This document shows positions 1 to 64,000 of a stretch of DNA of 64,000 nt, piece after piece; positions within the stretch are counted from its first letter, which is position 1, and every line of letters begins with the position of its first letter. Location of the stretch: positions 124,001-188,000 of the forward strand of contig NZ_OBDR01000003.1 in the NCBI RefSeq assembly GCF_900215215.1, read 5' to 3'. The notes under the pieces are model-generated. The model was not told where the DNA came from, ran no database searches, and saw only the letters and a program-made list of their open reading frames with translations. Both the position numbers and the translations under genes were made by a program. This stretch comes from Methanohalophilus euhalobius (GTDB lineage Archaea; Halobacteriota; Methanosarcinia; Methanosarcinales; Methanosarcinaceae).

Positions 1-527
1 CTTAGATGGCCGTTTTTCACTCCTTCTTCAAGTAGCAGGCGGTTAACACCTGTCAACTGCCCTTTTTTTAGGTGTTGCATGTCTCCGATAGCACCAACCA
101 TGGCTATATCAACCAGATCTCTATTCTGGCCAATCTCATTTGCAAGGATGTAGGTTGTTCCGGAGCCGCTTAACTGGTATGATCCGTTAGCACCGAAAAG
201 ATGGGGATTGAGGTGATATTTCCCTTCTCCACGAGGCTGGTGATGATCTGATACTATGGCATTGATACCCTTTGCAGTTATGCTGTCCAGCATGCCGCTT
301 CCCAGATCTGTGAAGATTGCAAGTTCCGGATTTATATTTGCGATGTCTTCTATGATATTGTCATCCAGCTGTTTTACAAATCTCATTTCATAATTGATAC
401 CTGCACGTTGCAGGGCTTTACATATTATTCCGGCAGAAGTCAGGCCGTCTGCGTCAATGTGGGATACCACATATACAGATTCATGTTTCTGTATTTCTGT
501 ATTACATTCTCTTGCATGTTCTTTCAT
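1..527 (-). CDS. DHH-family phosphoesterase (archaeal RecJ-like), N-terminal part, cut by window edge
   Basis: The reading frame starts at the ATG at 527, 25 bases after the stop of the nuclease gene upstream, and runs off the left edge, so only about 175 N-terminal residues are visible. It carries the DHH-family metal motifs: HIDADGLTSAG near residue 24 and SDHHQP near residue 85, with FTDLG between them. These residues bind the Mn/Mg ions used to hydrolyse phosphodiester bonds in RecJ-type exonucleases and related enzymes. Archaeal members act on single-stranded DNA or RNA ends, and some partner the replication GINS complex. The C-terminal DHHA1 domain cannot be checked here, so exonuclease versus small-nucleotide phosphodiesterase is not settled. 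Linkage to a PD-(D/E)XK nuclease supports a DNA-repair role. Confidence 0.85.
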   Translation of the reverse strand, partial: MKEHARECNTEIQKHESVYVVSHIDADGLTSAGIICKALQRAGINYEMRFVKQLDDNIIEDIANINPELAIFTDLGSGMLDSITAKGINAIVSDHHQPRGEGKYHLNPHLFGANGSYQLSGSGTTYILANEIGQNRDLVDIAMVGAIGDMQHLKKGQLTGVNRLLLEEGVKNGHL

Positions 528-551
528 TGATCTGAGTACTTTTTCTATATG

Positions 552-1058
552 TCATTCCCCCGTCTGCATCCATTTATTTTGCTTGGCCCATTTTTCAGGT
601 TCGATATGATATGCGTCACCCTTTCTTTCAAGCTTTGAATAAAGTTTAATTTCATCAATTGTGTATTTCAGTTCTCCTGATTCGTATTTTTCCTCGATAT
701 CTTTCCAGGGGATTATATAGGCTTGCCGGGACTTCCCGGACCCCTGTCGTAATTCAACAACCAGAAATCCGGCCCTTCCGGACCTTCTCAGGTATTCCGA
801 TATGCGTATTACCTGATGTGCCCCATTTTTGTCTATGGTGAAATGCTGACTGAAATAAAGTGCATTGGCCCCCTTTTCAGTTGAAATACTCTTGCACTCT
901 ATCCCTAAATAATAGTCCGGGTTCAAAGAATCTACCATTACATCCAAAAACTGGGGTGTGAAACGATGTTGTTTAATGCGGTGGGCTATCGCTTTTATAT
1001 TGCAATTCTCAAAATAATCATTGAAAGACTGCACAAGTTTCCTTTCGAATTCTGTCAT
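552..1058 (-). CDS. Hjc-like PD-(D/E)XK nuclease
   Basis: A 168-residue protein resembling archaeal Holliday-junction resolvases in length and in the core D-x(n)-ExK pattern: QFLDVMVDS followed by YYLGIECKS around residues 36-57, which gives the metal-binding Asp, Glu and the catalytic Lys. A later YLRRSGRAGFLVVEL segment fits the central sheet of the fold. Known Hjc proteins cut four-way junctions as dimers. The C-terminal third is longer than in Hjc, so another role for the same fold, such as a restriction-like nuclease, is possible. The start has GGTGGT about 11 bases upstream. The DHH phosphoesterase follows on the same strand 25 bases after the stop, suggesting co-transcription. Confidence 0.6.
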   Translation of the reverse strand: MTEFERKLVQSFNDYFENCNIKAIAHRIKQHRFTPQFLDVMVDSLNPDYYLGIECKSISTEKGANALYFSQHFTIDKNGAHQVIRISEYLRRSGRAGFLVVELRQGSGKSRQAYIIPWKDIEEKYESGELKYTIDEIKLYSKLERKGDAYHIEPEKWAKQNKWMQTGE

Positions 1059-1162
1059 AACAGCTCTTTACCACCTTTTCTGATACATTCCATCGGTATT
1101 ATTTTTATAGCTTGTCTTTATTTGCGTTAATTTCATGTATGAAGTTGAACATGTAAGTTTTC

Positions 1163-1342
1163 ATGAGTAAAAAGAGCATTGAAATTCTGCTGGCTGTGGG
1201 TTCAGTAACCCTTTTCGCCGTTATGCTTATTGTTGTGCATTCTCTTGGAATGGCAAACGAGGGATACGGTTATGTGGTGTCACTGATGATTTTTGTACTT
1301 GTAGTTTCAGTGGTAGGGCTTAAGCTCCCTTCACTGGGATAA
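1163..1342 (+). CDS. small two-helix membrane protein
   Basis: A 59-codon ORF reading MSKKSIEILL at the start and VVGLKLPSLG at the end. Two hydrophobic stretches, roughly residues 8-26 and 36-54, are separated by a short polar loop (MANEGYGY), consistent with a two-pass membrane protein. The gene is divergent from the Hjc-like nuclease and converges with the DUF1699 gene, with a hairpin between them at 1373-1398. There is no strong Shine-Dalgarno sequence. No function is recognised. The ORF could be spurious, but its clean membrane topology and position argue for a real gene. Confidence 0.5.
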   Translation: MSKKSIEILLAVGSVTLFAVMLIVVHSLGMANEGYGYVVSLMIFVLVVSVVGLKLPSLG

Positions 1343-1372
1343 TTAGTATAAGACAGGTTAAAAAGAGAAAGC

Positions 1373-1398
1373 GTAAGACCCCTTGAAGGGATTCTTAC
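1373..1398. terminator. hairpin between convergent genes
   Basis: GTAAGA and TCTTAC arms enclose an inner CCCTT/AAGGG stem, followed on the plus strand by a T-rich run (CTTCTTTTTG). It lies between the stop of the small membrane protein and the stop of the DUF1699 gene and could end transcription from the left. Archaeal termination depends mainly on the U-tract. Confidence 0.45.
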
Positions 1399-1412
1399 TT
1401 CTTTTTGCAGAA

Positions 1413-1856
1413 TCAGGAATTCTGCTTCATCAGGAAAGTTATGAAATCCGGGCTTAAACGGGTTTCCTTGACCATTTTGTCGATAATTTCTTCTTCGGCA
1501 AGCCCTTCTTTCCTGAATTCTTCAATACGGTCATACACACTTCTGGATACTTCAGAATACTCGTTTATGTCTTTCCTGTGTCCCCATACATCGCCTTCAA
1601 GTAAGTCAATACCCTGCATTTCAAGATACATTCTTGCAGAGCTGGATATCGTTCTTTTATAGGAGCTGGGGATGTGCAGGGCCTTTACGTTGGGACATTT
1701 CATCACAAGGGAAAAAATATCCGTATTGGATGGCCTGAATGCGAGGTGAATAATCTCCTCATTTTCATCCAGGGTCTCGATTTCTTCTTTAGAACTGACT
1801 ACTCTTATTTTCATTTTAGGTCCCTTCTTCTTTGATGTCAATTTTTCAAGCGGCAT
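1413..1856 (-). CDS. DUF1699 family protein
   Basis: The 147-residue product contains the DUF1699 core found in Methanosarcinales: KIRVVSSKEEI, then HLAFRPSNTDIF and ALHIPSSYKRTIS, ending in a charged helical tail. The function of the family is unknown. The core reads like a short alpha/beta domain with no catalytic signature visible. The chosen ATG has AAAGGA seven bases upstream. An internal ATG at 1814 begins exactly at the conserved MKIRVV, so the 14 lysine-rich residues ahead of it may not be translated. It is transcribed away from the MBL-fold gene to its right. Confidence 0.75.
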   Translation of the reverse strand: MPLEKLTSKKKGPKMKIRVVSSKEEIETLDENEEIIHLAFRPSNTDIFSLVMKCPNVKALHIPSSYKRTISSSARMYLEMQGIDLLEGDVWGHRKDINEYSEVSRSVYDRIEEFRKEGLAEEEIIDKMVKETRLSPDFITFLMKQNS

Positions 1857-1968
1857 AAAATCCTTTCAAAACTGACTTATAATTGTATATACATTAGTTA
1901 TTCTATATAAATTTTGTTAGGTCGAATTTAATTTAAATTAAAGGCGGTTTGTATTAATATTTCCTGAT

Positions 1969-1989
1969 GTTTCATTTTTAAAATGAAAC
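1969..1989. repeat. perfect 10-bp-arm palindrome
   Basis: GTTTCATTTT, a central T, then AAAATGAAAC. The near-zero loop makes it look more like a protein-binding site than an RNA hairpin. It lies inside the probable MITE. Confidence 0.6.
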
Positions 1990-1992
1990 TCC

Positions 1993-2013
1993 CATTTAAT
2001 CTCTGATTAAATG
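1993..2013. repeat. 9-bp inverted repeat with 3-base loop
   Basis: CATTTAATC, TCT, GATTAAATG: a perfect hairpin three bases after the palindrome at 1969-1989 and inside the same probable MITE. Confidence 0.6.
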
Positions 2014-2111
2014 TGACTGGAAAAAGTTGAATTATGGAATATAAGGGATATTTTTTTGTATTAGCTTTGATAAAATGAAATATTAATAAACTTACCGCCA
2101 TTAAATATTCA

Positions 2112-2118
2112 CAGGAGG
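2112..2118 (+). promoter_or_regulatory. strong Shine-Dalgarno pointing to a CTG start at 2126
   Basis: Consensus AGGAGGT lies eight bases before an in-frame CTG (2126) of the MBL hydrolase frame, whereas the GTG at 2150 has only a weak GGA before it. No ATG, GTG or TTG lies in frame between them. Confidence 0.5.
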
Positions 2119-2149
2119 TTATAGACTGAAATCTATAGATATAGGAAAA

Positions 2150-2797
2150 GTGCACATTGATTGGCTGGGGCATGCAGGATTCAGATTGCGTGGGGATAAT
2201 CTGGTGGTATATATTGACCCCTATAACGTGGGTGGTTATATCGACTACGAAGACCAGGCCGATGTGCTGCTTATCACTCATGAGCATTTCGATCATTGTT
2301 CCCCGCAGGATATTCAGAAGGTCAGGAAAAGCACGACTACTACCCTGATTCCGACAAGTTGCAGTCTGCAGTTTCGGGGCGATGCAAGAAGAATTGAAGC
2401 CGGGGATGTCCTCAGGGATGAACTTGCAATAAAGGGATTGAATATAGAAGTAGTTGCAGCTTACAATATAGACAAACCCTTCCATCCGGCCGGTGAAGGT
2501 GTGGGTTACGTGATTGAGCTGGAAGGTTTGCGGATATATCATGCAGGGGATACAGATTTGATCGATGAAATGGCTTCCATTGAAGCTGATATCGTCCTGC
2601 TTCCTATAGGGGGATATTATACTATGGATGAAAAGGAAGCTGCAGAAGCAGTTTCATGTATAAAGCCAGCTTATATCATACCAATGCATTATGGAAGTGT
2701 GGAGGGAACGGACGCCGACACAGATCTCTTCAAAAAACTTGTAGAAAAAAGAAGTAAAGCAAAGGTAATTATTCTTGAAAACAATAGTGATCCCTGA
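2150..2797 (+). CDS. MBL-fold metal-dependent hydrolase
   Basis: A 215-residue metallo-beta-lactamase-fold protein of the UPF0173/UlaG-like type: WLGHAGFRL at the start, the metal motif THEHFDHC near residue 44, HAGDTD near 130 and PMHYGS near 178. These supply the two-metal site used for hydrolysis of phosphoester or lactone substrates; the substrate here is unknown. The first standard start is the GTG at 2150, which has no good ribosome binding site. A strong AGGAGGT at 2112-2118 sits eight bases before an in-frame CTG at 2126, which would add eight residues. RNase P Rpp21 follows after 18 bases. Confidence 0.8.
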   Translation: MHIDWLGHAGFRLRGDNLVVYIDPYNVGGYIDYEDQADVLLITHEHFDHCSPQDIQKVRKSTTTTLIPTSCSLQFRGDARRIEAGDVLRDELAIKGLNIEVVAAYNIDKPFHPAGEGVGYVIELEGLRIYHAGDTDLIDEMASIEADIVLLPIGGYYTMDEKEAAEAVSCIKPAYIIPMHYGSVEGTDADTDLFKKLVEKRSKAKVIILENNSDP

Positions 2798-2815
2798 ATA
2801 TTTGAGGTAGTTTGT

Positions 2816-3127
2816 GTGTCTAAATCCCGAAAAAAGCAGAAAAATCTCATGAAGGATCTGGCAAAACAGAGAATTGAACACCTTTTCAAACTTGCAGAAG
2901 CATCATACAGTGTACACCCTCACAGAAGTAACAGGTATGTTACACTTGCACGCAGGATTGGTATGCGCTACAGAATCCGTTTGCCTGCCTCCCTTCGCAG
3001 AAGGGTGTGTCGTAGTTGTAATTCTTATCTTGTACCGGGTAGTAGTTCCAAAGTGCGGCTGAAAAAAGGAACAGTGTGTATAACCTGTCTGTCATGTGGC
3101 AGGAAAATGTGCATTCCTTACAAATAA
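2816..3127 (+). CDS. rnp4: ribonuclease P protein component 4 (Rpp21 family)
   Basis: A 103-residue basic protein matching archaeal Rpp21/RNP4. A helical N-terminus is followed by LARRIGMRYRIRLP near residue 43 and a zinc ribbon made by CRSC near 63 and CLSC near 91. It is one of the protein subunits that help the RNase P RNA remove the 5' leader of pre-tRNAs. The GTG start at 2816 is preceded by TGAGGT at a normal distance. The length is typical of the family. It probably shares a transcript with the MBL hydrolase 18 bases upstream. Confidence 0.9.
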   Translation: MSKSRKKQKNLMKDLAKQRIEHLFKLAEASYSVHPHRSNRYVTLARRIGMRYRIRLPASLRRRVCRSCNSYLVPGSSSKVRLKKGTVCITCLSCGRKMCIPYK

Positions 3128-3135
3128 TTCTTTTT

Positions 3136-3360
3136 TTAAAATGAGGACAGTAAGGCCTTGATAAGCAGAGCTGTAATTATGATGACAATCCCCATTGTCA
3201 GATAAATTAAGACATTACGATATACTTCCTCTTTTTCAGAACCTGGCTTAATTCCCCAGTGATTGCAACTTCCCTTTGAATCACAACCACCACAGGAAGG
3301 AGTTTCATCTTCAGGCGCAGGTCTTTGGATAACCGGGAGTTTTTTCATTTTATCTGACAT
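3136..3360 (-). CDS. small cysteine-containing tail-anchored membrane protein
   Basis: A 74-residue protein with a soluble N-terminal half and one hydrophobic helix at about residues 50-71 near the C-terminus, consistent with a tail anchor. The soluble part contains CGGCDSKGSCNHWG around residue 23, with three cysteines and a histidine that could bind a metal or Fe-S centre. No family was recognised. It converges with rnp4 (8 bases between stops) and lies downstream of tRNA-Ser on the same strand. Confidence 0.6.
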   Translation of the reverse strand: MSDKMKKLPVIQRPAPEDETPSCGGCDSKGSCNHWGIKPGSEKEEVYRNVLIYLTMGIVIIITALLIKALLSSF

Positions 3361-3410
3361 GTATTAACTTTCTATGTTTTCATTGATAAAACTATTGAAA
3401 AAATGATTAA

Positions 3411-3495
3411 CGACGAGAGGGGGATTCGAACCCCCGAGGTGGCGAGCACCACAGGATTAGCAATCCTGCGCCATACCGGGCTTGGCTATCTCGTC
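3411..3495 (-). tRNA. tRNA-Ser(GCU)
   Basis: On the minus strand GACGAGA pairs with TCTCGTC to form the acceptor stem. The anticodon loop TTGCTAA gives GCU, which reads AGC and AGU serine codons. A long variable arm, typical of class II tRNA-Ser, and the GGTTCGAATCC T-arm are present. No CCA is encoded and no intron is seen. It lies 53 bases downstream of the SRP RNA gene on the same strand and has its own TATA element. Confidence 0.95.
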
Positions 3496-3519
3496 CCGGG
3501 TAAGCAGTCCATAAGCCAG

Positions 3520-3532
3520 TCATATATATAAG
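3520..3532 (-). promoter_or_regulatory. TATA element of tRNA-Ser
   Basis: Reads CTTATATATATG on the minus strand, about 26-30 bases before the tRNA 5' end, the normal distance for a TBP site in archaea. Confidence 0.6.
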
Positions 3533-3548
3533 ATTTTGCTTGTATAAA

Positions 3549-3866
3549 GTGGCAGGCATGCATCCGGTTGCCATCATTCTCATTTTCCAGGGGACTGTGA
3601 CCTCGCCTCCACCCCGCAACCCTGAGAGCGATGTATGTTCGCGGTAAGTCTGCTCCCTTCCGGGCCTCGACCGGTTTCCACGGTAAAGATAGAGGGCTGA
3701 TTCTCCAACCAACCTCTCTAGCAACATCATCCAAACAGGACGGAGTTTCTTAGTTGAGGTCACAGGCTTGAAAATAATCCTGATGACTTCCTTCAGCTTC
3801 GTCTCCCGCATATCGGCGATTTCGGGTTACAGGTGACGCCGACCTACCCAGACTAGCCTGCCACCC
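3549..3866 (-). ncRNA. ffs: SRP RNA (7S RNA)
   Basis: About 315 nt. The 5' end GTGGCAGGC pairs with the 3' end GCCTGCCAC, giving the terminal helix 1 typical of archaeal SRP RNA. Near 3652-3672 the minus strand contains GGCCCGGAAGGGAGCAGAC, the domain IV signature recognised by SRP54. The RNA is the scaffold of the signal recognition particle, which takes ribosomes making membrane or secreted proteins to SecYE. Apparent ORFs across this region are spurious. The ends are placed from helix pairing and may be off by a few bases. Confidence 0.93.
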
Positions 3867-3881
3867 TTAAATGTGGTTTGA

Positions 3882-3894
3882 TGCTTATAAAATT
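3882..3894 (-). promoter_or_regulatory. TATA element of SRP RNA
   Basis: Reads TTTTATAAGC on the minus strand about 20-25 bases ahead of the SRP RNA 5' end. Confidence 0.6.
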
Positions 3895-3926
3895 ATTCCT
3901 CTGCAGATGCGTTCTCCAATAGTCAA

Positions 3927-5114
3927 CTACCCCTCCCTTACGGGAGGGGCTTGAATGTCAATTAAGCATTCGTCCGGGTGGCTGACAAGCACCCCCTGAG
4001 ATTCCAGGATATACCTGTAATCCCGTGTTTTGTGTTCAATATTCATTGCACCAATCAGGTCGGCATTGTTCTCATAACCACATTTTTCACATCTAAAAGA
4101 CAACCTGTTACGATTGTTTTTTGAGATATGATTGCACCGAATACATGTTTGAGAAGTATACGATGGGTCAACATAATGTGTAATTATACCTGCTTCTCTT
4201 GCTTTGTATTCAATGAATGTTTGTAATTGGCGGAAAGCCCAACTACTGTGGTTATGTCTTCTCTTTTTGGGAGTTTTGGAAAGAGTGGAATCACGTATTC
4301 CTGTTAAATCTTCCAGACCTATTACTGATACTTTGTTTTCAATTGCGAATCTCACAATTTCTTTTGAGATTGTGTGGTTTACATCTCGCATAAGACGTTT
4401 CTCTTTACCTGCAATATGTTTCAACATACGTTTTGCAGATAAAGTTCCCTTCGATTGTAAACGCTTTCGCATTGACTTGTACTGATTGCGAAGATTCTTA
4501 ATTTCCCCACCTGCAAAAAAACTACATTTTTTGTCAGTGGTGGAAGCAACAGCAAGATAGTTCATACCAACATCTATACCCATGAAGGTAGATGCATCTG
4601 TCAATTCTTTATCAGGAACTTCTTTTTCCACACACAGATGGAAATAATAGTCTCCGTCTTTGTGTTTTACAACTTTGGATGCCTGATATTTCCATGAACC
4701 ATCAAAATACTGTTTCGCATAGTCATAATTCAAAATGGAATATGCTTTCCTTCCGTTAATAGTGGTTATTTTAACCATATTTTCACTAATAGCAAAATCC
4801 CTTTTGTAAGAAAAAGTCATCGAAGACGGCGAAAATTGTACCTTTTGCCATTTTGATTCTTTCAGTTTATACAATGTTTTGTAACACCCTGCAACTTGTC
4901 GTGGGATATTACAACTCATTTGAGATTTCAATTTTAATGTTTCACGAAGATATGCGTAAACTTCCTGCTGTAATTTCATCGCTGAAATCGGTTTTCCATT
5001 GTCAAAAACGATTTCAGAAACATAATTCATTCCATCTGAATATTTCTGCATAGTTTCCACCAAATCATTATCAGGATTTGCTATTTTCAAGATAATTGTT
5101 TTAGTGAGAAACAT
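3927..5114 (-). CDS. tnpB: TnpB (IS200/IS605, IS1341-type), RNA-guided nuclease of a transposon
   Basis: A 395-residue TnpB with the RuvC-like triad apparently intact: Asp in MGIDVGMNYLAVAS near residue 178, Glu in VIGLEDLTGIR near 267, and Asp in NNADLIGAMNI near 353. A zinc ribbon CIRC...CEKC precedes the last motif. Characterised TnpB proteins are guided by an RNA from the transposon right end and cut DNA next to a short motif. No TnpA transposase lies nearby, so the element is TnpB-only. A hairpin overlaps the last codons (3930-3949). Length and motifs suggest a functional protein; activity is inferred. Confidence 0.88.
   Translation of the reverse strand: MFLTKTIILKIANPDNDLVETMQKYSDGMNYVSEIVFDNGKPISAMKLQQEVYAYLRETLKLKSQMSCNIPRQVAGCYKTLYKLKESKWQKVQFSPSSMTFSYKRDFAISENMVKITTINGRKAYSILNYDYAKQYFDGSWKYQASKVVKHKDGDYYFHLCVEKEVPDKELTDASTFMGIDVGMNYLAVASTTDKKCSFFAGGEIKNLRNQYKSMRKRLQSKGTLSAKRMLKHIAGKEKRLMRDVNHTISKEIVRFAIENKVSVIGLEDLTGIRDSTLSKTPKKRRHNHSSWAFRQLQTFIEYKAREAGIITHYVDPSYTSQTCIRCNHISKNNRNRLSFRCEKCGYENNADLIGAMNIEHKTRDYRYILESQGVLVSHPDECLIDIQAPPVREG
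3930..3949 (-). ncRNA. right-end hairpin, candidate 3' part of a TnpB guide RNA
   Basis: CCCCTCCC, loop GTAA, GGGAGGGG on the minus strand: a perfect 8-bp stem inside the last codons of tnpB. In IS200/605 elements the right-end imperfect palindrome forms the scaffold of the guide RNA, and the guide is the flanking host DNA just beyond the transposon end, which would be about 3905-3925 here. The exact element boundary is not determined. Confidence 0.5.
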
Positions 5115-5127
5115 ACAATAGTATGTT
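5110..5127. repeat. hairpin at the tnpB start, possible transposon left end
   Basis: AACATAC, AATA, GTATGTT: a perfect 7-bp stem overlapping the tnpB start codon. IS200/605 elements carry such subterminal hairpins, so this may belong to the left end. Confidence 0.4.
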
Positions 5128-5160
5128 CACTTACTTATTATAAAAAATTACTTTTGTGAA

Positions 5161-5220
5161 ATATCAGGCGCATTCCTCTCCTACCTTACGGAAAGGAGAC
5201 TCCTGCTTGATGAGTTGAAG
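5161..5220 (-). pseudogene. C-terminal remnant of a second TnpB gene with right-end hairpin
   Basis: Read on the minus strand, this short stretch encodes LIKQESPFRKVGEECA and a stop, which resembles the usual TnpB tail (KQEAPPFR-type), and it contains CTCCTTTCC, GTAA, GGTAGGAG. The layout and loop are the same as those of the hairpin ending the intact tnpB (3930-3949). No body of a second tnpB precedes it. It is best read as a leftover right end of an earlier insertion, next to the left end of the present element. Confidence 0.45.
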
Positions 5221-5265
5221 AAAGTTAGTTATAGCTGTAAACTTAATATTAAATGGTGATTCTGT

Positions 5266-5270
5266 GGAGG
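5266..5270 (+). promoter_or_regulatory. Shine-Dalgarno deciding the start of the winged-helix gene
   Basis: GGAGG five bases before the ATG at 5276; it overlaps the alternative GTG start at 5264. Confidence 0.6.
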
Positions 5271-5275
5271 AAATA

Positions 5276-5503
5276 ATGGGTTTTGTGACAGGGAATACGA
5301 ATCGACAAAAACTTCTTGAAATGCTGGCTTCTAAAGGTGAACTCGAGACATCCCGTATTGCAAAGAATATGCATCTTGCACAGCCTTCTGTCAAAAGACT
5401 GGTAGAAGAGCTGATGGAAAAGGAACTTGTAGTGGAAAATGAAGGCAAGTGCAGTCTGACAGAACTTGGAACAACAATTGAGAGGAAAGTGCAAAACCTC
5501 TGA
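5276..5503 (+). CDS. small winged-helix DNA-binding regulator
   Basis: The 75-residue protein is almost entirely one helix-turn-helix: RQKLLEMLASKGELETSRIAKNM, then AQPSVKRLVEELMEKELVV as recognition helix, then a short wing (ENEGKCSLTELG). This is the MarR/ArsR-like winged helix common in methanogens. The GTG at 5264 is in frame, but GTGGAGG there forms the Shine-Dalgarno for the ATG at 5276 (five-base spacing), so the ATG is preferred. The TnpB element sits directly upstream and may have separated the gene from its original promoter. The target genes are unknown. Confidence 0.75.
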   Translation: MGFVTGNTNRQKLLEMLASKGELETSRIAKNMHLAQPSVKRLVEELMEKELVVENEGKCSLTELGTTIERKVQNL

Positions 5504-5504
5504 T

Positions 5505-6869
5505 TTATACTATCTCAATTCCGCCTTCTTTTATTTCATATTCTTTTATAAGGGGTTCACTGGCGGTTCCCCTTGATTTGATGATCTGGAACTGCCTTTT
5601 CATTCCTTTTTCAGTATCTGTCTGTTTAAGCAGGATTACATTATCCATTATGAAAGATGACTCCTTGCTCCTTATTTTTTCAGCCCCTCCAAAAAGTTCC
5701 GTGGTAAAAAGTGTCGTAACATCATGGCTTTTCAGGTAACCTACAAGGGAATGCAAAAATCCTCTTCTTTTAACAGGATCTATTATTGTGATTTCCACGT
5801 TCACAAGGCCATCTATTAGCAGTCTGGCAGGCTTTTTTTCCTCAACAATATTACTTATACGGTTGGAATATTCTGCATAACAGACGTTTTCGGTATCATA
5901 AGTGATTATACTAAGTTTTTCCTCGTCAATATATGATTGCAGGTCCCAGCCAAGATCCCCTGTGGCTTTTATTATCTGGTCTGCACTTTCGTAAAAGGTG
6001 ATGATAGCACAATTTTCCCCGTTTTCGAGCCCCTGCTGGATAAATTGCCATCCCATTATGGTTTTCCCGGTGCCTGGTTCTCCTCCTACAAGAATAGAAC
6101 TTCCAGCCGGGACACCTCCGTTTAACATTTTGTCAACTTCATCGATGCCAGTGTCAACTTTTTTATCTTCAGGAGCCCGTTCCTCATATTTCAGATTTGG
6201 GTATGCACTGAATCCACGTGTGTTCACCAGATAATTGAATTTCTGGGTCATGCATTCATTACTGTAAGAGGGCTTGACTCCCGTCATCTTGAGGATTTCC
6301 ATCTGGTTGGAGGTCTGCATACCCTGATTGGTTCTGGACAGATAAATTATTCCATCTGCAAGATGGCTGACCACATAATTGTGAATTTCATCTTTCATTA
6401 ACTCGCCTGTCAAAAACACCAGGGAATTGGATTCACGCACCATTGAGTCCAGGGTGTAAAAGAAACGCCTTCTCTCCTGTTCCACAAATCCAAATCCTAT
6501 GGGTGTGATAGGGTCTATTACAAGTCTGTCTGGTTTTGCGGATGATATCGTATTGTCCATTTCGATAAGGGTACTTAGTGGATCCTTTTCTGCAATCGGC
6601 CTGTTAATCTCATGTACTTCCACGGATTCATCCAGAAATTCAAAAGTGGACAGGTACATCTTCAGTCGATCGGAATCTTCCGTTGTAATGGGTATGTACA
6701 GGGTTTTTTCGCCGGCTTTTGCTGCATTTGACAGCATCTGCAGTGCCATAGTTGTCTTACCTACACCAGCTGTCCCCGCAATAAGAATGATCGAAGGGGA
6801 CTTGAAACCACCCACAATTTCGTCCATGCCATCAATATGACAGGGGATTTGCCTCAATTCACTCATCAT
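5505..6869 (-). CDS. two-domain KaiC-type RecA ATPase
   Basis: 454 residues in two tandem RecA-like domains. The first has Walker A GTAGVGKTT near residue 32 and Walker B-like DRLVIDPITP near 114. The second has GEPGTGKT near residue 263 and RLLIDGLVN near 349. This is the KaiC/GvpD-like family, widespread in archaea and usually linked to signalling (taxis, gas vesicles, membrane sensors) rather than to a circadian clock. No kaiA or kaiB is nearby. Two ATGs (6869, 6866) compete and neither has a clear ribosome binding site. It converges with the winged-helix gene, one base apart. Confidence 0.82.
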   Translation of the reverse strand: MMSELRQIPCHIDGMDEIVGGFKSPSIILIAGTAGVGKTTMALQMLSNAAKAGEKTLYIPITTEDSDRLKMYLSTFEFLDESVEVHEINRPIAEKDPLSTLIEMDNTISSAKPDRLVIDPITPIGFGFVEQERRRFFYTLDSMVRESNSLVFLTGELMKDEIHNYVVSHLADGIIYLSRTNQGMQTSNQMEILKMTGVKPSYSNECMTQKFNYLVNTRGFSAYPNLKYEERAPEDKKVDTGIDEVDKMLNGGVPAGSSILVGGEPGTGKTIMGWQFIQQGLENGENCAIITFYESADQIIKATGDLGWDLQSYIDEEKLSIITYDTENVCYAEYSNRISNIVEEKKPARLLIDGLVNVEITIIDPVKRRGFLHSLVGYLKSHDVTTLFTTELFGGAEKIRSKESSFIMDNVILLKQTDTEKGMKRQFQIIKSRGTASEPLIKEYEIKEGGIEIV

Positions 6870-6940
6870 AAGTTCTTATGAATTAAGAATTACTTATACT
6901 TTCTTGATTTCGTTATGCATAGAAGTTAAACATGTTTGTT

Positions 6941-7177
6941 TCAGCTTTGCTGTTCTAAATCACAGGTCTCAATTTCTTCGTTTTTTTCTATGAGTTGCTC
7001 TATGCGTTGTTCAGATTCTTGCAAAATGTTATTGCAGATGCCTGCAAGTTTTATTCCCCTCTCGAACATTTCCATGCTTTCCTGGAGGGATATCTGTCCG
7101 TTTTCAAGTTTTTCCACAATATCCTCGAGTTCGAGCAGGCTATCCTCAAAGTTTTTGTTTTCAGTGTTTGATGACAT
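6941..7177 (-). CDS. xseB: exodeoxyribonuclease VII small subunit
   Basis: 78 residues, the family size, with the XseB pattern: FEDSLLELEDIVEKLENGQISLQESMEMFERGIKL, a helical hairpin that binds the coiled-coil arm of XseA in multiple copies. Exonuclease VII degrades single-stranded DNA from both ends without ATP. The gene follows xseA with the stop TAA directly abutting its ATG, so the pair is translated together. Confidence 0.92.
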   Translation of the reverse strand: MSSNTENKNFEDSLLELEDIVEKLENGQISLQESMEMFERGIKLAGICNNILQESEQRIEQLIEKNEEIETCDLEQQS

Positions 7178-8377
7178 TTAGCATCCCTCATCCAAATTTT
7201 CTTTATGCTCCACTCTGCAACACCCATCCCTGAATTTCAATTGTAAACTCTGTCCCTTCTCAATATCAATAACACCGGTTATGGTCCCTCCCTCATCGGA
7301 CTGTGCCACACAGTAACCACGGTCAAGAGTATTAAGGGGACTTACGGCATTCAATCGTCCTGCAAGGGCTCCGAGTTCTGCAACTTTAGTTTGCATTATA
7401 TATTCCGTTCTGGATGTCAGGCGATATGTCACCTCATCCAGATGTTGGGTGCGCTGGTTGAGCAGTTCCCTGTATCTATCAGGACTAATTCGGCCAGAAA
7501 GGTATTCAAGATGTTTTTTCTGGTTCAGAATACGGTTTTTGAGTGCAGATTCCATTCTCTGTCGGAGGGCATCGATATGCCTCACCATTTCTGTCCTGTC
7601 GGGCACTGCAATTTCTGCGGCTGCTGAGGGGGTGGGTGCACGCACATCTGCTGCAAAATCTGATATTGTGAAATCAGTTTCATGCCCGATTGCCGCTATA
7701 ACCGGCAGTCTGGAATTGTAGATAGCACGTGCCACCTTTTCCTCATTGAATGGCCACAGGTCTTCAAGGGAACCTCCTCCCCTGCCGGCAATAATGAGGT
7801 CTGCATCTGTACGATTGAGCAATTCCAGGGATCTTATAATGCTATCTGCGGATGCCTCCCCCTGGACAGTTGTCGGACAGAGCAGGATATCTACAGGATA
7901 GCGTCTCTGTAGTACATGCAGTATGTCGTGTATAGCTGCACCCGTGGCAGATGTGGCAACTCCTATCTTGCGGGGATAACGGGGGAGGAGCCTTTTGTGT
8001 TCGGGAGCAAACAAACCTTCTTCTTCAAGTCTTTTTTTGAGTTGTTCGAATGCTTTATACAATTCGCCCACACCATCCGGGCGGATGTCCCGCACCTGTA
8101 GCTGGTACTGTCCACGGACGGTGTAAACATTTACCGATCCAAAAACCAGCACTTTCATATCTTTTTCAGGCTCAAATTTTAATTTGCGGTTTGTGGAGCG
8201 AAAACTGACACAGCTTACCTGGCTTGATTCGTCCTTTATTGAAAAGTAGTAATGCCCGGATCGGTGTTTTGTGAGGTTGGATATTTCTCCTTCTACCCAG
8301 ATCTGCTGCAGGGCCTTTTCAGAAGTTAACACGTTTTTGATATAGTTGTTCAGCCCGGTTACAGTATATATGCCCAT
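7178..8377 (-). CDS. xseA: exodeoxyribonuclease VII large subunit
   Basis: 399 residues. An N-terminal OB fold (IWVEGEISNLTKHRSGHYYFSIKD) is followed by the catalytic domain with IGVATSATGAAIHDI, GRGGGSLEDLWPFNEE and PVIAAIGHETDFTISDFAADVRAPTPSAAAE. A predicted coiled coil follows at about residues 270-345, and then a small beta barrel. All family motifs are present. The start has GGGGAGAA at good spacing and a TATA-like TTTATAAT about 40 bases upstream. Exo VII is mainly bacterial, and its presence in some methanogens suggests old transfer. Confidence 0.95.
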   Translation of the reverse strand: MGIYTVTGLNNYIKNVLTSEKALQQIWVEGEISNLTKHRSGHYYFSIKDESSQVSCVSFRSTNRKLKFEPEKDMKVLVFGSVNVYTVRGQYQLQVRDIRPDGVGELYKAFEQLKKRLEEEGLFAPEHKRLLPRYPRKIGVATSATGAAIHDILHVLQRRYPVDILLCPTTVQGEASADSIIRSLELLNRTDADLIIAGRGGGSLEDLWPFNEEKVARAIYNSRLPVIAAIGHETDFTISDFAADVRAPTPSAAAEIAVPDRTEMVRHIDALRQRMESALKNRILNQKKHLEYLSGRISPDRYRELLNQRTQHLDEVTYRLTSRTEYIMQTKVAELGALAGRLNAVSPLNTLDRGYCVAQSDEGGTITGVIDIEKGQSLQLKFRDGCCRVEHKENLDEGC

Positions 8378-8477
8378 CGTATTCTCCCCGCTGGTATATG
8401 CAAATCATGCTATTATAAATTGGTGCAGGCAGTATGAAAGTATTTGGATATCTTCAATAGGCATAAAAGAGTAAAAT

Positions 8478-8497
8478 AAAGCAGTGATTAGCTGCTT
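8478..8497 (-). terminator. terminator after the FrhB-like gene
   Basis: On the minus strand AAGCAG, CTAATCA, CTGCTT is followed by TATTTTAC, a few bases after the stop of the FrhB-like gene: a short stem with a T-rich tail. Confidence 0.5.
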
Positions 8498-8503
8498 TTG
8501 AAT

Positions 8504-9520
8504 TCATTTTTGCTGCTTTTTGTCCCTGTATTTTGTGACAACTGCAGGGTCAGCCTCATCTGTTGCAACGAGCCTGCCACTTTCAAGAGCTCTGTCAACT
8601 GCCAGTTTACCCGTATCGCTGCGCACAATCAACGTTGTATATCCTTCCGGGCTTCCTACAGAACCTGCTGAAATATCAGCATACAGGGCATCGAAATCCT
8701 TACATATGTGACAACCTGGACGAATAGTATCTTCGATATCTTTCAGGGGGATGCTGATATTCTCATTCTTGAGTGTGACAACAAGTTTTCCCCGTACATC
8801 CATGCGTTCTATGTCCAGTGGGTTGATCTGCAGTTCTGATTTGAGTTTGCCTTCCATGAGTTTTTCGTAATCGAAACTCTCTGTACAGAACAGGCCGATT
8901 ACATATTTTATCGACTTTGCAAAGGGTCCAAGTAATTCATTATCACTTTTACGCAGCTTCTCCACTGCCCGGGCGGCACAGGGCAGGGCAACAATTGCTA
9001 TGTTCTTGCACTTCTTCCCGATTACGGCTTCCTTCAGGGCTGCAAGCAGCGGAACCCACCAGTTATAACGGCTTCCTGCACTGCTTATCAATGCCTCGCC
9101 GGATGTGATGACTGTGGATTTTGGTTTCAGGGTCCAGGGGTCTTCTGTTACAGTTACAACAGCATCAACAATGCCTCTCTCCAGACTGTCATACAGAATC
9201 GCAGAAACTGCCCCTCCACTCTGTTTTCCCGGGATTTCAAACCCTGCCTTTGCAGCCATGTATTCTTCCCTGCAACTGCTACTTTCGGGCATTTCTCCTT
9301 CTATGCGGGGGCATATGTCATAACATGCACCGCAGGGAACACCATCAGTGGCCTCCTTGCAGTAGCCATTGCTGGAAGGTTTTATGGATTCTTCTCCCTT
9401 CTTGAAATACAGGGCATCTGCAGGACATACCGCCACACAACCCCCGCATCCGCTGCAACGGTTTGTATCCCAGACTTTTTCCTTAAGATCGAGGTAGTTT
9501 CCCATCATGATCACATACAT
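8504..9520 (-). CDS. FrhB-family F420-dependent oxidoreductase subunit with ferredoxin domain
   Basis: 338 residues. An N-terminal ferredoxin region has CSGCGGCVAVCP near residue 22 and a second cluster CGACYDICP near 63. The rest is the FrhB/FdhB/FpoF-type domain, including KQSGGAVSAIL, VALPCAARAVEKLR and FCTESFDY, that holds FAD and an Fe-S cluster and exchanges hydride with coenzyme F420. The fused ferredoxin suits electron delivery to a partner enzyme. The three-gene glutamate synthase lies about 735 bases upstream on the same strand, with one opposite-strand gene between. In-frame ATGs at 9508 and 9505 are alternative starts. Confidence 0.8.
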   Translation of the reverse strand: MYVIMMGNYLDLKEKVWDTNRCSGCGGCVAVCPADALYFKKGEESIKPSSNGYCKEATDGVPCGACYDICPRIEGEMPESSSCREEYMAAKAGFEIPGKQSGGAVSAILYDSLERGIVDAVVTVTEDPWTLKPKSTVITSGEALISSAGSRYNWWVPLLAALKEAVIGKKCKNIAIVALPCAARAVEKLRKSDNELLGPFAKSIKYVIGLFCTESFDYEKLMEGKLKSELQINPLDIERMDVRGKLVVTLKNENISIPLKDIEDTIRPGCHICKDFDALYADISAGSVGSPEGYTTLIVRSDTGKLAVDRALESGRLVATDEADPAVVTKYRDKKQQK

Positions 9521-9773
9521 TTGACTAGGTTGGTTGTAAGGAAAGAAAACACTGTCCTATTTCGATATAACTTTTTCTTGTTTCTGATGGTAATGCGCTT
9601 TCTGGATACTGGGTTAAACAGAAAATAGAAATTAAAATTATGGTTAATAAATCAGATCCATCAAATTGTTTTATAAACCATGGAGTAATTTTATTGCAAT
9701 ATACACAGTGCAACTTTCATGTGCAATTATCCAATAAATAGTTGCATATGATGGCATATGAGTTTGAATCAAA

Positions 9774-10181
9774 ATGCAAAAAAGAAATTCAATAATTGTG
9801 GGGTTACTTTTATTTATTTTAATTGGAATAGTATTGGCCATTCCAATTCTCATTTTCCAACCTGAGCCTGGCCCACTTGCATTCGGTGTCGATAATGTGG
9901 ATAATACTGAACATAATGTCGTTGTAGAGATATTTGATTCTGACAACCAATCTATATTTTATGAATCCTATTTCCTTAAATCAGGAGACAGGACCGATCT
10001 TCAGTATATTAAGGGGCCTTTAGGTGTGTATAGGTTTGAAGTCACTCTGGATCAGGAAACCAAGCGGATTCACATGGCAGAGATACGATATGCACGAGAT
10101 GTGAGCGGCTCTGATCTCGTGTATATAGACATCGTGAACAATACTGAAAATCCTATTGAATTTGGTATTGCTGTTCCATAA
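9774..10181 (+). CDS. membrane-anchored extracytoplasmic protein of unknown function
   Basis: 135 residues. A hydrophobic N-terminal segment at about residues 8-28 (IIVGLLLFILIGIVLAIPIL) acts as a signal anchor. The remainder is a beta-rich domain with repeated NT/NV segments (VDNVDNTEHNVVVEIF, IVNNTENPIEFG), typical of small secreted archaeal proteins with an immunoglobulin-like fold. No catalytic motif is seen. It lies on the opposite strand between the FrhB-like gene and the glutamate synthase operon. Confidence 0.65.
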   Translation: MQKRNSIIVGLLLFILIGIVLAIPILIFQPEPGPLAFGVDNVDNTEHNVVVEIFDSDNQSIFYESYFLKSGDRTDLQYIKGPLGVYRFEVTLDQETKRIHMAEIRYARDVSGSDLVYIDIVNNTENPIEFGIAVP

Positions 10182-10254
10182 AGTCATTTTTGTTGCAATT
10201 GTTTCTCTGTTGCTATGTGTCGTCAAAGAGGAATGCATGAATTAATAATGCAGT

Positions 10255-10995
10255 TCACTCCCAGACATATTTGCCTGCAAAAGGCCTGCTGCTTGACGCG
10301 ACTATTTTTGTGTACTTTGTATCCAGATATTTTTCCGGGTCAATTTCAAAAGATCCGCAAAACTCTTCAATATAAGGACTTATCTTCTCCAGATCCTCTT
10401 CTGTGAACTCCGTGATTTTGGCACCCACGCCAAGCTGTCTTTCTTTCAATTCACCTCGCAGGATGATCTCACCACCGTGAATTCCACTGCCAACACCTCT
10501 GCCTCCAAAAGTATTGTCACTTTTGCCCAGGACGATTATAATTCCCCCGGCCATGTATTCTCCCAGGAATGAGCAGGCATTGTCTCCAATAACCAGGATG
10601 GGTTTATGATCCTCTCCATATTCCTTCATATGAATGCCTCCTCTGTAACCGATATCGTCTCTCACGAATACTTTGCCGCCTCTCATGCTGTGGGCCACGG
10701 CATCACCTGCACTCCCGTGGATAACGATCTTTCCGCTGTCCATAGTATTGCCGGGTGCATGGTCGCAGTTGCCTTTTACGATACAGGTGGGACCGTTCAT
10801 AAACATTCCAAGGTCACCACCCGGAACACCGTTGATCCGGATGGTAACTTCCCCTTTCAGCCCGTCTGCTATGAATCGCTGTCCAAGTACATTATCCACG
10901 ATAATCTCAGTAGCACCCTCTGAAACAGCTCTGCGTATCTGCTGATTCAGGGGTGTGTAATGGAGTCCTTTTGCATCTATGTGTACTGGTTCCAT
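10255..10995 (-). CDS. archaeal glutamate synthase, GXGXG subunit
   Basis: 246 residues matching the C-terminal GXGXG beta-helix domain of GltB encoded as a separate gene. The regular turns are visible as GSAGDAVAHSMRGGKVFVRDD, GIHMKEYGED and GGIIIVLGKSDNTFGGRGVGSGIHGGEIILRG. In glutamate synthase this domain is structural and holds the amidotransferase and FMN domains together. It starts four bases after the stop of the FMN-domain gene and is last in the order glnA, amidotransferase, FMN domain, GXGXG, a common methanogen arrangement. Confidence 0.9.
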   Translation of the reverse strand: MEPVHIDAKGLHYTPLNQQIRRAVSEGATEIIVDNVLGQRFIADGLKGEVTIRINGVPGGDLGMFMNGPTCIVKGNCDHAPGNTMDSGKIVIHGSAGDAVAHSMRGGKVFVRDDIGYRGGIHMKEYGEDHKPILVIGDNACSFLGEYMAGGIIIVLGKSDNTFGGRGVGSGIHGGEIILRGELKERQLGVGAKITEFTEEDLEKISPYIEEFCGSFEIDPEKYLDTKYTKIVASSSRPFAGKYVWE

Positions 10996-10999
10996 TTGA

Positions 11000-12514
11000 T
11001 CAGGCCCCCACAGGCTTTACCTGCAACACATCCAGGGTGCCTTCATCCAGCATATAGCCACGCAGCCTGCTACGATTACCTCTCAGGCTTTCTATACTGT
11101 TGATTCCGGCTGCACCCATGAGTTCACTGAGCTCCAGGGTCCAGGATTTAATTAGATTTGCAACATGTTCGGACTCAACTTCCGGATCAAGCCGGCTGAC
11201 AAGGTCTTCCCTCTGGGTGGCAATACCCCAGGGACACAAACCACGGTAACAGTTTCCACAAACCCGGCATCCCATTGAAATCAGGGCTGCGGTTCCGATA
11301 TAAACTGCGTCTGCACCAAGGGCTATGGATTTGGCAATATCTGCACTGTTGCGAATTCCCCCGCTGGCAATAACAGATACCTTGTTACGGATACCCTGAT
11401 CATTGAGTTTCTGATCGACACTGGCAATCGCTGCTTCTATGGGAATGCCTACATTATCCCTGAAGACTTTCGGAGCTGCCCCGGTGCCTCCACGGAAACC
11501 GTCTATAACCACTGCATCTGCTGAGGACCTTGCAATACCAGCCGCCACAGCTGCGACATTATGCACAGCTGCAATTTTTACGAAAACCGGTTTCTTCCAT
11601 TCGGTTGCTTCCTTGAGGCCTCTTACCAGCTGTGCCAGGTCCTCTATGCTGTAGATGTCATGGTGGGGGGCGGGGCTTATCGCATCGCTGCCTGCAGGTA
11701 TCATTCGTGTGCAGGAAACATCCGTGCACACCTTCTCACCAGGCAGATGTCCCCCAATACCGGGTTTTGCTCCCTGTCCAATCTTGATTTCTATAGCGGC
11801 TCCCCTATCAAGGTAATTAATATCCACGCCGAACCGTCCGGAGGCCACCTGCACTATGACATTATCCTGATATGGATAAATGTCCTTATGCAGGCCACCT
11901 TCCCCGGTTCCCATGTATGTGCCGGTTTTGGCTGCTGCCTTTGCAAGACTTAACTGGGCATTGAGGCTGATAGCACCATAACTCATATGTCCGATCATTA
12001 TCGGGGTCTGCAATTCCAGATTTGGGGATAGTTTGGTATTGAGTTTAATCTCCCCGTTTTCCTGCTTCCTTATATCAAGTTTTGAAGGTTTTTGCCCCAG
12101 GTAGGTACGTAATTCCATAGGCTCACGTAGGGGGTCTATACTCGGATTGGTTACCTGGCAGGCATCCAGCACCAACCTGTCGTAGATTATAGGATAATCC
12201 TTGGCATTTCCCATTCCCGCCAGGACGATCCTGCCACTTCGTGATTGGTTTATGACATCCTCCCGGGCTTGCGGAGTCCATAAGGGATGGCTGCGGTAAT
12301 CAACGGGATGCTCACTGAGATTGATGGCATCCCGCGGACACATTGAAATGCAACGGTGGCATGCTGTGCATTTGCGTGAATCGATCAGGATATTGCCGTC
12401 ATCCTCTTCCCGGAATACACCATAGGAACAATTATACACACACCTCATACATTGCATACATTGCTGCCTGTCTATCTGTATACGGTATTTCAGGGGTACA
12501 CTTCCCAGGCTCAT
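11000..12514 (-). CDS. archaeal glutamate synthase, FMN/ferredoxin subunit
   Basis: 504 residues. The N-terminus carries two 4Fe-4S ferredoxin motifs, CMQCMRCVYNC near residue 18 and CTACHRCISMCP near 48. The FMN-binding TIM barrel of GltB follows: IMIGHMSYGAISLNAQLSLAKAA, GTGEGG, IKIGQGAKPGIGGHLPGEKV, VIDGFRGGTGAAP and IASGGIRNSADIAKSIALGADAVYIGTAAL. A cluster CRVCGNCYRGLCPWG lies near residue 412. It reduces 2-iminoglutarate, made from 2-oxoglutarate and ammonia, to glutamate. The start overlaps the upstream stop in an ATGA. The ferredoxin domains replace the NADPH-linked small subunit of bacteria. Confidence 0.93.
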   Translation of the reverse strand: MSLGSVPLKYRIQIDRQQCMQCMRCVYNCSYGVFREEDDGNILIDSRKCTACHRCISMCPRDAINLSEHPVDYRSHPLWTPQAREDVINQSRSGRIVLAGMGNAKDYPIIYDRLVLDACQVTNPSIDPLREPMELRTYLGQKPSKLDIRKQENGEIKLNTKLSPNLELQTPIMIGHMSYGAISLNAQLSLAKAAAKTGTYMGTGEGGLHKDIYPYQDNVIVQVASGRFGVDINYLDRGAAIEIKIGQGAKPGIGGHLPGEKVCTDVSCTRMIPAGSDAISPAPHHDIYSIEDLAQLVRGLKEATEWKKPVFVKIAAVHNVAAVAAGIARSSADAVVIDGFRGGTGAAPKVFRDNVGIPIEAAIASVDQKLNDQGIRNKVSVIASGGIRNSADIAKSIALGADAVYIGTAALISMGCRVCGNCYRGLCPWGIATQREDLVSRLDPEVESEHVANLIKSWTLELSELMGAAGINSIESLRGNRSRLRGYMLDEGTLDVLQVKPVGA

Positions 12515-13566
12515 GTTACAACCCTCCCGATTACCGGCTCACCAGCACCCGGCATGTGGATATCCTCCACCTGGGGGTCCATGGTTCGAATTGCGGCTTC
12601 CTCACTGGATATGTACAACCTCGAACCGTGTTCCCCAACTACCAGTGGCCTGAGTTTTATCCTGTCAGTGAACCCTACTATGCCATCATGAGTGGCCACA
12701 ACTATTGCGAAGGGGCCATTCATGAGAGCCGGGCCATAGGTCAGGCGAATTGCTTTGTTGAGTTCACGCTCTTTATCATTCATTTCATCGATCTCATCCC
12801 AGAAAGGCGGAGCCATTGCTTTTACAATGATCTCTGATGGTAATTCGTGATGTCTGCCGAGCAGGTCGAACAGGTATGCAACAACCTCGGTATCTGTATA
12901 CATTGTACACTGGTAACCATTGCTTTCTACATATCTCTGATTTGTCCCGTAGGAAGTAATCTCTCCGTTGTGTACCACCGACCAGTTCAGCAGGTTAAAG
13001 GGATGTGCTCCTCCCCACCATCCCGGGGTGTTGGTGGGATAACGGTTATGTGCCAGCCAGATATAACCTTCATATTCATCAATTTTGTAAAAATTTGCCA
13101 CATCTTCCGGCCACCCTGCGGCCTTGAACACTCCCATATTTTTCCCGGAGGAAAATACCAGGGCTCCTTCGATAGTCGAGGAATTAATTTCCATGACCAG
13201 ATATTTGACGATATCTTCATCCGGTGTGAGACTTCCGGTCATAAGATCAGTATAGGGTTTGAAGAAGTATCTCCAGGGAACATGACTCCTTTTCAGGTTG
13301 GGTTGTTCCTTTGTAGGAATTTCTTCCTGATGGACGACGCGTCCCCATTTCTGGATAATATCATCAACTTTTGATTTTGGCTCCACAAGATTATCAAAGA
13401 ATATGTGCAGGGCATAACAGTCTTCAAAATCGGGGTATATGCCATATGCAGCATAACCTGCACCTTCACCACTGCCACGCTCATTCATAAGGCTGAGGGC
13501 TTCTTTGATTCCCGAACCATTCATTTTTTGTTTCTGTCTGTCAATAACTCCTATTATCCCGCACAT
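12511..13566 (-). CDS. archaeal glutamate synthase, class II glutamine amidotransferase subunit
   Basis: 351 residues beginning MCGIIGVID; Cys2 is the N-terminal nucleophile released when Met1 is removed, so the start must be at 13566 (13572 would give MPMCG). GGTGAT lies about six bases upstream and supports this start. Further family motifs are WLAHNRYPTNTPGWWGGAHPF and WSVVHNGEITSYGTNQRYVE. It hydrolyses glutamine and passes ammonia to the FMN subunit encoded next (ATGA overlap). The frame stays open upstream to 13785 inside the glnA region, but that extension is not coding. Confidence 0.92.
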   Translation of the reverse strand: MCGIIGVIDRQKQKMNGSGIKEALSLMNERGSGEGAGYAAYGIYPDFEDCYALHIFFDNLVEPKSKVDDIIQKWGRVVHQEEIPTKEQPNLKRSHVPWRYFFKPYTDLMTGSLTPDEDIVKYLVMEINSSTIEGALVFSSGKNMGVFKAAGWPEDVANFYKIDEYEGYIWLAHNRYPTNTPGWWGGAHPFNLLNWSVVHNGEITSYGTNQRYVESNGYQCTMYTDTEVVAYLFDLLGRHHELPSEIIVKAMAPPFWDEIDEMNDKERELNKAIRLTYGPALMNGPFAIVVATHDGIVGFTDRIKLRPLVVGEHGSRLYISSEEAAIRTMDPQVEDIHMPGAGEPVIGRVVT

Positions 13567-13654
13567 CGGCATCACCTTGTTATGATATGTAAAAGTGTGT
13601 ATAAAGTGTATGTATCTAAAAAAATTTGGGCGGGACTTCCTGTGAAATCCCTGC

Positions 13655-15001
13655 TTAAAGTACACCAAGGTAGGTATCCAGTTCCCACTGGTGTACTTGG
13701 GCCTTATAATCATCCCATTCCTTATTCTTGGCACATAGGTAGTTGTTGAAAAGGTGGTCTCCCATGGTCTTTTTAACAAATTCACTGCCTGCCATTTCGT
13801 CTATCGCTTCCTTGAGGCTTCCTGGAAGAGAATTGATCCCCATGCCTTCTCTCTCCTGTCCGGAAAGTTTGAAGATATTGTGGGTTACTGCTTCTCCAGG
13901 GTCGGTTTTGTTCTTGATTCCATCCAGGCCTGCAGAAAGCATGGTTGCAAAGGCAAGATATGGATTACATGCCGGATCAGGACACCTGAGTTCTACCCTT
14001 GTACCCTTGCCCCTGGTTGACGGGATGCGTATCAGGGAACTGCGGTTACTGTCCGACCAGGTTATGTAGATGGGCGCTTCATATCCCGAGACAAGTCTTT
14101 TGTAAGAGTTGACAGTTGGGTTGGTTATTGCCGCGAATTCCCTGATATGTTCCAGCAGTCCGCCGGTGTAATACCTGGCTATGTCGGAGAGTTGGTTTGG
14201 AGTATTCGGATCAAAGAATACGTTTTCGCCATCCTGTGACATCAGGGATTGGTTGGCGTGCATTCCTGAGCCGTTTACACCGTAGAGTGGTTTCGGCATG
14301 AAGGTTGCATAGTAACCGTGGTGGTTTGCTATGGATTTGACCACATACCTGAATGTGATTACATTATCAGCTGTAGTAAGGGCATCCGAGAACCTGAAAT
14401 CGATCTCGTGCTGTGAGGGGGCAACTTCGTGGTGTGATGCCTCGAGCTTGAATCCCATGTGTTCCAGGGCATAGTCAATTTCCCTGCGCACATCCTGGGC
14501 CATGTCAAGGGGTGCAAAGTCGAAGTAACCGCCTTTATCGGTAAGTTCGGTTGTGGGATTGCCTTCACTGTCCAGTTTGAACAGGAAGAATTCAAGTTCC
14601 GGTCCCACATTCATGGAATATCCCATGTCCTGGGCTTCCTTAAGGGTCTTTTTGAGAATGTAACGTGGATCTCCCTCGAAGGGGTTGCCATTCGGCAATT
14701 TTACATCACCTATTATACGCGCAACAGCTCCTTCGGTTGGTCTCCAGGGCAGGATACGGAATGTTGAAGGGTCGGGCATTAGCATCATGTCCGATTCCTC
14801 AATGCGGGTGAATCCTTCGATTGAAGAACCATCGAACATCACTCCTTCATCGAATGCCTCATCCAGGTCTTCGGAAGGAATTGCCCAGCTCTTGATAATT
14901 CCCATTGTGTCGGTGAACTGGGTACGTATAAACTTTACATCATTTTCGACGACCGCTTCAAGTACGTCTTCTTTGGTCTGTATCTCTGGCTTATGTTTCA
15001 T
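13655..15001 (-). CDS. glnA: glutamine synthetase, type I
   Basis: 448 residues, the length of the GSI-alpha class. Active-site blocks are present: FDGSSIEGFTRI, GPELEFFLF, ASHHEVAPSQHEIDFRF, the glutamate-binding NGSGMHANQS, RIPSTRGKGTRVELRCPDPACNPYLAF and the C-terminal YLGVL. It makes glutamine from glutamate, ammonia and ATP, the main ammonia-assimilation step, and feeds the glutamate synthase downstream. GGGTGA five bases before the ATG at 15001 selects it over the GTG at 15010. A TATA box and an inverted repeat at 15027-15038 lie upstream. The 5' end is duplicated, broken, at 16715-16833. Confidence 0.97.
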   Translation of the reverse strand: MKHKPEIQTKEDVLEAVVENDVKFIRTQFTDTMGIIKSWAIPSEDLDEAFDEGVMFDGSSIEGFTRIEESDMMLMPDPSTFRILPWRPTEGAVARIIGDVKLPNGNPFEGDPRYILKKTLKEAQDMGYSMNVGPELEFFLFKLDSEGNPTTELTDKGGYFDFAPLDMAQDVRREIDYALEHMGFKLEASHHEVAPSQHEIDFRFSDALTTADNVITFRYVVKSIANHHGYYATFMPKPLYGVNGSGMHANQSLMSQDGENVFFDPNTPNQLSDIARYYTGGLLEHIREFAAITNPTVNSYKRLVSGYEAPIYITWSDSNRSSLIRIPSTRGKGTRVELRCPDPACNPYLAFATMLSAGLDGIKNKTDPGEAVTHNIFKLSGQEREGMGINSLPGSLKEAIDEMAGSEFVKKTMGDHLFNNYLCAKNKEWDDYKAQVHQWELDTYLGVL

Positions 15002-15026
15002 TTCTCTCACCCTTCACAGGAATGCA

Positions 15027-15038
15027 GTAACCACTTAC
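15027..15038. promoter_or_regulatory. inverted repeat in the glnA promoter, candidate nitrogen-regulator operator
   Basis: GTAA, CCAC, TTAC just downstream of the glnA TATA box. The nitrogen repressor NrpR binds GGTAA-N6-TTACC-like sites in Methanosarcina; this repeat has similar half-sites but a shorter spacer, so the assignment is tentative. Confidence 0.35.
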
Positions 15039-15043
15039 CGTAT

Positions 15044-15058
15044 TACTTATATATAAAG
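15044..15058 (-). promoter_or_regulatory. TATA element of glnA
   Basis: Reads CTTTATATATAAGT on the minus strand, about 45 bases before the glnA start codon, predicting a leader of about 20 bases carrying GGGTGA. Confidence 0.6.
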
Positions 15059-15174
15059 ATAACTACTGCATGCAAACAAATATAAAAAAAATATTTAAGC
15101 AATCTCATTTCATATAGATAGGGGGTACCAGGAAAACGGTCAGATTATATGAGTTTGATTCTTGGTAGAAAACT

Positions 15175-16638
15175 ATGGATTATTCATCAAAAGCACAGAC
15201 TGAAGAAATGGCATCTCTTGTAGAAACATGGTTAGGTAATCCTGCCACACGCAAAGTTCTCAGCAAGGTCGTTGCCGGATCTGATGGCATGCAGCGAATG
15301 GAAAGAATCCTGAAATCTTACGGGTGGGATACGGAGGATGATCTTGGCCTGAAGGACCGAATTGTCGGCAAAACGGTTAGAAGTATAATTGGACAGGTTG
15401 CCAATAAAACCGGCATCACAGAGGATGATATAAAGTCCAATATGAAGGTGGGTTACTGGCGCAAAGGGCTTGTCTCGACTCTGGCAGGTATTGGTTTGTG
15501 GGGTCCACAAAAGCCCTTCACTTCTTATGCACCCTTCCTGGTCGTCTGGAACTCTACCAATGCATGCAACCTTCATTGCAGACACTGTTACCAGAGTGCC
15601 ATTAGCAGGCCCACACCGGATGAATTGAACACAGCTGAAAGGGTCAAAGTTGTGGACAGACTGGCAGATGAAGGGGTTGCCTATATCTCCCTGTCAGGGG
15701 GAGAGCCTCTTATGCGGAATGATTTTTTTGAAGTGGCTGCAAGAATATGCCAGAGGGATATGGGACTGGCTCTTGCGACCAACGGTACAATGCTAACGGC
15801 TGCACGGGCAAAGCGACTGGCAGATCTTGGTTGTTCCTTTGTCCAGATCTCTCTGGACGGTACCAGGCAAACTCATGATAATTTCCGTGGACTGGATGGA
15901 GCCTTCGATAAGACCCTGGAGGGTATCAAAAATGCAGTGGATGCGGGCCTGAACACTGAAGTAGCGATGACAGTAACCTCCCAAAACCTCGATGAGGTAA
16001 GTGAAGTGATTGATATCACTGAATCACTGGGTGCCGGCACCTTTATGCACTACAATTTCATCCCTGCCGGAAGAGGAAAGGAGATTATGAACAAGGATCT
16101 TTCTCCTCAGCAGCGTGAATCCCTTCTTGAGGAACTGGCCACAGAGGGGGAGAGAAGAAATATCAATGTACTTTCCACGGCTCCTCAGTTTTCACGGGTC
16201 TGCATGGGTGGGAGACATTCAATATCTTCATTGACCCACTTTGATTCGATCGGACAGAATAAACAATTGGCAGACAAAGTTGAATTTCTTGCGGAGTTTG
16301 TGGGAGGCTGCGGAGCTGGCCGTCTGTACTGCGGCCTCCAGCCAAACGGGGATATAATTCCATGTGTGTTCCTGCCAAAAACACTGGCAAACATCAGGTA
16401 CAACAACCTTGTAGATGTGTGGCAAAACAGTGATTTTCTTGCAAAAATGCGTCAAAGGAATTCCTTTAAAGGGCAGTGTTCTGAATGTGCTTATTTGAAG
16501 GTTTGCGGGGGATGCCGGGCACGTGCATTTGGTTATTTCAATGATGTACAGGGGCCTGACCCCGGCTGTATACGGAATGCCGCTAGCTGGGATGAGCTGG
16601 AAAAGAAAATTGAGCACGATTCTGTACATCCTCTGTGA
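15175..16638 (+). CDS. radical SAM protein with SPASM domain
   Basis: 487 residues. A helical N-terminal region of about 125 residues precedes the radical SAM core, whose cluster motif CNLHCRHC lies near residue 135; SLSGGEPLMR and LATNGTML follow. The C-terminal SPASM region has cysteines in GGCGAGRLYCGLQPNGDIIPCVF and CSECAYLKVCGGCRARAF, which should bind one or two auxiliary 4Fe-4S clusters. Such enzymes modify peptides or mature tetrapyrroles (AhbC/AhbD, NirJ types); the substrate cannot be told here. It is divergent from glnA and has no strong ribosome binding site. Confidence 0.85.
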   Translation: MDYSSKAQTEEMASLVETWLGNPATRKVLSKVVAGSDGMQRMERILKSYGWDTEDDLGLKDRIVGKTVRSIIGQVANKTGITEDDIKSNMKVGYWRKGLVSTLAGIGLWGPQKPFTSYAPFLVVWNSTNACNLHCRHCYQSAISRPTPDELNTAERVKVVDRLADEGVAYISLSGGEPLMRNDFFEVAARICQRDMGLALATNGTMLTAARAKRLADLGCSFVQISLDGTRQTHDNFRGLDGAFDKTLEGIKNAVDAGLNTEVAMTVTSQNLDEVSEVIDITESLGAGTFMHYNFIPAGRGKEIMNKDLSPQQRESLLEELATEGERRNINVLSTAPQFSRVCMGGRHSISSLTHFDSIGQNKQLADKVEFLAEFVGGCGAGRLYCGLQPNGDIIPCVFLPKTLANIRYNNLVDVWQNSDFLAKMRQRNSFKGQCSECAYLKVCGGCRARAFGYFNDVQGPDPGCIRNAASWDELEKKIEHDSVHPL

Positions 16639-16662
16639 AAACAGTCGTTGTCGTTTGCCTCA

Positions 16663-16711
16663 TCTTTATAACAAATGAAAATTTACTTGCAGGTAGGTGA
16701 ATATAATCATG
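16663..16711 (+). promoter_or_regulatory. orphan promoter, ribosome binding site and start codon
   Basis: TATA-like TCTTTATAAC at 16663, a good Shine-Dalgarno AGGTAGGTGA at 16691-16700 and an ATG at 16709 are arranged as for a real gene, but the copied glnA fragment begins a few bases after the ATG. The frame then reads through the inverse of glnA and makes no recognisable protein. It looks like the 5' end of a lost gene. Confidence 0.4.
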
Positions 16712-16714
16712 GCA

Positions 16715-16833
16715 AACTGGGTACGTATAAATTTTACATCATTTTCGACGACCACTTCAAGTAGTCTTCTTTGGTCTGTATCTTTGGCTTATGTTTCATT
16801 TCCCTCACCCTTCACAGGAATGCAGTAACCACA
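16715..16833 (-). pseudogene. broken duplicate of the glnA 5' end and leader
   Basis: About 120 bases nearly identical to 14916-15034, covering the first 28 or so codons of glnA, its ribosome binding site and leader. There are a handful of substitutions and one deleted base (CAAGTA-GTC against CAAGTACGTC) that breaks the frame. Similarity fades in the promoter, where the copy still has a TATATAAG element at about 16849. The copy has the same orientation as glnA and lies about 1.8 kb upstream of it, beyond the radical SAM gene. It cannot encode a functional enzyme. Confidence 0.85.
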
Positions 16834-17014
16834 TACCTTGTTAGTAGTATATAAGACATTCTGTAACGATGGGCTTGACCATAAAGTCCACTACATTGTG
16901 GTCAATGGGATACATAATAGTTAAAAGGTCTACTTTATGGTCAAAACATTAACTCGGAAAACGCTTGCTTGTAATATGATAGGCAAAAATCAGGGAGTGA
17001 TAAATTACAATATT

Positions 17015-17783
17015 AAGAGACTGTCGGATAATAGATAAAAAAGATCCCCTTTACTTCATTAAAGAGCAAATTTAAGGCTTAAATTCATTTTTTTGAGAAA
17101 TTATCATCTATTTGTTTGACATATTTTCAATCCAGCTTCTTTCAATCCTTTTTTAAGCCTCAACTCTTTCATCCCTTCTATCTTTAACATATATCCCCAC
17201 TCATTTTAATAAATCTCTTTAGATTAACTGCAATTCCTGTTAACATTGCCTGGATATTCATCTTCTCTTTCCCCCAGAACTTTGCTCTTTTCAGCCCATG
17301 AAATCTCTTCATCTCTCCCTGTTTTGGTTCGATATGTGCCCTCATTTTCATATCCCGTTTAAAATCTCGAGATTTACTGTATCTTTTAGCCTCTTCTAAA
17401 AAGGTATTGATTCTAAAAAGGTATTGAACTACTGCAGACCGTAGCATCATTTCAGGTGTGTTGGTTACAGGACGACCTTTGTTTGAACAATAGAGTTTTT
17501 CACATGTTACATTGATGAACGAGAAATCAACATTTTCATTGATCTTATAAAGCAAATGGTTTTTGAGTATCAATTCGTAGACATCAGGACCATACACGAA
17601 TGTTGTTTGCTTGGGTTTTGAACAGAATACATTTTAATCACGATAGAGTTAATTATTTCAGTTGATTATGGTTATATGATATAAATGTATCTCTTGATTG
17701 TGATTATGCGGTAGAATATGAGTATATACAATAGAAACTGTATGATATGTGTCTGTAAGTAGTAGACTTTTCCGACAGCCTCT
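17015..17783. mobile_element. internally deleted IS1182-like insertion sequence
   Basis: Ends AGAGACTGTCGGATAA (17015-17030) and, inverted, AGAGGCTGTCGGAAAA (17768-17783) match at 14 of 16 bases. The element is about 770 bp against 1.5-1.8 kb for full-length relatives, and its single ORF lacks the catalytic core. No clear target duplication is seen. The sequence outside the ORF (17031-17183 and 17598-17767) is AT-rich with no other gene. The deletion junction carries a direct repeat (TTCTAAAAAGGTATTGA twice, about 17393-17427). Confidence 0.75.
17184..17597 (-). pseudogene. IS1182-like transposase, in-frame internal deletion
   Basis: 137 residues joining a transposase N-terminus (MYGPDVYELILKNHLLYK ... 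GRPVTNTPEMMLRSAVVQYLF) to a C-terminus (RDFKRDMKMRAHIEPKQGEMKRFHGLKRAKFWGKEKMNIQAMLTGIAVNLKRF). The central DDE domain with the catalytic aspartates is missing, so it cannot transpose. The frame stays open across the junction, so a short protein could still be made; whether it is expressed is unknown. Confidence 0.8.
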
Positions 17784-17992
17784 ACAAATTCCATTCAAAA
17801 TTTATAAAAAGATTTTGTATATTGATATATTTCCTCACTCATAAAATAATAAATAAGTTACGCTCATGCAATGCCTGGTGATAATGAATAAATAGTTACG
17901 CTTTTAAAATGAAAAACTAATTTGATGGTCTCAGTTTCAACAGAGCAATCAATTGATAAGATATTAATATTATTGAATTTCATGGTAAAGGC

Positions 17993-18451
17993 ATGCCAGA
18001 AGAAGACGAAACCTGCCAGGTGAATGTAAAGGGGGTTTACCTCATGAAAATGGAAGAGGGAATAGCGCCAACTGTCATCCTGGAAGATCCGGCCGGAAAA
18101 ATAATGCCGATTTATATTGGGCATCTGGAAGCCCTGTCCATAAATAATGCATTAAACAGTGAGACCACACCTCGTCCAATGACCCACGACCTTTTAATGT
18201 CCATCCTCTCAAGAATGGAAGGCAAAGTTGAAAGCGTATTGATTGATGAAAAGACAGAAGGAGTATTTTTCGCCCGTCTGACTTTGAGCAAAAACGATGT
18301 TAAAATGGAATTCGATGCAAGACCCAGTGATTGCATCGCCCTTGCTCTGAGAGCAGATGTTCCAATCAATATCAAATATGAAATTCTGGAAAATGACATC
18401 ATAAGTCCCGAAAAACTGGACGGTGCGAAATCATTCGAATCTCTCCTTTAA
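17993..18451 (+). CDS. bifunctional nuclease family protein (DUF151)
   Basis: 152 residues of the BFN/DUF151 family. The conserved features are the acidic and histidine-containing IGHLEALSINNAL near residue 41, RPMTHDLLMSIL near 60 and FDARPSDCIALALRADVPI near 104. Plant members have DNase/RNase activity and bacterial ones are uncharacterised. The ATG at 17993 has AAAGG directly upstream, closer than usual, so the start is a little uncertain. An AT-rich region with no gene precedes it (17784-17992). It converges with dinB. Confidence 0.85.
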   Translation: MPEEDETCQVNVKGVYLMKMEEGIAPTVILEDPAGKIMPIYIGHLEALSINNALNSETTPRPMTHDLLMSILSRMEGKVESVLIDEKTEGVFFARLTLSKNDVKMEFDARPSDCIALALRADVPINIKYEILENDIISPEKLDGAKSFESLL

Positions 18452-18456
18452 CCGGC

Positions 18457-19548
18457 TCAAAAGTAAGAAGCAAGCGTTGTCTGAGACGATATTTCCTGTA
18501 ACCCGGCAACTCTAACTCCAATCCGGCGAATGGTAGGTTTGTTTTCTTCAAGGAAGGTTGTTAGCAATTTGTCCAGATGTTGTCTCAGAATTTCTTTTTC
18601 AGCAACCGCTCTCTGGAGGGTATGGTTACGAGTTTGGGTTTTGAAATCAGATGTGATCATGATCAGTGTAACCTGACGGAAAGAAACACTTCTTTCGATA
18701 GTCTTTTTAATCACATCCTCGGCAAGGTTATCCAGAACTGGCATTATCAAATCGTAATCCGATGAATTTTCCGGCAAAGTGGCTATCCTCCCAATTTGCT
18801 CACTTCCTTCCCTTTGCCTGACAGGAGACTCATCAATCCCCTGTGCAGCCTTTTTGAGCCATGAACCTTTCTTTTTACCAAAAGCATCTATGAGAGACAC
18901 AATGTCCGAAGAAGCAAGTTGTCCCACTGATTTTATGCCCATTTTTTCAAGCCTGGCGGCTGTGACATCCCCTACACCCCAGAGTTGAGAGGGAGCACGA
19001 TTCGCCAGAAATTGATTTACATCATGTTGTGGGATGACAGTAAGTCCATCGGGTTTATTTTCTGAGGATGCCATTTTGGCAATGAGTTTGTTGGGCCCGA
19101 GCCCCACAGAACATGTCAGCTGTTCTTTTTCCAGAATCTTTTGCTTAATATCTTCACCCAGTTTACGGGCACATTCAAAATCACCGTTGCATTTTGCCGT
19201 AACTTCGATGAATGCCTCATCTATACTTATCTGCTCAAAGGATTCATCATTATCTGCATGAGAGCGCAGTATTTCCATGATACTGTCAGAAACTTCAGTG
19301 TAAAACTCTTTTCTTACAGGAAGAAAAACCGCATCCTGATTCAGTTTAATGGCTCTGGAACAGGGCATACCGGATTTAATACCGTATTCGCGGGCTGTAT
19401 AATTGGAGGTGCTTACCGAGCCCCCGTGCTCCCCTCTCCCCGAATACATACAGACCACCACAGGCCTGCCTATAAGGGAAGGGTCTTCACGCTCCTCAAC
19501 AGCAGCATAAAAGTAGTCCATGTCCACATGGACAACAATACGTGACAT
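18457..19548 (-). CDS. dinB: DNA polymerase IV (Y-family, DinB/Dpo4)
   Basis: 363 residues with Y-family catalytic motifs HVDMDYFYAAVEE at the start and SIDEAFIEV near residue 105, which supply the metal-binding Asp and Glu. The little finger domain occupies the last 110 residues. It copies past damaged bases with low fidelity. The C-terminus ends TTLASYF, resembling a PCNA-interacting peptide (QTTLASYF), as expected of an archaeal translesion polymerase. It is transcribed alone, 100 bases from nth. Confidence 0.94.
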   Translation of the reverse strand: MSRIVVHVDMDYFYAAVEEREDPSLIGRPVVVCMYSGRGEHGGSVSTSNYTAREYGIKSGMPCSRAIKLNQDAVFLPVRKEFYTEVSDSIMEILRSHADNDESFEQISIDEAFIEVTAKCNGDFECARKLGEDIKQKILEKEQLTCSVGLGPNKLIAKMASSENKPDGLTVIPQHDVNQFLANRAPSQLWGVGDVTAARLEKMGIKSVGQLASSDIVSLIDAFGKKKGSWLKKAAQGIDESPVRQREGSEQIGRIATLPENSSDYDLIMPVLDNLAEDVIKKTIERSVSFRQVTLIMITSDFKTQTRNHTLQRAVAEKEILRQHLDKLLTTFLEENKPTIRRIGVRVAGLQEISSQTTLASYF

Positions 19549-19649
19549 AATAAAAAGAGAGGTTTTTTAGATTTGTATAGTTTGTGGAAAAATAGATTCT
19601 CATTCTTTTTTCACATATCGATAGGAATAAAATGAACTATACGGATATA

Positions 19650-20288
19650 TCAAACCAAACTGGAGGGACATAAGTGATTTACAACACATTTCCCACATGC
19701 GGGTTTGCGGGCAAAACATATGTTCCTGCCATGTAATATCAGGGTCAGGGAAAAATCATCCCACTCACTTTGATCGACAAGTTCTATCAGATCCTTTTCA
19801 ATTTTGACAGGATCCTTATTTTCAGTAAAACCCAGTCTTGTAGCAAGACGTTTGACGTGGGTATCCACAGCAATACCCGCTTTTACACCAAAACCCCTGG
19901 CAAGCACTATATTGGCAGTTTTGTGAGCCACCCCGGGCAGTTTTAACAGGTCTTCCATCGTGGATGGAACTTCACCCCCAAAATCCTCGATGATAATTCT
20001 GGCACTCTGTTGCAGATGTTTGGCCTTGTTGCGGTAAAAACCCGTGGAATAAATATCCTTTTCCAGTTGTCGGATGTCCGCATCCGCATAATCAAAAACC
20101 GTGCGGTATTTCTTGAACAACTCACGTGTCACTTTATTGATCTGCACATCCGTACTCTGGGCTGAAAGAATAGTGGCTACCAGCAGTTCCAGAGGGTTTT
20201 TGAAATGCAGAGCAGGCTGCGGATCAGGATACTCCTTTTTAAGAAGTTCCCATATTTGAGAGAATTTAGAAAGATTACTGGCCGTCAT
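19650..20288 (-). CDS. nth: endonuclease III
   Basis: 212 residues from the ATG at 20288, 26 bases after the porB stop; the frame is open further upstream but would overlap porB. It has the helix-hairpin-helix LLKLPGVAHKTANIVLARGF with the catalytic Lys, the catalytic Asp in VDTHVKRLATRLG, and the 4Fe-4S cluster spacing C-x6-C-x2-C-x5-C at the C-terminus. The enzyme removes oxidised pyrimidines and cuts the abasic site. It is the ordinary bifunctional form, unlike the glycosylase at 31456-32088. Confidence 0.92.
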   Translation of the reverse strand: MTASNLSKFSQIWELLKKEYPDPQPALHFKNPLELLVATILSAQSTDVQINKVTRELFKKYRTVFDYADADIRQLEKDIYSTGFYRNKAKHLQQSARIIIEDFGGEVPSTMEDLLKLPGVAHKTANIVLARGFGVKAGIAVDTHVKRLATRLGFTENKDPVKIEKDLIELVDQSEWDDFSLTLILHGRNICFARKPACGKCVVNHLCPSSLV

Positions 20289-20313
20289 AGAAAAAGAAAA
20301 GGAGATTTCAGAC

Positions 20314-21192
20314 TTATTCAAGCCCGAAATCTTCAATGTTTTTATCTGCAAGTGCCTGGATCAGTTTGAGTTGTTCCTCTCCGCCTTCCATTTTGAAAAG
20401 ATGTTTGAACCTTTTCTGCATCTTGAGATAATCCTCGACAGGCTTTTTCTGTTTGCCTATTTTGCGTACCTTTGTAACTTCACCATTCTCCATTTCATAC
20501 AGCGGCCACAGACCGGTCTGTACTGCCAGTTTTGCAACTTCCACAGTCTTGGAAGTGTCAAAACCCCATCCTGTGGTACAGGGCGCATGGGCATGAATGT
20601 AGGTTGGGCCTTCAATCTCGGTTGCTTTCTTGATCTTTTTGATCATATCCCTGGGATAACCCAGGGAAGTTGTAGCAATGTATGGAGAACCATGAGCTGC
20701 CATAATTGCAGGCATGTTCTTCTTGGGCCTGGGGTTCCCATAGGAAACCTTTCCGGCAGGGCTTGTTGTGGTAGACGCATCAAAGGGTGTAGCACCACTC
20801 CTCTGCACACCGGTATTCATGTATGCCTCGTTATCGATACATACATAGGTTATATCATGGCCTCTCTCAAAGGCACCGGAAATGGATCTCATTCCGATAT
20901 CAAGAGTAGCACCATCTCCTGCCAGAGCGATTACCTTGGTATCACCTTTATTACCCATTGCCTTAAGGGCAGCCTCCACACCGGAAGCCACAGCCCCTGC
21001 ATTCTCGAAGAGGGAATGAACCCACGGGACCTCCCATGAGGTTTCGGGGTAGGGGGTACTCATAACTTCCAGACAGCCGGTAGGGGATATAATAATACAG
21101 TCCTCTCCTGCGGCCATAAGGGTGAACTTGGCCACCATTGCATCACAGCAACCTGCACAACCACGATGTCCTGATGTAAACAATGATTTCAC
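20314..21192 (-). CDS. porB: pyruvate:ferredoxin oxidoreductase (pyruvate synthase) beta subunit
   Basis: 292 residues; the thiamine-diphosphate subunit. Motifs are [12 protein letters not shown] at the start (cluster cysteines), [10 protein letters not shown] near residue 35, [24 protein letters not shown] near 88 and [18 protein letters not shown] near 116. It makes pyruvate from acetyl-CoA, CO2 and reduced ferredoxin. The start is a GTG overlapping the porA stop (GTGA). It is last in the operon porC-porD-porA-porB and nth may be read through from it. Confidence 0.95.
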
Positions 21193-22403
21193 AACAATTC
21201 CTCCTTCAGATCAGCATATTTGCTCTCAGTGTTGATACCCGAAGAGATTATGCCTTTAGCTTCCTCCACTATATCCTCAATGGTTTTTTCGGGTATGTCA
21301 CGACCACCGTGTCCGATCATCCGGCCCACTATCGGGACATCAACCTTAGTATTATACAGGCTTGCCTTGGTCTCGGTAAACAGGGATCCTTCATTGAGTC
21401 CCAGAGAGATGTTCTTGTCAAGTGCGACAACAACCTTTGCATCCTTGATAACATTCTTTATTGCTTCTGCCGGGAATGGCCTGAAAGTCCTTACTTTAAG
21501 TAAGCCGACCTTGACTCCCTTCGCACGGAGTTTATCCACGACATCCCTGATGGTTCCTACAAGTGAACCCATAGCCATAAGGATTATATCAGCATCTTCT
21601 GTCTCGTATTCATCGATCAGACCACCATAGTACCTTCCAAATATTTCATAGAACTCATTGGCAGCTTCTTCTATCTTGGGCAGGGCATTATCCATTGCCT
21701 GTTGCTGCAGGTACCTGAATTCGGTATATACAGTCGGGTCTGCAAAGGCACCGAATGTAAGCGGGTTTTTAGGATCGAGTGAGTATTCCGGTTCATAAGC
21801 AGGCAGATATTCATCCACAAGGTCCTGTTCCAGCAAGACCACGGGCTCATAAACATGAGACAGGATGAAACCGTCCATACAGGTCATTGCAGGCATCATT
21901 ACATCCTTATCTTCTGCAACCTTGTAAGCCTGAGCGGTCATATCCGAGATTTCCTGCAGATCTTCGGCATACATCTGGATCCAGCCTGTATCCCGCTGAG
22001 AGATGGAATCCTGCTGGTCGTTCCAGATATTAATCGGGGCACTGACCGCACGATTTGCGATGGTCATTACAATCGGCAGGCGCATTCCTGATACGTTAAA
22101 AAGCACCTCATGCATCAGTTCCAGCCCCTGTGAGGTGGTGGCTGAATAACACCTGGCACCTGCTGCTGCAGAACCTACAAGAGCCGAAAGGGCGGAGAAC
22201 TCTGATTCGACTGTTATATATTCACAGTTTGGAATCTTACCATCGGCCATGAACTGGGAAAGGTCCTCCACAATATGGGTCTGTGGTGTGATAGGATATG
22301 CGGAAATAACATTTGGCCTGCATACCTTCACAGCATGGGCCACTGCATAGGAACCTTCGGCCACATCCATCTTATCCTTGTCAAGGGTACGTATAACTGT
22401 CAT
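21189..22403 (-). CDS. porA: pyruvate synthase alpha subunit
   Basis: 404 residues with family motifs [60 protein letters not shown] and [33 protein letters not shown]. It holds the pyrimidine end of ThDP and the acetyl-CoA side of the active site with PorB. It overlaps porB by four bases and starts one base after the porD stop, so the operon is translationally coupled. Confidence 0.95.
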
Positions 22404-22664
22404 TTATTTCTCCTCCAGTACCATATCAATGGCTTCCGTGGGACATTCATTGGCACAGATTCCGCATCCTTTGCAGTAATCATAATCAAATTCAAAGAAT
22501 CCGTCGTCCATGGGTAGTACTGCCATATCAGGACAGAGCAGTTCACATAATTTGCATTTGATACATTTGTCGTAATCAAAGACTGGTCTGAAAGTTCTCC
22601 AGCCACCTGTCTTGTTTACCCTCGTGGTACCGGGTTGACAGACTCCTCCGAGTTGTATGCTCAT
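22404..22664 (-). CDS. porD: pyruvate synthase delta (ferredoxin) subunit
   Basis: 86 residues. Two 4Fe-4S motifs, CIKCKLCELLCP near residue 36 and CKGCGICANECP near 65, carry electrons between ferredoxin and the ThDP site. The N-terminus [23 protein letters not shown] is typical of PorD. It overlaps the last base of porC. Confidence 0.94.
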   Translation of the reverse strand: MSIQLGGVCQPGTTRVNKTGGWRTFRPVFDYDKCIKCKLCELLCPDMAVLPMDDGFFEFDYDYCKGCGICANECPTEAIDMVLEEK

Positions 22665-23209
22665 TATTTATCCTCCGCCATCAAGTCATAGGCTTTCTGC
22701 ACAGCCTCTGCATTTTTCTCTCCTATTTTACCAGAGAAGCGCCCCTTTACTGCATTAACAATTGAACTGGCCCTGACCTCGCCCGTTGCACCGGCAAAGG
22801 CTCCTAAAAGAACAGTATTGACAATAGGCCTTCCAATGATATCAAGAGCTACCTTTGTTGCATTCACGGTCATTATACGGGCATTTGTGTCAAGATCAAA
22901 ATCTTCCGGAGCAAAATCAGAATTAATAAGTATGATACCATCATCTTTTGCCCCGCTGTCAATATCCACTACCTCAAGAAGAGTGGGGTCCTGAACGATT
23001 ATGTAATCTGGTTCATAAATCTGGCTTCTGAGCCTGATTGGGGCATCACTGATCCTTGTGAAAGCCTGAACCGGCGCTCCACGTCTTTCGACACCAAAGG
23101 CCGGGAATGCCTGGCTAAACTGGCCATCCTCAAAAGCGGCGCCTGCCAGTAGTTCGGCTGCTGTAACCGAACCCTGTCCGCCTCGACCATGTATTCTTAT
23201 TTCTTTCAT
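22664..23209 (-). CDS. porC: pyruvate synthase gamma subunit
   Basis: 181 residues from the ATG at 23209, chosen because GGAGAA lies a few bases upstream and the protein then starts [22 protein letters not shown], the family N-terminus. A start at 23227 would add six residues. Other motifs are [20 protein letters not shown] and [18 protein letters not shown]. It is the first gene of the por operon; the 190 bases between it and the dihydrouridine synthase gene hold the promoter region. Confidence 0.94.
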
Positions 23210-23399
23210 CTGTATTCTCCGTAACAAACGTAATGAACATATATTGTAGATAGCGGATACGAACCCGCATGCATCAACAATTACCGTTTGGATGGTAATT
23301 GGAATAAATGCAATGTTTAATTGTGTAGAATAGCTAATTATTATTTAGTTTTTCGGTGATAACAGATAAAAATTATTTTAAAAAATCCTAAAAGAACAA

Positions 23400-24353
23400 T
23401 TATGACTCCTTGCATAGCATTCCCATCCTGGAAATGATATCATCACTACTCTTTACGTTCTGGATGGATTTGCGAAATGACCTGGAACCTGCAAGACCCC
23501 TGGTAAACCACGCAGAATGTGCTGCCAGGTTTACATTTTTGTCCAACCCATAGGTTTCCAGCAGTTTCAGGTATTCCTCCAGACTGCTTTTTCTCTGATC
23601 ACAACCGGCTGGAGGGGACTCCGTGCCGCTTTCAAGAAATGACCCTATCCTTGAGAAGATATCAGGATCTCCCATGGCTGCCCGCCCTATCATAAGACCG
23701 TCACATCCCGTATATTCAAGAACCTGGGCAGCAAAAACACCGTCCCGTATATCCCCGTTTGCAATAACAGGAATTGATAGTTCCTCTTTTATCCTGCGAG
23801 CGTGCAAATGATCCGCCAACCCCGAATAGTGCTGCATGGCAGTCCTTCCATGGACTGTTATGGCCGAGACACCGGCGTTTTCAAGCCTTGATGCAAGTTC
23901 CACAGTCTGTGACACATCCCTGAATACGCGTATCTTTACAGTCACAGGCACATTTACTGATTCCACCACACACTGTATAATATTTTCCAGCACATCGGGT
24001 TTTTCCATAAGCTTTGAGCCCGCACCCGTTTTTCGGATTCTGGGAGACGGGCAGCCCGCATTGATATCTATAATTGAAGGAGATGATTCATTTTCAATCA
24101 GGCAGGCAGCCTTTGCCATAGAAACCGGAGAATTGCCAAATATCTGGACACCGAATATACCCTCATCCGGAAAACTTAGAGCCATCTGATGTGATTTTGC
24201 ATTGTCGTGCAGTATCGCCTCGGAATTGATCATCTCGGTAAAAGCAAAAGATGCACCCCTACGCCTGCAAACTACCCGGTAGGCAAGATTGGTTACCTCT
24301 GCCATTGGAGCAAGCAAAAGGTTTCCTCCAAGCCTTATCTTTCCGATTTGCAT
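23400..24353 (-). CDS. dus: tRNA-dihydrouridine synthase
   Basis: 317 residues, a TIM-barrel flavoprotein: LLLAPMAEVTNLAYRVVCRRRGASFAFTEM, INAGCPSPRIRKTGAGSKLM with the catalytic Cys, VTVKIRV, ITVHGRTAMQHYSG and IANGDIRDG...GCDGLMIGRAAMGDP. It reduces uridines in the D-loop of tRNA using FMN and NAD(P)H. The start codon follows a TATA-like element at roughly leaderless distance. It is divergent from the UPF0200 gene. Confidence 0.93.
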   Translation of the reverse strand: MQIGKIRLGGNLLLAPMAEVTNLAYRVVCRRRGASFAFTEMINSEAILHDNAKSHQMALSFPDEGIFGVQIFGNSPVSMAKAACLIENESSPSIIDINAGCPSPRIRKTGAGSKLMEKPDVLENIIQCVVESVNVPVTVKIRVFRDVSQTVELASRLENAGVSAITVHGRTAMQHYSGLADHLHARRIKEELSIPVIANGDIRDGVFAAQVLEYTGCDGLMIGRAAMGDPDIFSRIGSFLESGTESPPAGCDQRKSSLEEYLKLLETYGLDKNVNLAAHSAWFTRGLAGSRSFRKSIQNVKSSDDIISRMGMLCKES

Positions 24354-24420
24354 GATATTCCATAGGGATAACGATATATAAATAATAACATATCATAGGG
24401 CAGGAGAGGAGAAACAACTC

Positions 24421-24972
24421 ATGAAAATAATAGCCTTTGTAGGAATGCCCGCCTCCGGGAAATCCGAAGCCTCAAAAGTGATCCGTAATATGGGAATTAA
24501 TGTAATCAATATGGGAGATGTGATACGGGAAGAGGTCAAGCACCGCCAGCTCGATCCAACAGACAGCAACACTGGAATGGTAGCCAATGACCTGAGGGAC
24601 AAAGAAGGCATGGATGCAGTTGCCAGGAGATGTATCCCGAAAATCAAACAGAATGATAACGATGTTGTTGTGATCGATGGCATCCGCGGGATTGCAGAGG
24701 TGGAAATTTTCAAGAAAGAATTTGGAGATGAGTTTTCATTAATCGCTATAAGCAGTCCTATTGAAAACCGGTTTAAACGTGTGCGTAAAAGATGCAGAAG
24801 CGATGACATGCAAAAAATCGAAGATTTGAAAATCAGGGACGAAAGGGAGATGAAATGGGGAATGGGTCAGGCAATGGAAACTGCCGATGTAACCATTGAC
24901 AACACCGCAAGTCTCAAGGAATTTAGAAAACAGGTGAAAGATACGGTGGGAAGAATAAATGGCCAGCGTTAA
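24421..24972 (+). CDS. UPF0200 family nucleotide kinase-like protein
   Basis: 183 residues. The P-loop GMPASGKSE near residue 8, VINMGDVIREEVKHR near 28, VVIDGIRGIAEVEIF near 81 and a lid-like RVRKRCRSDDM region match the UPF0200 family, which resembles dephospho-CoA and adenylate kinases. The substrate is not established. GGAGAGGAGAAAC upstream is a strong ribosome binding site. It overlaps the UPF0201 gene by 14 bases, a pairing conserved in many euryarchaea. Confidence 0.88.
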   Translation: MKIIAFVGMPASGKSEASKVIRNMGINVINMGDVIREEVKHRQLDPTDSNTGMVANDLRDKEGMDAVARRCIPKIKQNDNDVVVIDGIRGIAEVEIFKKEFGDEFSLIAISSPIENRFKRVRKRCRSDDMQKIEDLKIRDEREMKWGMGQAMETADVTIDNTASLKEFRKQVKDTVGRINGQR

Positions 24973-25393
24973 GTTTTGGGCCCGTGTAAATCCAACAGAG
25001 GATGTCTCAAAGGTATGCGAGGCGCTTACAAGGATTAGTGGTCTTGCACCCCGTTTAGATGATAATATCGCAGTTATAGATTGCAACCATCGTGACCTGC
25101 AAATATTCCACCACCTGCTGCGGGATGAAGCAATCCTCGATACCGCAAGGTCCGTTCTCGAAAAAGGAATACACAGCCCGGAAGAAAAAATAAGTTTCAT
25201 GCTCAATAAACAGGTTGCTTTTGTGGGACGCATCAGTTTTCCTGCAGGAGAAGAAGAGCTAGGGTCGATCCATGTGGAAATTAAATGTAATGAAGGGGAA
25301 CTGGAAGATATAATTAACTGGTTAGCCCCTCCCACAGAAGAAGGAAAACCTGTTTATGAAAAGGAAATGCCCCCATTAAGAGAAGGTGAGTAA
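24959..25393 (+). CDS. UPF0201 family protein, probable RNA-binding
   Basis: 144 residues. FWARVNPTEDVSKVCEALTRI at the start, DCNHRDLQIFHHLLRDEAILDTARSVLEKG in the middle and GSIHVEIKCNEGELEDIINWLAPPT near the end match the archaeal UPF0201 family, a compact alpha/beta fold related to ribosomal protein L5. The function is unknown. It overlaps the genes on both sides, forming a three-gene operon. Confidence 0.85.
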   Translation: MASVKFWARVNPTEDVSKVCEALTRISGLAPRLDDNIAVIDCNHRDLQIFHHLLRDEAILDTARSVLEKGIHSPEEKISFMLNKQVAFVGRISFPAGEEELGSIHVEIKCNEGELEDIINWLAPPTEEGKPVYEKEMPPLREGE

Positions 25394-26174
25394 GTTGCCA
25401 CCGGCAATCGGGTTTTCTGCAAGAGCAAGCGGGGAAATGCCACTTGAATGGGCTTATGAACTGGAAGAGATGGGATATTCAGCAATTGAACTTGTACAGG
25501 AAGGAAAACAGAAAATTACTGCTGAAAACATTGACAGGATACAACAGATAAAGGATACAACAAACCTGACCTTCACAATACACCTGCCGTTTTCTGACAT
25601 AAACCTTGCAACCCTCAATCCCGGTATACACAAAGAAATTATAAGGCAGATGGGACATTGCCTGCACATGGCATCAGGTCTTGCTGAAATCGCAGTAATC
25701 CATCCTGGTTATCTCTCCCCTGAAGGAGCATTATATCCCGAAAAAGCCTGGGACAATACGATAGGATCACTGAAAGAGATAAGCACGATTGCAGAGGATA
25801 AAGGAATTACGATTGCACTGGAGAATATGCCAGATATGCCTCACATATTTGGAAAATATCCTGCTGAAATACTGGAAATAATAGAAAAGGCAGATTCGGA
25901 TAATATAGGCATGACACTGGATATTGGCCATGCCAATACAATGGGCTTGCTTGATGAGTTTCTGGATTCCTGCAGAGAAGTAATGATCCATTCCCACATA
26001 CATGACAACCATGAAAAAAGGGATGAACACCTCCCTCTTGGCAAAGGCTGTATTAATTGGAAAAAAGTATTTGACAGGGTTGACGGTTATGAAGGGTTGT
26101 TTATTACAGAAATGAAAAATCTGCAAAATGGTACAGAATGCATGGAATATTTGAAATCAAATCTTATTCTTTAA
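25386..26174 (+). CDS. sugar phosphate isomerase/epimerase-like TIM-barrel protein
   Basis: 262 residues of the AP-endonuclease-2/xylose-isomerase TIM-barrel family. Possible metal-binding motifs are FTIHLPFSDINLATLNPG near residue 60, AVIHPGYLSPEGALYPEKAWDN, ITIALENMPDMPHIF near 139, MTLDIGHANTMG near 176 and SHIHDNHEKRDEHLPLGKGCINW near 200. The substrate is unknown. The GTG start overlaps the UPF0201 stop, with AGAAGG just upstream. Its last 11 bases overlap the tail of the RHH gene on the other strand. Confidence 0.82.
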   Translation: MSKLPPAIGFSARASGEMPLEWAYELEEMGYSAIELVQEGKQKITAENIDRIQQIKDTTNLTFTIHLPFSDINLATLNPGIHKEIIRQMGHCLHMASGLAEIAVIHPGYLSPEGALYPEKAWDNTIGSLKEISTIAEDKGITIALENMPDMPHIFGKYPAEILEIIEKADSDNIGMTLDIGHANTMGLLDEFLDSCREVMIHSHIHDNHEKRDEHLPLGKGCINWKKVFDRVDGYEGLFITEMKNLQNGTECMEYLKSNLIL

Positions 26175-26334
26175 TTCTTCCGTGCCTTGTGTCCACATCA
26201 TCCATCCTATCCAGTAATTTACGGATTGCAGTCCGAATAGCATCCGACTGACTCACGAATTTCCTATCTACCCCTACATGACAATTAAGATCATCAAGCA
26301 ACTGCTGGGGGATATCCACACTAACCTTGGGCAT
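26164..26334 (-). CDS. ribbon-helix-helix (CopG-type) regulator
   Basis: A 56-residue ORF: MPKVSVDIPQQLLDDLNCHV, then RKFVSQSDAIRTAIRKLLDR, then a charged tail. The N-terminal beta strand (VSVDIP) and two helices are the ribbon-helix-helix DNA-binding fold, which acts as a dimer; archaeal NikR- and CopG-like regulators have this layout, but there is no metal-binding C-terminal domain. AGGAGAGTG lies ahead of the ATG and a TATA element at 26357-26367. It overlaps the isomerase gene tail to tail by 11 bases. Confidence 0.8.
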   Translation of the reverse strand: MPKVSVDIPQQLLDDLNCHVGVDRKFVSQSDAIRTAIRKLLDRMDDVDTRHGRIKE

Positions 26335-26356
26335 AAATCTCACTCTCCTGTGAATT

Positions 26357-26367
26357 TTATATAAGAT
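26357..26367 (-). promoter_or_regulatory. TATA element of the RHH gene
   Basis: Reads TTATATAAAAT on the minus strand, about 25-30 bases from the start codon, implying a very short leader. Confidence 0.5.
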
Positions 26368-26449
26368 AATAACTGATAATACATATAAACAACTCGTTGA
26401 AAACGGGCCTAAGAAAATAAAGTTGGCATACGTTCAATTATGTTTATAG

Positions 26450-26891
26450 AATAAGGGGAGTTCTATTTCAACAACCGGATACAACATATTTTTGGGATTT
26501 TACAAAATAATAAGCTCTATATTGAAACCTATAGAGGAAAAGCCAGACACAAAATACTCTGGTATTGAGTGGGATGTATCACACAAGCGGCTCAAACCTG
26601 GGGAAATATCACAATAACGGGCAATACTAAGCCCGACGCCCGCATAAACATGATCGTGAGATTCAAGGTGGCAGTTGAGGTGCATGATGGCAGGTACAGT
26701 CATGATTTCCGGAAAGTGCAAATTCCAGAAGGCCGAATGAATTTAAAGTCCAAACAAGGCCTGTTAAGAACATGACATTTACCGTTAAAATGTTGATGCC
26801 TTCCCGACAACACAGGGATGCTGAAGAGTCGGTGGCCACATACATAGACACAAATGTGCCTTCCGGCACCTTCAATATATTCTTAGATTAA
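26450..26891 (+). pseudogene. frameshifted remnant of a secreted beta-sandwich protein
   Basis: Three consecutive frames make one protein-like sequence. The first runs from about 26450 to the TAA at 26615-26617 and includes PDTKYSGIEWDVSHKRLKPGE. The next, about 26600-26740, has GNITITGNTKPDARINMIV and VEVHDGRYSHDFRKVQIPEG. The last, to the TAA at 26889-26891, has VKNMTFTVKMLMP and ESVATYIDTNVPSGTFNIFLD. The alternation of strands and NT/NG turns is that of extracellular archaeal domains. At least two frameshifts and loss of the N-terminus make it nonfunctional. The family was not identified. Confidence 0.65.
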
Positions 26892-26910
26892 AATAAGAAA
26901 AGCAAATAGG

Positions 26911-26984
26911 CGGGCCGGAAGGGATTTGAACCCTCGGCCTATGGATTAAGAGTCCATCGCTCTGCCTGACTAAGCTACCGGCCC
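26911..26984 (-). tRNA. tRNA-Lys(CUU)
   Basis: 74 nt. Acceptor stem GGGCCGG/CCGGCCC, D-arm TAGCTTAGTCAGGCAGAGC, anticodon loop CTCTTAA giving CUU, T-arm GAGGGTTCAAATCCCTT. No intron and no encoded CCA. A TATA element lies at 27015-27024. Confidence 0.96.
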
Positions 26985-27014
26985 ATTTGTGCGGCCCTTC
27001 ATAAGCATTACCTG

Positions 27015-27024
27015 AATATATACG
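27015..27024 (-). promoter_or_regulatory. TATA element of tRNA-Lys
   Basis: Reads CGTATATATT on the minus strand about 35 bases before the tRNA 5' end. Confidence 0.5.
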
Positions 27025-27040
27025 TTTCGGCAAAAAGATA

Positions 27041-27656
27041 GGCACTGTTCAGTTAAAAAATAACTAAATGGGGATTCATCCCCCCATTTAAAGGGGATGA
27101 AAATGGAACAGAATGCATAATTAGATTTAGTGCCGGTAGATATTAAATCTTACGTGCAAAGGAAAAGAAGGAATCTAAAAGCCATAGCATTATCCATACT
27201 TGTGTACCAGCAGGGACTTAAGTTTGAGGAAAAACTCAGAACTATTATTATAACGCGGCTATAAATCCCGATTCTAAAAGAATAATCTATGCCAAGATAT
27301 ATCCTACAAGGAACCACTTAACTACGAAATCTTTCTTTAAGGATTTGAAACGAATATATGGAGAAATGCCAAAGAGGGCAGTTGTGGATGGGGGGGCCAC
27401 GGTACACTGTTATGGAGAAACCCGGGATTAAGAGAACTGTAATATCCGGGGGTATCAGAAACTATATCAACCGATGGTTCAAATCTTTTAAAAGCAGGAT
27501 TAAGGTGTTCGATAAATATTTCCCACATAAAGAGGGACTTGTTCAGCATATCAGTAATTGGATCAATATGTTTAATCCTAATTACATCAGAAATCATCAA
27601 AATCTAAATTCATATACGCCGTATCAATGGGAAAGATGTTTTAACTGAACAGTGTC
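27041..27656 (+). mobile_element. degenerate IS with broken DDE transposase
   Basis: Inverted ends GGCACTGTTCAGTTAAAA (27041) and GACACTGTTCAGTTAAAA (inverted, ending 27656) match at 17 of 18 bases. Between them, frames contain pieces of an IS6-like transposase: VKSYVQRKRRNLKAIALS near 27140, RIIYAKIYPTRNHLTTKSFFKDLKRIYGEMPKRAVVDGG near 27270-27400, and INRWFKSFKSRIKVFDKYFPHK with NSYTPYQWERCFN up to 27648. Stops and frameshifts interrupt the gene and the N-terminal part is missing. No 8-bp target duplication is visible. Nothing else is coded between tRNA-Lys and the DtxR gene. Confidence 0.75.
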
Positions 27657-27758
27657 TTTGTGTACAGCCGTTAAATATATATCTATAGATTCTCTACTTC
27701 ACTTTCGCATAACCTAATATAATATGTATTCTAATTTTCCTCTAGCAGTGGGTCATTT

Positions 27759-28448
27759 ATGTATATTGAGAGAACCGAAGAATATCTGGAAACCATACAG
27801 GGTTTGATCACTCGCACCAGTTCCCCGGCCAAGAACAAGGATATAGCAAAGGAACTTGAAATTGCTCCGGCAACAGTTACTGAAATGATACAGCGTCTCT
27901 CGGATGAAGGTCTTGTGACTCATGCTCCTTATCGCGGGGTTGAATTGACCGAATCCGGAATAATACAGGCCAACAATCTCCAGCGAAAACATCTGGTGCT
28001 CAAGAACTTTTTCACCAGGGTACTTGATATAAATGAAGAAGTAGCGGACCAGGAAGCCTGTGCGCTCGAACATGTTATGTCAGATGTTGTACTTGAAAGA
28101 ATGTGCTCTTATCTGGCAGAAAAAGGCCTTTGCGATATTTCTGAAACCACTCTGCCTGCTAAATGTAGTTTGAGCAGGGAACATTATATTTCTCTTGTAG
28201 AAATGAATGAAAAGACTAAAGGAAAAGTGGTAATGGTTGCCCTGCCAAAAGAGACCAAGGATAGGCTCACGTCACTGGGGATGGTCGCAGGAGAGGATAT
28301 TGAAATCAAAAGAAAACAGAAACAGGGATGCATTTCTATAATTACCAAGGGTACTGAAATAGCCCTGGGAAAAGAAGTGGCGGAAAAAATCTTTGTAAAA
28401 CCTGCAGAAAACGACCACAGGCAGCGGAGACGTGGTACTCATTCCTGA
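27759..28448 (+). CDS. DtxR-family metal-dependent regulator with FeoA domain
   Basis: 229 residues. The N-terminal winged helix (YLETIQGLITRTSSPAKNKDIAKELEIAPATVTEMIQRLSDEGLV) is followed by the metal-binding dimerisation domain (RKHLVLKNFF, EACALEHVMSDVVLERM). A C-terminal SH3-like FeoA domain begins near residue 150 (GKVVMVALPKETKDRLTSLGMVAGEDIEI). With Fe(II) or Mn(II) bound it should repress its own operon. It overlaps feoB by 17 bases, so iron sensor and ferrous iron importer are made together; the FeoA domain may also act on FeoB. Confidence 0.92.
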   Translation: MYIERTEEYLETIQGLITRTSSPAKNKDIAKELEIAPATVTEMIQRLSDEGLVTHAPYRGVELTESGIIQANNLQRKHLVLKNFFTRVLDINEEVADQEACALEHVMSDVVLERMCSYLAEKGLCDISETTLPAKCSLSREHYISLVEMNEKTKGKVVMVALPKETKDRLTSLGMVAGEDIEIKRKQKQGCISIITKGTEIALGKEVAEKIFVKPAENDHRQRRRGTHS

Positions 28449-30405
28449 TTCTTGCTGCGGGGCAGCCGAAAAACGCATGCATGACGGCGATCATGACATG
28501 ACAATTGCCTTTGTTGGCAATCCCAGTGTAGGTAAAAGTGCTTTTTTTTCCAGGGTCACCGGTGTGGGTGTCATGGTTTCCAATTATCCGGGAACCACTG
28601 TGGAAATGACACGCGGGACTGTAAAGGTTGGCCAGAAGAAAATAGATATCGTTGATTTGCCGGGTATTTATTCACTGGGTACATCCACAGAGGACGAACG
28701 GGTCTCAAAGGAATACCTGCTGCGTGAATATCCCGATGTGATTGTAAATGTGGTGGATGCCACAAGACTGGAACGTAACCTGTATCTTACCCTCCAGATA
28801 CTGGAACTCGGTGTACCCGTAGTAATTGCCCTAAATCAGCTGGATGCCGCCAGGGAAATGGGTATTGATATTGACGCCCCCAAATTATCCCGGCTACTTG
28901 GTGTGCCGGTTGTACCTACTGTTGCCACCAAGGGAATCGGGCTTGAGGAGGTCCTGAAAGAAGCAGTTGACCCATCCCTTTCACCAGCAGGGCGAATCCG
29001 TGTTCACTATGATAACCATATAACTAACGCTATCAATGACCTTGGTGTGGATTTTCCTGATACTGCCTCTGTAATAAGATTGCGTGCCCTTGAAAATGAC
29101 AGTGATTTTGTACGCATGTGCTGCAGACCCCATGAGGCAGACCTGCTTTTGTCAAAAGCTTCAGAAATGGCTTCAGAGATCGAAGATGCCCACAATATGG
29201 CTATTTCAGATACCATGGCAAGAGACCTCTATGGGGAAGCCGGCCAGATTACAGACTCGGTGCAGTCAATTGTAGAAAAGGACACTTCTCTAAAGCATCG
29301 TATTGATGATATGCTCACATCTGAATATGTGGGTGTCGTGGGTCTTGCAGCAGCCCTTTTACTTACTTTCCTTCTGGTTTTCAGGGTTGGGGGATTCCTG
29401 GAAGAGGGAATCGTCCATCTTTTCGAAACCTACCTCATAGCTCCGGTTGAAGCGGAGCTTGCAGCAAGCAACCCCCTTGTGCGCAATGTGATCATCTATT
29501 CCCTGCTGGGCATAGAGGCTGGATTTGCCATTGCAATTCCCTACATAGGGATTTTTTATATTATACTCTCCATTTTCGAGGATTCGGGATACCTGACCCG
29601 CGCAGCTTTCCTGCTGGATAACCTGACCCACAGGATGGGATTGCATGGTAGGGCAGTGATTCCCCTGGTACTGGGATTGGGTTGTAATGTACCGGCAATC
29701 ATGGCTACCCGTGCATTGAATACATTGAGGGAAAGGCGTATCGCTTCGGTTCTCATATCCCTTATCCCCTGTTCTGCAAGGACTGTTATTATTCTGGGAC
29801 TTGTAGGCACTTTTGTAGGTTATTGGGCTGCAGTATCTATCTATGTGCTGGAAATCTTTATAATTTTCATAACCGGCTGGATATTGGGTAGGGGTCTTCC
29901 CGGGGAGCGGACCGGTTTTATAATGGAGATGGGTCCGTTGAGACATCCTGATGTTGTGTCCACTCTTAAAAAGACCTGGCTTAGGATACGTGAGTTTGTC
30001 TACATCGCTTTTCCTCTGCTGATAGTGGGGAGTGCATTTTTGGGTGGGCTGGATAGCCTGGGTATACTGGATATTTTCGAGAATGCCGTATCTCCTATAT
30101 CTGTGGGGATTCTCGGTCTGCCTGCTTTTGCTGCCACAGCACTTGTATTCGGTATATTGCGCAAGGAAATGGCGCTTGAGGTACTGGCGGTACTTGCGGG
30201 TACTGCTAATTTTGCAACGGTATTGACGCCTCTACAGATGTACGTGTTTGCTGTAATTACAACAATATATATTCCATGTGTTGCAACCATTGCAATACTT
30301 AAACATGAGCTGGGCACAAGGGATACTGTTATGATCTCCACATTTACGATACTCCTTGCATTCACAGTGGGTGCAGTGGTCTACCAAATCGGAATGCTCT
30401 TGTAA
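28432..30405 (+). CDS. feoB: ferrous iron transport protein B
   Basis: 657 residues. The N-terminal G domain has G1 GNPSVGKSAFF, G2 region NYPGTTVEM, G3 DLPGIYSL and G4 NQLD. The membrane part begins near residue 300 and shows the Gate motifs ALLLTFLLVFRVGG and PLVLGLGCNVPAIMATRAL, followed by further helices. FeoB imports Fe(II) across the cytoplasmic membrane. The GTG at 28432 overlaps the regulator gene and has GGAGAC close upstream; an ATG at 28480 is an alternative start. No separate feoA is seen, because the FeoA-type domain is fused to the regulator. Confidence 0.94.
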   Translation: MVLIPDSCCGAAEKRMHDGDHDMTIAFVGNPSVGKSAFFSRVTGVGVMVSNYPGTTVEMTRGTVKVGQKKIDIVDLPGIYSLGTSTEDERVSKEYLLREYPDVIVNVVDATRLERNLYLTLQILELGVPVVIALNQLDAAREMGIDIDAPKLSRLLGVPVVPTVATKGIGLEEVLKEAVDPSLSPAGRIRVHYDNHITNAINDLGVDFPDTASVIRLRALENDSDFVRMCCRPHEADLLLSKASEMASEIEDAHNMAISDTMARDLYGEAGQITDSVQSIVEKDTSLKHRIDDMLTSEYVGVVGLAAALLLTFLLVFRVGGFLEEGIVHLFETYLIAPVEAELAASNPLVRNVIIYSLLGIEAGFAIAIPYIGIFYIILSIFEDSGYLTRAAFLLDNLTHRMGLHGRAVIPLVLGLGCNVPAIMATRALNTLRERRIASVLISLIPCSARTVIILGLVGTFVGYWAAVSIYVLEIFIIFITGWILGRGLPGERTGFIMEMGPLRHPDVVSTLKKTWLRIREFVYIAFPLLIVGSAFLGGLDSLGILDIFENAVSPISVGILGLPAFAATALVFGILRKEMALEVLAVLAGTANFATVLTPLQMYVFAVITTIYIPCVATIAILKHELGTRDTVMISTFTILLAFTVGAVVYQIGMLL

Positions 30406-30456
30406 AATAGGTAAAAATCGGCAGGTTTTTAAAAACAATCAACGGTGTTAACTTTA

Positions 30457-30675
30457 ATGACACGCATCACTGATCCCCGGAAAAGAAATGCAATATCTGT
30501 TTTACAAGATATTTTTGAAATGAACAATATGAGGGAACCTGTGGGAGAAGAGGTAGATTCGTTGCTCGAAACCATAGGCACACATGCCAGTCTTGTAGAG
30601 GGCGATGTTTTATTAAAGGAAGACTTTGGTGATACAGGCCCTTATTCGCCATTGAGAGACAATGAAGGAATGTAA
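30457..30675 (+). CDS. small acidic protein of unknown function
   Basis: 72 residues from the ATG at 30457; an in-frame GTG at 30445 would add four. Helical N-terminal half (RKRNAISVLQDIFEMNN), then acidic VGEEVDSLLETIGTHASLVEGDVLLKEDFGDTG. There are no cysteines, membrane segment or known motif. A TATA-like TTTTTAAAAAC at 30426 lies about 30 bases upstream, suggesting a leaderless mRNA. It lies 51 bases after feoB and converges with the TPD nuclease gene. Confidence 0.55.
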   Translation: MTRITDPRKRNAISVLQDIFEMNNMREPVGEEVDSLLETIGTHASLVEGDVLLKEDFGDTGPYSPLRDNEGM

Positions 30676-30677
30676 TT

Positions 30678-31469
30678 TTACCAGTCAGGCGCGAGATTGA
30701 GTAAATCTACTATATCCCGCAGGATGTCTGGATCAAACTCATCATCTATCCTGTAGTCACTTATTACATGGCCTTCCAGGCTGATCCCATCCACATAACC
30801 GTACCAGTATATCACCATTCCACTGCCATATAATTCTTCATAGTGGAAAAACTGCTTTTTGATATAGGTCTGATGATCGGTTTCGTTACCAAATACGGCT
30901 TTGCTTTCGATCCAGTTTACCTGCTGACCCCGGATCTCAACAGGATCAGGAAGGAAAAAATCAGGTGTCTTTTCTGCACTTTGTTTTCTCAATTCTTCTT
31001 CTGTTAGATATTCGATATTTCTGTATTCAAGCCACTTGGCTACAATCATTTCCCCTAATATTCCTTTCCTGGCCTGAAAAGAGTGGGCTTCAGGTGAAAA
31101 ATAAAGATCTATTTCAAGAGCTTCCTTTATTTCAGATGCAAGCCGGTTGTCTTCTATCTCATCTAGGTGGTTGAATACGTATTTCTTGGACATCCCCATC
31201 TCTTTTAGCAGCGTTGTAGCTATAAGTGTAGGAGGGAATTTGTATTCTTCTGAAAGTTGAATTATACTGCTGCCCCTTTTCCATTTTTTGAGCAGTAAAG
31301 CACTTTTATTCTGTATGATATAGTATTTTTTCTTGACATAATCGATAATTTTCTGGTGCAGGATGGAAGCGATTACGCCTACGGGCTGGCAGTAATCCAG
31401 GGCCAGTTTTTCGAAGTCTGAAGCATTCGTGACGCTTCGGTGTATCTCATTGAATTCAGTTTTGTCCAT
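30678..31469 (-). CDS. TPD-domain nuclease-like protein (CDIN1/C15orf41 homologue)
   Basis: 263 residues. The N-terminal half has helix-turn-helix-like repeats (SIIQLSEEYKFPPTLIATTLLKEMGMS near residue 70). The C-terminal half contains KTPDFFLPDPV near 167, the TPD motif that names the family, and WIESKA near 186. Together these give the D...ExK core of a PD-(D/E)XK nuclease. Human CDIN1, mutated in congenital dyserythropoietic anaemia type I, belongs to this family; the biochemical role is unsettled. The start lies within the end of the HhH glycosylase gene (14-base overlap), supporting a DNA-repair context. Confidence 0.8.
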   Translation of the reverse strand: MDKTEFNEIHRSVTNASDFEKLALDYCQPVGVIASILHQKIIDYVKKKYYIIQNKSALLLKKWKRGSSIIQLSEEYKFPPTLIATTLLKEMGMSKKYVFNHLDEIEDNRLASEIKEALEIDLYFSPEAHSFQARKGILGEMIVAKWLEYRNIEYLTEEELRKQSAEKTPDFFLPDPVEIRGQQVNWIESKAVFGNETDHQTYIKKQFFHYEELYGSGMVIYWYGYVDGISLEGHVISDYRIDDEFDPDILRDIVDLLNLAPDW

Positions 31470-32088
31470 CTTTGTTCCCCTTCAGGAGACATTTGTGGCA
31501 CTGCCTGGTTGCACAGTACCTTTTAGCATACTCCACTATCAGGGCGTGGTATTCCTTATACATATCCACATCTTTTGGAATATTTTTCTCAAATATTTCC
31601 TGCAGTTGGTGGTAATTACCTTCAATTCCGATACATCGCATTATTCTGGTTGTATATGCATCAATTACAAAACAAGGTTTGCCGGCAGCATATAACAGGA
31701 TACTATCTGCAGTTTCAGGTCCGATACCCTTTAATTCAAGTAAACGTCTGCGTAGTTTTTCTGTTGGAAGGGAGAAAAGTACTTCTTCACCGTGATAATG
31801 AAAAAAACTTGATATTCCTTTTAATCTGCTGGCTTTTTGTCTGTAAAATCCGGTACATCTGACATCCTCTTCAAGTTCCTGCAGATCCATCTCTGCCAAT
31901 CTGCCCGCCTCAACCATATTTTTCTGTTTAAGGTTATCGATAGCTTTTTCCACATTCGTCCATTTTGTCTGCTGGGTAAGTATTGCTCCCACGATAACTT
32001 CAAAAGGGGTTTCAGCAGGCCACCACTGCTGTGAACCTAATTCCCGGATAAGTGTGTTATAAACAGATTGCAGCATCTCTGCATGCAT
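31456..32088 (-). CDS. HhH-GPD DNA glycosylase, MagIII-like (monofunctional)
   Basis: 210 residues from the ATG at 32088, 11 bases after the upstream stop; the longer frame would overlap that gene. The helix-hairpin-helix reads LLELKGIGPETADSILLYAAGKPCFVIDAYTTRIM. The catalytic Asp is present (VIDAY), but the lyase Lys of endonuclease III is replaced by Glu (GPETAD). This pattern is seen in MagIII-type 3-methyladenine glycosylases. A C-terminal CATRQCHKC may hold metal. Expected activity is removal of alkylated bases without strand cutting; the substrate is inferred. Confidence 0.78.
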   Translation of the reverse strand: MHAEMLQSVYNTLIRELGSQQWWPAETPFEVIVGAILTQQTKWTNVEKAIDNLKQKNMVEAGRLAEMDLQELEEDVRCTGFYRQKASRLKGISSFFHYHGEEVLFSLPTEKLRRRLLELKGIGPETADSILLYAAGKPCFVIDAYTTRIMRCIGIEGNYHQLQEIFEKNIPKDVDMYKEYHALIVEYAKRYCATRQCHKCLLKGNKDGQN

Positions 32089-32098
32089 ATTATCTGCT

Positions 32099-32479
32099 TT
32101 ATCTGTCGGACCAGAACTCTTCTTCATAATCATCTGGAAGGTCAAGTTCCATTGCTTTATCTATACTTTTCCTCTTTCCTTCTGTGGATATCTCTCTGGT
32201 TTTTTCTTTTGTGGGAGCCTTATCTCTTCCAGGTTGTGGGATTTCTTTTGTGGGTTCTCTGGAATCTACCGGTGGTTCTGTTCTGTCCCTGAGTTTTTCC
32301 TTCACACGTTGAGCATATTCATCCACTACAGATTCGGAACTCCTTCTCATTTTTGTGGTCTGATTATACCCAACGGAACAGTTCTCATCACCGCTACGCC
32401 AATCCACATGGTAGAGGTGACACTTTCTTTTTTTGCACACATGAGTCCTATCAATGGGACAGATTTCCGGTAAAGACAT
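32099..32479 (-). CDS. hypothetical protein with Cys/His N-terminus and charged tail
   Basis: 126 residues from the ATG at 32479, which has AGGAG eight bases upstream; an in-frame GTG at 32488 is less likely. The first 35 residues contain CPIDRTHVCKKRKCHLYHVDW and a further Cys (ENCSVGY), a possible metal-binding module. The rest is rich in Lys, Glu, Pro and Arg and probably disordered. The function is unknown. It heads the glycosylase-TPD nuclease operon. Confidence 0.65.
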   Translation of the reverse strand: MSLPEICPIDRTHVCKKRKCHLYHVDWRSGDENCSVGYNQTTKMRRSSESVVDEYAQRVKEKLRDRTEPPVDSREPTKEIPQPGRDKAPTKEKTREISTEGKRKSIDKAMELDLPDDYEEEFWSDR

Positions 32480-32506
32480 ACTTAACACTCCTCATATAGG
32501 TGAATA

Positions 32507-33355
32507 TTAGAGGCTTTTAAGAGTATCGGCTATCAGGGGGGCTACCGAGATACTGCTCTGTGGTTTTTCAAGGGTATCAGTGGATATAATCTCCTTGACA
32601 CCAGCATTGTAAAGACGCACCACGGCATTGCGTGCAAGTACCGGGTGTATACAGGCAACATATATGTCTGCTGCACCCTGCTCTTTAAGCATACGGATAG
32701 ATTCTGCCATGGTACCACCGGTTGCAATCATGTCGTCCAGCAGTATCAGATCCCTTCCGCTCACATCAATCTCTTTTTCAGCAATCGTTACACTTTCTCC
32801 GCTATGCCTTGTTTTTTCAAGTTGTTCGTAGGGAATGCCTATATCTGCAGATGCACTTTTTGCAAGTTCGAGGGCACCAACATCCGGGGAGATTATGAGT
32901 GGATCTGTCAGGTTCAGAGAACGTATATGATTCCCGATTAAGTGTGAAGCGTCAAGGTCAAAGGAATCGGCATTGAAATGTTCAAGTATGCTTCTCTCAT
33001 GTATGTTTACAGTGAAAACCCTGTCAGCATTAATGGTTCGGCCAATTGCACGCGCACTGACCGGTTCTCCCCGATTGAAAACTTTGTCCTGTCTGGCATA
33101 TCCCATATACGGTATTACAACGTTGATGGTTGGTGCTTCTTCACAAGCATCTATTAATTGTAGCAGGGCTACATAATCACTATCTGTAGGTGTACTCTGT
33201 ATTATAGTAACATCATCGATGCTGTCATCCCTGATGCGGGTATACAGTTCCCCGTCAGGGAATCTTTTATAGTCGCATATTGTGGGAGGCGTATTGAGTT
33301 GCTGTGCCACTTTAGAGGCAAGCAATTGGGAAGCTGGTCCGGCTATTATTTTCAC
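32507..33355 (-). CDS. prs: ribose-phosphate pyrophosphokinase
   Basis: 282 residues, the short archaeal form. Motifs: FPDGELYTRI near residue 27, IPYMGYARQDKVFNRGEPVSARA near 80, the His-containing VNIHERSILEHF near 115 and the PRPP loop DLILLDDMIATGGTM near 197. It makes PRPP from ribose 5-phosphate and ATP for nucleotide, histidine and tryptophan synthesis. A TATA-like CTTATAAGTAA is seen near 33398-33408. Confidence 0.95.
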   Translation of the reverse strand: MKIIAGPASQLLASKVAQQLNTPPTICDYKRFPDGELYTRIRDDSIDDVTIIQSTPTDSDYVALLQLIDACEEAPTINVVIPYMGYARQDKVFNRGEPVSARAIGRTINADRVFTVNIHERSILEHFNADSFDLDASHLIGNHIRSLNLTDPLIISPDVGALELAKSASADIGIPYEQLEKTRHSGESVTIAEKEIDVSGRDLILLDDMIATGGTMAESIRMLKEQGAADIYVACIHPVLARNAVVRLYNAGVKEIISTDTLEKPQSSISVAPLIADTLKSL

Positions 33356-33417
33356 ATCATTCCCTCGCTTTTTTGATAATGGTTATGAATGTATTGGTTA
33401 CTTATAAGAATTGGGTA

Positions 33418-33885
33418 TCAGCTTTCTTTTGCTTTGTGGATTACCTCAATATCAGTGATCCGGGTATGGGGATAGTTTCCGGTTTCATCCTTCTCAAGTG
33501 CTTTGACCATGTCCCATATTGCAAGGAGGGCACAGCTTACGCCTGTAATTGCTTCCATTTCCACGCCGGTCTGGCCTCTGGATTTGACGGATAGGTTAAC
33601 AGTAATCCTGTCTTTACATATCTCAAAATCCATGTCGATACCGGTTATCGGGATCTGGTGGCACATCGGAATAAGTTCCGGAGTCTTTTTGACAGCCATT
33701 ATGGCGGCAATACGGGCTGTGGCCAGTACATTGCCCTTTTCGACATATCCCTTTTGGATTTCTTCAATGGTTTCTTTACAAAGGAATATACTCCCCCGGG
33801 CAAGAGCAGTGCGTTTGACCTCGCTTTTTCCGGATACATCGACCATATGAACATGGCTATCTTTGATGTGAGTGAATTCTCCCAC
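33418..33885 (-). CDS. moaC: cyclic pyranopterin monophosphate synthase
   Basis: 155 residues with the MoaC core: HVHMVDVSGKSEVKRTALARG, GNVLATARIAAIMAVKKTPELIPMCHQIPITG and VKSRGQTGVEMEAITGVSCALLAIWDMVKALEKD. It works with MoaA in the first stage of molybdopterin/tungstopterin synthesis, needed by formylmethanofuran dehydrogenase. It starts with GTG. The small gene at 33899 ends 13 bases upstream, so nnr, the small gene and moaC may be one transcript. Confidence 0.95.
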   Translation of the reverse strand: MGEFTHIKDSHVHMVDVSGKSEVKRTALARGSIFLCKETIEEIQKGYVEKGNVLATARIAAIMAVKKTPELIPMCHQIPITGIDMDFEICKDRITVNLSVKSRGQTGVEMEAITGVSCALLAIWDMVKALEKDETGNYPHTRITDIEVIHKAKES

Positions 33886-33898
33886 GGATTCGCCCCAT

Positions 33899-34084
33899 TT
33901 AATCTATTCTGAGATTCTGGCGCTGCTTATAGTCCTCAAGTTTTTTCCCGAGGGCTTCGTACAATGTATGGGCTTCACCAAAACTCAACTTGATGATTTC
34001 TTCATCTTCTCCATGACTGATTATAACTCGCAGTCTGTTCCTTTCAATATCCACTACAACATTCCTGTCTTTTGTATGTGTCAT
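33899..34084 (-). CDS. small hypothetical protein
   Basis: 61 residues: a beta-hairpin-like start (NVVVDIERNRLRVIISHGEDEEIIKLSFGEA) followed by a helix (AHTLYEALGKKLEDYKQRQNL). No motif of known function. It lies 11 bases after nnr and 13 before moaC on the same strand. Confidence 0.6.
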   Translation of the reverse strand: MTHTKDRNVVVDIERNRLRVIISHGEDEEIIKLSFGEAHTLYEALGKKLEDYKQRQNLRID

Positions 34085-34095
34085 TTTATCACCTG

Positions 34096-35562
34096 TTATT
34101 GTCTCATAATGTCTGTAATATGTTCGATCACATCTGTTGCCAGTAATCCGTACCCCTTTTTTGCAAAAGCCACATCTCCTGCCTCTCCATTAACAAATGC
34201 CCCGCAGCAAGCGGCATTAAACGCATCCGTGCGACAGAACAGGGCACCCACGATTCCTGCGAGCACGTCTCCTGTGCCGCCAACGGACATACCGGCATTT
34301 CCACTATAGTTTTGTCTTATGTATTTGCCATCAGAAATAATATCGGTTTTCCCCTTTAGGATGGTTATAACTTTATTTTCCCGGGAAAAATCATGTAACA
34401 TTTTGGCCCTTGCAGGCAGTTCTTTTTCAACTTCCTTTCCTGTAAGTCTGGCGAATTCCCCGGGATGAGGCGTAAGTATCATTTCACAATTTTCAGGAGG
34501 GGGCAGTTGTAATTCATTAAGGGCATCTGCGTCCGCAACAACTTTCTTGCATAGGGGCAGGATTTGGTGTATTGCCTGGTGTATTGTTTCTTCGTTACCC
34601 AGCCCCATTCCGATAACCACCACATCGTGTGCATGAATAAGGTCTTTTAAGATTTCAATATCGTTTGTATGCAGAATTTCAGAGGATAATTTCCTGACAA
34701 TGAGGTTGGGGGAAAATGAGGCGATTGTGTCCGACACATTTGCCGGGGAGGCAATGGTCACGATGTCTGCACCGGTGCGCAGGGCAGCCATTGCTGAAAG
34801 GGCTGGTGCTCCGGAGTATCTACCTCCTCCGATGATAAGTACCCTGCCTGACTGTCCTTTATGTGAATCAATACGACGTTTGAGCAGAGGTTCCAGGTCC
34901 CCTCTGTTTACAGTGTCTTCTGCGTCCCTGCAAACGCCGATATTGATAACTTCGACATCTCCTGTAAATTCACCCTGGTTTTCGAGGCCGGTTTTCATTC
35001 TGTGGAATGTCAGGGTTGTATCTGCCATGACAGTATTCTCACCCTTTCCAGTAGCAGGATCGAGACCCGAGGGCGTGTCTACTGCAACCACATAGGAGTT
35101 GCCGGTATTAATGGCATCTATCAATGTAGCTTCAGGTTCCCTGACATGTCCCCGGATTCCCGTGCCAAGCAGGCCATCTACAATGACATCCGCTTCTTTG
35201 AACCATTGGAAAACATCGGATTGTGTGGAATCCGTAATCTCAGCCAGGCCCTTAATACCACAATGTTTCAATAAATTGAAATTTTCCAATGCGTCCTTTG
35301 TTCTTATGCCGCTTGCTTTCCCCGCCAGGATCACCCTTGCTCTAATATTATCATAATAACTTAGATGACGGGCGGCAACAAATGCATCGCCGCCATTATT
35401 TCCCCTTCCTGCCACGATCAATACATTGTTGTGAACATCCAGGGATAACACTTTACGTGCAATCGCAGCTCCTGCATTTTCCATAAGCTGTATCCCTTTC
35501 AATCCCAGATGTGTGCAGTTTGTGTCTATGGCTTTCATTCTGTCAGGTGTAATAGATTGCAT
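34096..35562 (-). CDS. nnr: bifunctional NAD(P)H-hydrate epimerase/ADP-dependent dehydratase
   Basis: 488 residues in two domains. Residues 1-210 are the YjeF-N epimerase (MENAGAAIARKVL, VAGRGNNGGDAFVAARHL, DGLLGTGIRGHV). Residues 220-480 are a ribokinase-like ADP-dependent dehydratase (RVLIIGGGRYSGAPALSA, VVIGMGLGNEE, ADALNEL, LTPHPGEFARLTG, GNAGMSVGGTGDVLAGIVGAL). It repairs NAD(P)H damaged by hydration. Fusion of both activities is normal for the family. Confidence 0.95.
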   Translation of the reverse strand: MQSITPDRMKAIDTNCTHLGLKGIQLMENAGAAIARKVLSLDVHNNVLIVAGRGNNGGDAFVAARHLSYYDNIRARVILAGKASGIRTKDALENFNLLKHCGIKGLAEITDSTQSDVFQWFKEADVIVDGLLGTGIRGHVREPEATLIDAINTGNSYVVAVDTPSGLDPATGKGENTVMADTTLTFHRMKTGLENQGEFTGDVEVINIGVCRDAEDTVNRGDLEPLLKRRIDSHKGQSGRVLIIGGGRYSGAPALSAMAALRTGADIVTIASPANVSDTIASFSPNLIVRKLSSEILHTNDIEILKDLIHAHDVVVIGMGLGNEETIHQAIHQILPLCKKVVADADALNELQLPPPENCEMILTPHPGEFARLTGKEVEKELPARAKMLHDFSRENKVITILKGKTDIISDGKYIRQNYSGNAGMSVGGTGDVLAGIVGALFCRTDAFNAACCGAFVNGEAGDVAFAKKGYGLLATDVIEHITDIMRQ

Positions 35563-35679
35563 TCTTTCCTCTGTTATTTATTGTTCTTCTGAGTTAATGA
35601 AATTTCTGCTGTTTTATCTTTTATTCACCATTTTGAGACGAAAATGTCTTAATAGTTAGGGATTATTTCATCTTCTACA

Positions 35680-35685
35680 GGGAGG
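35680..35685 (+). promoter_or_regulatory. Shine-Dalgarno pointing to an ATT start
   Basis: GGGAGG three bases before an in-frame ATT (35689) and nine before another (35695). No standard start codon is in frame before 35797. Confidence 0.45.
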
Positions 35686-35694
35686 TATATTCTC

Positions 35695-37161
35695 ATTCCC
35701 GCCGCACCAAAAGAAAATGAACCTGAAAGGACACGTTTTAAACCTACCTATCTGATACTTGGAAGTGGAAGTATTGGTTTTGCCACAGCAAAGGCATTGA
35801 GGGAATTAGGAAAAGAACTTATCATAGTTGATAAGGACCCACAAAAAGTCGAGACCCTGCGTGAGGAAGCCTATGAGGCGATAGTGGGTGATATTTCCGA
35901 GATTGAAACTCTACGTGGCCTTCAGACTAAAAAACTATCCGGTGTATTGATTGTCAGTTCAGATAACGAGGCCAATAAACAGGCTCTCAGGAATGTGAAA
36001 AAACATTTCCGTCCTTCTCTCTACTGTGTTGCAAGGGCATCGGATGTAATTAATCTGCAGGAAATGGAAGAAATTGGTGCGGATTTTGTGTTCATGCCAT
36101 CCCGGATAGTATCAAAATCCCTTTCAAGGTCCCTTGAACGTGCTGAATCTGTGAGAATCGGTAACCAGCTTTCCCAGTGGTTCAGAAAAAACACTGGGAA
36201 AAGCCTTGCTGTAGTGGTTCATGATAACCCTGACCCTGATGCTATAGCAGGTGCCCTGGCCCTTAAACTCATGGCCGAAAATTATGGTCTGTATCCCACG
36301 ATTCTCTATAATGGTGAAATAGGCCATCAGGAGAACAAAGCATTTGTAAACCTGCTGGGTATCAATCTCGAGCATATGGAAGGTCGGGATATATCTGAAT
36401 TTGATGAGATTGCTCTTGTCGATTGTGCGGTGGCAGGGTCAAACAATATGCTTCCAGAAGGGACACATATTGGTGTGGTAATAGACCACCATCCTGTAGG
36501 TGATGCTGAAATAGATGCTGATTTTATTGATATTCGCCCCAATGTGGGGGCTTCTGCTACTATAATGACCAAGTACCTGCAGGAATTGAATATAGAAATC
36601 AGCAGTGAAATTGCCACAGCTCTGCTGTATGGCATTCGTACCGATACACTGGATTTTAAGCGCAACACCGATCCCAATGATCTTTCAGCTGCTTCTTTCC
36701 TTTATCCGATGGCCGACCATGAAGTTCTGGATCAGCTTGAAAGGCCGTCAATGTCTATCGAAACCCTTGATGTACTCGGCCAGGCTATCAAGAACCGGCA
36801 GGTCATTGGTAGCTACCTGCTTTCCAATGTGGGAATCATCCGGGACAGGGATGCTCTTCCTCAGGCAGCCGATTATTTACTCAATCTTGAGGGTATATTT
36901 ACCACAATCGTTTTTGGTGTAAGTGACGAAGTTATCTATGTTTCAGGACGCAGCAATGATATCCGTGTCAATCTGGGTGCCATCCTGAAAAAGGCTTTTG
37001 GTGAGGGGTCTGCCGGTGGCCATTCCACAGCTGCAGGTGCACAGATTCCTCTGGGTGTTTTCAGTGACATAAAGGACCGTCAGACTTTACTGAAACTTGT
37101 AGATGAGGCAGTCGTTAAGAAATTCCTCAAGGCTGTCGGGGTAGAGGAAGTAGATGAATGA
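35695..37161 (+). CDS. Rossmann (TrkA-N-like) plus DHH phosphoesterase protein, apparent non-AUG start
   Basis: About 488 residues. The first 120 form an RCK/TrkA-N Rossmann domain: TYLILGSGSIGFATAKAL, then LIIVDKDPQKVE and EAIVGDIS. The DHH domain follows, with VVHDNPDPDAIAGALAL, ALVDCAVAG and VIDHHPVGD, and then DHHA1 with GEGSAGGHSTAAGAQIP. The first usable TTG (35797) would cut out the nucleotide-binding glycine loop, so translation must begin upstream. Yet no ATG, GTG or TTG exists in frame back to a TAG at 35653. GGGAGG at 35680-35685 points to an ATT at 35689 or 35695. The substrate is unknown. Confidence 0.78.
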   Translation: MPAAPKENEPERTRFKPTYLILGSGSIGFATAKALRELGKELIIVDKDPQKVETLREEAYEAIVGDISEIETLRGLQTKKLSGVLIVSSDNEANKQALRNVKKHFRPSLYCVARASDVINLQEMEEIGADFVFMPSRIVSKSLSRSLERAESVRIGNQLSQWFRKNTGKSLAVVVHDNPDPDAIAGALALKLMAENYGLYPTILYNGEIGHQENKAFVNLLGINLEHMEGRDISEFDEIALVDCAVAGSNNMLPEGTHIGVVIDHHPVGDAEIDADFIDIRPNVGASATIMTKYLQELNIEISSEIATALLYGIRTDTLDFKRNTDPNDLSAASFLYPMADHEVLDQLERPSMSIETLDVLGQAIKNRQVIGSYLLSNVGIIRDRDALPQAADYLLNLEGIFTTIVFGVSDEVIYVSGRSNDIRVNLGAILKKAFGEGSAGGHSTAAGAQIPLGVFSDIKDRQTLLKLVDEAVVKKFLKAVGVEEVDE

Positions 37162-37168
37162 GATATGA

Positions 37169-37804
37169 ATGAAGGAAAAAGAATATCGTTCACTTATTAT
37201 AAAGGATTTGGAAAAACGAGTATTGGACTCTATTTCCATATCTCTTCATGATCTTGCCATGGAAATAGTCCGTATCGGTTTCAGATGCAGTGGATGTGGC
37301 AGATGCTGCAAGTTTTCCACTGGAGATAACAGCGTACTCCTGACCTATTTTGATATTGACAACTTGAAAAAAAGCGGCAATATAACTGCTATTGAACCAA
37401 CGGTAGCAGAAGAGGATATGTTTCTGGCAGATACTGAAGGTATAGTACATACATTCGGCTGGAGGCTTAAAAGGAAAACAAACGGAGAGTGTGTCTTCCT
37501 GGGTGAGGCCGGATGTGCCATATATCCATTCAGGCCTCTTCTCTGCAGGACCTATCCTTTCCATATCGCAGAAGGCAAGCTGGAAATTTCTGAATGTAAA
37601 GGGGAGGGCAGGATTATACCGCTTTATCATGCACGCAGGCTTGCAAATGAAGTGTTACAACGCTATATTATTGAACTTCGGGATACTATTATGACATACA
37701 GGCATTTTAAAGAGGGACCATTATTTCTGGCTTCCCAACCTGCTTCTGATTATAAGTTGATTGTACATGATAGCAGGGGAAAATGGAAACTCGATGACAA
37801 ATGA
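37169..37804 (+). CDS. YkgJ-type cysteine-cluster protein
   Basis: 211 residues. CSGCGRCCKFS near residue 40, CVFLGEAGCAIYPFRPLLCRTYPF near 110 and a later ECKGEG form the eight-cysteine YkgJ/CxxxxCxx(C) pattern thought to bind zinc or an Fe-S cluster. The function is unknown. It begins seven bases after the DHH gene, so the two are probably co-transcribed. Confidence 0.82.
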   Translation: MKEKEYRSLIIKDLEKRVLDSISISLHDLAMEIVRIGFRCSGCGRCCKFSTGDNSVLLTYFDIDNLKKSGNITAIEPTVAEEDMFLADTEGIVHTFGWRLKRKTNGECVFLGEAGCAIYPFRPLLCRTYPFHIAEGKLEISECKGEGRIIPLYHARRLANEVLQRYIIELRDTIMTYRHFKEGPLFLASQPASDYKLIVHDSRGKWKLDDK

Positions 37805-37855
37805 TTCTATCGATTGGTTTATTTATTATATCACACATTATTTTTGCTGATTATC

Positions 37856-39142
37856 ATGTCTGCCAATGACTCTCACCCAATGACTATTTCAGAAAAGATA
37901 TTTTCCCGTGCCTCGGGCAAGGAAGTCAAAGCCGGGGATTTCGTCCTTGCAAATATTGATCTTGCAATGACCCATGACATCACCGGTCCACTGGCTGTTG
38001 ATGGTTTCTATGAAATCATGGAAGGTAAGGAAGAAAAAAAGGTCTGGGATCCCAGCAAGATTGTAATCCTGTTTGATCATCAGGTTCCGGCTGATTCTCT
38101 CCATGCAGCAAAGAATCACATTATGCTGCGTGAGTTTGCACAGGAACAGAATATTCTCAATTATGACGTTTATGAAGGGGTCTGTCACCAGGTGGTGCCC
38201 GAAAAGGGACATGTGAAACCCGGTGACCTCGTAGTAGGTTCGGATTCACATACATGTGCCTATGGTTCCCTGGGTGCTTTTTCCACCGGTGTGGGCTCTA
38301 CGGATATGGCAGCGGTACTTGCTTCTGGCAAACTCTGGTTCCGTGTTCCCCAGACCATTCGCTTTGAAGTTGAAGGAAAATTGCCCGAGAGGGTTTATTC
38401 CAAGGACCTCATCCTTCACCTGATAGGAGATGTGGGTGTTGAAGGTGCAAGATACATGGCTGCGGAATATGCAGGTTCGACAGTACGTTCCTTTTCTATC
38501 TCCGAAAGGATGACCATGTCCAATATGGCCATAGAGATGGGAGGAAAAGCAGGTATCATCGAACCGGATAGTGTTACCGAAAAATATCTTCAGGAAAGGA
38601 TTCCTGGATACAATCTTAATTCCCATTGGGTTTCCGATGAAGGTGCGGATTATCAGGATATCCGTCACTACGATGTGTCGAACCTGGAGCCACAGCTTGC
38701 CTGTCCTCATAATGTTGACAATGTAAAGCCCGTTTCAGAATTAGAAGGAACAAAAGTGGATCAGGTATTCGTAGGCTCCTGTACCAACGGCAGGTTTGAG
38801 GACCTTGAAATTGTTGCCAATATGATGGGTGATGAACCCGTTGCAGAGGGCGTCAGGCTGCTGGTTATACCTGCTTCAAGGACTGAATACATGAAAGCCC
38901 TCAGGGCCGGCTATATAGAACAGTTCATGGAAGCCGGTGCAATTGTGGAATCTGCATGTTGTGGACCTTGTATGGGTGGCTCATTCGGCCTTCTGGGTGA
39001 CGGTGAAGTTGGCCTGGCAACCTCTAACAGGAACTTCCGTGGCAGGGAAGGAAGTGCTGAATCCTTTGTTTATCTGGGCTCTCCTGCGACAGCTGCAGCT
39101 GCTGCACTGACAGGTGAAATAACCGATCCAAGAAAAATATAA
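37856..39142 (+). CDS. homoaconitase / 3-isopropylmalate dehydratase large subunit
   Basis: 428 residues from the ATG at 37856; an AT-rich TTTATTTATTATATC about 30 bases before suggests a leaderless mRNA. It is an aconitase-family large subunit of the archaeal LeuC/HacA group: [33 protein letters not shown], the cluster cysteines in VGSCTNGR and ACCGPCMGG, and [13 protein letters not shown]. It dehydrates and rehydrates homocitrate analogues (coenzyme B) or isopropylmalate (leucine). No small subunit is adjacent, so the two cannot be separated by context. Confidence 0.9.
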
Positions 39143-39191
39143 GTAAGCAGTAGACGGGAGACCACAAAAAATATATTTATCAATGTTAATT

Positions 39192-39260
39192 GGATGATAA
39201 GACGTTGGCTGAAAAGCTTAAAGGTGTCCCGTCATACTGGTTTTTCTTCCAACGTCATCC
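39192..39260. terminator. bulged stem-loop between convergent genes
   Basis: GGATG...ACGTTGG (39192-39208, with a 5-base bulge) pairs with CCAACGTCATCC (39249-39260), followed by TATTTATTTTTG. It separates the dehydratase gene from the CBS gene and may end transcription of the former. The 40-base loop is long for a simple terminator. Confidence 0.45.
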
Positions 39261-39263
39261 TAT

Positions 39264-39668
39264 TTATTTTTGAACAAGATATTTTATTACGTCTACCGGG
39301 CTCAGTATCCCGATTGGCCTGTATGACGCACCTACCTTTTCCTCTGACATTACTATCAGGCGATGAATGTGCTTTTCAGCCATCTGTTTTGCCGCATCCT
39401 TTAGTTTCATATCCGGATTTACGGTTTTAACAGATGATGCCATCAAATCTTCTATTGAGGCAATTTCCCAGTTTTTGTTTCCGAGTCTGGAGAGAATATC
39501 CATTTCGGAAACAAATCCAAAGGTTTCACCATTTTCGTCAACTGCTACAACAGCAGAAACATCACGATTTGCCATTGTTTCTGCTACCTCTGCTGCGGTT
39601 GCATCCATTGGTACTGTAACCACTCCTCTGCTCATTGCATCTTTTACCTGCATATTTTCCCCTATCAT
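39264..39668 (-). CDS. CBS-domain-pair protein
   Basis: 134 residues from the ATG at 39668, which has AAGGAG at a good distance; the longer frame to 39695 is less likely. Two CBS motifs: VKDAMSRGVVTVPMDATAAEVAETMANRDVSAVVAVDENGETFGFVSEMDIL and IEDLMASSVKTVNPDMKLKDAAKQMAEKHIHRLIVM. Such stand-alone pairs bind adenine nucleotides and regulate partner proteins. The partner is unknown. Confidence 0.88.
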   Translation of the reverse strand: MIGENMQVKDAMSRGVVTVPMDATAAEVAETMANRDVSAVVAVDENGETFGFVSEMDILSRLGNKNWEIASIEDLMASSVKTVNPDMKLKDAAKQMAEKHIHRLIVMSEEKVGASYRPIGILSPVDVIKYLVQK

Positions 39669-39824
39669 TTTTCTGACTCCTTGGAAAGATATCATTTACC
39701 TCTTCCTCATTTAATTTATTTTTTGCAGGCATATATAGGCATTGGCTATTGAAGAAGGGAAAATCATATAATATCATATATCCTTTGGAAAACTTGTATT
39801 CCTTTCTTCAGGGAGTGATTACCA

Positions 39825-40118
39825 ATGAGTTCAATTTCAGTTCTAGAAGACGTATATGATGTTATAGAAGATCGCAAAGAAAACGCAGTTGAGGGTTCTT
39901 ATGTATGCTCTCTTTTGAAGCACGATAAAGGGATGGATAAGATTCTGGAAAAAATAGGTGAAGAATCCACTGAAGTAATCCTTGCCGCAAAAAATGGACA
40001 GAAAGACAGGATTATTGAGGAATCCTGCGATTTGTTTTTCCACATGCTGGTTATGCTTTCAGCCAACAATATTACCCTGGACGAGATATCTGCTGAGATG
40101 AAAGGCAGACGTCACTGA
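39825..40118 (+). CDS. hisE: phosphoribosyl-ATP pyrophosphatase
   Basis: 97 residues with the MazG-like HisE core: SYVCSLLKHDKGMDKILEKIGEESTEVILAAKNGQKDRIIEESCDLFFHMLVML, including the ExxE and ExxD metal ligands. Second step of histidine synthesis. It stands alone; hisF lies elsewhere in the window at 51592-52413. Confidence 0.94.
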   Translation: MSSISVLEDVYDVIEDRKENAVEGSYVCSLLKHDKGMDKILEKIGEESTEVILAAKNGQKDRIIEESCDLFFHMLVMLSANNITLDEISAEMKGRRH

Positions 40119-40122
40119 TATT

Positions 40123-40998
40123 TCAGTAAACAGCAAGTTCGTGCAGTACATCGGTTTTTGATAACAGTCCTGCAGGCTCGTCGTTGAGTGTCACCACAAG
40201 TCTTCCGATGTCATACTTGTTGAACATCTGGACCGCATCACTGAGGGAAGAATTCCCGTTAATGGTGATAAGATCCCTTGTCATAATATCTTTAACTTTG
40301 AGTGTCATTTTTCCACTTGCAAGAGCTTCTCCTATATCTGTGAATGTCACAACCCCGACCATCTTGCCATTATCTTCCACGGGAGCACCATGTATATTGT
40401 TGCTTACCAATATCCTGGCAGCTTCCTGGATGGTTGAATTGACATTCACATAAATTGGCTGGTGAGTTATGTAATGTTTGACGGATTTTTTGGGTAGTGA
40501 AACCATTTCGTTTATTGAGAATAGAAGGGAATTTTCGGTATCATCCCTGCCTACAATTTCCCCTCGAACTATCAGCCTGTTTACAGGTGTTGGGCCTACC
40601 TGCACCTGGTCTCCTTCGAGGAAACTGCGGACATTGCCTATTACTTTAATCCTGCCATTGCAAAGGTCTGGATGCCTGACTGTTGTGAATATGATCTCAG
40701 CAGCTGTAGCTCCCTGTACAAGTTCCCCATTACGATAGATAGGCACAATTGCTTCATGTTCCATGGATGTGACACTAAGAGCTTCATAGGCGGTACCCGT
40801 TGCACGGTATCCTCCTTTTGGGCCGGGGACTCCTTCTACAAGTCCCAGCATTTTCAGGGATTGCATCTGGTTTCGGACTGTCCCTGGATTGCGGTCAATC
40901 AGATCGGCAATCTCTTCCCCTTTAACGGCCGAATCTTTCTGGCGCTGTAAATTTATCAATGCAATTAGTATTTCTTTCTGGATTGGAGTAAGTTCCAT
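40123..40998 (-). CDS. HTH regulator with CBS-domain pair
   Basis: 291 residues from the ATG at 40998 (GGTGGT upstream; 41031 gives a longer, less likely form). An N-terminal winged helix (LTPIQKEILIALINLQRQKDSAVKGEEIADLIDRNPGTVRNQMQSLKMLGLV) is followed by a TrkA-C-like beta domain (residues 90-160) and two CBS motifs (VNVNSTIQEAARILVSNNIHGAPV, MTRDLITINGNSSLSDAVQMFNKYDIGRLVV). CBS binding of adenylates probably modulates DNA binding. The target genes are unknown. Confidence 0.85.
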   Translation of the reverse strand: MELTPIQKEILIALINLQRQKDSAVKGEEIADLIDRNPGTVRNQMQSLKMLGLVEGVPGPKGGYRATGTAYEALSVTSMEHEAIVPIYRNGELVQGATAAEIIFTTVRHPDLCNGRIKVIGNVRSFLEGDQVQVGPTPVNRLIVRGEIVGRDDTENSLLFSINEMVSLPKKSVKHYITHQPIYVNVNSTIQEAARILVSNNIHGAPVEDNGKMVGVVTFTDIGEALASGKMTLKVKDIMTRDLITINGNSSLSDAVQMFNKYDIGRLVVTLNDEPAGLLSKTDVLHELAVY

Positions 40999-41115
40999 GA
41001 TGACCACCGCTTTGTAGTAAGAAATGATCAAAAGCTGTATTTATAAATAGTGTTTTTGCAGAATAAAGACTATATATCTTACTTGTGTTTGTCGCAATCG
41101 GAAGGTAATCGTATC

Positions 41116-42066
41116 ATGATATTTGAGAAGATTAGTACAGTACCTACAGAAGATGAACTTGTAGACAAGGCTTTCAGGCGGGCCAGTCGTGCAAATGCAG
41201 GTAAGAAGAGAGGAGGTAGGGAGGCTGCTCTGAAAGCAGACGAATCAATGGTACTTACTGCAGGTAACATCCTGACAGATAATCTCTCCAATATTGTGAG
41301 GAGGTTCCCCAGTTTTGAAACCATACCACCTTTTTATTATGAACTGGCCCAGATTCTTGTTGATGTCGACAGGATGAGGCAATCCTTATCCCGGCTTGAC
41401 TGGGCATCTTATAAGATCCATGATCTCTCCAGAGAATATGTCCAGAAAATGAGAGGTGCCCCTTCATCACCACAGGTACGAAAAGAAGCTTTTGGCAGGA
41501 TGGCTTCCGTTATTTCATCTATCAAGAAGGATCTTTTGTATCTGAATGAAGCACGCAACAAGCTTCGCAAGCTTCCGGATGTGAGGGAAGAACCCACAAT
41601 AGTTGTGGCGGGTTATCCCAATGTGGGTAAGTCGAGTTTTGTGGCTGCTGTCACCGATGCAAGACCAGAGGTTGCCTCATACCCCTTTACAACCAAGGGT
41701 GTTACGATAGGTCACTTTATGCGAGGATATAACCGCTATCAGGTAATCGACACCCCCGGTCTGCTCGATCGTCCGATGGCTGATCGCAACGAAGTGGAGA
41801 TGCAGGCTATTACTGCTCTGAAATATCTTGATGCAGTGGTAATTTTCATCCTTGATCCCAGCGAAACCTGTGGCTATGAAATGTCCCAGCAGGCAAAATT
41901 GCTTGATGATGTGCGGAATAATTTTGGATTGCCTGTGCTGGTCGCTGCAAACAAATTGGACCTTTGTGGAAACAACACATTTAAAGTGGATATTGAAATG
42001 TCCACCCTCTCCGGTGAAGGAATAGATGAGGCGCTTTCGTTGTTACTCGAGCGTCTGGAAGAATAA
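41116..42066 (+). CDS. NOG1-like GTPase
   Basis: 316 residues from the ATG at 41116, with GGAAGGTAA upstream. A helical N-terminal domain of about 160 residues, typical of NOG1, precedes a G domain with G1 GYPNVGKSSF, G3 DTPGLLDRP, G4 NKLDL and a final SGEGI. Eukaryotic NOG1 helps assemble the large ribosomal subunit; archaeal members lack the long C-terminus. Likely role: 50S maturation. Confidence 0.92.
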   Translation: MIFEKISTVPTEDELVDKAFRRASRANAGKKRGGREAALKADESMVLTAGNILTDNLSNIVRRFPSFETIPPFYYELAQILVDVDRMRQSLSRLDWASYKIHDLSREYVQKMRGAPSSPQVRKEAFGRMASVISSIKKDLLYLNEARNKLRKLPDVREEPTIVVAGYPNVGKSSFVAAVTDARPEVASYPFTTKGVTIGHFMRGYNRYQVIDTPGLLDRPMADRNEVEMQAITALKYLDAVVIFILDPSETCGYEMSQQAKLLDDVRNNFGLPVLVAANKLDLCGNNTFKVDIEMSTLSGEGIDEALSLLLERLEE

Positions 42067-42067
42067 T

Positions 42068-43174
42068 TTAGAGTATTTCTTCCATAATTTTCATTGCTTT
42101 TTTTATGTTTTCCATGGAGGTGGCGTATGATATGCGCATATGTCCTGCTCCACCTTCACCGAATGCTTCACCCGGCACGACCACTACTCCATTTGCGATA
42201 AGTTGCTGGGCGTATTCAGGTTCGACCTCGGGAAATGCATAAAATGCACCTGCGGGCTTGTGGCATTTGATACCCATCCCATTGAGCCCTTCTATTAGCA
42301 TATCCCTGCGTTTTTTGAATTTTTCGCGCATATGCACAACCGGGTCAAAGGGTCCCTGAATGGCAGCAAGGGCAGCCCTCTGGGATATGGAACATGCACA
42401 CGCCTGTACATATTGATGAACTTTTAACATTTGCTGGATGTATTCTGAAGGAGCGGTAACATATCCCAGTCTCCAGCCGGTCATCGAATAGGTCTTTGAT
42501 GTTGCATTCACGGTAATTACATTGTCAGAATATTGGGCGGGACTGACATGTTCTCCTTCATAGATGAAATGCTCATAGACCTCATCAGAAATCAGTGTGA
42601 GATCATAGTCATCTGCAATCTCGGCAAATCCTTTCATGTCCTTTTTCGTCTGGACTGCCCCTGTGGGATTGGAAGGAGAATTCACGATAAAAGCTTTGGT
42701 TTTTGAGGTGATCTTTTCCATCACGTCTTCAGGTTGCATTCTCAGGTCATCGGACAGGGGCACACTGATTCCTTTTCCTCCCATTATGCTTGCAAGAGAT
42801 GAATATGATACGAAACCCGGATCTGCAAGAAGAACTTCATCACCCGGATTTACCAGTGATGCAAGTGCAATTTCCAGGGCCTCTGAGGCACCGGATGTTA
42901 CGATTATATCATCCGGTGTGGTGGCAATTGCGTTTTCTTCCCGGAACTTTTTGCTCAGTGCCTCCCTGAGTTCTATGATGCCGGGCCCCAGGGTATAGCC
43001 TGTAAATCCTTCATTTATGGCATTTATAGCACCCTTTTTCACATGTTCGGGTGTGTCGAAATCCGGCTGGCCCAATCCAAGATTGATGGCATCCGATCCG
43101 GCCGCTTCGAATATTTTGCGGATGCCGGATATGTCGATGTCCTGCACCCGTTGTGAAAATTTGCCGGCAAACAT
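42068..43174 (-). CDS. aspC: class I/II aminotransferase (aspartate-type)
   Basis: 368 residues, fold type I PLP enzyme. NLGLGQPDFDTPEHVKKG near residue 30, VTSGASEALEIALASLVNPGDEVLLADPGFVSY, VNSPSNPTGAV near 163, the PLP lysine in NATSKTYSMTGWRLGY near 230 and the substrate-binding Arg in MRISYA near 350. Substrate is probably aspartate or an aromatic amino acid; sequence alone does not decide. It lies five bases after hxlB. Confidence 0.9.
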   Translation of the reverse strand: MFAGKFSQRVQDIDISGIRKIFEAAGSDAINLGLGQPDFDTPEHVKKGAINAINEGFTGYTLGPGIIELREALSKKFREENAIATTPDDIIVTSGASEALEIALASLVNPGDEVLLADPGFVSYSSLASIMGGKGISVPLSDDLRMQPEDVMEKITSKTKAFIVNSPSNPTGAVQTKKDMKGFAEIADDYDLTLISDEVYEHFIYEGEHVSPAQYSDNVITVNATSKTYSMTGWRLGYVTAPSEYIQQMLKVHQYVQACACSISQRAALAAIQGPFDPVVHMREKFKKRRDMLIEGLNGMGIKCHKPAGAFYAFPEVEPEYAQQLIANGVVVVPGEAFGEGGAGHMRISYATSMENIKKAMKIMEEIL

Positions 43175-43179
43175 TTTAA

Positions 43180-43782
43180 TTACTCCAATTTGGCATGGCG
43201 GGATTTAAGATCCGCTTCTGAGGCACCTGTGATAAAGATTAATTCTGCAACAAGGGCATCAAGGAAGACAAGGGAAGATATTTCAAAGGAAGTGCCCAGG
43301 GGTGTGAGGTGGGAATATTCCCCTCTCATGTGTCTTTCAAGATAGCCGCCTGCATCTTCCTTGCTGCGTCCATGTATTTCCAGGGTTGTATCTGATATAT
43401 GGCCAAGTGTGGAATCCTTATTGGAAGTTACTGTTATCAGGGTTGCTCCGATATCCTTTGCAATTCTTCCCAGGTCTGATACTGAGCGTGTTTCTCCTGA
43501 TCCGGAAATGGCAATAACTACATCGTTTTTGTGTACTGCAGGGGTTGTAGATTCTCCTACGACAAAACTTTTAAATCCCAGGTGCATGAGGCGCATGGCA
43601 AAAGCTTTCCCAACAAGGCCTGACCTTCCAGCTCCTGTTATAAATATGGAATCTGCATTCATTATGTACTCAATGGTTTTCTTGATACTTTCCTTGTCAA
43701 GCCTCTGTGCTATGTCCTTTATGTGATCAGCCATCAATTCCATGGATAATGTGAGGTGTTCACATTCATTACAGGTATTCAT
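43180..43782 (-). CDS. hxlB: 6-phospho-3-hexuloisomerase
   Basis: 200 residues, one SIS domain: SIFITGAGRSGLVGKAFAMRLMHLGFKSFVVGESTTPAVHKNDVVIAISGSGETRSV. It interconverts fructose 6-phosphate and hexulose 6-phosphate; in archaea the ribulose-monophosphate route run in reverse supplies pentoses. No hxlA is adjacent. GGAGAA about nine bases before the ATG supports this start. Confidence 0.9.
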   Translation of the reverse strand: MNTCNECEHLTLSMELMADHIKDIAQRLDKESIKKTIEYIMNADSIFITGAGRSGLVGKAFAMRLMHLGFKSFVVGESTTPAVHKNDVVIAISGSGETRSVSDLGRIAKDIGATLITVTSNKDSTLGHISDTTLEIHGRSKEDAGGYLERHMRGEYSHLTPLGTSFEISSLVFLDALVAELIFITGASEADLKSRHAKLE

Positions 43783-43787
43783 TCTCT

Positions 43788-44297
43788 TTATTTCTCCTGT
43801 TTTTCTTTACTGCTATCCTTGTAATTTATGTTTTTTACTTTCCAGTCATCAATTTCTTTGAGATGCTCGGTTAATCGGGTGATGTCTGAATCATCCCCAT
43901 TCCAGTATATATCTATTTTTACATCTCTCTGCTGCAATTTTCTGACTATGTGTTCTGCAAAAAAGAAAAGGGCCTTTTTGTTATAGAAGGGTATGTGGAA
44001 TGTAGCCCTGTAACCACTTTCACATTTAGCGTAGGATACCAATACATATCCATGGCTTTCATATTCTGTTATTTTCTCAAAAGGACAAACAATTTCCACT
44101 TCATGGACAGCGGATTTATCAATCCGGGAAATAGATATAAGAATTCTCCCAACAACGACTTCAGGAGTCTGCCTGCCAAACCACACAGATATTTTTCCAT
44201 AGGTACAAATGACATTGACGTCGTCTCTCCCCATTTCATAAGATGAAAGGGACTGGTTGCTGGTATTTTCCTTAATGTCTCTTTCTATGGATTCCAT
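43788..44297 (-). CDS. hypothetical protein
   Basis: 169 residues, soluble, beta-rich in the first half (VNVICTYGKISVWFGRQTPEVVVGRILISISRID) and helical near residues 100-125 (YNKKALFFFAEHIVRKLQQ). Ends with a charged tail. No family was recognised. It is five bases upstream of hxlB and 14 downstream of the DUF2073 gene, so it belongs to the operon Era-like GTPase, DUF2073, this gene, hxlB, aminotransferase. Confidence 0.7.
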   Translation of the reverse strand: MESIERDIKENTSNQSLSSYEMGRDDVNVICTYGKISVWFGRQTPEVVVGRILISISRIDKSAVHEVEIVCPFEKITEYESHGYVLVSYAKCESGYRATFHIPFYNKKALFFFAEHIVRKLQQRDVKIDIYWNGDDSDITRLTEHLKEIDDWKVKNINYKDSSKEKQEK

Positions 44298-44311
44298 AGG
44301 TTAAACAACAC

Positions 44312-44671
44312 TTATCTGTTTGAGGATACCAATGCTGTAATCATATCCCTGTCTTTTTTGAGGGTCTTAAGCTGATCTGCCGGGCCTATAAGGGTCAGTC
44401 TGCCTTTTGGGCCTTTGTTGAAAAGTTTTCCCAGAAAAGACTTTGTTTCGTGGGCTGGATACGTCTCCATTTCGATACCTGAGAATTCATCAGGTGCTAT
44501 TTGTGTCATTGTCATCTCGATAAGATTGGCTTCTTCCTCAGGACTGAGTCCTCTTTCCAGTACAAGGATTTTACCGTTTTTGACTTCATCAATGATGAAA
44601 CGAACCTTTTCCACAGGGCTCATCCTTGCAAGACGATCCTCTGAAAGTAAATCCATTTGAATACCCTGCAT
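44312..44671 (-). CDS. DUF2073 family protein
   Basis: 119 residues matching DUF2073: MDLLSEDRLARMSPVEKVRFIIDEVKNGKILVLERGLSPEEEANLIEMTM and the C-terminal GRLTLIGPADQLKTLKKDRDMITALV. The family is archaeal and its function unknown. It lies six bases after the Era-like GTPase gene, a pairing I recall as common in euryarchaea, so a joint role in ribosome or RNA metabolism is a reasonable inference. Confidence 0.88.
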   Translation of the reverse strand: MQGIQMDLLSEDRLARMSPVEKVRFIIDEVKNGKILVLERGLSPEEEANLIEMTMTQIAPDEFSGIEMETYPAHETKSFLGKLFNKGPKGRLTLIGPADQLKTLKKDRDMITALVSSNR

Positions 44672-44677
44672 TTCAAA

Positions 44678-45313
44678 TCACCCAAATCTCTTTGCAATTT
44701 CCTCATAAAGAGTATCAATGTTCTTTCCTTCAAGGGCAGATATGGCAACGAGTGGATGCTGGGGGAATGCTTCCCTTATTGTTGAAGGTGATGAATCTTC
44801 ACGATCGATCTTGTTGGCAGCGATTAAGAGCGGAAGGCCGCGAGCTTCCATATTTCCTATGACCGTGACATTTACCTGTGTAAACGGATCCTCGGTTGCA
44901 TCCATTACAAGGATTATACCGTCAAGATTTTCCAGCCATTTGACCGCTTCAATTACTCCTTCGGTGGCTTCCTTTGCTCTGCGTTTAGATTCTGCTTCAC
45001 TCATCCCCTGCTCCATGAATTCATGGAAATCTATCTTTGTGGCAAGCCCGGGTGTATCTATAATATCAAGTGATAGTGAATTACCATTGCCTTTGATCGT
45101 TACTCCTTCTCTTCTCCTGGCACGGCGTGTCTCATGTGCTACATTGGATACCGACCCCATAGCATCTCCTGTCCAGTCACGTAGTATGCGGTTTGCAAGG
45201 GTGGTCTTCCCTGCATTTGGGGGTCCATAAATGCCGATCCTTGCACTTTTTTTATTGAGCAGTTTCTTCAGGAGATCTGTGAAGTTTCTTTTTAATGATC
45301 TTATTACTCCCAT
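44678..45313 (-). CDS. Era-like GTP-binding protein
   Basis: 211 residues: a short basic N-terminus, then a G domain with G1 GPPNAGKTTLANR near residue 30, G3 DTPGLATKIDF near 85 and G4 NKIDR near 165. There is no KH domain, unlike bacterial Era. It heads the operon with DUF2073. The function is unknown; most such GTPases assist ribosome assembly. Confidence 0.88.
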   Translation of the reverse strand: MGVIRSLKRNFTDLLKKLLNKKSARIGIYGPPNAGKTTLANRILRDWTGDAMGSVSNVAHETRRARRREGVTIKGNGNSLSLDIIDTPGLATKIDFHEFMEQGMSEAESKRRAKEATEGVIEAVKWLENLDGIILVMDATEDPFTQVNVTVIGNMEARGLPLLIAANKIDREDSSPSTIREAFPQHPLVAISALEGKNIDTLYEEIAKRFG

Positions 45314-45395
45314 CTATTTCCTCCATTTATAATGTGGGAATTGTCCTCGTGATTTCTGATATTATCATTATATAAATAAGCGTCTGTTTTTTAAT

Positions 45396-46409
45396 TCAGG
45401 CACTTTCCTCTGTAGTGGCGATGGACATATTTATAGCAGTCTCAGCAATATTTGTCCCGTATTCTGCTGTCCTCTCTATACTATCGGCCACGGTCCCCAG
45501 TCCGACTACAGTCCCTACGTCTTTTAGTTTCATAAAGGATGCATTGAGTTTGTCAACATCGGTTTTTATGTGCTGTATGTTCTCAATGGTTTTATTCGCC
45601 AGTTTCACATCACAACCATAGAGGGCATCAATTGCCTTTTCCACAGTGTTGCGTGCCTCCTCACTCGCCTTTTCGATAGGCTCCATTATTTCTTCGGGAA
45701 CAGGTCCTTGCAGTTTTCTGGTAACTCCTGCGATTCTGTGGGCATGGTCTGCAATCCTTTCCAGGGAACTTGCAACAAGTCGGAAATCATGATATTCATC
45801 AATAGATGTCTCTGTGGTATCGGCAAGCCGTGTTCCTCTGAACAGAGAGCGGAACTGTTTTGATATGAGTAAAAACAATCTGTCCACTTCATCATCCCTG
45901 AGCATCACATCAAGTGCAAGGTCTTTTTCACCGGTCCTGAGAGACTGGATGGCGTCCTTGTGCATTGAAGTGGAAATAAGGTACATTCTGCGGATACTTT
46001 TTTTGATGGAAACTTCTTCAGGGTTGAGTAGATCCTGTATGAGGACACTTTTGGAGGTTTCCTCGATGATTTCGGGGCCGATTAATTTGTGGCAAATTTC
46101 TCGTATTATTTTTTTTTGCTCGGCAAGTATTCTTGGGGACACAAGTTCGATAAGGTCGTAACCGGCAACATAGGCAGCAATTATGTTACGTATCAGGCCT
46201 TCTCCCTTGTAATTGGTGATTTCCATCTTACGTTTTTTGGGTTTTGTTGTGGTGTCCAGAGTGGCTATATTAAGGGATCCATCAGGTTGGTTTCTGACGG
46301 ATACTCTGGAGCCTGCTTCAACTCCCATTCTCTGTGCCCAGGGTTTAGGGAGAGAAATAATATATGTAGAACCTCCGGTTTGCTGTACTTTTCTTGTTTC
46401 TATATCCAT
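45396..46409 (-). CDS. AbrB-like DNA-binding/PhoU-domain regulator
   Basis: 337 residues. Residues 5-50 form a SpoVT/AbrB swapped-hairpin DNA-binding domain (RKVQQTGGSTYIISLPKPWAQRMGVEAGSRVSVRNQPDGSL). From about 110 on there are two PhoU helical repeats (ALDVMLRDDEVDRLFLLISKQFRSL, VASSLERIADHAHRIAG, ...VADSIERTAEYGTNIAETAINM). Archaeal proteins of this build are thought to control phosphate uptake genes; no pst genes are nearby. The upstream region is rich in TATATA. Confidence 0.88.
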   Translation of the reverse strand: MDIETRKVQQTGGSTYIISLPKPWAQRMGVEAGSRVSVRNQPDGSLNIATLDTTTKPKKRKMEITNYKGEGLIRNIIAAYVAGYDLIELVSPRILAEQKKIIREICHKLIGPEIIEETSKSVLIQDLLNPEEVSIKKSIRRMYLISTSMHKDAIQSLRTGEKDLALDVMLRDDEVDRLFLLISKQFRSLFRGTRLADTTETSIDEYHDFRLVASSLERIADHAHRIAGVTRKLQGPVPEEIMEPIEKASEEARNTVEKAIDALYGCDVKLANKTIENIQHIKTDVDKLNASFMKLKDVGTVVGLGTVADSIERTAEYGTNIAETAINMSIATTEESA

Positions 46410-46488
46410 CCCTCGATTAATTCGTCATCACTATATATGCGTATATAGATGGGTTCCTTGTATATATGTCCATCGTATATAATTTTCA

Positions 46489-47139
46489 TTAAATAGATTC
46501 TCTGTACCCGTATTTTCCAATAAGGGGTACAAAAATAACGCCGCCAAGGTTTTCCTCACTGAAGGTTCCGTCATCAAGTTTGTGGACAAGAATCAGATTT
46601 TGCATGTATTTGCCAACCGGAATCACCATAATTCCGCCAGCTGAAAGTTGCTCTTTGAGGGGTCGAGGGATAGATGGAGCTGCAGAGGTTACGCACATAC
46701 GTTCATATGGAGCCTGTGGAGAATAACCGAGAGTGCCGTCGGCTTCGATGACAGTAACATTGGTGTAACCCGCCTTTTTAAGGTTACTTTCGGCAAATTG
46801 TTTTAAAGAAGGGATTCTTTCCAGGCTGTATATATGGCCCTTTTTGCCCACTATTTCGGCCATAACAGCAGCATTATAACCGGAACCGGTTCCGATTTCA
46901 AGAATCTTCATGCCTTCTTCTATTTTCAGGACATCACACATTATGGCTACCATATGAGGTGCTGAAATCGTTTGCCTGTTCCCTATAGGTAAGGGAGAAT
47001 CAATATATGCAGAGTCTTTAATATCTTTGGAAACAAAAAGGTGTCTGGGAACTTTACCCATAGCTTCAAGCACCTGTTTTCCGATTCCTTCTTCTTTGAT
47101 CTGGTTCACCAGTTCCTTACGTTTCTCTTCATACTCCAA
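46489..47139 (-). CDS. pcm: protein-L-isoaspartate O-methyltransferase
   Basis: 216 residues from a TTG at 47139, or 223 from the ATG at 47160. The TTG start gives the usual family N-terminus and has GGGGAGGGG upstream, while the ATG lacks spacing. SAM motifs are [20 protein letters not shown] near residue 80 and [36 protein letters not shown]. It repairs isoaspartyl residues in aged proteins. It overlaps the end of the zinc-finger gene by 34-55 bases. Confidence 0.9.
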
Positions 47140-47759
47140 GCGGTCCTGCCCCCTCCCCATCCTTTCTTATAGGCCACCCTGCCGAAGATTCTTTTTATAT
47201 ATTTGGCCTCTACTTTGTCTCCCCTTTTAAACCTGAATTTTCCTCCACGTATCTTTATTCTTGTGATCCTGAAGCGCTCTCCCCCAGCTTCGTATTCCAG
47301 GCCGACTTCAAAAATTTCTTCTCCGGGTACTCTTTTTGTATGGGGATTAGTATTTCCTATGGATTGTACTGATATTTTGACATCGACTTCATCAATCGCA
47401 CGTGCCCAGATGGTTTCAACATCTGCAATCTTTGCGTATTCTTCACGTTTTGTAGGTGTTTCGATGGAAGTGATCTGTATGGGGTATACATCTTCACCGT
47501 TCTGGTCCTCCACAACCAATTCTTCGTTTGTCGTGATGACCTGTGTCTCTTCAAAAAGTGCATTTGTCTTGAATGATTCATCCCCTCGACTGATTACTAA
47601 TCTTACAGGGATGGTCTTCTCTGTCTCGATCTCTGTGGGATGTACATCACCGCAAACCTGGCACCGGACAAGCATGTTCTGTCCATCCTTCAGTATGTCG
47701 TGCCACACGAATTCCTGTGGTGAGCATGCAGGGCATGTGGTCTCGATCTCTTCACTCAT
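47106..47759 (-). CDS. HVO_0476-family zinc-finger protein
   Basis: 217 residues. Two CxxC pairs (CPAC near 9, CQVC near 34) form an N-terminal zinc ribbon. The rest is beta-rich ([62 protein letters not shown]) and ends in a basic tail. Found across euryarchaea; function unknown, possibly RNA-binding. It is translated just ahead of pcm with an overlap. Confidence 0.85.
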
Positions 47760-47799
47760 AATCGCCAGTTAGGTTTGAGGGTATATATCTAATTGATGC

Positions 47800-48669
47800 T
47801 TATTGGATATTGCCGGCTGCATGTGCGGCTATGAATTCCCTTAGTAGTTTTGTACCGAGCAGGGCTGTCTGTCCACTGTCATAGTCCGGAGCAATTTCCA
47901 TAATATCAAAACCAACTGTGTGGGGGGCAAAAGCATGTATCAGGTCCCTTACCTGCCAGGGATCAAGGCCAAAGGGCTCAGGAGTACCTGTTGCAGGGGC
48001 ATAAGCAGGGTCCAGACAGTCCATATCCAGAGAAAGGTAGAATTGTGAGGTTCCTATTTCTTTCATAACCTTTGTAGCAAGTTTTTTGGCAGAATATTCT
48101 TTCACATATTCCGGTGTGTAATAGGATATGTGATTATCTTTTGCAAAATCCCATTCGCCCCGGGGTCCGCTCCTTGTTCCAATGGATACATACCTGTCGG
48201 TGGCCTCTTCTAATATATGCCGGCTGACGCACGCATGGTTATTTCTCACTCCGCCAAACTCTTCCCGCAGGTCAAAATGGGCATCCAGTGCGATCACTCC
48301 AATGTCATCATCGTCTTTTGTACAGGCTTTAATGGTGGAAAGGGTAAGAGAGTGTTCTCCCCCTATCATAATGGGGATTTTTTCATTTTTTACGATGTCC
48401 CTGGTATCATAGTAAAGGTCCCTGAGGGTTTCATCAACAGAAGAATAAACTTCAAGGTTGCCTGCATCATGGATCGGAATAGATGCAAGGTCAATATCAA
48501 AAAAAGGATTGTAACTTTCAAAATTTTCAGACGCCTGTCTCATAGCATCCGGAGCCCTGCGACTTCCCGGCCTGTAAGAGGAAGTCCCGTCAAAAGGGAC
48601 TCCGAATATAACATATTTTGCGGCCCCGTAATCCCACAGGGCGTCCATCATAAGGGGCTGGTAGAACAT
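47800..48669 (-). CDS. speB: agmatinase (ureohydrolase family)
   Basis: 289 residues with the binuclear Mn ligands: GGEHSLT near residue 102, ALDAHFDLREEFGG near 127, and SLDMDCLDPAYAPATGTPEPFG near 217. It turns agmatine into putrescine and urea for polyamine synthesis. It begins eight bases after the aIF5A gene, which is functionally apt because the hypusine or deoxyhypusine side chain of aIF5A is built from a polyamine. Confidence 0.93.
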   Translation of the reverse strand: MFYQPLMMDALWDYGAAKYVIFGVPFDGTSSYRPGSRRAPDAMRQASENFESYNPFFDIDLASIPIHDAGNLEVYSSVDETLRDLYYDTRDIVKNEKIPIMIGGEHSLTLSTIKACTKDDDDIGVIALDAHFDLREEFGGVRNNHACVSRHILEEATDRYVSIGTRSGPRGEWDFAKDNHISYYTPEYVKEYSAKKLATKVMKEIGTSQFYLSLDMDCLDPAYAPATGTPEPFGLDPWQVRDLIHAFAPHTVGFDIMEIAPDYDSGQTALLGTKLLREFIAAHAAGNIQ

Positions 48670-48677
48670 TTCATTAT

Positions 48678-49061
48678 TTAACGCAGGTCTATCTTCATTT
48701 TACCCATGGCGGTTATGTATGAAATGTCTCCCCCTTCGTTCACCCTATCCTTGTATTCATCGGGGATTTCCATTTCGAAGGTGGAATAGTCTTCCATGTC
48801 CATGAGCTGGGCGATGTTTCCTGTGACGGAAAGTACCTGTGCACTTTTCCTTTCGACAATAGGCACAAAGGTCTTTGAGGAAACGGAGCTTACGATTGAG
48901 CGTTTTTGTCCATCGAATATACCAACTGCGTCAATCCTTGCTTTAGCAGAACCATGTTTTCCGGGTTTGGATTTTGACAGGCCCTTGATAATGCATGGTT
49001 CGTCATCGATAATTACGTACTTGCCTTCCTTGAGTTCCTTTACTTCAACCTGTTGTTTCAT
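48678..49061 (-). CDS. eif5A: translation initiation factor 5A
   Basis: 127 residues. The hypusination loop SKSKPGKHGSAKARIDAVGIFDG lies near residue 30, with the modified Lys in PGKHG. A C-terminal OB fold follows. It helps ribosomes through proline-rich stretches. The archaeal length is normal. First gene of the pair with speB. Confidence 0.96.
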   Translation of the reverse strand: MKQQVEVKELKEGKYVIIDDEPCIIKGLSKSKPGKHGSAKARIDAVGIFDGQKRSIVSSVSSKTFVPIVERKSAQVLSVTGNIAQLMDMEDYSTFEMEIPDEYKDRVNEGGDISYITAMGKMKIDLR

Positions 49062-49135
49062 GTGATTATACTCCTTTGATAAATTATGAGCATCTGATAA
49101 GTCAGGGGTATAATTTTCAGTTCCCGTATATCAAC

Positions 49136-49498
49136 TTAACGAACTGATTCATCGTAATTAATGGCTTTTTCCATTTCCAGTAATTTTTTCTTTAATTCTT
49201 TGCCACCTGCATAGCCACCTATATTATTTTTAGCAACTACTCTGTGGCAGGGTATTATCAGGGGGTAGGGATTTTTGTTAAGTGCCCGGCCGACTGCCCG
49301 ACTTGCTTTGCTTTTTCCAATGTCTTCTGCCAGTTGCCCGTATGTGCGTGTTTGTCCGTAAGGGATTTTGCGGGTGGCTTCCAGGACTTCCCGCTGGAAC
49401 TTTGTAAGATGTGTAAGGTCCGGATCATATTTCAGGAAATCCACATACTCGCCTGCGAGATATTTCATGATGTCGCAACACAGCTGCTGCATATTCAT
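49136..49498 (-). CDS. ogt: methylated-DNA--protein-cysteine methyltransferase
   Basis: 120 residues, a short Ogt/MGMT consisting of little more than the active domain: FQREVLEATRKIPYGQTRTYGQLAEDIGKSKASRAVGRALNKNPYPLIIPCHRVV, with the acceptor Cys in PCHRV. It removes O6-alkyl groups from guanine in a one-time reaction. The start overlaps the metzincin gene stop in an ATGA, an unusual pairing with a secreted protease. Confidence 0.93.
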   Translation of the reverse strand: MNMQQLCCDIMKYLAGEYVDFLKYDPDLTHLTKFQREVLEATRKIPYGQTRTYGQLAEDIGKSKASRAVGRALNKNPYPLIIPCHRVVAKNNIGGYAGGKELKKKLLEMEKAINYDESVR

Positions 49499-50199
49499 TC
49501 TTTGCCTTTAAAAACCTCCTTCTCGATTTGTTTGCGTTGCTTGCGCATTTTTCTCCATCCAATCCCGTGGTATCCTATTATGGTTACGATTACTATTATT
49601 GCACCTATCAGGTAGGGGAAAGTGGATTCTAATAGAAGGGGATTGATGTTATCACGTTGTTCATAGCTGGGATACATGATATCTCCTCTTTCTGTGCTAT
49701 GTCCCAGTCCCAGGGCATGTCCTATTTCGTGCTTGGACACCTCCTGCATATTTGCATCACCATATTGCACCCAGGAAAACCCCTGGTAGTTTCCTGCTTC
49801 AAGCACTATTTCAGCATGCAGGTATTTGTTCCCGACAATGGTGGGTCTACAGTATCCAGCCACTCCTTCACCGGCTCCCTCTACCTTTTCAAGATTCTCC
49901 ACCCAGCGAACATTTATGTCTGCGTCAGGATTATCGATGATTTTGAATTCAGGCTGGTAACTGAGGGCCCCGTTTCCACCTTTTTCCCAGTAATCCAGGG
50001 CAATTTCTACCTGTTCTCTGTAGGTGGGACTGTAGTGTTCAGGTGTATCCTTATCATCTATATATACGGATATGGGGCTGTGGTCCCAGGGTTTGTCTGA
50101 TATTTTTTCAATATCTGCAAGGGAGGTGCTGGTGAAAAATATCATGACGGCAAGTAGTACGAAAAGGATTTTTCTAGCCGGTATTTTCATACCAACCAA
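49495..50199 (-). CDS. secreted, membrane-anchored matrixin-like metalloprotease
   Basis: 234 residues. A signal peptide-like N-terminus (KILFVLLAVMIFFTSTSLA) is followed by a matrixin/M10-type domain with HEIGHALGLGHS near residue 155 (three zinc His and the catalytic Glu) and the downstream DIMYPS Met-turn. One C-terminal transmembrane helix (about 190-210) precedes a basic cytoplasmic tail. It should cleave proteins at the outer face of the membrane. No prodomain cysteine switch is seen. Confidence 0.88.
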   Translation of the reverse strand: MVGMKIPARKILFVLLAVMIFFTSTSLADIEKISDKPWDHSPISVYIDDKDTPEHYSPTYREQVEIALDYWEKGGNGALSYQPEFKIIDNPDADINVRWVENLEKVEGAGEGVAGYCRPTIVGNKYLHAEIVLEAGNYQGFSWVQYGDANMQEVSKHEIGHALGLGHSTERGDIMYPSYEQRDNINPLLLESTFPYLIGAIIVIVTIIGYHGIGWRKMRKQRKQIEKEVFKGKE

Positions 50200-50272
50200 T
50201 AATCCCCCATCAAAAATAAAGATTGCCCGGAATACAATTATATTTTAATAGTAGTAGAATTATTTTCCTCCT

Positions 50273-51040
50273 ATGTTTAAAAAGTCATTAATTATGGTCG
50301 TTGCTCTTCTCATACTTATTTCGTGTGGATGTCTTTCTTCGGAGGAAAGCCAGATCGGGAATTCGACCACAACGGTTGCCAGCGTGATAGATGGGGATAC
50401 TTTCGTGACGGATTCCGGGGAGAAAGTAAGACTAATCGGGATAGATACACCGGAGGTGGATGAACCCTATTATACCAAGGCAAAAGATTATTTGTCCAAC
50501 CGGATCGAAGGTAAACAGGTTTTGCTGGAAGGGGATAGCAGTAACCGGGATACTTATGGCCGTCTCTTGAGATATGTCTGGCTTGACGGTGAACTGGTAA
50601 ACAGGGAGCTTGTGGAAGAAGGTTTGGCTCTGGCCAGGGCCTATGAGCCCGACACGAAGTATCAGCATATTTTTGCTGAAGCCCAGCAACATGCAAGAAC
50701 TGAGAAATTAGGGATTTGGTCCTATTCGAAAAATAACAATACCGCAGTTATTTCTTATCTGGAAGCAGGCAGCCATGTAGGTGAGGTGAACACGGTTGAA
50801 GGTAGGGTGGTATCAACAGCTAAAAATGAAGAGGATGGCATAATCTATCTGAATTTCCATGATCCTTACAAAGGTTACTTCACTGTAATAATATGGCAGG
50901 ACAGCTGGTCAAATTTCCCCCAATCTCCTGATACTTACTATGAAGGTAAGGATGTGCTGGTGACAGGCAAGATCAAGGATTACAAGGGCACACCTGAGAT
51001 TGAGATAAGTGGAGTTTCACAGATTGAAATTGTGGGGTGA
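50273..51040 (+). CDS. secreted lipoprotein nuclease (thermonuclease/SNase) with OB-fold tail
   Basis: 255 residues. N-terminal signal with lipobox-like ISCGC at residue 17. The SNase domain has VIDGDTFVTDSGEKVRLIGIDTPEVDEP near residue 38 (metal Asp, catalytic Arg), then DTYGRLLRYVW with the second Arg. Residues 165-255 are a second OB-fold (VNTVEGRVVSTAKNEEDGIIYLNFHD). It probably degrades extracellular DNA or RNA. It is divergent from the metzincin. Confidence 0.88.
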   Translation: MFKKSLIMVVALLILISCGCLSSEESQIGNSTTTVASVIDGDTFVTDSGEKVRLIGIDTPEVDEPYYTKAKDYLSNRIEGKQVLLEGDSSNRDTYGRLLRYVWLDGELVNRELVEEGLALARAYEPDTKYQHIFAEAQQHARTEKLGIWSYSKNNNTAVISYLEAGSHVGEVNTVEGRVVSTAKNEEDGIIYLNFHDPYKGYFTVIIWQDSWSNFPQSPDTYYEGKDVLVTGKIKDYKGTPEIEISGVSQIEIVG

Positions 51041-51090
51041 ACTTAAAGGAATCTTTGTCACCTCCTGTTGCACAATTGGTTTACCGGTAA

Positions 51091-51115
51091 TAATGTAGCA
51101 TCGTCATTATTTTCC
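51091..51115. terminator. stem-loop after the nuclease gene
   Basis: AATAATG, TAGCATCGT, CATTATT, then TTCC. A second stem GAATGA...TCATTC lies near 51192-51211. No gene is seen in 51041-51293. Confidence 0.35.
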
Positions 51116-51293
51116 TTGATATTTTTTTGAAAACTGAAATGACAATAGCAATCATTGCATACAGCAGTAAAAATCAAATATCCAGAATGGATGAATGACG
51201 GATAAATCATTCCTCCCTTCGTACTGATACAACTAGATCTTCACAAAAATACAGAGACTATCAAACAAATTTGTTATTATATGAATGAATATA

Positions 51294-51590
51294 TCAATCC
51301 GTGCAGATGCACGGATTCTTTCCACAGGTAGGACAACTCTGTGGATATTTTTCGTTGAATACCTCTTCCAGGTCTATCCCGTAGAGATTTGCCAGTGCCC
51401 CAATCCATGCAAAACAGTCAGCCAATTCCTCCCGGATGCTCTCCGGGTCATCCCGCCGGATAGCCTCGGCCAACTCACCCACTTCTTCCACCAGCCAGAG
51501 GGCGGTCGCTGTTTTTCCCCGCCTTTTGTCGTTCTCCAGATAGAGATCGCACATCAATTGCTGGAAGGCTGCTATCTCCATTATTGTCAC
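51294..51590 (-). CDS. MazG-family nucleotide pyrophosphohydrolase
   Basis: 98 residues, a single MazG domain: MEIAAFQQLMCDLYLENDKRRG, WLVEEVGELAEAIRRDDPESIREELADCFAWIGALAN with ExxE and ExxD metal ligands. The tail ends CPTCGKNPCICTD, a short cysteine-rich motif that could hold zinc. Likely hydrolyses a nucleoside triphosphate to the monophosphate. It begins one base after hisF, so it is co-transcribed. Confidence 0.9.
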   Translation of the reverse strand: MTIMEIAAFQQLMCDLYLENDKRRGKTATALWLVEEVGELAEAIRRDDPESIREELADCFAWIGALANLYGIDLEEVFNEKYPQSCPTCGKNPCICTD

Positions 51591-51591
51591 C

Positions 51592-52413
51592 TCAGGGACG
51601 TACAGGCACGTTGTTCTTACGCAGGTGTTTTTTCACATCATCAACCGTATATTCCCCGAAGTGGAAAATGCTGGCAGCCAGTCCTGCATCGGCTTTACCT
51701 TTTACAAACCCTTCCTTCATGTGTTCAGGGCCACCCACACCGCCGGAAGCAATAATCGGGATTTCCAGTTCCTCGGACAGTTTGCGGGTTATCGGCAGGT
51801 CAAAACCATCATAGGTACCATCACGGTCCATGCTGGTTAGCAGGATCTCACCCGCACCCAGTTCTTCCACCTGTTTGGCCCACTGTACAGTATCGATACC
51901 GGTACGTTTGCGTCCGCCATAGATGACAACCTCATACCATACCCGGCTTCCGTCCTCAAGTTCGATGATGGTCTTGTCGGGATTGTTCTCAACGTCTGTA
52001 TTGCGCTTACAATCAATAGCAACAACAATACACTGGGAGCCGAATATGTCCGCACCTTCCCGCACAAGTCCAGGGCTTTTGACCGCGGCGGTGTTGATGG
52101 AGACCTTATCCGCACCCGCACGCAGGATTTCACGGATACGTTGCACCGAACCAATTCCTCCCCCCACTGTCAGGGGAATGAAAACCTCGTTGGCTGTGCG
52201 CTGTATTACATCGATCATGGTATCCCTGCCTTCATGGGATGCCGTGATATCCAGGAAAACCAGTTCGTCAGCGCCCTGTTCATTATAGCGTTTTGCCAGT
52301 TCCACCGGATCACCGGCTTTCCTGAGGTCAAGGAATTCCACACCCTTAACTACGGTCCCGCCGGCTTCATCCAGGGTTACATCAAGACACGGGATGATTC
52401 TTTTTGTGAGCAT
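51592..52413 (-). CDS. hisF: imidazole glycerol phosphate synthase cyclase subunit
   Basis: 273 residues, a TIM barrel with the HisF motifs RIIPCLDV at the start, [10 protein letters not shown] near residue 50, [28 protein letters not shown], and the second phosphate site [31 protein letters not shown]. Catalytic Asp residues are DV and DRDGTYDG. With HisH it closes the imidazole ring of histidine and releases AICAR. Confidence 0.96.
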
Positions 52414-52534
52414 GCAATTGACAATGAACCATTATTGTATTAAATATTGCTGTAGAAATACAGTACCTACTTCGTAAATTACATATACGTACAATAAATA
52501 CATTCTATTGTTGACTAAAAACGGGAGTGGTTGT

Positions 52535-52813
52535 ATGATGTACAGCAGGCATGCGTATGCCTCACCAGTGAGACATATGCTACATGACATGCCGCATGAT
52601 TCCTTTGTCAATGCACACGTAGTGCTGCAGGATAAAAGAGAATGCGACATACCCCGGATCACTGATTGCAGGGAAACTTCCGACGGCAAATGGATTGTAT
52701 TTGCCCAGCATATCGAGGATCGGGAAAAGGCAACATTCCTTAAGAAAAGGGATGTGCAGAGTTTCTATGTTTTTTATGTGCATACCCCGCATGACACCGG
52801 GGCATGTGCTTAA
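52535..52813 (+). CDS. hypothetical protein, His-rich N-terminus
   Basis: 92 residues from the first of two ATGs at 52535, with GGGAGTGG upstream; a longer frame to 52508 is possible. The first 30 residues hold several His and Met (MMYSRHAYASPVRHMLHDM). The rest is a small alpha/beta domain (SDGKWIVFAQHIEDREKATFLKKRDVQSFYVFYVHTP). No function is recognised. A terminator hairpin and T8 run overlap its end. Confidence 0.55.
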   Translation: MMYSRHAYASPVRHMLHDMPHDSFVNAHVVLQDKRECDIPRITDCRETSDGKWIVFAQHIEDREKATFLKKRDVQSFYVFYVHTPHDTGACA

Positions 52814-52821
52814 TTTTTTTT
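52780..52821 (+). terminator. terminator of the hypothetical gene
   Basis: CCCCG (52785-52789) pairs with CGGGG (52798-52802), flanked by GCAT/ATGTGC, then a run of eight T at 52814-52821. The rest of the gap to 53190 is AT-rich with no gene or RNA recognised. Confidence 0.6.
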
Positions 52822-53190
52822 CAATATCTTAAGAAAAGGTGATATGAAAGCATAAATTCAGCCTTGATTAGCCTATACTACATGCAATTAAATCACAAAA
52901 TAATAAATATTAGTAACACTTATTGCTTTTCCTATATATAATAATCCTACAGGAAGAGTACAAAAGACTGATAAGATCATATTTTGAGAAAACACGGAAA
53001 ATCGTAATGTATGTGCGGAGTTTTTGAACATCAATTTATTATGTGTTGTCCTGTTACTAGATGTATTTTCGTGCCTCTGACTTCTTATTGGGATTCGTAA
53101 AGATAGTATATTCTTAACTCCGGACTGACCAACAGATCACAGACACAATAAATGAATATGATAAACGGTGAAATAGGTAATACTAAACAA

Positions 53191-53200
53191 CTATTTATAA
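53191..53200 (+). promoter_or_regulatory. TATA element of cbiO
   Basis: CTATTTATAA, predicting a start near 53222 and a leader of about 55 bases. Confidence 0.5.
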
Positions 53201-53279
53201 CAGCGTCCTTATGTAGAACCAAAAATTCCATCCTGAAAAGTATCTCATTTTCCCGTAAGAAGCACAGTGATCGATCAAC

Positions 53280-54140
53280 ATGACAAGTGATAGCCCTTTG
53301 ATAGAGCTTAAAGAAACCTCATATTTCTACGCAAACAGCAAAACAAGAGCTCTTGACAATGTAAACCTGAGGATATACCCCGGAGAGAAGATAGCACTCC
53401 TCGGAGCGAATGGTGCAGGAAAGTCAACACTTTTCAAACATCTGAACGGCATACTCAAACCAAGTTCAGGCCAGGTTATTGTCAATGGACAGAAGATCTC
53501 CAGGAAGAACATAAAAGAAGTGAGACAGACCGTGGGGATCGTATTCCAGGACCCCAATGATCAGATACTGGCACCTACTGTCGAGCAGGATGTTGCTTTT
53601 GGACCAATGAACATGGGACTTCCCATCAAGGAGGTTGAGAGCAGAGTCTCCGAAGCCCTTGAACTTGTACACATGTCAGGTTTTGAAGAACGCTCACCTC
53701 ATCACCTGAGCGGAGGGCAGAAAAAACTTGTGGCAATCGCCGGTATATTGGCCATGCGACCGCAGGTAGTAGTACTTGATGAACCCACTGCGGGACTGGA
53801 TCCGCTGACCGCCAATAAGGTAATCAGTGTGATAGAGAAAATGAACAAAGATATGGGAATAACTGTAATACTTTCAACCCATGACGTTGATATCGTACCT
53901 CTATTTGCTGACAGGGTCTATGTTATCCACCATGGAAGGATTGAAGCAGAGGGAACCGCCAGAGAGATATTCAAAAAACATGAGATACTGGAACATGCAC
54001 ACCTGAGGATGCCCAGAATCGCAGAGGTCTTCGAGCTGCTGCTGGAGAGTGGAATCGAGGTGGATATAAAGATAACACCACACGATGCAAGGGATGAAAT
54101 ACTTCGTCTTCTGGGAATGCAGGCAGGAAAATGCAGATAA
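53280..54140 (+). CDS. cbiO: cobalt/nickel ECF transporter ATPase
   Basis: 286 residues. ABC ATPase with Walker A GANGAGKST near residue 43, Q-loop FQDPNDQI, signature HLSGGQKKLV and Walker B VVVLDEPTAGLDP, plus a C-terminal extension (residues 230-286) typical of CbiO. It powers uptake of Co or Ni through CbiM. It overlaps cbiQ by ten bases. The usual order cbiMNQO is broken here: cbiM and cbiN lie on the other strand beyond a transposon remnant. Confidence 0.92.
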   Translation: MTSDSPLIELKETSYFYANSKTRALDNVNLRIYPGEKIALLGANGAGKSTLFKHLNGILKPSSGQVIVNGQKISRKNIKEVRQTVGIVFQDPNDQILAPTVEQDVAFGPMNMGLPIKEVESRVSEALELVHMSGFEERSPHHLSGGQKKLVAIAGILAMRPQVVVLDEPTAGLDPLTANKVISVIEKMNKDMGITVILSTHDVDIVPLFADRVYVIHHGRIEAEGTAREIFKKHEILEHAHLRMPRIAEVFELLLESGIEVDIKITPHDARDEILRLLGMQAGKCR

Positions 54141-54937
54141 CGCTTACCGATATCGAGAGAGAATCCTACAAGAACAGTCCCGTTCACGGCCTTGACGGCA
54201 GGGTCGAGATACTTGTGACAATTGCAATAATAGTCTTTGCAGTAAGCCTTCCGCGCATAGATGACAGCAATTTCATTCGCCTTGCAATAATTGAATTGTA
54301 CCTTATCATCCTGATACTGCTAGCAAGACTGAATCTTTTCTACGTGCTGGTCAGATTCCTTGCAGTGCTGCCATTTGGACTGTCAATAGTCCTGATTCAA
54401 CCCTTTGTGAGACAACCTTTCATTGATACGTTCACAGTATATACAGAGCTCCCGCTTGGCATCACAATGACCTATGAAGGCACATACTTCGGATTGACAC
54501 TTCTTGCAAAATACACAGTCTGTGTGACAGCCATCGTACTTCTTTCCTCCACAATGAAGATGAACGAAATGGTCGTATCCGCAAGGCGCCTTGGAATTCC
54601 CAGGGAATTCACGCTTCTGCTGACAATGATGGTAAGGTATCTCTTCGTATTCTGGATAATGCTCAAGCGCATCAGGACAGCCCAACAGACCCGCCTTTTT
54701 GACATATGGAACAAAAATGCACCGCGCAGATGGATACTTGAGCAGGTGGGATATACAATCAGTTCTTTGTTCATCCGCTCCTATGAACAGGGGGAGCGAA
54801 CGTACATCAGCATGTTATGCAGGGGTTACGGGAATGATACTGCCAACATCTATATGCACAGTAACAAATTAAGATTCAAGGATGTTTTCTTTTTCTTAGC
54901 AACAACCGTAATTTTGATATTTTCTGCTGTTATGTAA
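54131..54937 (+). CDS. cbiQ: ECF transporter transmembrane T-component CbiQ
   Basis: 268 residues with several membrane segments (ILVTIAIIVFAVSLP, LYLIILILLARLNLFYVLVRFLAVLPFGLSIVLI, LLAKYTVCVTAIVLLSSTMK, and a last helix at the C-terminus). The family coupling motif is seen near SARRLGIPREFTLLLTMMVRYLF and in YISMLCRGYG. It links CbiO to the substrate component. It ends five bases before the IS remnant. Confidence 0.9.
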   Translation: MQITLTDIERESYKNSPVHGLDGRVEILVTIAIIVFAVSLPRIDDSNFIRLAIIELYLIILILLARLNLFYVLVRFLAVLPFGLSIVLIQPFVRQPFIDTFTVYTELPLGITMTYEGTYFGLTLLAKYTVCVTAIVLLSSTMKMNEMVVSARRLGIPREFTLLLTMMVRYLFVFWIMLKRIRTAQQTRLFDIWNKNAPRRWILEQVGYTISSLFIRSYEQGERTYISMLCRGYGNDTANIYMHSNKLRFKDVFFFLATTVILIFSAVM

Positions 54938-55342
54938 AAAAGGCTCTGTAGAAAAACTCATTTGAATAATTACTGAAACAGAGATTGCCCGACCTATATT
55001 ATGGAATAAGAACTTGAACTTAACTTCTTTGACCTGATTTCTGTATTTCCTTGTCCTCAATTCTTCTCTATACTTCCTTTCCAAAACAGAAAACATCGTC
55101 TCTGCCAGGTTTCTATAATGGTATATATTTTCATCAAATTCATCTCTCATCTTTCGACGATATACCATTAATTCAACAAGTTTAACTAACTCAACAAGGT
55201 TAACAACATCTCTATAGTTCTTACCTGTGTACTCTTTGATCAATACCAGTGTCATTAACTGATGTTGAGTATATTTTCGTTTGGGATACTTACAACTGTG
55301 GATTGGAAGATGAGATATACAGCTACAGACAAGCTGTATCAA
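54896..55342 (-). pseudogene. IS5-like transposase with in-frame internal deletion
   Basis: 148 codons join an N-terminal part (CKYPKRKYTQHQLMTLVLIKEYTGKNYRDVVNLVE) to a C-terminal part (YHYRNLAETMFSVLERKYREELRTRKYRNQVKEVKFKFLFHNIGRAI). The two catalytic aspartates are lost, though the region of the last Glu remains. The junction holds a tandem short repeat (VELVKLVELM), mirrored in the DNA. The last codons run into cbiQ. It cannot catalyse transposition. Confidence 0.75.
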
Positions 55343-55523
55343 TAAAGTTTAATTAATCGCTTGACATGCCATCAAATCACAGATTTAATGGGAATTCCAG
55401 ATTTCCAATCTGGAACAAAATACATTCATCACCTTTGTGTTTTTATGGCTAAAATCACATTGGGAATTGTTCTTATAAAAGTAATTATTAGTGGAAATTA
55501 GAAGAAAGGGTTTCTACAGAGAT
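54942..55523. mobile_element. internally deleted IS5-like insertion sequence
   Basis: Ends CTCTGTAGAAA at 54944 and, inverted, at 55511-55521. About 580 bp, with one ORF lacking the catalytic core. It starts five bases after the cbiQ stop, between the convergent cbiOQ and cbiMN pairs. Confidence 0.7.
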
Positions 55524-55584
55524 GCAAAAAATTAAAAGAAGGTATAAATACTCCACACCAAACGCAACGCTTAAAGGCAGAGGA

Positions 55585-55893
55585 TCATTTCTTTACTAAT
55601 TTTCCGATGACAAAAGCAATGACCAACATCATGAGAGTGCCAGAGACGATAGCTACCACTTCACCCGTCTTACCATGGCCTTCAATCGCGTAATCAGGCA
55701 CTGGTGACTCGAAGACCGGATCCATTTCTTCCATGGCGGCCATCTTTACTTCATCAATTACATCATAGGATGCACTCTCAAGACCATCAGGGTCCTGAGA
55801 TGCAATAAAAGGTGCAAGGACGGATATTAGCAATGCAATGGCAATACCTGCGTAAAGGAACTTCATGTTGTTTTCTGACATGATCTCACTCAT
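55585..55893 (-). CDS. cbiN: PDGLE-domain protein, CbiN-like cobalt transport subunit
   Basis: 102 residues with an N-terminal helix (YAGIAIALLISVLAPFIAS), the motif DPDGLESA near residue 33, an extracellular loop and a C-terminal helix (VVAIVSGTLMMLVIAFVIGKLV). PDGLE-type proteins are the small accessory subunit beside CbiM/NikM. The start overlaps the cbiM stop in an ATGA. Confidence 0.85.
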   Translation of the reverse strand: MSEIMSENNMKFLYAGIAIALLISVLAPFIASQDPDGLESASYDVIDEVKMAAMEEMDPVFESPVPDYAIEGHGKTGEVVAIVSGTLMMLVIAFVIGKLVKK

Positions 55894-56549
55894 GCTGTCA
55901 CACCTCCTGACTCTGCACTCAGAAAGGAGTTATCAAGAAGATCCGGCCTTGATTTCTGGATTGCTGTTATCACTATGGCAGTGATAAGACCTTCGCCTAC
56001 GAACCCTATTATCAGATGATACAGACCCATTGCTGTAAGTCCTGCAGCAAGCGGGAAGGTTCCTGCAATGTACATTTCAACAGCACAGGCAAGGGCAGAT
56101 ACGAATAGACCAAGCCATGCACCGATGAAGGCGGAAATTGTTATACTGAGCTTGCTTTTCCTGAGAGCGACAAATGTGTAATAGCCCAGAAATCCAGAAA
56201 TTACGCCCATGTTAAGGATATTTGCGCCCATTACAGTGATACCACCGTCAGCAAATACAAAACCCTGCACAAGCAGGACAAGTGTGAGTACAAGTACACC
56301 TGCAAAGGGGCTTCCGAAGATAATAGCCACAAGAGCTGCCCCGATCATATGACCACTGGTACCCATGCCGATTGGAATATTTAGAGCCTGTATTGCAAAA
56401 ATACCAGCTGCAAGAGCTGCCAGTATAGGTACTTTTGTGTCATCAAGTTCTTTTCGAGCCCATTTGACGGACATAAAAATAAATGGGAGGGCAATGACCC
56501 AATAAATCATTGCCTGACTTAAAGGCATAAATGAATCTGGTATATGCAT
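55890..56549 (-). CDS. cbiM: cobalt/nickel ECF transporter substrate component CbiM
   Basis: 219 residues from the ATG at 56549 (GAGG seven bases upstream); the open frame further upstream is not coding. The N-terminus MHIPDSFMP is the metal-binding start of the family, and GTSGHMIGAAL near residue 60 provides another His. About six or seven membrane helices. It binds Co(II) or Ni(II); methanogens need both for cobamides and F430. A TATA-like element lies at 56637-56649. Confidence 0.92.
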   Translation of the reverse strand: MHIPDSFMPLSQAMIYWVIALPFIFMSVKWARKELDDTKVPILAALAAGIFAIQALNIPIGMGTSGHMIGAALVAIIFGSPFAGVLVLTLVLLVQGFVFADGGITVMGANILNMGVISGFLGYYTFVALRKSKLSITISAFIGAWLGLFVSALACAVEMYIAGTFPLAAGLTAMGLYHLIIGFVGEGLITAIVITAIQKSRPDLLDNSFLSAESGGVTA

Positions 56550-56636
56550 TTTAATTCCTCTTTTTGTTAATTGAACAAAATTCAATATGAAATTTGTTCT
56601 CATTCGTAACACTTACATGAATGGAAATAGTGTCAT

Positions 56637-56649
56637 ATATATTTATGGG
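56637..56649 (-). promoter_or_regulatory. TATA element and possible operator of cbiM
   Basis: AAATATATATGA on the minus strand, followed by TGACACTA and TAAGTGTTA half-sites about 12 bases apart (roughly 56604-56634). A metal-responsive operator is possible but not shown. Confidence 0.35.
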
Positions 56650-56659
56650 ATAGATTAAG

Positions 56660-57528
56660 CCTGCTACCGTATTGTTCTCTGATATTTTAGGATGCAGAAT
56701 AAGTCCTGCGACAATAATGAACACAGAACGCAGTTGCTTTGCAAAACTTGAAGGTTTTGAAAACAAAATGAACAATACCTTAAACAATCTCCTGTGATCA
56801 ATCTGGATGAAACTGGGATGAGGATTAATGCAACTCGTGATTGGCTCCATGTGGCGGGGACGAACAAACTGAAATATTATTTCCCACATAAAAAGAGAGG
56901 TTCAGATGCAATGAACACATGGGTATTCTACCAGGTCACACTAGTGTTGCAACTCATAATTTCTGGAAACCTTACAACAAATACGATTGGAAGCATTCAT
57001 TATGAAATGCGCATCTATTGAGGGAGTGGAGCTTCTGAAAATAGTGATCAACAATGGCCAAAGATAATGCCAGATCTGTTGATGTGCATCAAACATCATG
57101 TTAATAATGGTCTTTTAGATCCGGAGTCAAATCAAAGGTTAAGTGAAGATTAGGGTCACGTCATTTGTTTTGGGATAAGTGAAAATCCTCCAGACCTTGA
57201 ATCAAATGTTCAGTCTGGAAAACAAGGACCTAAAAAGCAAACCACGGTAAAGAATTTGCTGGATCGGTTTATAGGATACAAGGAAGATATCATGCAGATT
57301 ATGTACTACCCAAACGTTCCCTTTGATAACAATCAGGAGGAAAGAGACATCAGGATGACGAAAGTACAGCAGAAGATATCAGGTACTTTCCGTAGCGAAA
57401 AGGGTACAAGGAATTTCTGCCGCCTTAGGGGTTACGTTTCTGCTGTCAACAAGAAATCTGTATCTGTTATAGACTCGATCAGTGAAATATTCTATGGGAT
57501 TCCACTTATTCCATTATTGCAGAATTGA
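56660..57528 (+). pseudogene. IS66-family transposase remnant
   Basis: Fragments in shifting frames match an IS66 transposase: MNTERSCFAKLEGFENKM near 56720, INLDETGMRINATRDWLHVAGTNKLKYYFPHKKRGSDAM near 56795-56915, and PFDNNQEERDIRMTKVQQKISGTFRSEKGTRNFCRLRGYVSAVNKKS up to 57528. Several stops and frameshifts, and a missing N-terminal third, make it inactive. No clear terminal repeats. It fills the space upstream of cbiM. Confidence 0.8.
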
Positions 57529-57586
57529 GCGCAGATAGAGAAGTCAGCGTGGTGGAAACGAGCTAGGCTGAATAGTTACAAATCGG

Positions 57587-57859
57587 GAAATAATTGCCGA
57601 AGGTACGCCTCGCGAAATATTTTCAGACTGGCAATTACTCAGGGATAACAATCTGGAGGCACCCGATGTGTTCAAACTATTCCAGGTACTCACATGTTTT
57701 GGATATGACTGTGAGAAGTTGCCCTTAAGCATTAATGAAGCAGTTGAAGAATTAACAAAAACGATAGAAAGTGGCAAAGGACATGTCCACCTGCACATTC
57801 ATGAACATACCCACAGGAATGTCAGTGAGTACCTGAGTAACTATAATCACCACTCATAA
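57587..57859 (+). pseudogene. C-terminal tail of a second cbiO
   Basis: The frame reads EIIAEGTPREIFSDWQLLRDNNLEAPDVFKLFQVL and SINEAVEELTKTIESGKGHVHLHIHEHTHRNVSEYL up to a stop. This is the part of a CbiO/EcfA ATPase after the ATPase core, ending in a His-rich tail. Walker A, signature and Walker B are gone, replaced by the IS66 remnant upstream. It differs in sequence from the tail of the intact cbiO at 53280-54140, so it is a second, probably older, gene of the same function. Confidence 0.8.
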
Positions 57860-57871
57860 AAAATAACCTTC

Positions 57872-59638
57872 TCATTCATCCAGAGTGTAATAATAATATT
57901 CACCCTTGGATTTTTGCAACCTGTCCAGATGTGAATCCTTTTTATTGACCCGGGGCCGGGACGTATCTTCATCACGGCGAAAAGTTATGTCCAGGTTGGA
58001 GAGGAACTTATTCATTCCTTTCTGCATACCGGTCGGAGAATGGGCTTCACCATATACAGCCGGCTCACCTTCAAACACAATCAACCTTTCACTTAGCATA
58101 TCGATCATGTAAATATCATGATCTACAACCATGGCGGTTTTCTTATTGTTCTCGGCAAAACGCTTGATGGTCCTGGTGGCCTGGGAACGCTGCTCTACAT
58201 CAAGATGAGCACTGGGTTCATCCAGAATATACATGTCTGCATCCCTGGTCAAACAGGCTGCTATTGCAACCCTCTGTAGTTCACCACCACTGAGGTCTGT
58301 CAGCATGCGGTCATAGAGTCTTTCAAGCTGGAGAGGTTTGGCAATCTCGGCCTCATAGTAACTGGTGTCGACCTTTGAGGAGATTCCCCTCAGGAAATAC
58401 TTAACCGGCAGATTCTGATCAACTACGACATACTGGGGCTTATAGGAAATGGATATATCAAAATCCATCTCTCCACCATCCGGTTCCTCCTCGCCCGCAA
58501 GGACCTTTACGAAAGTGGACTTACCGATTCCATTGGGACCGACAACACCGAGCACTTCACCGTTTTTAAGAGAACCTCCAGCTGCTTTGAGGCTAAACTT
58601 ATCATAGTTCTTGGAAAAGCCCTCATATTCCACAAGCGTGCCTACTTCTTTTTCAGCTCTTGGGGGATGTACCTCAAAATTAATACTGTCCGGCCTGACA
58701 CGCACATTTTCCTCGGGAAGATAGCCTTTGAGATACTGATTGATGGCAATACGCACTCCCTTGGGATGAGTAATCACACCATAGCCGGAAGGCATACCAT
58801 AAGCAACATGTACCACATCAGAGAGCATGTCCAGAATTGCCAGATCGTGTTCTACAACAAGTACGGCCTTGTCCTGTGAAATTTCCTGAATTAACTGGGA
58901 CACTTTTATACGCTGGTAAATGTCAAGATAGGGACTGATCTCATCAAAAAAGTAGAAATCGGCATCTTTGGCAGCACAGGCAGCAATCGCTACTCTCTGG
59001 AGTTCCCCTCCGCTCAAGTCCCCGATATTGCGATCCATTATATGAGATAAACCGAGTTTATTCACAAGATCATCCAGCCTGCCGCATTCATCTGTATTTT
59101 CAAGCAGTTCACGGGTTTTGCCCTTGAAAGCTTTGGGGATCATATCCACATTCTGGGGTTTCTGGGAAACTTTTATAGTGCCTTCTGCAACCTTGCTGAA
59201 ATATTCATACATAGAGGTTCCTGAATAATATTCAAGCACCTCATCCCAGCTTCCTTCCTCACCACCAAAATTGGGGATCATGTTTCCTGAAAGAATCTGC
59301 ACACAGGTACTTTTACCGATACCATTGGGCCCCAGAATACCGGTTACCCTGCCGGTTTCAACTGAAGGCAGGCCATAGAGTGCAAAGCCATTGGTACCAT
59401 AGCGATGGATTGGTTTATCCAGTTCCTCGGGCAGGCCAATGATCATAATGGCATCAAAGGGGCATTTATTGACGCATATACCACAACCCACACACATTTC
59501 TTCTGAAATAATGGGTTTCCCGTCTTCTCCAAAAATGATGGTTTCATCGCCTGTCCTGACGCGGGGACAATATTTCTCACACTCGTGGCTGCATCTTCTG
59601 GGCTGACATCTATCTTTATTCAGTACTGCAATTCGCAT
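57872..59638 (-). CDS. ribosome recycling ATPase ABCE1 (RNase L inhibitor homologue)
   Basis: 588 residues from the ATG at 59638; a TTG at 59659 would add seven. N-terminal Fe-S region CQPRRCSHECEKYCP and CVGCGICVNKCP, then two ABC ATPase domains with Walker A GPNGIGKST (twice), signatures DLSGGELQRVAIAA (twice) and Walker B FFDEISPYLD and ILDEPSAHLD. It splits ribosomes after termination. All motifs are intact. The EMC6-like gene ends 30 bases upstream on the same strand. Confidence 0.96.
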   Translation of the reverse strand: MRIAVLNKDRCQPRRCSHECEKYCPRVRTGDETIIFGEDGKPIISEEMCVGCGICVNKCPFDAIMIIGLPEELDKPIHRYGTNGFALYGLPSVETGRVTGILGPNGIGKSTCVQILSGNMIPNFGGEEGSWDEVLEYYSGTSMYEYFSKVAEGTIKVSQKPQNVDMIPKAFKGKTRELLENTDECGRLDDLVNKLGLSHIMDRNIGDLSGGELQRVAIAACAAKDADFYFFDEISPYLDIYQRIKVSQLIQEISQDKAVLVVEHDLAILDMLSDVVHVAYGMPSGYGVITHPKGVRIAINQYLKGYLPEENVRVRPDSINFEVHPPRAEKEVGTLVEYEGFSKNYDKFSLKAAGGSLKNGEVLGVVGPNGIGKSTFVKVLAGEEEPDGGEMDFDISISYKPQYVVVDQNLPVKYFLRGISSKVDTSYYEAEIAKPLQLERLYDRMLTDLSGGELQRVAIAACLTRDADMYILDEPSAHLDVEQRSQATRTIKRFAENNKKTAMVVDHDIYMIDMLSERLIVFEGEPAVYGEAHSPTGMQKGMNKFLSNLDITFRRDEDTSRPRVNKKDSHLDRLQKSKGEYYYYTLDE

Positions 59639-59668
59639 ATCAAAATACCTGCCAGACAAGAGTGGATA

Positions 59669-60055
59669 TCAGTTCAAAAGTAATGTCCATGTGACAAGGC
59701 AAAAATCAATAACTATGAACTCTACGTAAAACCAATCTTTCATACCAAATTCCTTGGTATCGATATTGATCTTTGGGTAAATCAGGCGCTGGGCGTAATA
59801 GGCAAGTATTGCAACAATTACAAGGATAGCATACCATTTTGTGTCCGCTCCTATTCCCAGTACGTTGAATGCTATGATACCTGCGAAAATTCCTATAAAA
59901 GCAGCAACTGCAGTCTTCACGATACCCTCAACATGAGCTGCTCTCTTCTCCTCGGGGGTCATGACCTTCGTAGCTGTGGCCACTTCTGCAGCAGAAGCCT
60001 TTTCCCCTTCAGCAGGCTTATTTTCCTTTTTTGATTTATTTGCTTTATTTTTCAA
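59669..60055 (-). CDS. EMC6-like archaeal membrane protein
   Basis: 128 residues. A charged, Lys/Glu/Ala-rich N-terminus of about 45 residues is followed by three predicted membrane helices (VKTAVAAFIGIFAGIIAFNVLG, WYAILVIVAILAYYAQRLIY, and FYVEFIVIDFCLVTWTLLL). This is the pattern of archaeal homologues of EMC6, part of the eukaryotic membrane-protein insertase. It lies upstream of ABCE1, a translation factor, on the same strand. Function inferred. Confidence 0.75.
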   Translation of the reverse strand: MKNKANKSKKENKPAEGEKASAAEVATATKVMTPEEKRAAHVEGIVKTAVAAFIGIFAGIIAFNVLGIGADTKWYAILVIVAILAYYAQRLIYPKINIDTKEFGMKDWFYVEFIVIDFCLVTWTLLLN

Positions 60056-60139
60056 GGGGCATCTTCTCCTGAATGAATATTATAAATGAACATACAACAC
60101 AATAACCTATATAAACGTTTATTCATAGGTGATCACCTA

Positions 60140-61147
60140 TTACATAAATTCATTGCTGACAACATTATTGATATCCGCAAGGCAAACGGCATCATAACCC
60201 AATGAATTCAGATGACAAGCAAATCTAGAGGGACGATGTCCCCCGGGATGATAAACAACCACAAATTCAGGATCGATATCCAGAACCATTTTTTCCAGGC
60301 CTGAAGCATCCAGGTGGTCGCTGATATTAATGGAAGGAAACCTATGGTCCCGGCGTCCTGTAATCATGTATTTGGACATATAAAGGGGAAGTTCTTCGAG
60401 TTTGCCCGGAGAAACAACATTGACTCCAGCTCCTGCACCCATTGAAACAAGTTCACCTGCATCCTCAAGCAGGTTTTGTGTAAGTTCCTGCGACTTATCA
60501 TCCATCCCTATTGGCCCTTCATAACCTGATTGCCTGATCAGTCTGACAACTCTTTGCGCCTTCCCGAAGGGATACGCGCCAAATGCTACATCCTGGGGAG
60601 ATTCAAGAGCCGCATATAATCCTTCCAGGTCATCCTCAAAATAACAGGAAAGGTCAGCAGGATCTCCATAATTTGCCTCGGTTATGAGTACATCACAAGA
60701 GGGAAGATTTGAGGCATCCTTCACATCACCTGTTGCAAGAATACGCATCCCATTTTCATTTTCCCACCCAAAGGCCACAGAACCATCGGTGTGATGGGTT
60801 GGATAGGTCTGGATTTTTACTCCCCTATGCTCAATAAGCCCATTTTCCCCTGTCAAATTGCCTTTAAAGTTACGACTATGCCGTACCTCCAGGGCATTCA
60901 TGGTTTTTTCCGTGCATATTGAGCACTCAGAAAGCATTGCTGAACTTCCATGATGGTCAGAATGGGCATGGGTTATCAAATAAGCGTCTGGCTGCGGATA
61001 TTTTGCCGCAACCCTTGTAGAATCAATAAAAAAAGAACGCAAATTCCCTTCTTCACTTCTGAACTTTACAGCCAGATGGGGCTTGAAACTTCCACGGGCG
61101 TTTTTTTGCCTATACGGCATCATACCCATCCTGACCAAACGCTGCAC
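60140..61147 (-). CDS. MBL-fold nuclease-like protein
   Basis: 335 residues from the GTG at 61147, with TGAGGT eight bases upstream. Metal motif THAHSDHHGS near residue 60, PTHHTDGSVAFGWE near 115, ATGDVKDASNLPSCDVLITEANYGDP near 138, and VVVYHPGGHRPSRFACHLNSLGYD at the end. It resembles mRNA 3'-end processing/DNA-ligase-associated exonucleases of the MBL family. Probable metal-dependent nuclease; substrate unknown. Confidence 0.8.
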   Translation of the reverse strand: MQRLVRMGMMPYRQKNARGSFKPHLAVKFRSEEGNLRSFFIDSTRVAAKYPQPDAYLITHAHSDHHGSSAMLSECSICTEKTMNALEVRHSRNFKGNLTGENGLIEHRGVKIQTYPTHHTDGSVAFGWENENGMRILATGDVKDASNLPSCDVLITEANYGDPADLSCYFEDDLEGLYAALESPQDVAFGAYPFGKAQRVVRLIRQSGYEGPIGMDDKSQELTQNLLEDAGELVSMGAGAGVNVVSPGKLEELPLYMSKYMITGRRDHRFPSINISDHLDASGLEKMVLDIDPEFVVVYHPGGHRPSRFACHLNSLGYDAVCLADINNVVSNEFM

Positions 61148-61227
61148 TTGTAATACCTCAGGACAGGAAAGGATTACAACTTATTTACCATTTCCGAAAA
61201 AAGAAGATAAAAGAAAAGGAGAATGTA

Positions 61228-61497
61228 TCAGAACAATTTATTCAGTTCAGCACTCAGTATATCGGCACTGGTTACACCGGTATACCTTTTAATTTCCGAA
61301 CCATCTTTTTCGATGATTAGGGTAGGTACCGCATGAATTCCATATTTCCCGGCAAGATCCGGACTCTGGTCCACATCAACTTCCTTAATATCGACCTTGT
61401 CGCCGAGTTCCTTCTCCAGGTTCTCAAGAATTGGTTTCTGCATCTTGCATGGGCCACACCAGGTGGCGCTGAAATCATATAATACAACATTACTCAT
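61228..61497 (-). CDS. trxA: thioredoxin
   Basis: 89 residues, short archaeal thioredoxin: VLYDFSATWCGPCKMQKPILENL with the redox CGPC, and the cis-Pro in HAVPTLIIEKDG. It reduces protein disulfides. The predicted leader is long (about 85 bases) and holds a stem-loop at 61555-61571. Confidence 0.95.
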   Translation of the reverse strand: MSNVVLYDFSATWCGPCKMQKPILENLEKELGDKVDIKEVDVDQSPDLAGKYGIHAVPTLIIEKDGSEIKRYTGVTSADILSAELNKLF

Positions 61498-61554
61498 CCG
61501 ATATCACCTTGAATATTACCATATATATCTACAACAGTATCTTTGAAATGCTTT

Positions 61555-61571
61555 ACCGTGGGTTGCACGGT
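61555..61571 (-). promoter_or_regulatory. stem-loop in the probable thioredoxin leader
   Basis: ACCGTG, CAACC, CACGGT on the minus strand. A TATA-like TTTATATAGG near 61603-61614 would place the transcript start near 61584, so the loop would be at the 5' end of the mRNA. An outer TTGCACCA...TGGTGCAA pair (61574-61581 and 61619-61626) flanks the TATA element. Confidence 0.4.
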
Positions 61572-61629
61572 GTTGCACCAACCATACAAAATCATGTTTT
61601 TATCCTATATAAATTTGCTGGTGCAAGAA

Positions 61630-62400
61630 TCAGGGTTTCGATGTACCGTTCATACGAATATTGCTATAATACATACATTCTTCCCTGGAAAAGAGAGGCA
61701 TAGGCACATCTTCATCCACCAACATTACAGGTGCATTCCTCACAATTACGCAGGGTACACTTTCTCCACCCTCACCCATTACAAGCTGGCAGGCAGACAT
61801 AATATTATCAGCCACAGCCTTATGAGTGATATGAAGGATATTTCCAAACAGGTCACTCTCTCCCCGGGCATCCTCGACCGGAATTATTCCGGAGGTACCA
61901 AGCGCCACACCCACACATCCCAGTCGCAGGGGCTGGGTACGACTGTCACCCACAATTACACCTATATCACATCCAAATTTATCCCTGAGTCCTTTCCTTA
62001 TAACTGAAGCACTTTTATCGGCATCTTCTGGAAGCAGGACAACATGGCCTGCCGGGGCATTGGAACCATCAATTCCTGCATTGGGAGAAAGATTTCCTTT
62101 AGTTATAGTCAATGCGGCACCGGGCACTCCCCCGAATACTTCATCACATTCCTGCAACACCAATTCCATTTCCCGCGGATCGAGGCTGTAGCGGTGGGCC
62201 AGTTTCAGTGCCTGTTGTGTGGGACTTATGTCTGAAAGGTTCACTATCCTTCCTTCAGCTGTAGCAACTGCAGATTCGGCCAGCACTACCACGTCACCAT
62301 TTTCCAGAGTAATGGATTGTTCTGCAAAAGATTTTGAAAGAATCTCTACAATATTATCCCCGGAATTTATAATGGGGGTTTTTACGCCTATAAGCTGCAT
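61630..62400 (-). CDS. cofE: coenzyme F420-0:L-glutamate ligase
   Basis: 256 residues from the ATG at 62400, ten bases after the thiC stop. Motifs: MQLIGVKTPIINSGDNIVEIL, GDVVVLAESAVATAEGRIV, VIVGDSRTQPLRLGCVGVALGTSGI and the C-terminal MGEGGESVPCVIVRNAP. It adds glutamates to F420-0 using GTP, completing the hydride carrier used in methanogenesis. The open frame to 62427 would overlap thiC and is not preferred. Confidence 0.94.
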   Translation of the reverse strand: MQLIGVKTPIINSGDNIVEILSKSFAEQSITLENGDVVVLAESAVATAEGRIVNLSDISPTQQALKLAHRYSLDPREMELVLQECDEVFGGVPGAALTITKGNLSPNAGIDGSNAPAGHVVLLPEDADKSASVIRKGLRDKFGCDIGVIVGDSRTQPLRLGCVGVALGTSGIIPVEDARGESDLFGNILHITHKAVADNIMSACQLVMGEGGESVPCVIVRNAPVMLVDEDVPMPLFSREECMYYSNIRMNGTSKP

Positions 62401-62410
62401 TGAAGGGGAT

Positions 62411-63655
62411 TTATTCGCCTTCTGCAAGATATTCCCCCATTATCTGGATGGCACAATATTCCCCACACATGGAACAGGGGCCCTCCATCGGGCAAAAATC
62501 CCTTGGACGATCCGGGTCAACAGCAAGTTCCATCTGTCCTTCCCAATCAAAACTGGCGCGTCTTTTTGCAAGCATACGATCTTTTTCTGCCATACCATAT
62601 TTCATCGAGTCACCTATATGAGCCGCTATCTTGAAAGCAACAAGGCCTTCCATCACCTGATCCGGGGTTGGCAGGGAAAGGTGTTCGGAAGGAGTTATGT
62701 AACAAAGATAATCGGCACCGGCACCGCTTGCCATACTTGCCCCTACAGCCCCTGCGATATGATCATAGCCCAGGGCAATATCCGTAGGCAGGGGACCTGC
62801 CACAAAAAGGGGATGAGGGGATTTGGAACGATAGGCCTCAACATATTCAGCAATGGAAGATGCTGCCACATGGCCACCCATACCTTCTATGATTACCTGC
62901 ACGCCTTGCTCATTGGCACGTTTTGCAAGGGCTGCATTTTTTTCCATCTCCATCAGCTGGGCCGGGTCCGGCCTGTCATGGATACAGCCGCTTCTCATAG
63001 TGTTACCCAAAGACAGCACCACATCCTTATCCCGGAGAATTGCCATGACCTCATCGAAGTTTTCAAGAAATGGGTTTTCACAGCCGCTGACTAACATGAA
63101 GACACTGGTAAATGAGCCTCCCTTGGAAACCATTCCCATCAGCCTTCCCGAACCCTTCACTTCCTCAAGCATCGCTCTTTCCACACAGTGCAATACCACA
63201 GAACTTATGCCTTCGGCTACCTGGGATCTGAGATAGGAAAGAATGTCAGCTGAAGTGACATTTTTCAGCCCACATTCCACAACTGCCTGGTAAACGGGAA
63301 CCGTAGTCAATGGCAAGGTGGTGTTTTCGATAATTGCTTTACGAATCTGCGGGATGTCTCCCCCCATTGAAAGATCGGTTATGGTATCGGCACCGTATTT
63401 TTCTGCAATCCGGGCTTTTTCAATCTCTGAGGAGGGATCAATGCTCGCAGCGGAACTGCCAAGATTTACATTGATTTTGGTAGTAGCCCCTTCCCCGATG
63501 GCAACCGGAGGATTGCCCTGTCTTGTCATGATTACAAGGCTGCCCCTTGCGACACGGGATAGTACCGTGTCAGGATTCATTTTTTCCTGTACTGCGACCT
63601 GCTGCATCTCAGCGGTCAGTTCACCGTTTTTGGCATGATCGATCTGTGTAAGCAT
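62411..63655 (-). CDS. thiC: phosphomethylpyrimidine synthase ThiC
   Basis: 414 residues, the short archaeal form. Barrel motifs VNLGSSAASID, DTITDLSMGGDIPQIRKAI and EGMGGHVAASSIAEYVE, and the C-terminal cluster CSMCGEYCA (CxxCxxxxC), which binds the radical SAM 4Fe-4S cluster. It rearranges aminoimidazole ribotide into the thiamine pyrimidine. No TPP riboswitch is visible upstream, where the MetF-like gene ends 17 bases away. Confidence 0.95.
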   Translation of the reverse strand: MLTQIDHAKNGELTAEMQQVAVQEKMNPDTVLSRVARGSLVIMTRQGNPPVAIGEGATTKINVNLGSSAASIDPSSEIEKARIAEKYGADTITDLSMGGDIPQIRKAIIENTTLPLTTVPVYQAVVECGLKNVTSADILSYLRSQVAEGISSVVLHCVERAMLEEVKGSGRLMGMVSKGGSFTSVFMLVSGCENPFLENFDEVMAILRDKDVVLSLGNTMRSGCIHDRPDPAQLMEMEKNAALAKRANEQGVQVIIEGMGGHVAASSIAEYVEAYRSKSPHPLFVAGPLPTDIALGYDHIAGAVGASMASGAGADYLCYITPSEHLSLPTPDQVMEGLVAFKIAAHIGDSMKYGMAEKDRMLAKRRASFDWEGQMELAVDPDRPRDFCPMEGPCSMCGEYCAIQIMGEYLAEGE

Positions 63656-63672
63656 AATAATCCCTAAAAGGG

Positions 63673-64000
63673 TCAGTGTTTTTCATGTAAGCCGGCCATT
63701 TCAAAGAGGGCCGTGATATGCCTGTAATGGCCAATGGGCATAAGATGGATACCCCTGCACACCTTCTTTAATTCACGTATCTGTTCGGCACATATTAGAA
63801 GGCCTTCTTCTGCAGGATCTGTCGAGGATTCCATGCGTGCTATCAGTTCATCACCAACCCGGATACCCGGTATCTTTTCGTTCATGAAACGGGCCATATG
63901 GGCGGACTTGAGAGGAATAAGCCCCGCAAGCACCGGCACCTCCATATGGGAAATGCCTTCCATGAATGTTTCAAAATGTCCGATATCATAGACAGCCTGG
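63673..64000 (-). CDS. methylenetetrahydrofolate reductase-like protein (MetF), C-terminal part, cut by window edge
   Basis: The frame enters from the right edge reading QAVYDIGHFETFMEGI and continues VPVLAGLIPLKSAHMARFMNEKIPGIRVGDELIARMESS to GIHLMPIGHYRHITALFEMAGL. These are the C-terminal barrel motifs of the MetF/Mer-like TIM-barrel family, in particular the AGLIPLKSA and PGI(R)V segments. About 109 residues are visible. In methanogens such proteins may act in methyl transfer or methionine metabolism. It lies upstream of thiC on the same strand. Confidence 0.8.
   Translation of the reverse strand, partial: QAVYDIGHFETFMEGISHMEVPVLAGLIPLKSAHMARFMNEKIPGIRVGDELIARMESSTDPAEEGLLICAEQIRELKKVCRGIHLMPIGHYRHITALFEMAGLHEKH

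Follow-up and report, generated by a model that had tools for sequence, protein, structure and literature searches.

We find that positions 1968-2016 of the window, the 64,000-nucleotide stretch of Methanohalophilus euhalobius DNA analysed here, probably hold one member of a Methanosarcinaceae family of palindromic repeats that are mobile but non-autonomous and would be moved in trans, a reading to which we give a probability of about 0.8 from sequence comparisons. The unit is built of a T, a first hairpin, TCC, a second hairpin and a final YGA or GNA, and the window holds two copies of it (Table 1). Evidence for mobility came from old as well as recent alleles, and the boundaries of the copy at 1968-2016 were transferred from filled and empty pairs at other loci.

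Table 1. Coordinates in the window of the two repeat copies, the parts of the first copy and its surroundings
Feature	Position	Strand	Basis
Double-hairpin repeat (putative mobile unit), 49 bp, TGTTTCATTTTTAAAATGAAACTCCCATTTAATCTCTGATTAAATGTGA	1968..2016	+	covariance model R1 match 1966-2019, 71 bits
Hairpin 1 (GTTTCATTTT/AAAATGAAAC)	1969..1989	+	palindrome; compensatory changes across family
Linker TCC, nearly invariant in family	1990..1992	+	
Hairpin 2 (CATTTAATC tct GATTAAATG)	1993..2013	+	palindrome; compensatory changes
3' tail TGA (family: mostly CGA or TGA)	2014..2016	+	
Second window copy, 51 bp, inside IS remnant upstream of transposase frame	55367..55417	-	R1 match 55364-55419, 60.4 bits
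Left arm TTTCC of host hairpin, brackets insertion point	1960..1964	+	joined flanks fold
Right arm GGAAA of host hairpin	2019..2023	+	joined flanks fold
MBL-fold hydrolase gene (Lactamase_B_3), downstream of repeat	2150..2797	+	

Filled and empty alleles could be compared six times in or beside transposase genes, and each pair differed by about 50-51 bp. One comparison concerned an IS5-type gene with flanks that are 93% identical (L108 versus L115); the others were L107 versus L108:2573-2830, L086 versus L115, L089 versus L097, L096 versus L095 and, at a leader site, L098 versus L096. No duplicated target was present in any of the six pairs, and boundaries set just before TGTT on the left and just after YGA or GNA on the right were compatible with all of them. 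An empty allele was also predicted: removing 51 bp from L152 joins CCACC to GTTTGAAAACGGTGG in a perfect hairpin, and this was written down beforehand as the empty left end of an IS605-type element. The predicted end, TTCATCCACCGTTTGAAAACGGTGGTCTTCTT, was then matched base for base by eight copies in seven genomes, two of them in the same genome as the window, and end hairpins of this form numbered 25 in 13 genomes, while a reversed control pattern gave 0. A variant empty end predicted from L187, GTTTAAAAACGG, was present in three copies in G071; a strict empty-site pattern for IS605 ends of the CCCCTA..TAGGGG type returned no match. Across seven kinds of comparison, the filled allele minus the repeat gave the empty sequence and left no duplicated target, and such allele pairs provide base-exact boundaries and ready assay substrates for the mover of palindromes of this sort.

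The repeat is defined by its shape rather more than by its letters. Its length ranges from 46 to 57 bp and is usually 51 bp (exactly so in 68 of 92 distinct copies as trimmed by the covariance model), with a 49-bp form in the window and a 47-bp form in Methanosarcina; the ends, TGTT at the start and YGA or GNA at the finish, are not inverted with respect to each other. Among 68 unique 51-mers, 96.9% of stem cells were paired, compared with a mean of 87.6% and a maximum of 89.1% in 1000 column shuffles, and the pair 5/21 was CG in 41, TA in 20 and GC in 5. The covariation test on the first set of copies gave 0 of 500 shuffles; these covariation counts are inflated by kinship of the copies, but the changes nonetheless fall in different contexts. 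At the level of aligned letters, the family has two hairpins that are maintained by compensatory substitutions while the letters change.

Of 112 Methanosarcinaceae genomes searched with the covariance model, 67 carried the repeat, with a maximum of 49 copies per genome and 17 in the genome that contains the window. When the exact core pattern was scanned across the genomes of 84,980 species, it occurred only in Methanosarcinaceae and in MAG UBA207 (labelled Methanomicrobiaceae); it was not found in viral contigs, and a phylum-wide draw of genomes gave few matches outside Methanosarcinaceae, all of them weak. Sampled copies (139) fell into 24 groups, even with merging on similarity of either flank. 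In MAG UBA207 there are 13 near-identical copies, which occupy seven or more contexts; most lie in intergenic DNA with ordinary genes on both sides, and one lies at the 3' terminus of a frame that looks like a transporter. At loci L223, L232, L237, L239, L244 and L251 of this MAG, the repeat looks as if a bigger palindromic MITE of the MAG enclosed it: arms resembling GTTCCRAACGTATTTTT flank it on one side, approximately complementary ones on the other. We found no description of the repeat in Methanosarcinaceae in open-licence literature, and no REP-like family has been reported for methanogenic archaea in the open-licence literature searched.

At the MBL site, the argument for an insertion rests on length: relatives that lack the module have flanks too diverged for any orthologous empty allele to be aligned. 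We measured the spacer from a conserved TCTATATAAA of the divergent promoter to the MBL match: it is 246-251 nt long in those five insert-bearing species where it could be counted, and in eight genomes that lack the insert (two of the same genus, G002 and G007, then G010 and another five) it spans 183-205 nt. Subtracting 49 bp from the filled spacer gives 197-202 nt, which is inside the unfilled range, and these lengths argue that about 49 bp were inserted here rather than 157 or 169. The joined flanks fold as TTTCC-TGACT-GGAAA (z -2.2). An IS605 end was considered as the source of this copy and rejected: the match is confined to the inner 49-51 bp, and the outer end hairpin is not matched. 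The insertion before the MBL gene predates the split of six Methanohalophilus species; about 97 nt separate it from the Shine-Dalgarno sequence downstream, and it is most probably old and neutral. In G006 (L072, G006:C12:111000-117000, about 1660-3280), a tnpB-only IS605-type element with a TnpB of 419 aa has landed in the MBL copy, and the orthologous copy there has lost about 26 bp of the repeat.

Two further observations concern the genes around this site. Starting the MBL gene at GTG 2150 probably makes it too short, and the frame may begin further upstream, at CTG 2126; the apparent start 6 nt past GGAGGT is CTG in the window (2126), G003 and G005 and TTG in G001, G004 and G006, and G002 and G007 have ATG at the corresponding position. 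The window also contains a further tnpB gene (3927-5114, minus strand, 395 aa), which is unlinked to the repeat at 1968-2016.

The original prediction had drawn the mobile unit much wider, as a MITE of 157 bp (1943-2099) that ends in GGCGGT terminal repeats, is flanked by an ATTAAA target duplication and is mobilised by an unseen transposase. The letters it described are present: GGCGGT at 1943-1948 and ACCGCC at 2094-2099, a perfect inverted pair of 12 nt (1952-1963 and 2077-2088), ATTAAA immediately beyond each end and, further in, palindromes at 1969-1989 and 1993-2013. Within the window, inverted ends like these stand out (1 of 6380 positions tested at equal spacing and score), the 157 nt fold much better than shuffled sequence (z -5.7), and an inner TTG(T)ATTAA.ATTTC pairing is partly retained in the orthologues of five sister species. 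This reading is nonetheless very improbable, and we rejected it on copy number, orthologues and spacer length. A 169-bp query gave one full-length match in its own genome, the window locus itself, and no second locus with the full 157-bp unit was found in that genome or in the genus. The remaining own-genome matches were weak and lay mainly in the inner palindromes; once aligned, weak extra matches had two adjacent hairpins and a CTCCC linker in common, with stem letters varying between copies. Orthologous sequence upstream of the MBL gene was recovered from five further species of the genus at about 92-93% identity (split in two pieces in G006), and in none of the five is the GGCGGT/ACCGCC pairing kept (for example, GGCGGT stands with TTGTTG, or GGCGAT with TTGCTG). 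The left flank reads ATTCAA in all five, so that ATTAAA occurs there in the window alone. Removal of 157 bp would moreover leave a spacer of about 85 nt, as against 183-205 nt in unfilled genomes, and the inner 49 bp are demonstrably a separate unit.

What is retained from that prediction is that a non-coding mobile repeat of small size precedes the MBL gene, with the inner 49 bp as its unit. Of the marks of a MITE, terminal inverted repeats common to dispersed copies are absent (the 157-bp unit is single-copy and the 51-bp ends are not inverted), and target site duplication is seen neither in the filled and empty pairs nor, given that ATTAAA is not kept in orthologues, at the MBL site. The element had been said to end 12 bases before the Shine-Dalgarno sequence; the last base of the true insert is 2016, and about 97 nt lie between it and GGAGGT (2114-2119). 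The insert is indeed not related to the IS remnants in the window by their terminal repeats, but a separate parent transposase for a GGCGGT element is needless. An apparent MITE can, in short, be a tiny insert framed by coincidental inverted letters.

Outside the MBL site, the hosts of the repeat are largely transposons. Host frames were DUF772+DDE_Tnp_1, DDE_Tnp_1, DDE_5, OrfB_IS605 and Y1_Tnp, copies stand in both orientations relative to the host transposase genes, and many lie inside the left-end hairpin of IS605-type elements, next to tnpA or tnpB. Because most contexts are other mobile elements, hitch-hiking explains much of the copy number. In L145 and in L188 (a DDE_5 gene) the frame is kept after insertion, with 17 codons added; in L107, L108, L109 and L149 the insertion introduces an in-frame stop codon. 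IS605 ends and the MBL site clearly show insertion within a host hairpin, but several coding-sequence sites do not, and a hairpin target fails as a general rule. In one IS, a leader copy and a gene copy have recombined (L110, L134, L157, L120 and others), and the recombinant loci combine the left flank of the leader copy with the right flank of the gene copy; recombination between two inserted copies in one IS therefore yields internally deleted IS copies and shows a route to such derivatives. Positions 54945-55525 of the window are an internally deleted IS remnant with terminal inverted repeats like CTCTGTAGAAA...TTTCTACAGAG that holds the second double-hairpin copy, and an apparent tail of another copy lies in its transposase frame (ATTAATGGTATATCGTCG, minus strand).

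These contexts raise the question of whether the repeat is simply an inherited part of certain IS, an end or leader structure spread only by IS transposition and recombination. Most copies do lie in IS (at IS605 left ends, in 5' leaders and in DDE transposase coding regions), and copies within one IS are seen to have recombined with each other. We consider this explanation quite unlikely, however, since the repeat, in either orientation and at varied positions, occupies several unrelated transposon families, these sites also occur in an empty state, ordinary genes flank near-identical copies in one MAG, and no IS remnant surrounds the MBL copy. Less likely again is a structured RNA or protein-binding cis-element that is kept for its function (control of transposase translation, mRNA stability, or masking of the Shine-Dalgarno sequence by a CUCC linker) and is mobile only secondarily. 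Copies within coding sequences and antisense to them, and the lack of the repeat in many relatives, argue against such a role, and no Rfam family scored above its gathering score at the repeat copies; the strong compensatory conservation and the frequent position in leaders or right after tnpA would fit it, as might the linker, which resembles an anti-Shine-Dalgarno core.

An intron-like insert, with interrupted transposases kept active by removal of the 51 nt from their mRNA or DNA, is almost certainly wrong. The idea draws on IS copies in one genome (G024: L149-L151 and others) that multiplied despite an in-frame TAA in the insert, and on a length of 51, a multiple of 3, that leaves some insertions open (L145, L188), but IS mobilisation in trans accounts for those copies, the repeat stands in both orientations in the same kind of gene, and no intron signature was found.

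We return to the favoured reading, a repeat that is itself mobile. Because structure is conserved over sequence, and terminal inverted repeats and duplications are lacking, we infer that the repeat may be recognised as a folded single strand, and it would then be pasted by an enzyme acting in trans and persist mostly as a parasite of other transposons. A Y1 (IS200/IS605-type) transposase acting in trans would be the leading candidate mover because many copies occupy the left-end hairpin beside tnpA or tnpB, although we hold the Y1 route only tentatively. Y1 genes were detected in 67 of the 112 genomes, and some adjoin copies at IS605 ends (G043, G056). Both repeat and Y1 were present in 49 genomes, the repeat only in 18, Y1 only in 18 and neither in 27. 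Simple dependence on Y1 was rejected, as 18 of the 67 carrier genomes (e.g., G007, G024 and G029) had no Y1 gene at the threshold used; the association is suggestive and confounded by phylogeny.

Comparison with known systems gave likenesses on several sides. Non-autonomous derivatives of IS200/IS605 elements likewise have hairpins near both ends, make no target duplication and often adjoin tnpA or tnpB; unlike them, the archaeal repeat has almost no non-stem sequence for guide motifs and lives in 18 genomes without a detected Y1 gene. It also differs in having no constant 5' tetranucleotide: many different ones precede the insertions. Small dispersed repeats of cyanobacteria, which have a different host, are likewise very small and lie in transposons and intergenic DNA. 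REPs, REP dimers and REPINs (GTAG and CGTC superfamilies) are very short dispersed palindromes with two hairpins per unit, compensatory stem changes and no coding capacity (PMC3116915, PMC3733652), features that the archaeal repeat shares, including the short dispersed palindromes with compensatory changes that mark the group. Some REP dimers in bacteria lie within host palindromes and some within genes (PMC3733652). The archaeal repeat differs in that none of 126 copies has the GTAG tag, its two hairpins are unlike rather than inverted copies of one REP, its host is an archaeon, it resides largely in transposons, and no RAYT-like partner was identified. Lacking both a constant tetranucleotide and GTAG, the repeat conforms, as tested, to neither the mark of REP/RAYT nor the target rule of IS200/IS605. 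Rickettsia palindromic elements are palindromic repeats of about 150 bp inside metabolic host genes (PMC10969869, PMC3733652). The archaeal repeat resembles them in lying inside genes, sometimes in frame, and differs in its length of about 50 bp, its clade and its host genes, which are transposases, and in the stop that some insertions carry. By the way it works, the archaeal repeat is best grouped with REP dimers and Rickettsia palindromic elements, without the defining REP mark that was tested.

A further-reaching reading would make the repeat a hyperparasitic archaeal mobile DNA, a 51-bp two-hairpin unit that is recognised by shape and pasted precisely into transposons without duplication, often into a host hairpin and sometimes in frame, by a mechanism unlike the known REP/RAYT and IS200/IS605 rules; taken as a whole, this is rather doubtful. 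A unit of this size would rank among the smallest mobile units described.

Two variants of the repeat occur in larger arrangements. At L201 and other Methanosarcina loci, the 47-bp form sits between two more conserved hairpins, GTCCTCTTGAGCG..AAAAGGAC and CCCGAAGCGAAACTCGGG, and together they make a composite intergenic repeat with tens of copies per genome. In G119, which belongs to a related family, the repeat takes a 57-bp form, longer in its second hairpin (L190, L197, L203, L209 and L215; 17 copies in the genome), and is bracketed by TTCTC...GAGAA.

Follow-up and report, generated by a model that had tools for sequence, protein, structure and literature searches.

Insertion sequences have been associated with large rearrangements in bacteria, both deletions and duplications (PMC11708052, in the part of that report available to us), and homology-facilitated illegitimate recombination has likewise been described for bacteria, as far as the available part of the source extends (PMC3240628). 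Titles and the opening lines of abstracts yielded no report of an inversion in a Methanohalophilus genome like the one considered below, which does not prove that none exists; nor did any paper among the matches listed deal with inversion breakpoints that carry orphan or duplicated promoters, and their absence from print is likewise unproven. Here we describe a locus in a stretch of 64,000 nucleotides (the window) from the Methanohalophilus euhalobius genome G000, compared within a set of eight Methanohalophilus genomes (G000 to G007). We consider it likely that this locus is a rearrangement scar without selected function, built up by transposon insertion, rearrangement and allele entry. The scar itself is very likely, and the order of events only moderately so.

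The block at 16656–16714 of the window, on the plus strand, is the promoter, Shine-Dalgarno sequence and first two codons of hdrC, the gene for subunit C of the CoB-CoM heterodisulfide reductase. The initial annotation had described a plus-strand TATA element, a Shine-Dalgarno sequence and a start codon running into a copy of the glnA 5' end, and reading of the sequence confirmed each of them, with TATA-like TTTATAAC at 16665–16672, Shine-Dalgarno AGGTAGGTGA at 16691–16700 and ATG at 16709–16711. A similarity search of G000 recovered the block at G000:C4:22622–22680, upstream of an intact hdrC, with one difference in 59 bp (98%, E 7.3e-23). Among 60 genomes, including G000, strong matches (E 4e-16 or better) were obtained in G001, G003, G004, G006 and G007. 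In all five, that is, in five of the seven other genomes of the genus, the block runs into an ORF of 161–162 residues; of the remaining two, G005 gave no match and G002 matched only at E 0.99 and with a different part of the query. The alignment with relatives that had been proposed as a way of finding the missing gene thus identifies it as hdrC. At 16702 the orphan block has T, as do the C4 copy, G003 and G007, versus C in G001, G004 and G006. By translation, a 39-codon ORF (16709–16828, plus strand) leads from the orphan hdrC ATG into antisense glnA sequence. No RNA family reached the Rfam gathering score in 14500–18500 and the block leads into hdrC in five relatives; we therefore take this ORF to be accidental, and on the same grounds we rejected both a structured RNA and a small conserved gene.

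The suggestion in the initial annotation that a gene was lost does not hold, as hdrC-hdrB lies intact on contig C4 of G000 with its own complete copy of the promoter block (58/59). The products score above the NCBIfam equivalog cut-offs for HdrC (TIGR03290, 187.2 bits against 160) and HdrB (TIGR03288, 429.2 bits against 345.15), and the hdrC-hdrB DNA is 90–94% identical to that of the five relatives. What differs is the neighbourhood. In G003, G006 and G007 hdrC directly and divergently adjoins glnA, and in G001 the two are separated by a radical SAM gene. In G004 no glnA was present in the 16 kb read around hdrC, and the glnA region matches only a distant paralogue there (66%; the assembly is called 89% complete); at L040:6828–7736, a LolA-like gene and the A end of a transposon stand beside hdrC in the place of glnA. 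On C4 of G000, the genes upstream of hdrC encode an M23 peptidase and a hydantoinase/oxoprolinase. The M23 gene in turn abuts a gene for a bifunctional nuclease domain protein (BFN; 17993–18451 of the window, plus strand) in four of the eight genomes (G003, G004, G006 and G007); the two sides are apart in G000 and G001, and G002 and G005 match one side only.

Two ancestral adjacencies, glnA|hdrC and M23|BFN, have thus become two reciprocal new ones in G000, glnA-side|BFN and M23|hdrC, an exchange of neighbours of the kind looked for at an inversion breakpoint. Both G000 junctions lie within contigs (C14, 229 kb; C4, 75 kb), and the DNA of the relatives is collinear on both sides of each junction. 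The earlier reading of the locus as a recombination scar is supported. Four genomes have both loci on one contig. The relative orientation in G003 would allow a single inversion to give the G000 order; that in G004, G006 and G007 is the opposite, from which a single inversion would not do so. G000 is a draft that is not closed, G001 has the two loci on different contigs, and the glnA and BFN regions of G003 are among those closest to their counterparts in G000. If the ancestral order was that of G003, one inversion would account for the large rearrangement.

In G001, an island of ~24.6 kb (G001:C13:68819–93396) separates the M23 and BFN genes, and each of the G000 junctions retains a short end which at this place it has in common with G001. 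An end of this island occupies 17784–17946 of the window, where the sequence is shared with G001; similarity to G003 and G004 starts at 17947. Within it, 17847–17934 is a dispersed repeat of 80–90 bp with matches elsewhere in G000, G001, G003 and G004. Comparison of the M23-side island remnant (L035:4800–5700) with 16600–18100 of the window gave only the 59-bp block and a 13-base match.

The second component of the junction, at 16715–16854 on the minus strand, is a truncated second glnA 5' end that includes leader, Shine-Dalgarno sequence and TATA element. Its counterpart is the 5' end, leader and promoter of the intact glnA (14916–15056, minus strand; the product is a GlnA equivalog above the NCBIfam cut-off), to which it is 92% identical (E 1.2e-52) in the same orientation, so that the two form a direct repeat with a spacing of 1798–1799 bp. 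Neither this similarity nor that of the orphan block is due to chance. The orientation given in the initial annotation is right and the length of 120 bp is not: the copy measures ~140 bp against its own glnA and 156 bp when the ancestral spacer is included. It does lack one base relative to glnA (aligned to 14965), in keeping with the single deletion noted before, and it has kept the left-pointing TATA element (TATATAAG as read on the plus strand, 16848–16855). By sequence, it is also correct that two converging promoters stand here with no intact gene, and that a minus-strand transcript would be sense to the glnA leader.

The origin of this copy is indicated by its flank. Positions 16855–16870 (minus strand) resemble the glnA-hdrC spacer of G003, G006 and G007, rather than the flank of the intact glnA or that in G001, and end in a presumed 9-bp target site (16862–16870). 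In an alignment of six rows (own glnA, the copy, G001, G003, G006 and G007), the own glnA and the copy differ at five sites over 14916–15034, all of them private to the copy, and share C15012 (found also in G007) and T15023 (found in no other row). Sites in 15035–15057 are mixed. Past these sites and the TATA box, the own glnA agrees with G001 at 15060, 15062, 15063, 15065, 15066, 15068, 15070 and 15071; the copy agrees with G003, G006 and G007 at 15060, 15062, 15063, 15066 and 15069, whereas its bases at 15064, 15065 and 15070 are private. The piece at 16715–16870, which still has a transposon end and the ancestral spacer between glnA and hdrC, is probably the original glnA 5' end in its older neighbourhood. 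The flanks hence argue for the reverse of the capture of glnA DNA that had been proposed; in the present glnA promoter, it is probably the part on the radical-SAM side that is the newcomer.

That side begins with a segment at 15058–16655 (plus strand) which carries a gene with Pfam Radical_SAM and SPASM domains (ORF 15175–16638). The segment occurs in two of the eight genomes, G000 and G001, and a similarity search found it only once in G000. The radical SAM gene is ~91–93% identical to that of G001, and its leader 80% over 66 bases. As this DNA identity is no higher than for other genes, any donor was not G001 itself, or entry was not recent. The present glnA promoter is best read as a chimera that switches to a radical-SAM-bearing allele between 15023 and 15058, the interval in which the own glnA shifts from copy-like to G001-like; this joint falls within homologous sequence. 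At the other joint, 16714/16715, no bases are shared, and by eye only GG is shared two positions away.

To the right of the spacer lies the B end of a transposon with repeat-array ends (16871–17016, plus strand; 73% to B-end regions in G001:C9 and G003:C1). The family is found in methanogen relatives, with ends like GGGCTTGCCCATAAAGT and arrays of ~20-bp TTGACCAYAAAG repeats (window 16871–17016; L160–L163, L169 and L170; G001:C9:168742–179768; G003:C1:1130056–1142457). Its ends pair with identical 9-bp flanks (9/9 each) in eight cases, six among 19 scanned loci that had been picked for such ends and two spanning neighbouring loci; no pair was found at nine of the 19, some of which had loose matches only. 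The cargo is varied, comprising type I restriction-modification, AAA ATPase, NosD beta-helix and RibD/MarR genes. Pfam identifies a type I restriction-modification system in the G001 copy; in the G003 copy, ORFs that look similar were noted by eye. One of 15 Pfam-tested proteins from five of the eight elements (those of L162, L169 and L170 being left out) matched a transposase, a DDE transposase beside the B end of the G003 copy. In the window, the glnA copy ends at 16870 in TGTAACGAT, directly followed by the transposon end; on the hdrC side of G004 L040, the homologous 9-mer, compared by eye, reads GGTAGCGAT and follows the opposite transposon end. Of these two copies of the presumed target site, which agree at 7 of 9 positions, only one was found in G000. 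The arrangement fits a single entry of a transposon into the spacer between glnA and hdrC, with duplication of a 9-bp target whose copies would later have diverged.

An internally deleted IS1182-like element follows at 17017–17783 (minus strand). It is 96% and 94% identical to the two ends of an element at G004:C2:426564–428395, relative to which it lacks ~1.07 kb of interior. Its transposase fragment (17184–17597) scores above the Pfam cut-off for DDE_Tnp_1_6, and its best NCBIfam match, IS1182, is below cut-off. A second copy in G000 would have supplied a direct mechanism for inversion; DNA similarity revealed none, the other matches covering only the repeat to the right.

These observations can be ordered in three steps. 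A cargo transposon would first have entered the glnA-hdrC spacer; a large rearrangement, an inversion if the ancestral order was that of G003, would then have parted hdrC from glnA; and finally a G001-type allele, bearing the radical SAM gene and the hdrC promoter, would have come in, joined on one side by homologous crossover upstream of glnA (between 15023 and 15058) and on the other by an illegitimate joint within glnA, at 16714/16715. The allele would thereby have doubled the 5' end of glnA, and the copy would then have decayed. This scenario explains both duplications with the fewest assumptions we found. Allele entry is its weakest step, since the orphan block is no closer to G001 than to C4 and the radical SAM identity reaches only ~91–93%; with T at 16702, unlike G001, the block singles out no G001-like donor. 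The orientation in G004, G006 and G007, the mixed sites at 15035–15057, the private bases of the copy in the spacer and the two mismatches between the presumed target-site copies likewise weigh against the scenario. A further deletion is also needed at the C4 junction, where the transposon end is missing and almost none of the glnA-hdrC spacer is left. The hdrC unit there retains four bases of the ancestral spacer, its match to G003 and G004 beginning at L035:5619 and that to G001 only at 5623.

A donor strain could be dispensed with if a single rearrangement with staggered or copied ends had doubled the hdrC promoter at both breakpoints, the glnA piece being repair filler. The 59-bp block with its one difference is indeed present at both junctions. 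Filler taken from the present glnA, however, would not bring along an ancestral-type spacer and a transposon end, and both flanks of the glnA copy would need separate explanations, which makes this account unlikely. The direct repeat and its spacing might also suggest a tandem duplication of 14916–16714 in which the second radical SAM copy was later lost. Past the TATA box, however, the copy enters the ancestral-type spacer rather than the radical SAM leader, and the radical SAM segment matches only once in G000; we set this explanation aside on account of the spacer and regard it as highly improbable. An assembly artefact, which a draft of 27 contigs might bring to mind, is less credible still: misassembly is not expected to produce matching junctions on two contigs, or private mutations in the copy and a spacer missing from the present glnA.

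A different question is whether the stub has been put to use. Any plus-strand RNA initiated at the orphan promoter would be antisense to the 5' end of the glnA mRNA, a point absent from the initial annotation, and the promoter might have been retained to make such an RNA, or the copy's promoter to act as a repressor decoy. Consistent with retention, the promoter block differs from the C4 copy at a single base, and the predicted duplex with the glnA mRNA 5' end has an energy of −190.6 kcal/mol, compared with a mean of −50.7 and a minimum of −69.1 kcal/mol for 193 random 180-mers of the window. Both glnA promoters, that of the copy included, have the motif GGTA-N6-TAC, which we take to resemble an NrpR operator, and G000 has two genes with NRD1_2, presumably the NrpR domain. 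NrpR binds glnA promoter regions (PMC9765008, in the part available to us). Complementarity, on the other hand, is automatic for any copy with 92% identity, the arrangement is seen in one genome only, and the copy has private changes, a deletion among them. No sign of selection on the stub was found, the single genome permitting no real test. We accordingly give retention for antisense or decoy function very little weight, and consider it just as improbable that a trans-acting antisense RNA against the region of the glnA start is expressed from the displaced hdrC promoter, perhaps with a new peptide of 39 residues. Were this the case, nitrogen assimilation would be tied to a methanogenesis promoter by a regulator born from a rearrangement; a stub that is transcribed would exemplify how a breakpoint can give rise to antisense RNA in nature.

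The locus is most likely a well-preserved but ordinary genome scar. As such it indicates that an operon of central energy metabolism can be separated from its neighbours together with a complete promoter and still leave a promoter stub in place. The locus also preserves, for a methanogen genus, the successive layers left by transposon insertion, rearrangement and allele exchange, and the stub should not be annotated as a gene. Compared with homology-facilitated illegitimate recombination in bacteria, as presented in the available part of PMC3240628, the resemblance lies in one homologous end and one end without homology, and the difference in that the event is here inferred in an archaeon, from sequence only. 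Like the IS-associated rearrangements in the available part of PMC11708052, the locus has mobile-element remnants at a large-rearrangement junction. Unlike those bacterial cases, it is archaeal, the rearrangement exchanged neighbours reciprocally, and the junction also holds a truncated housekeeping gene and a second promoter allele that looks imported.
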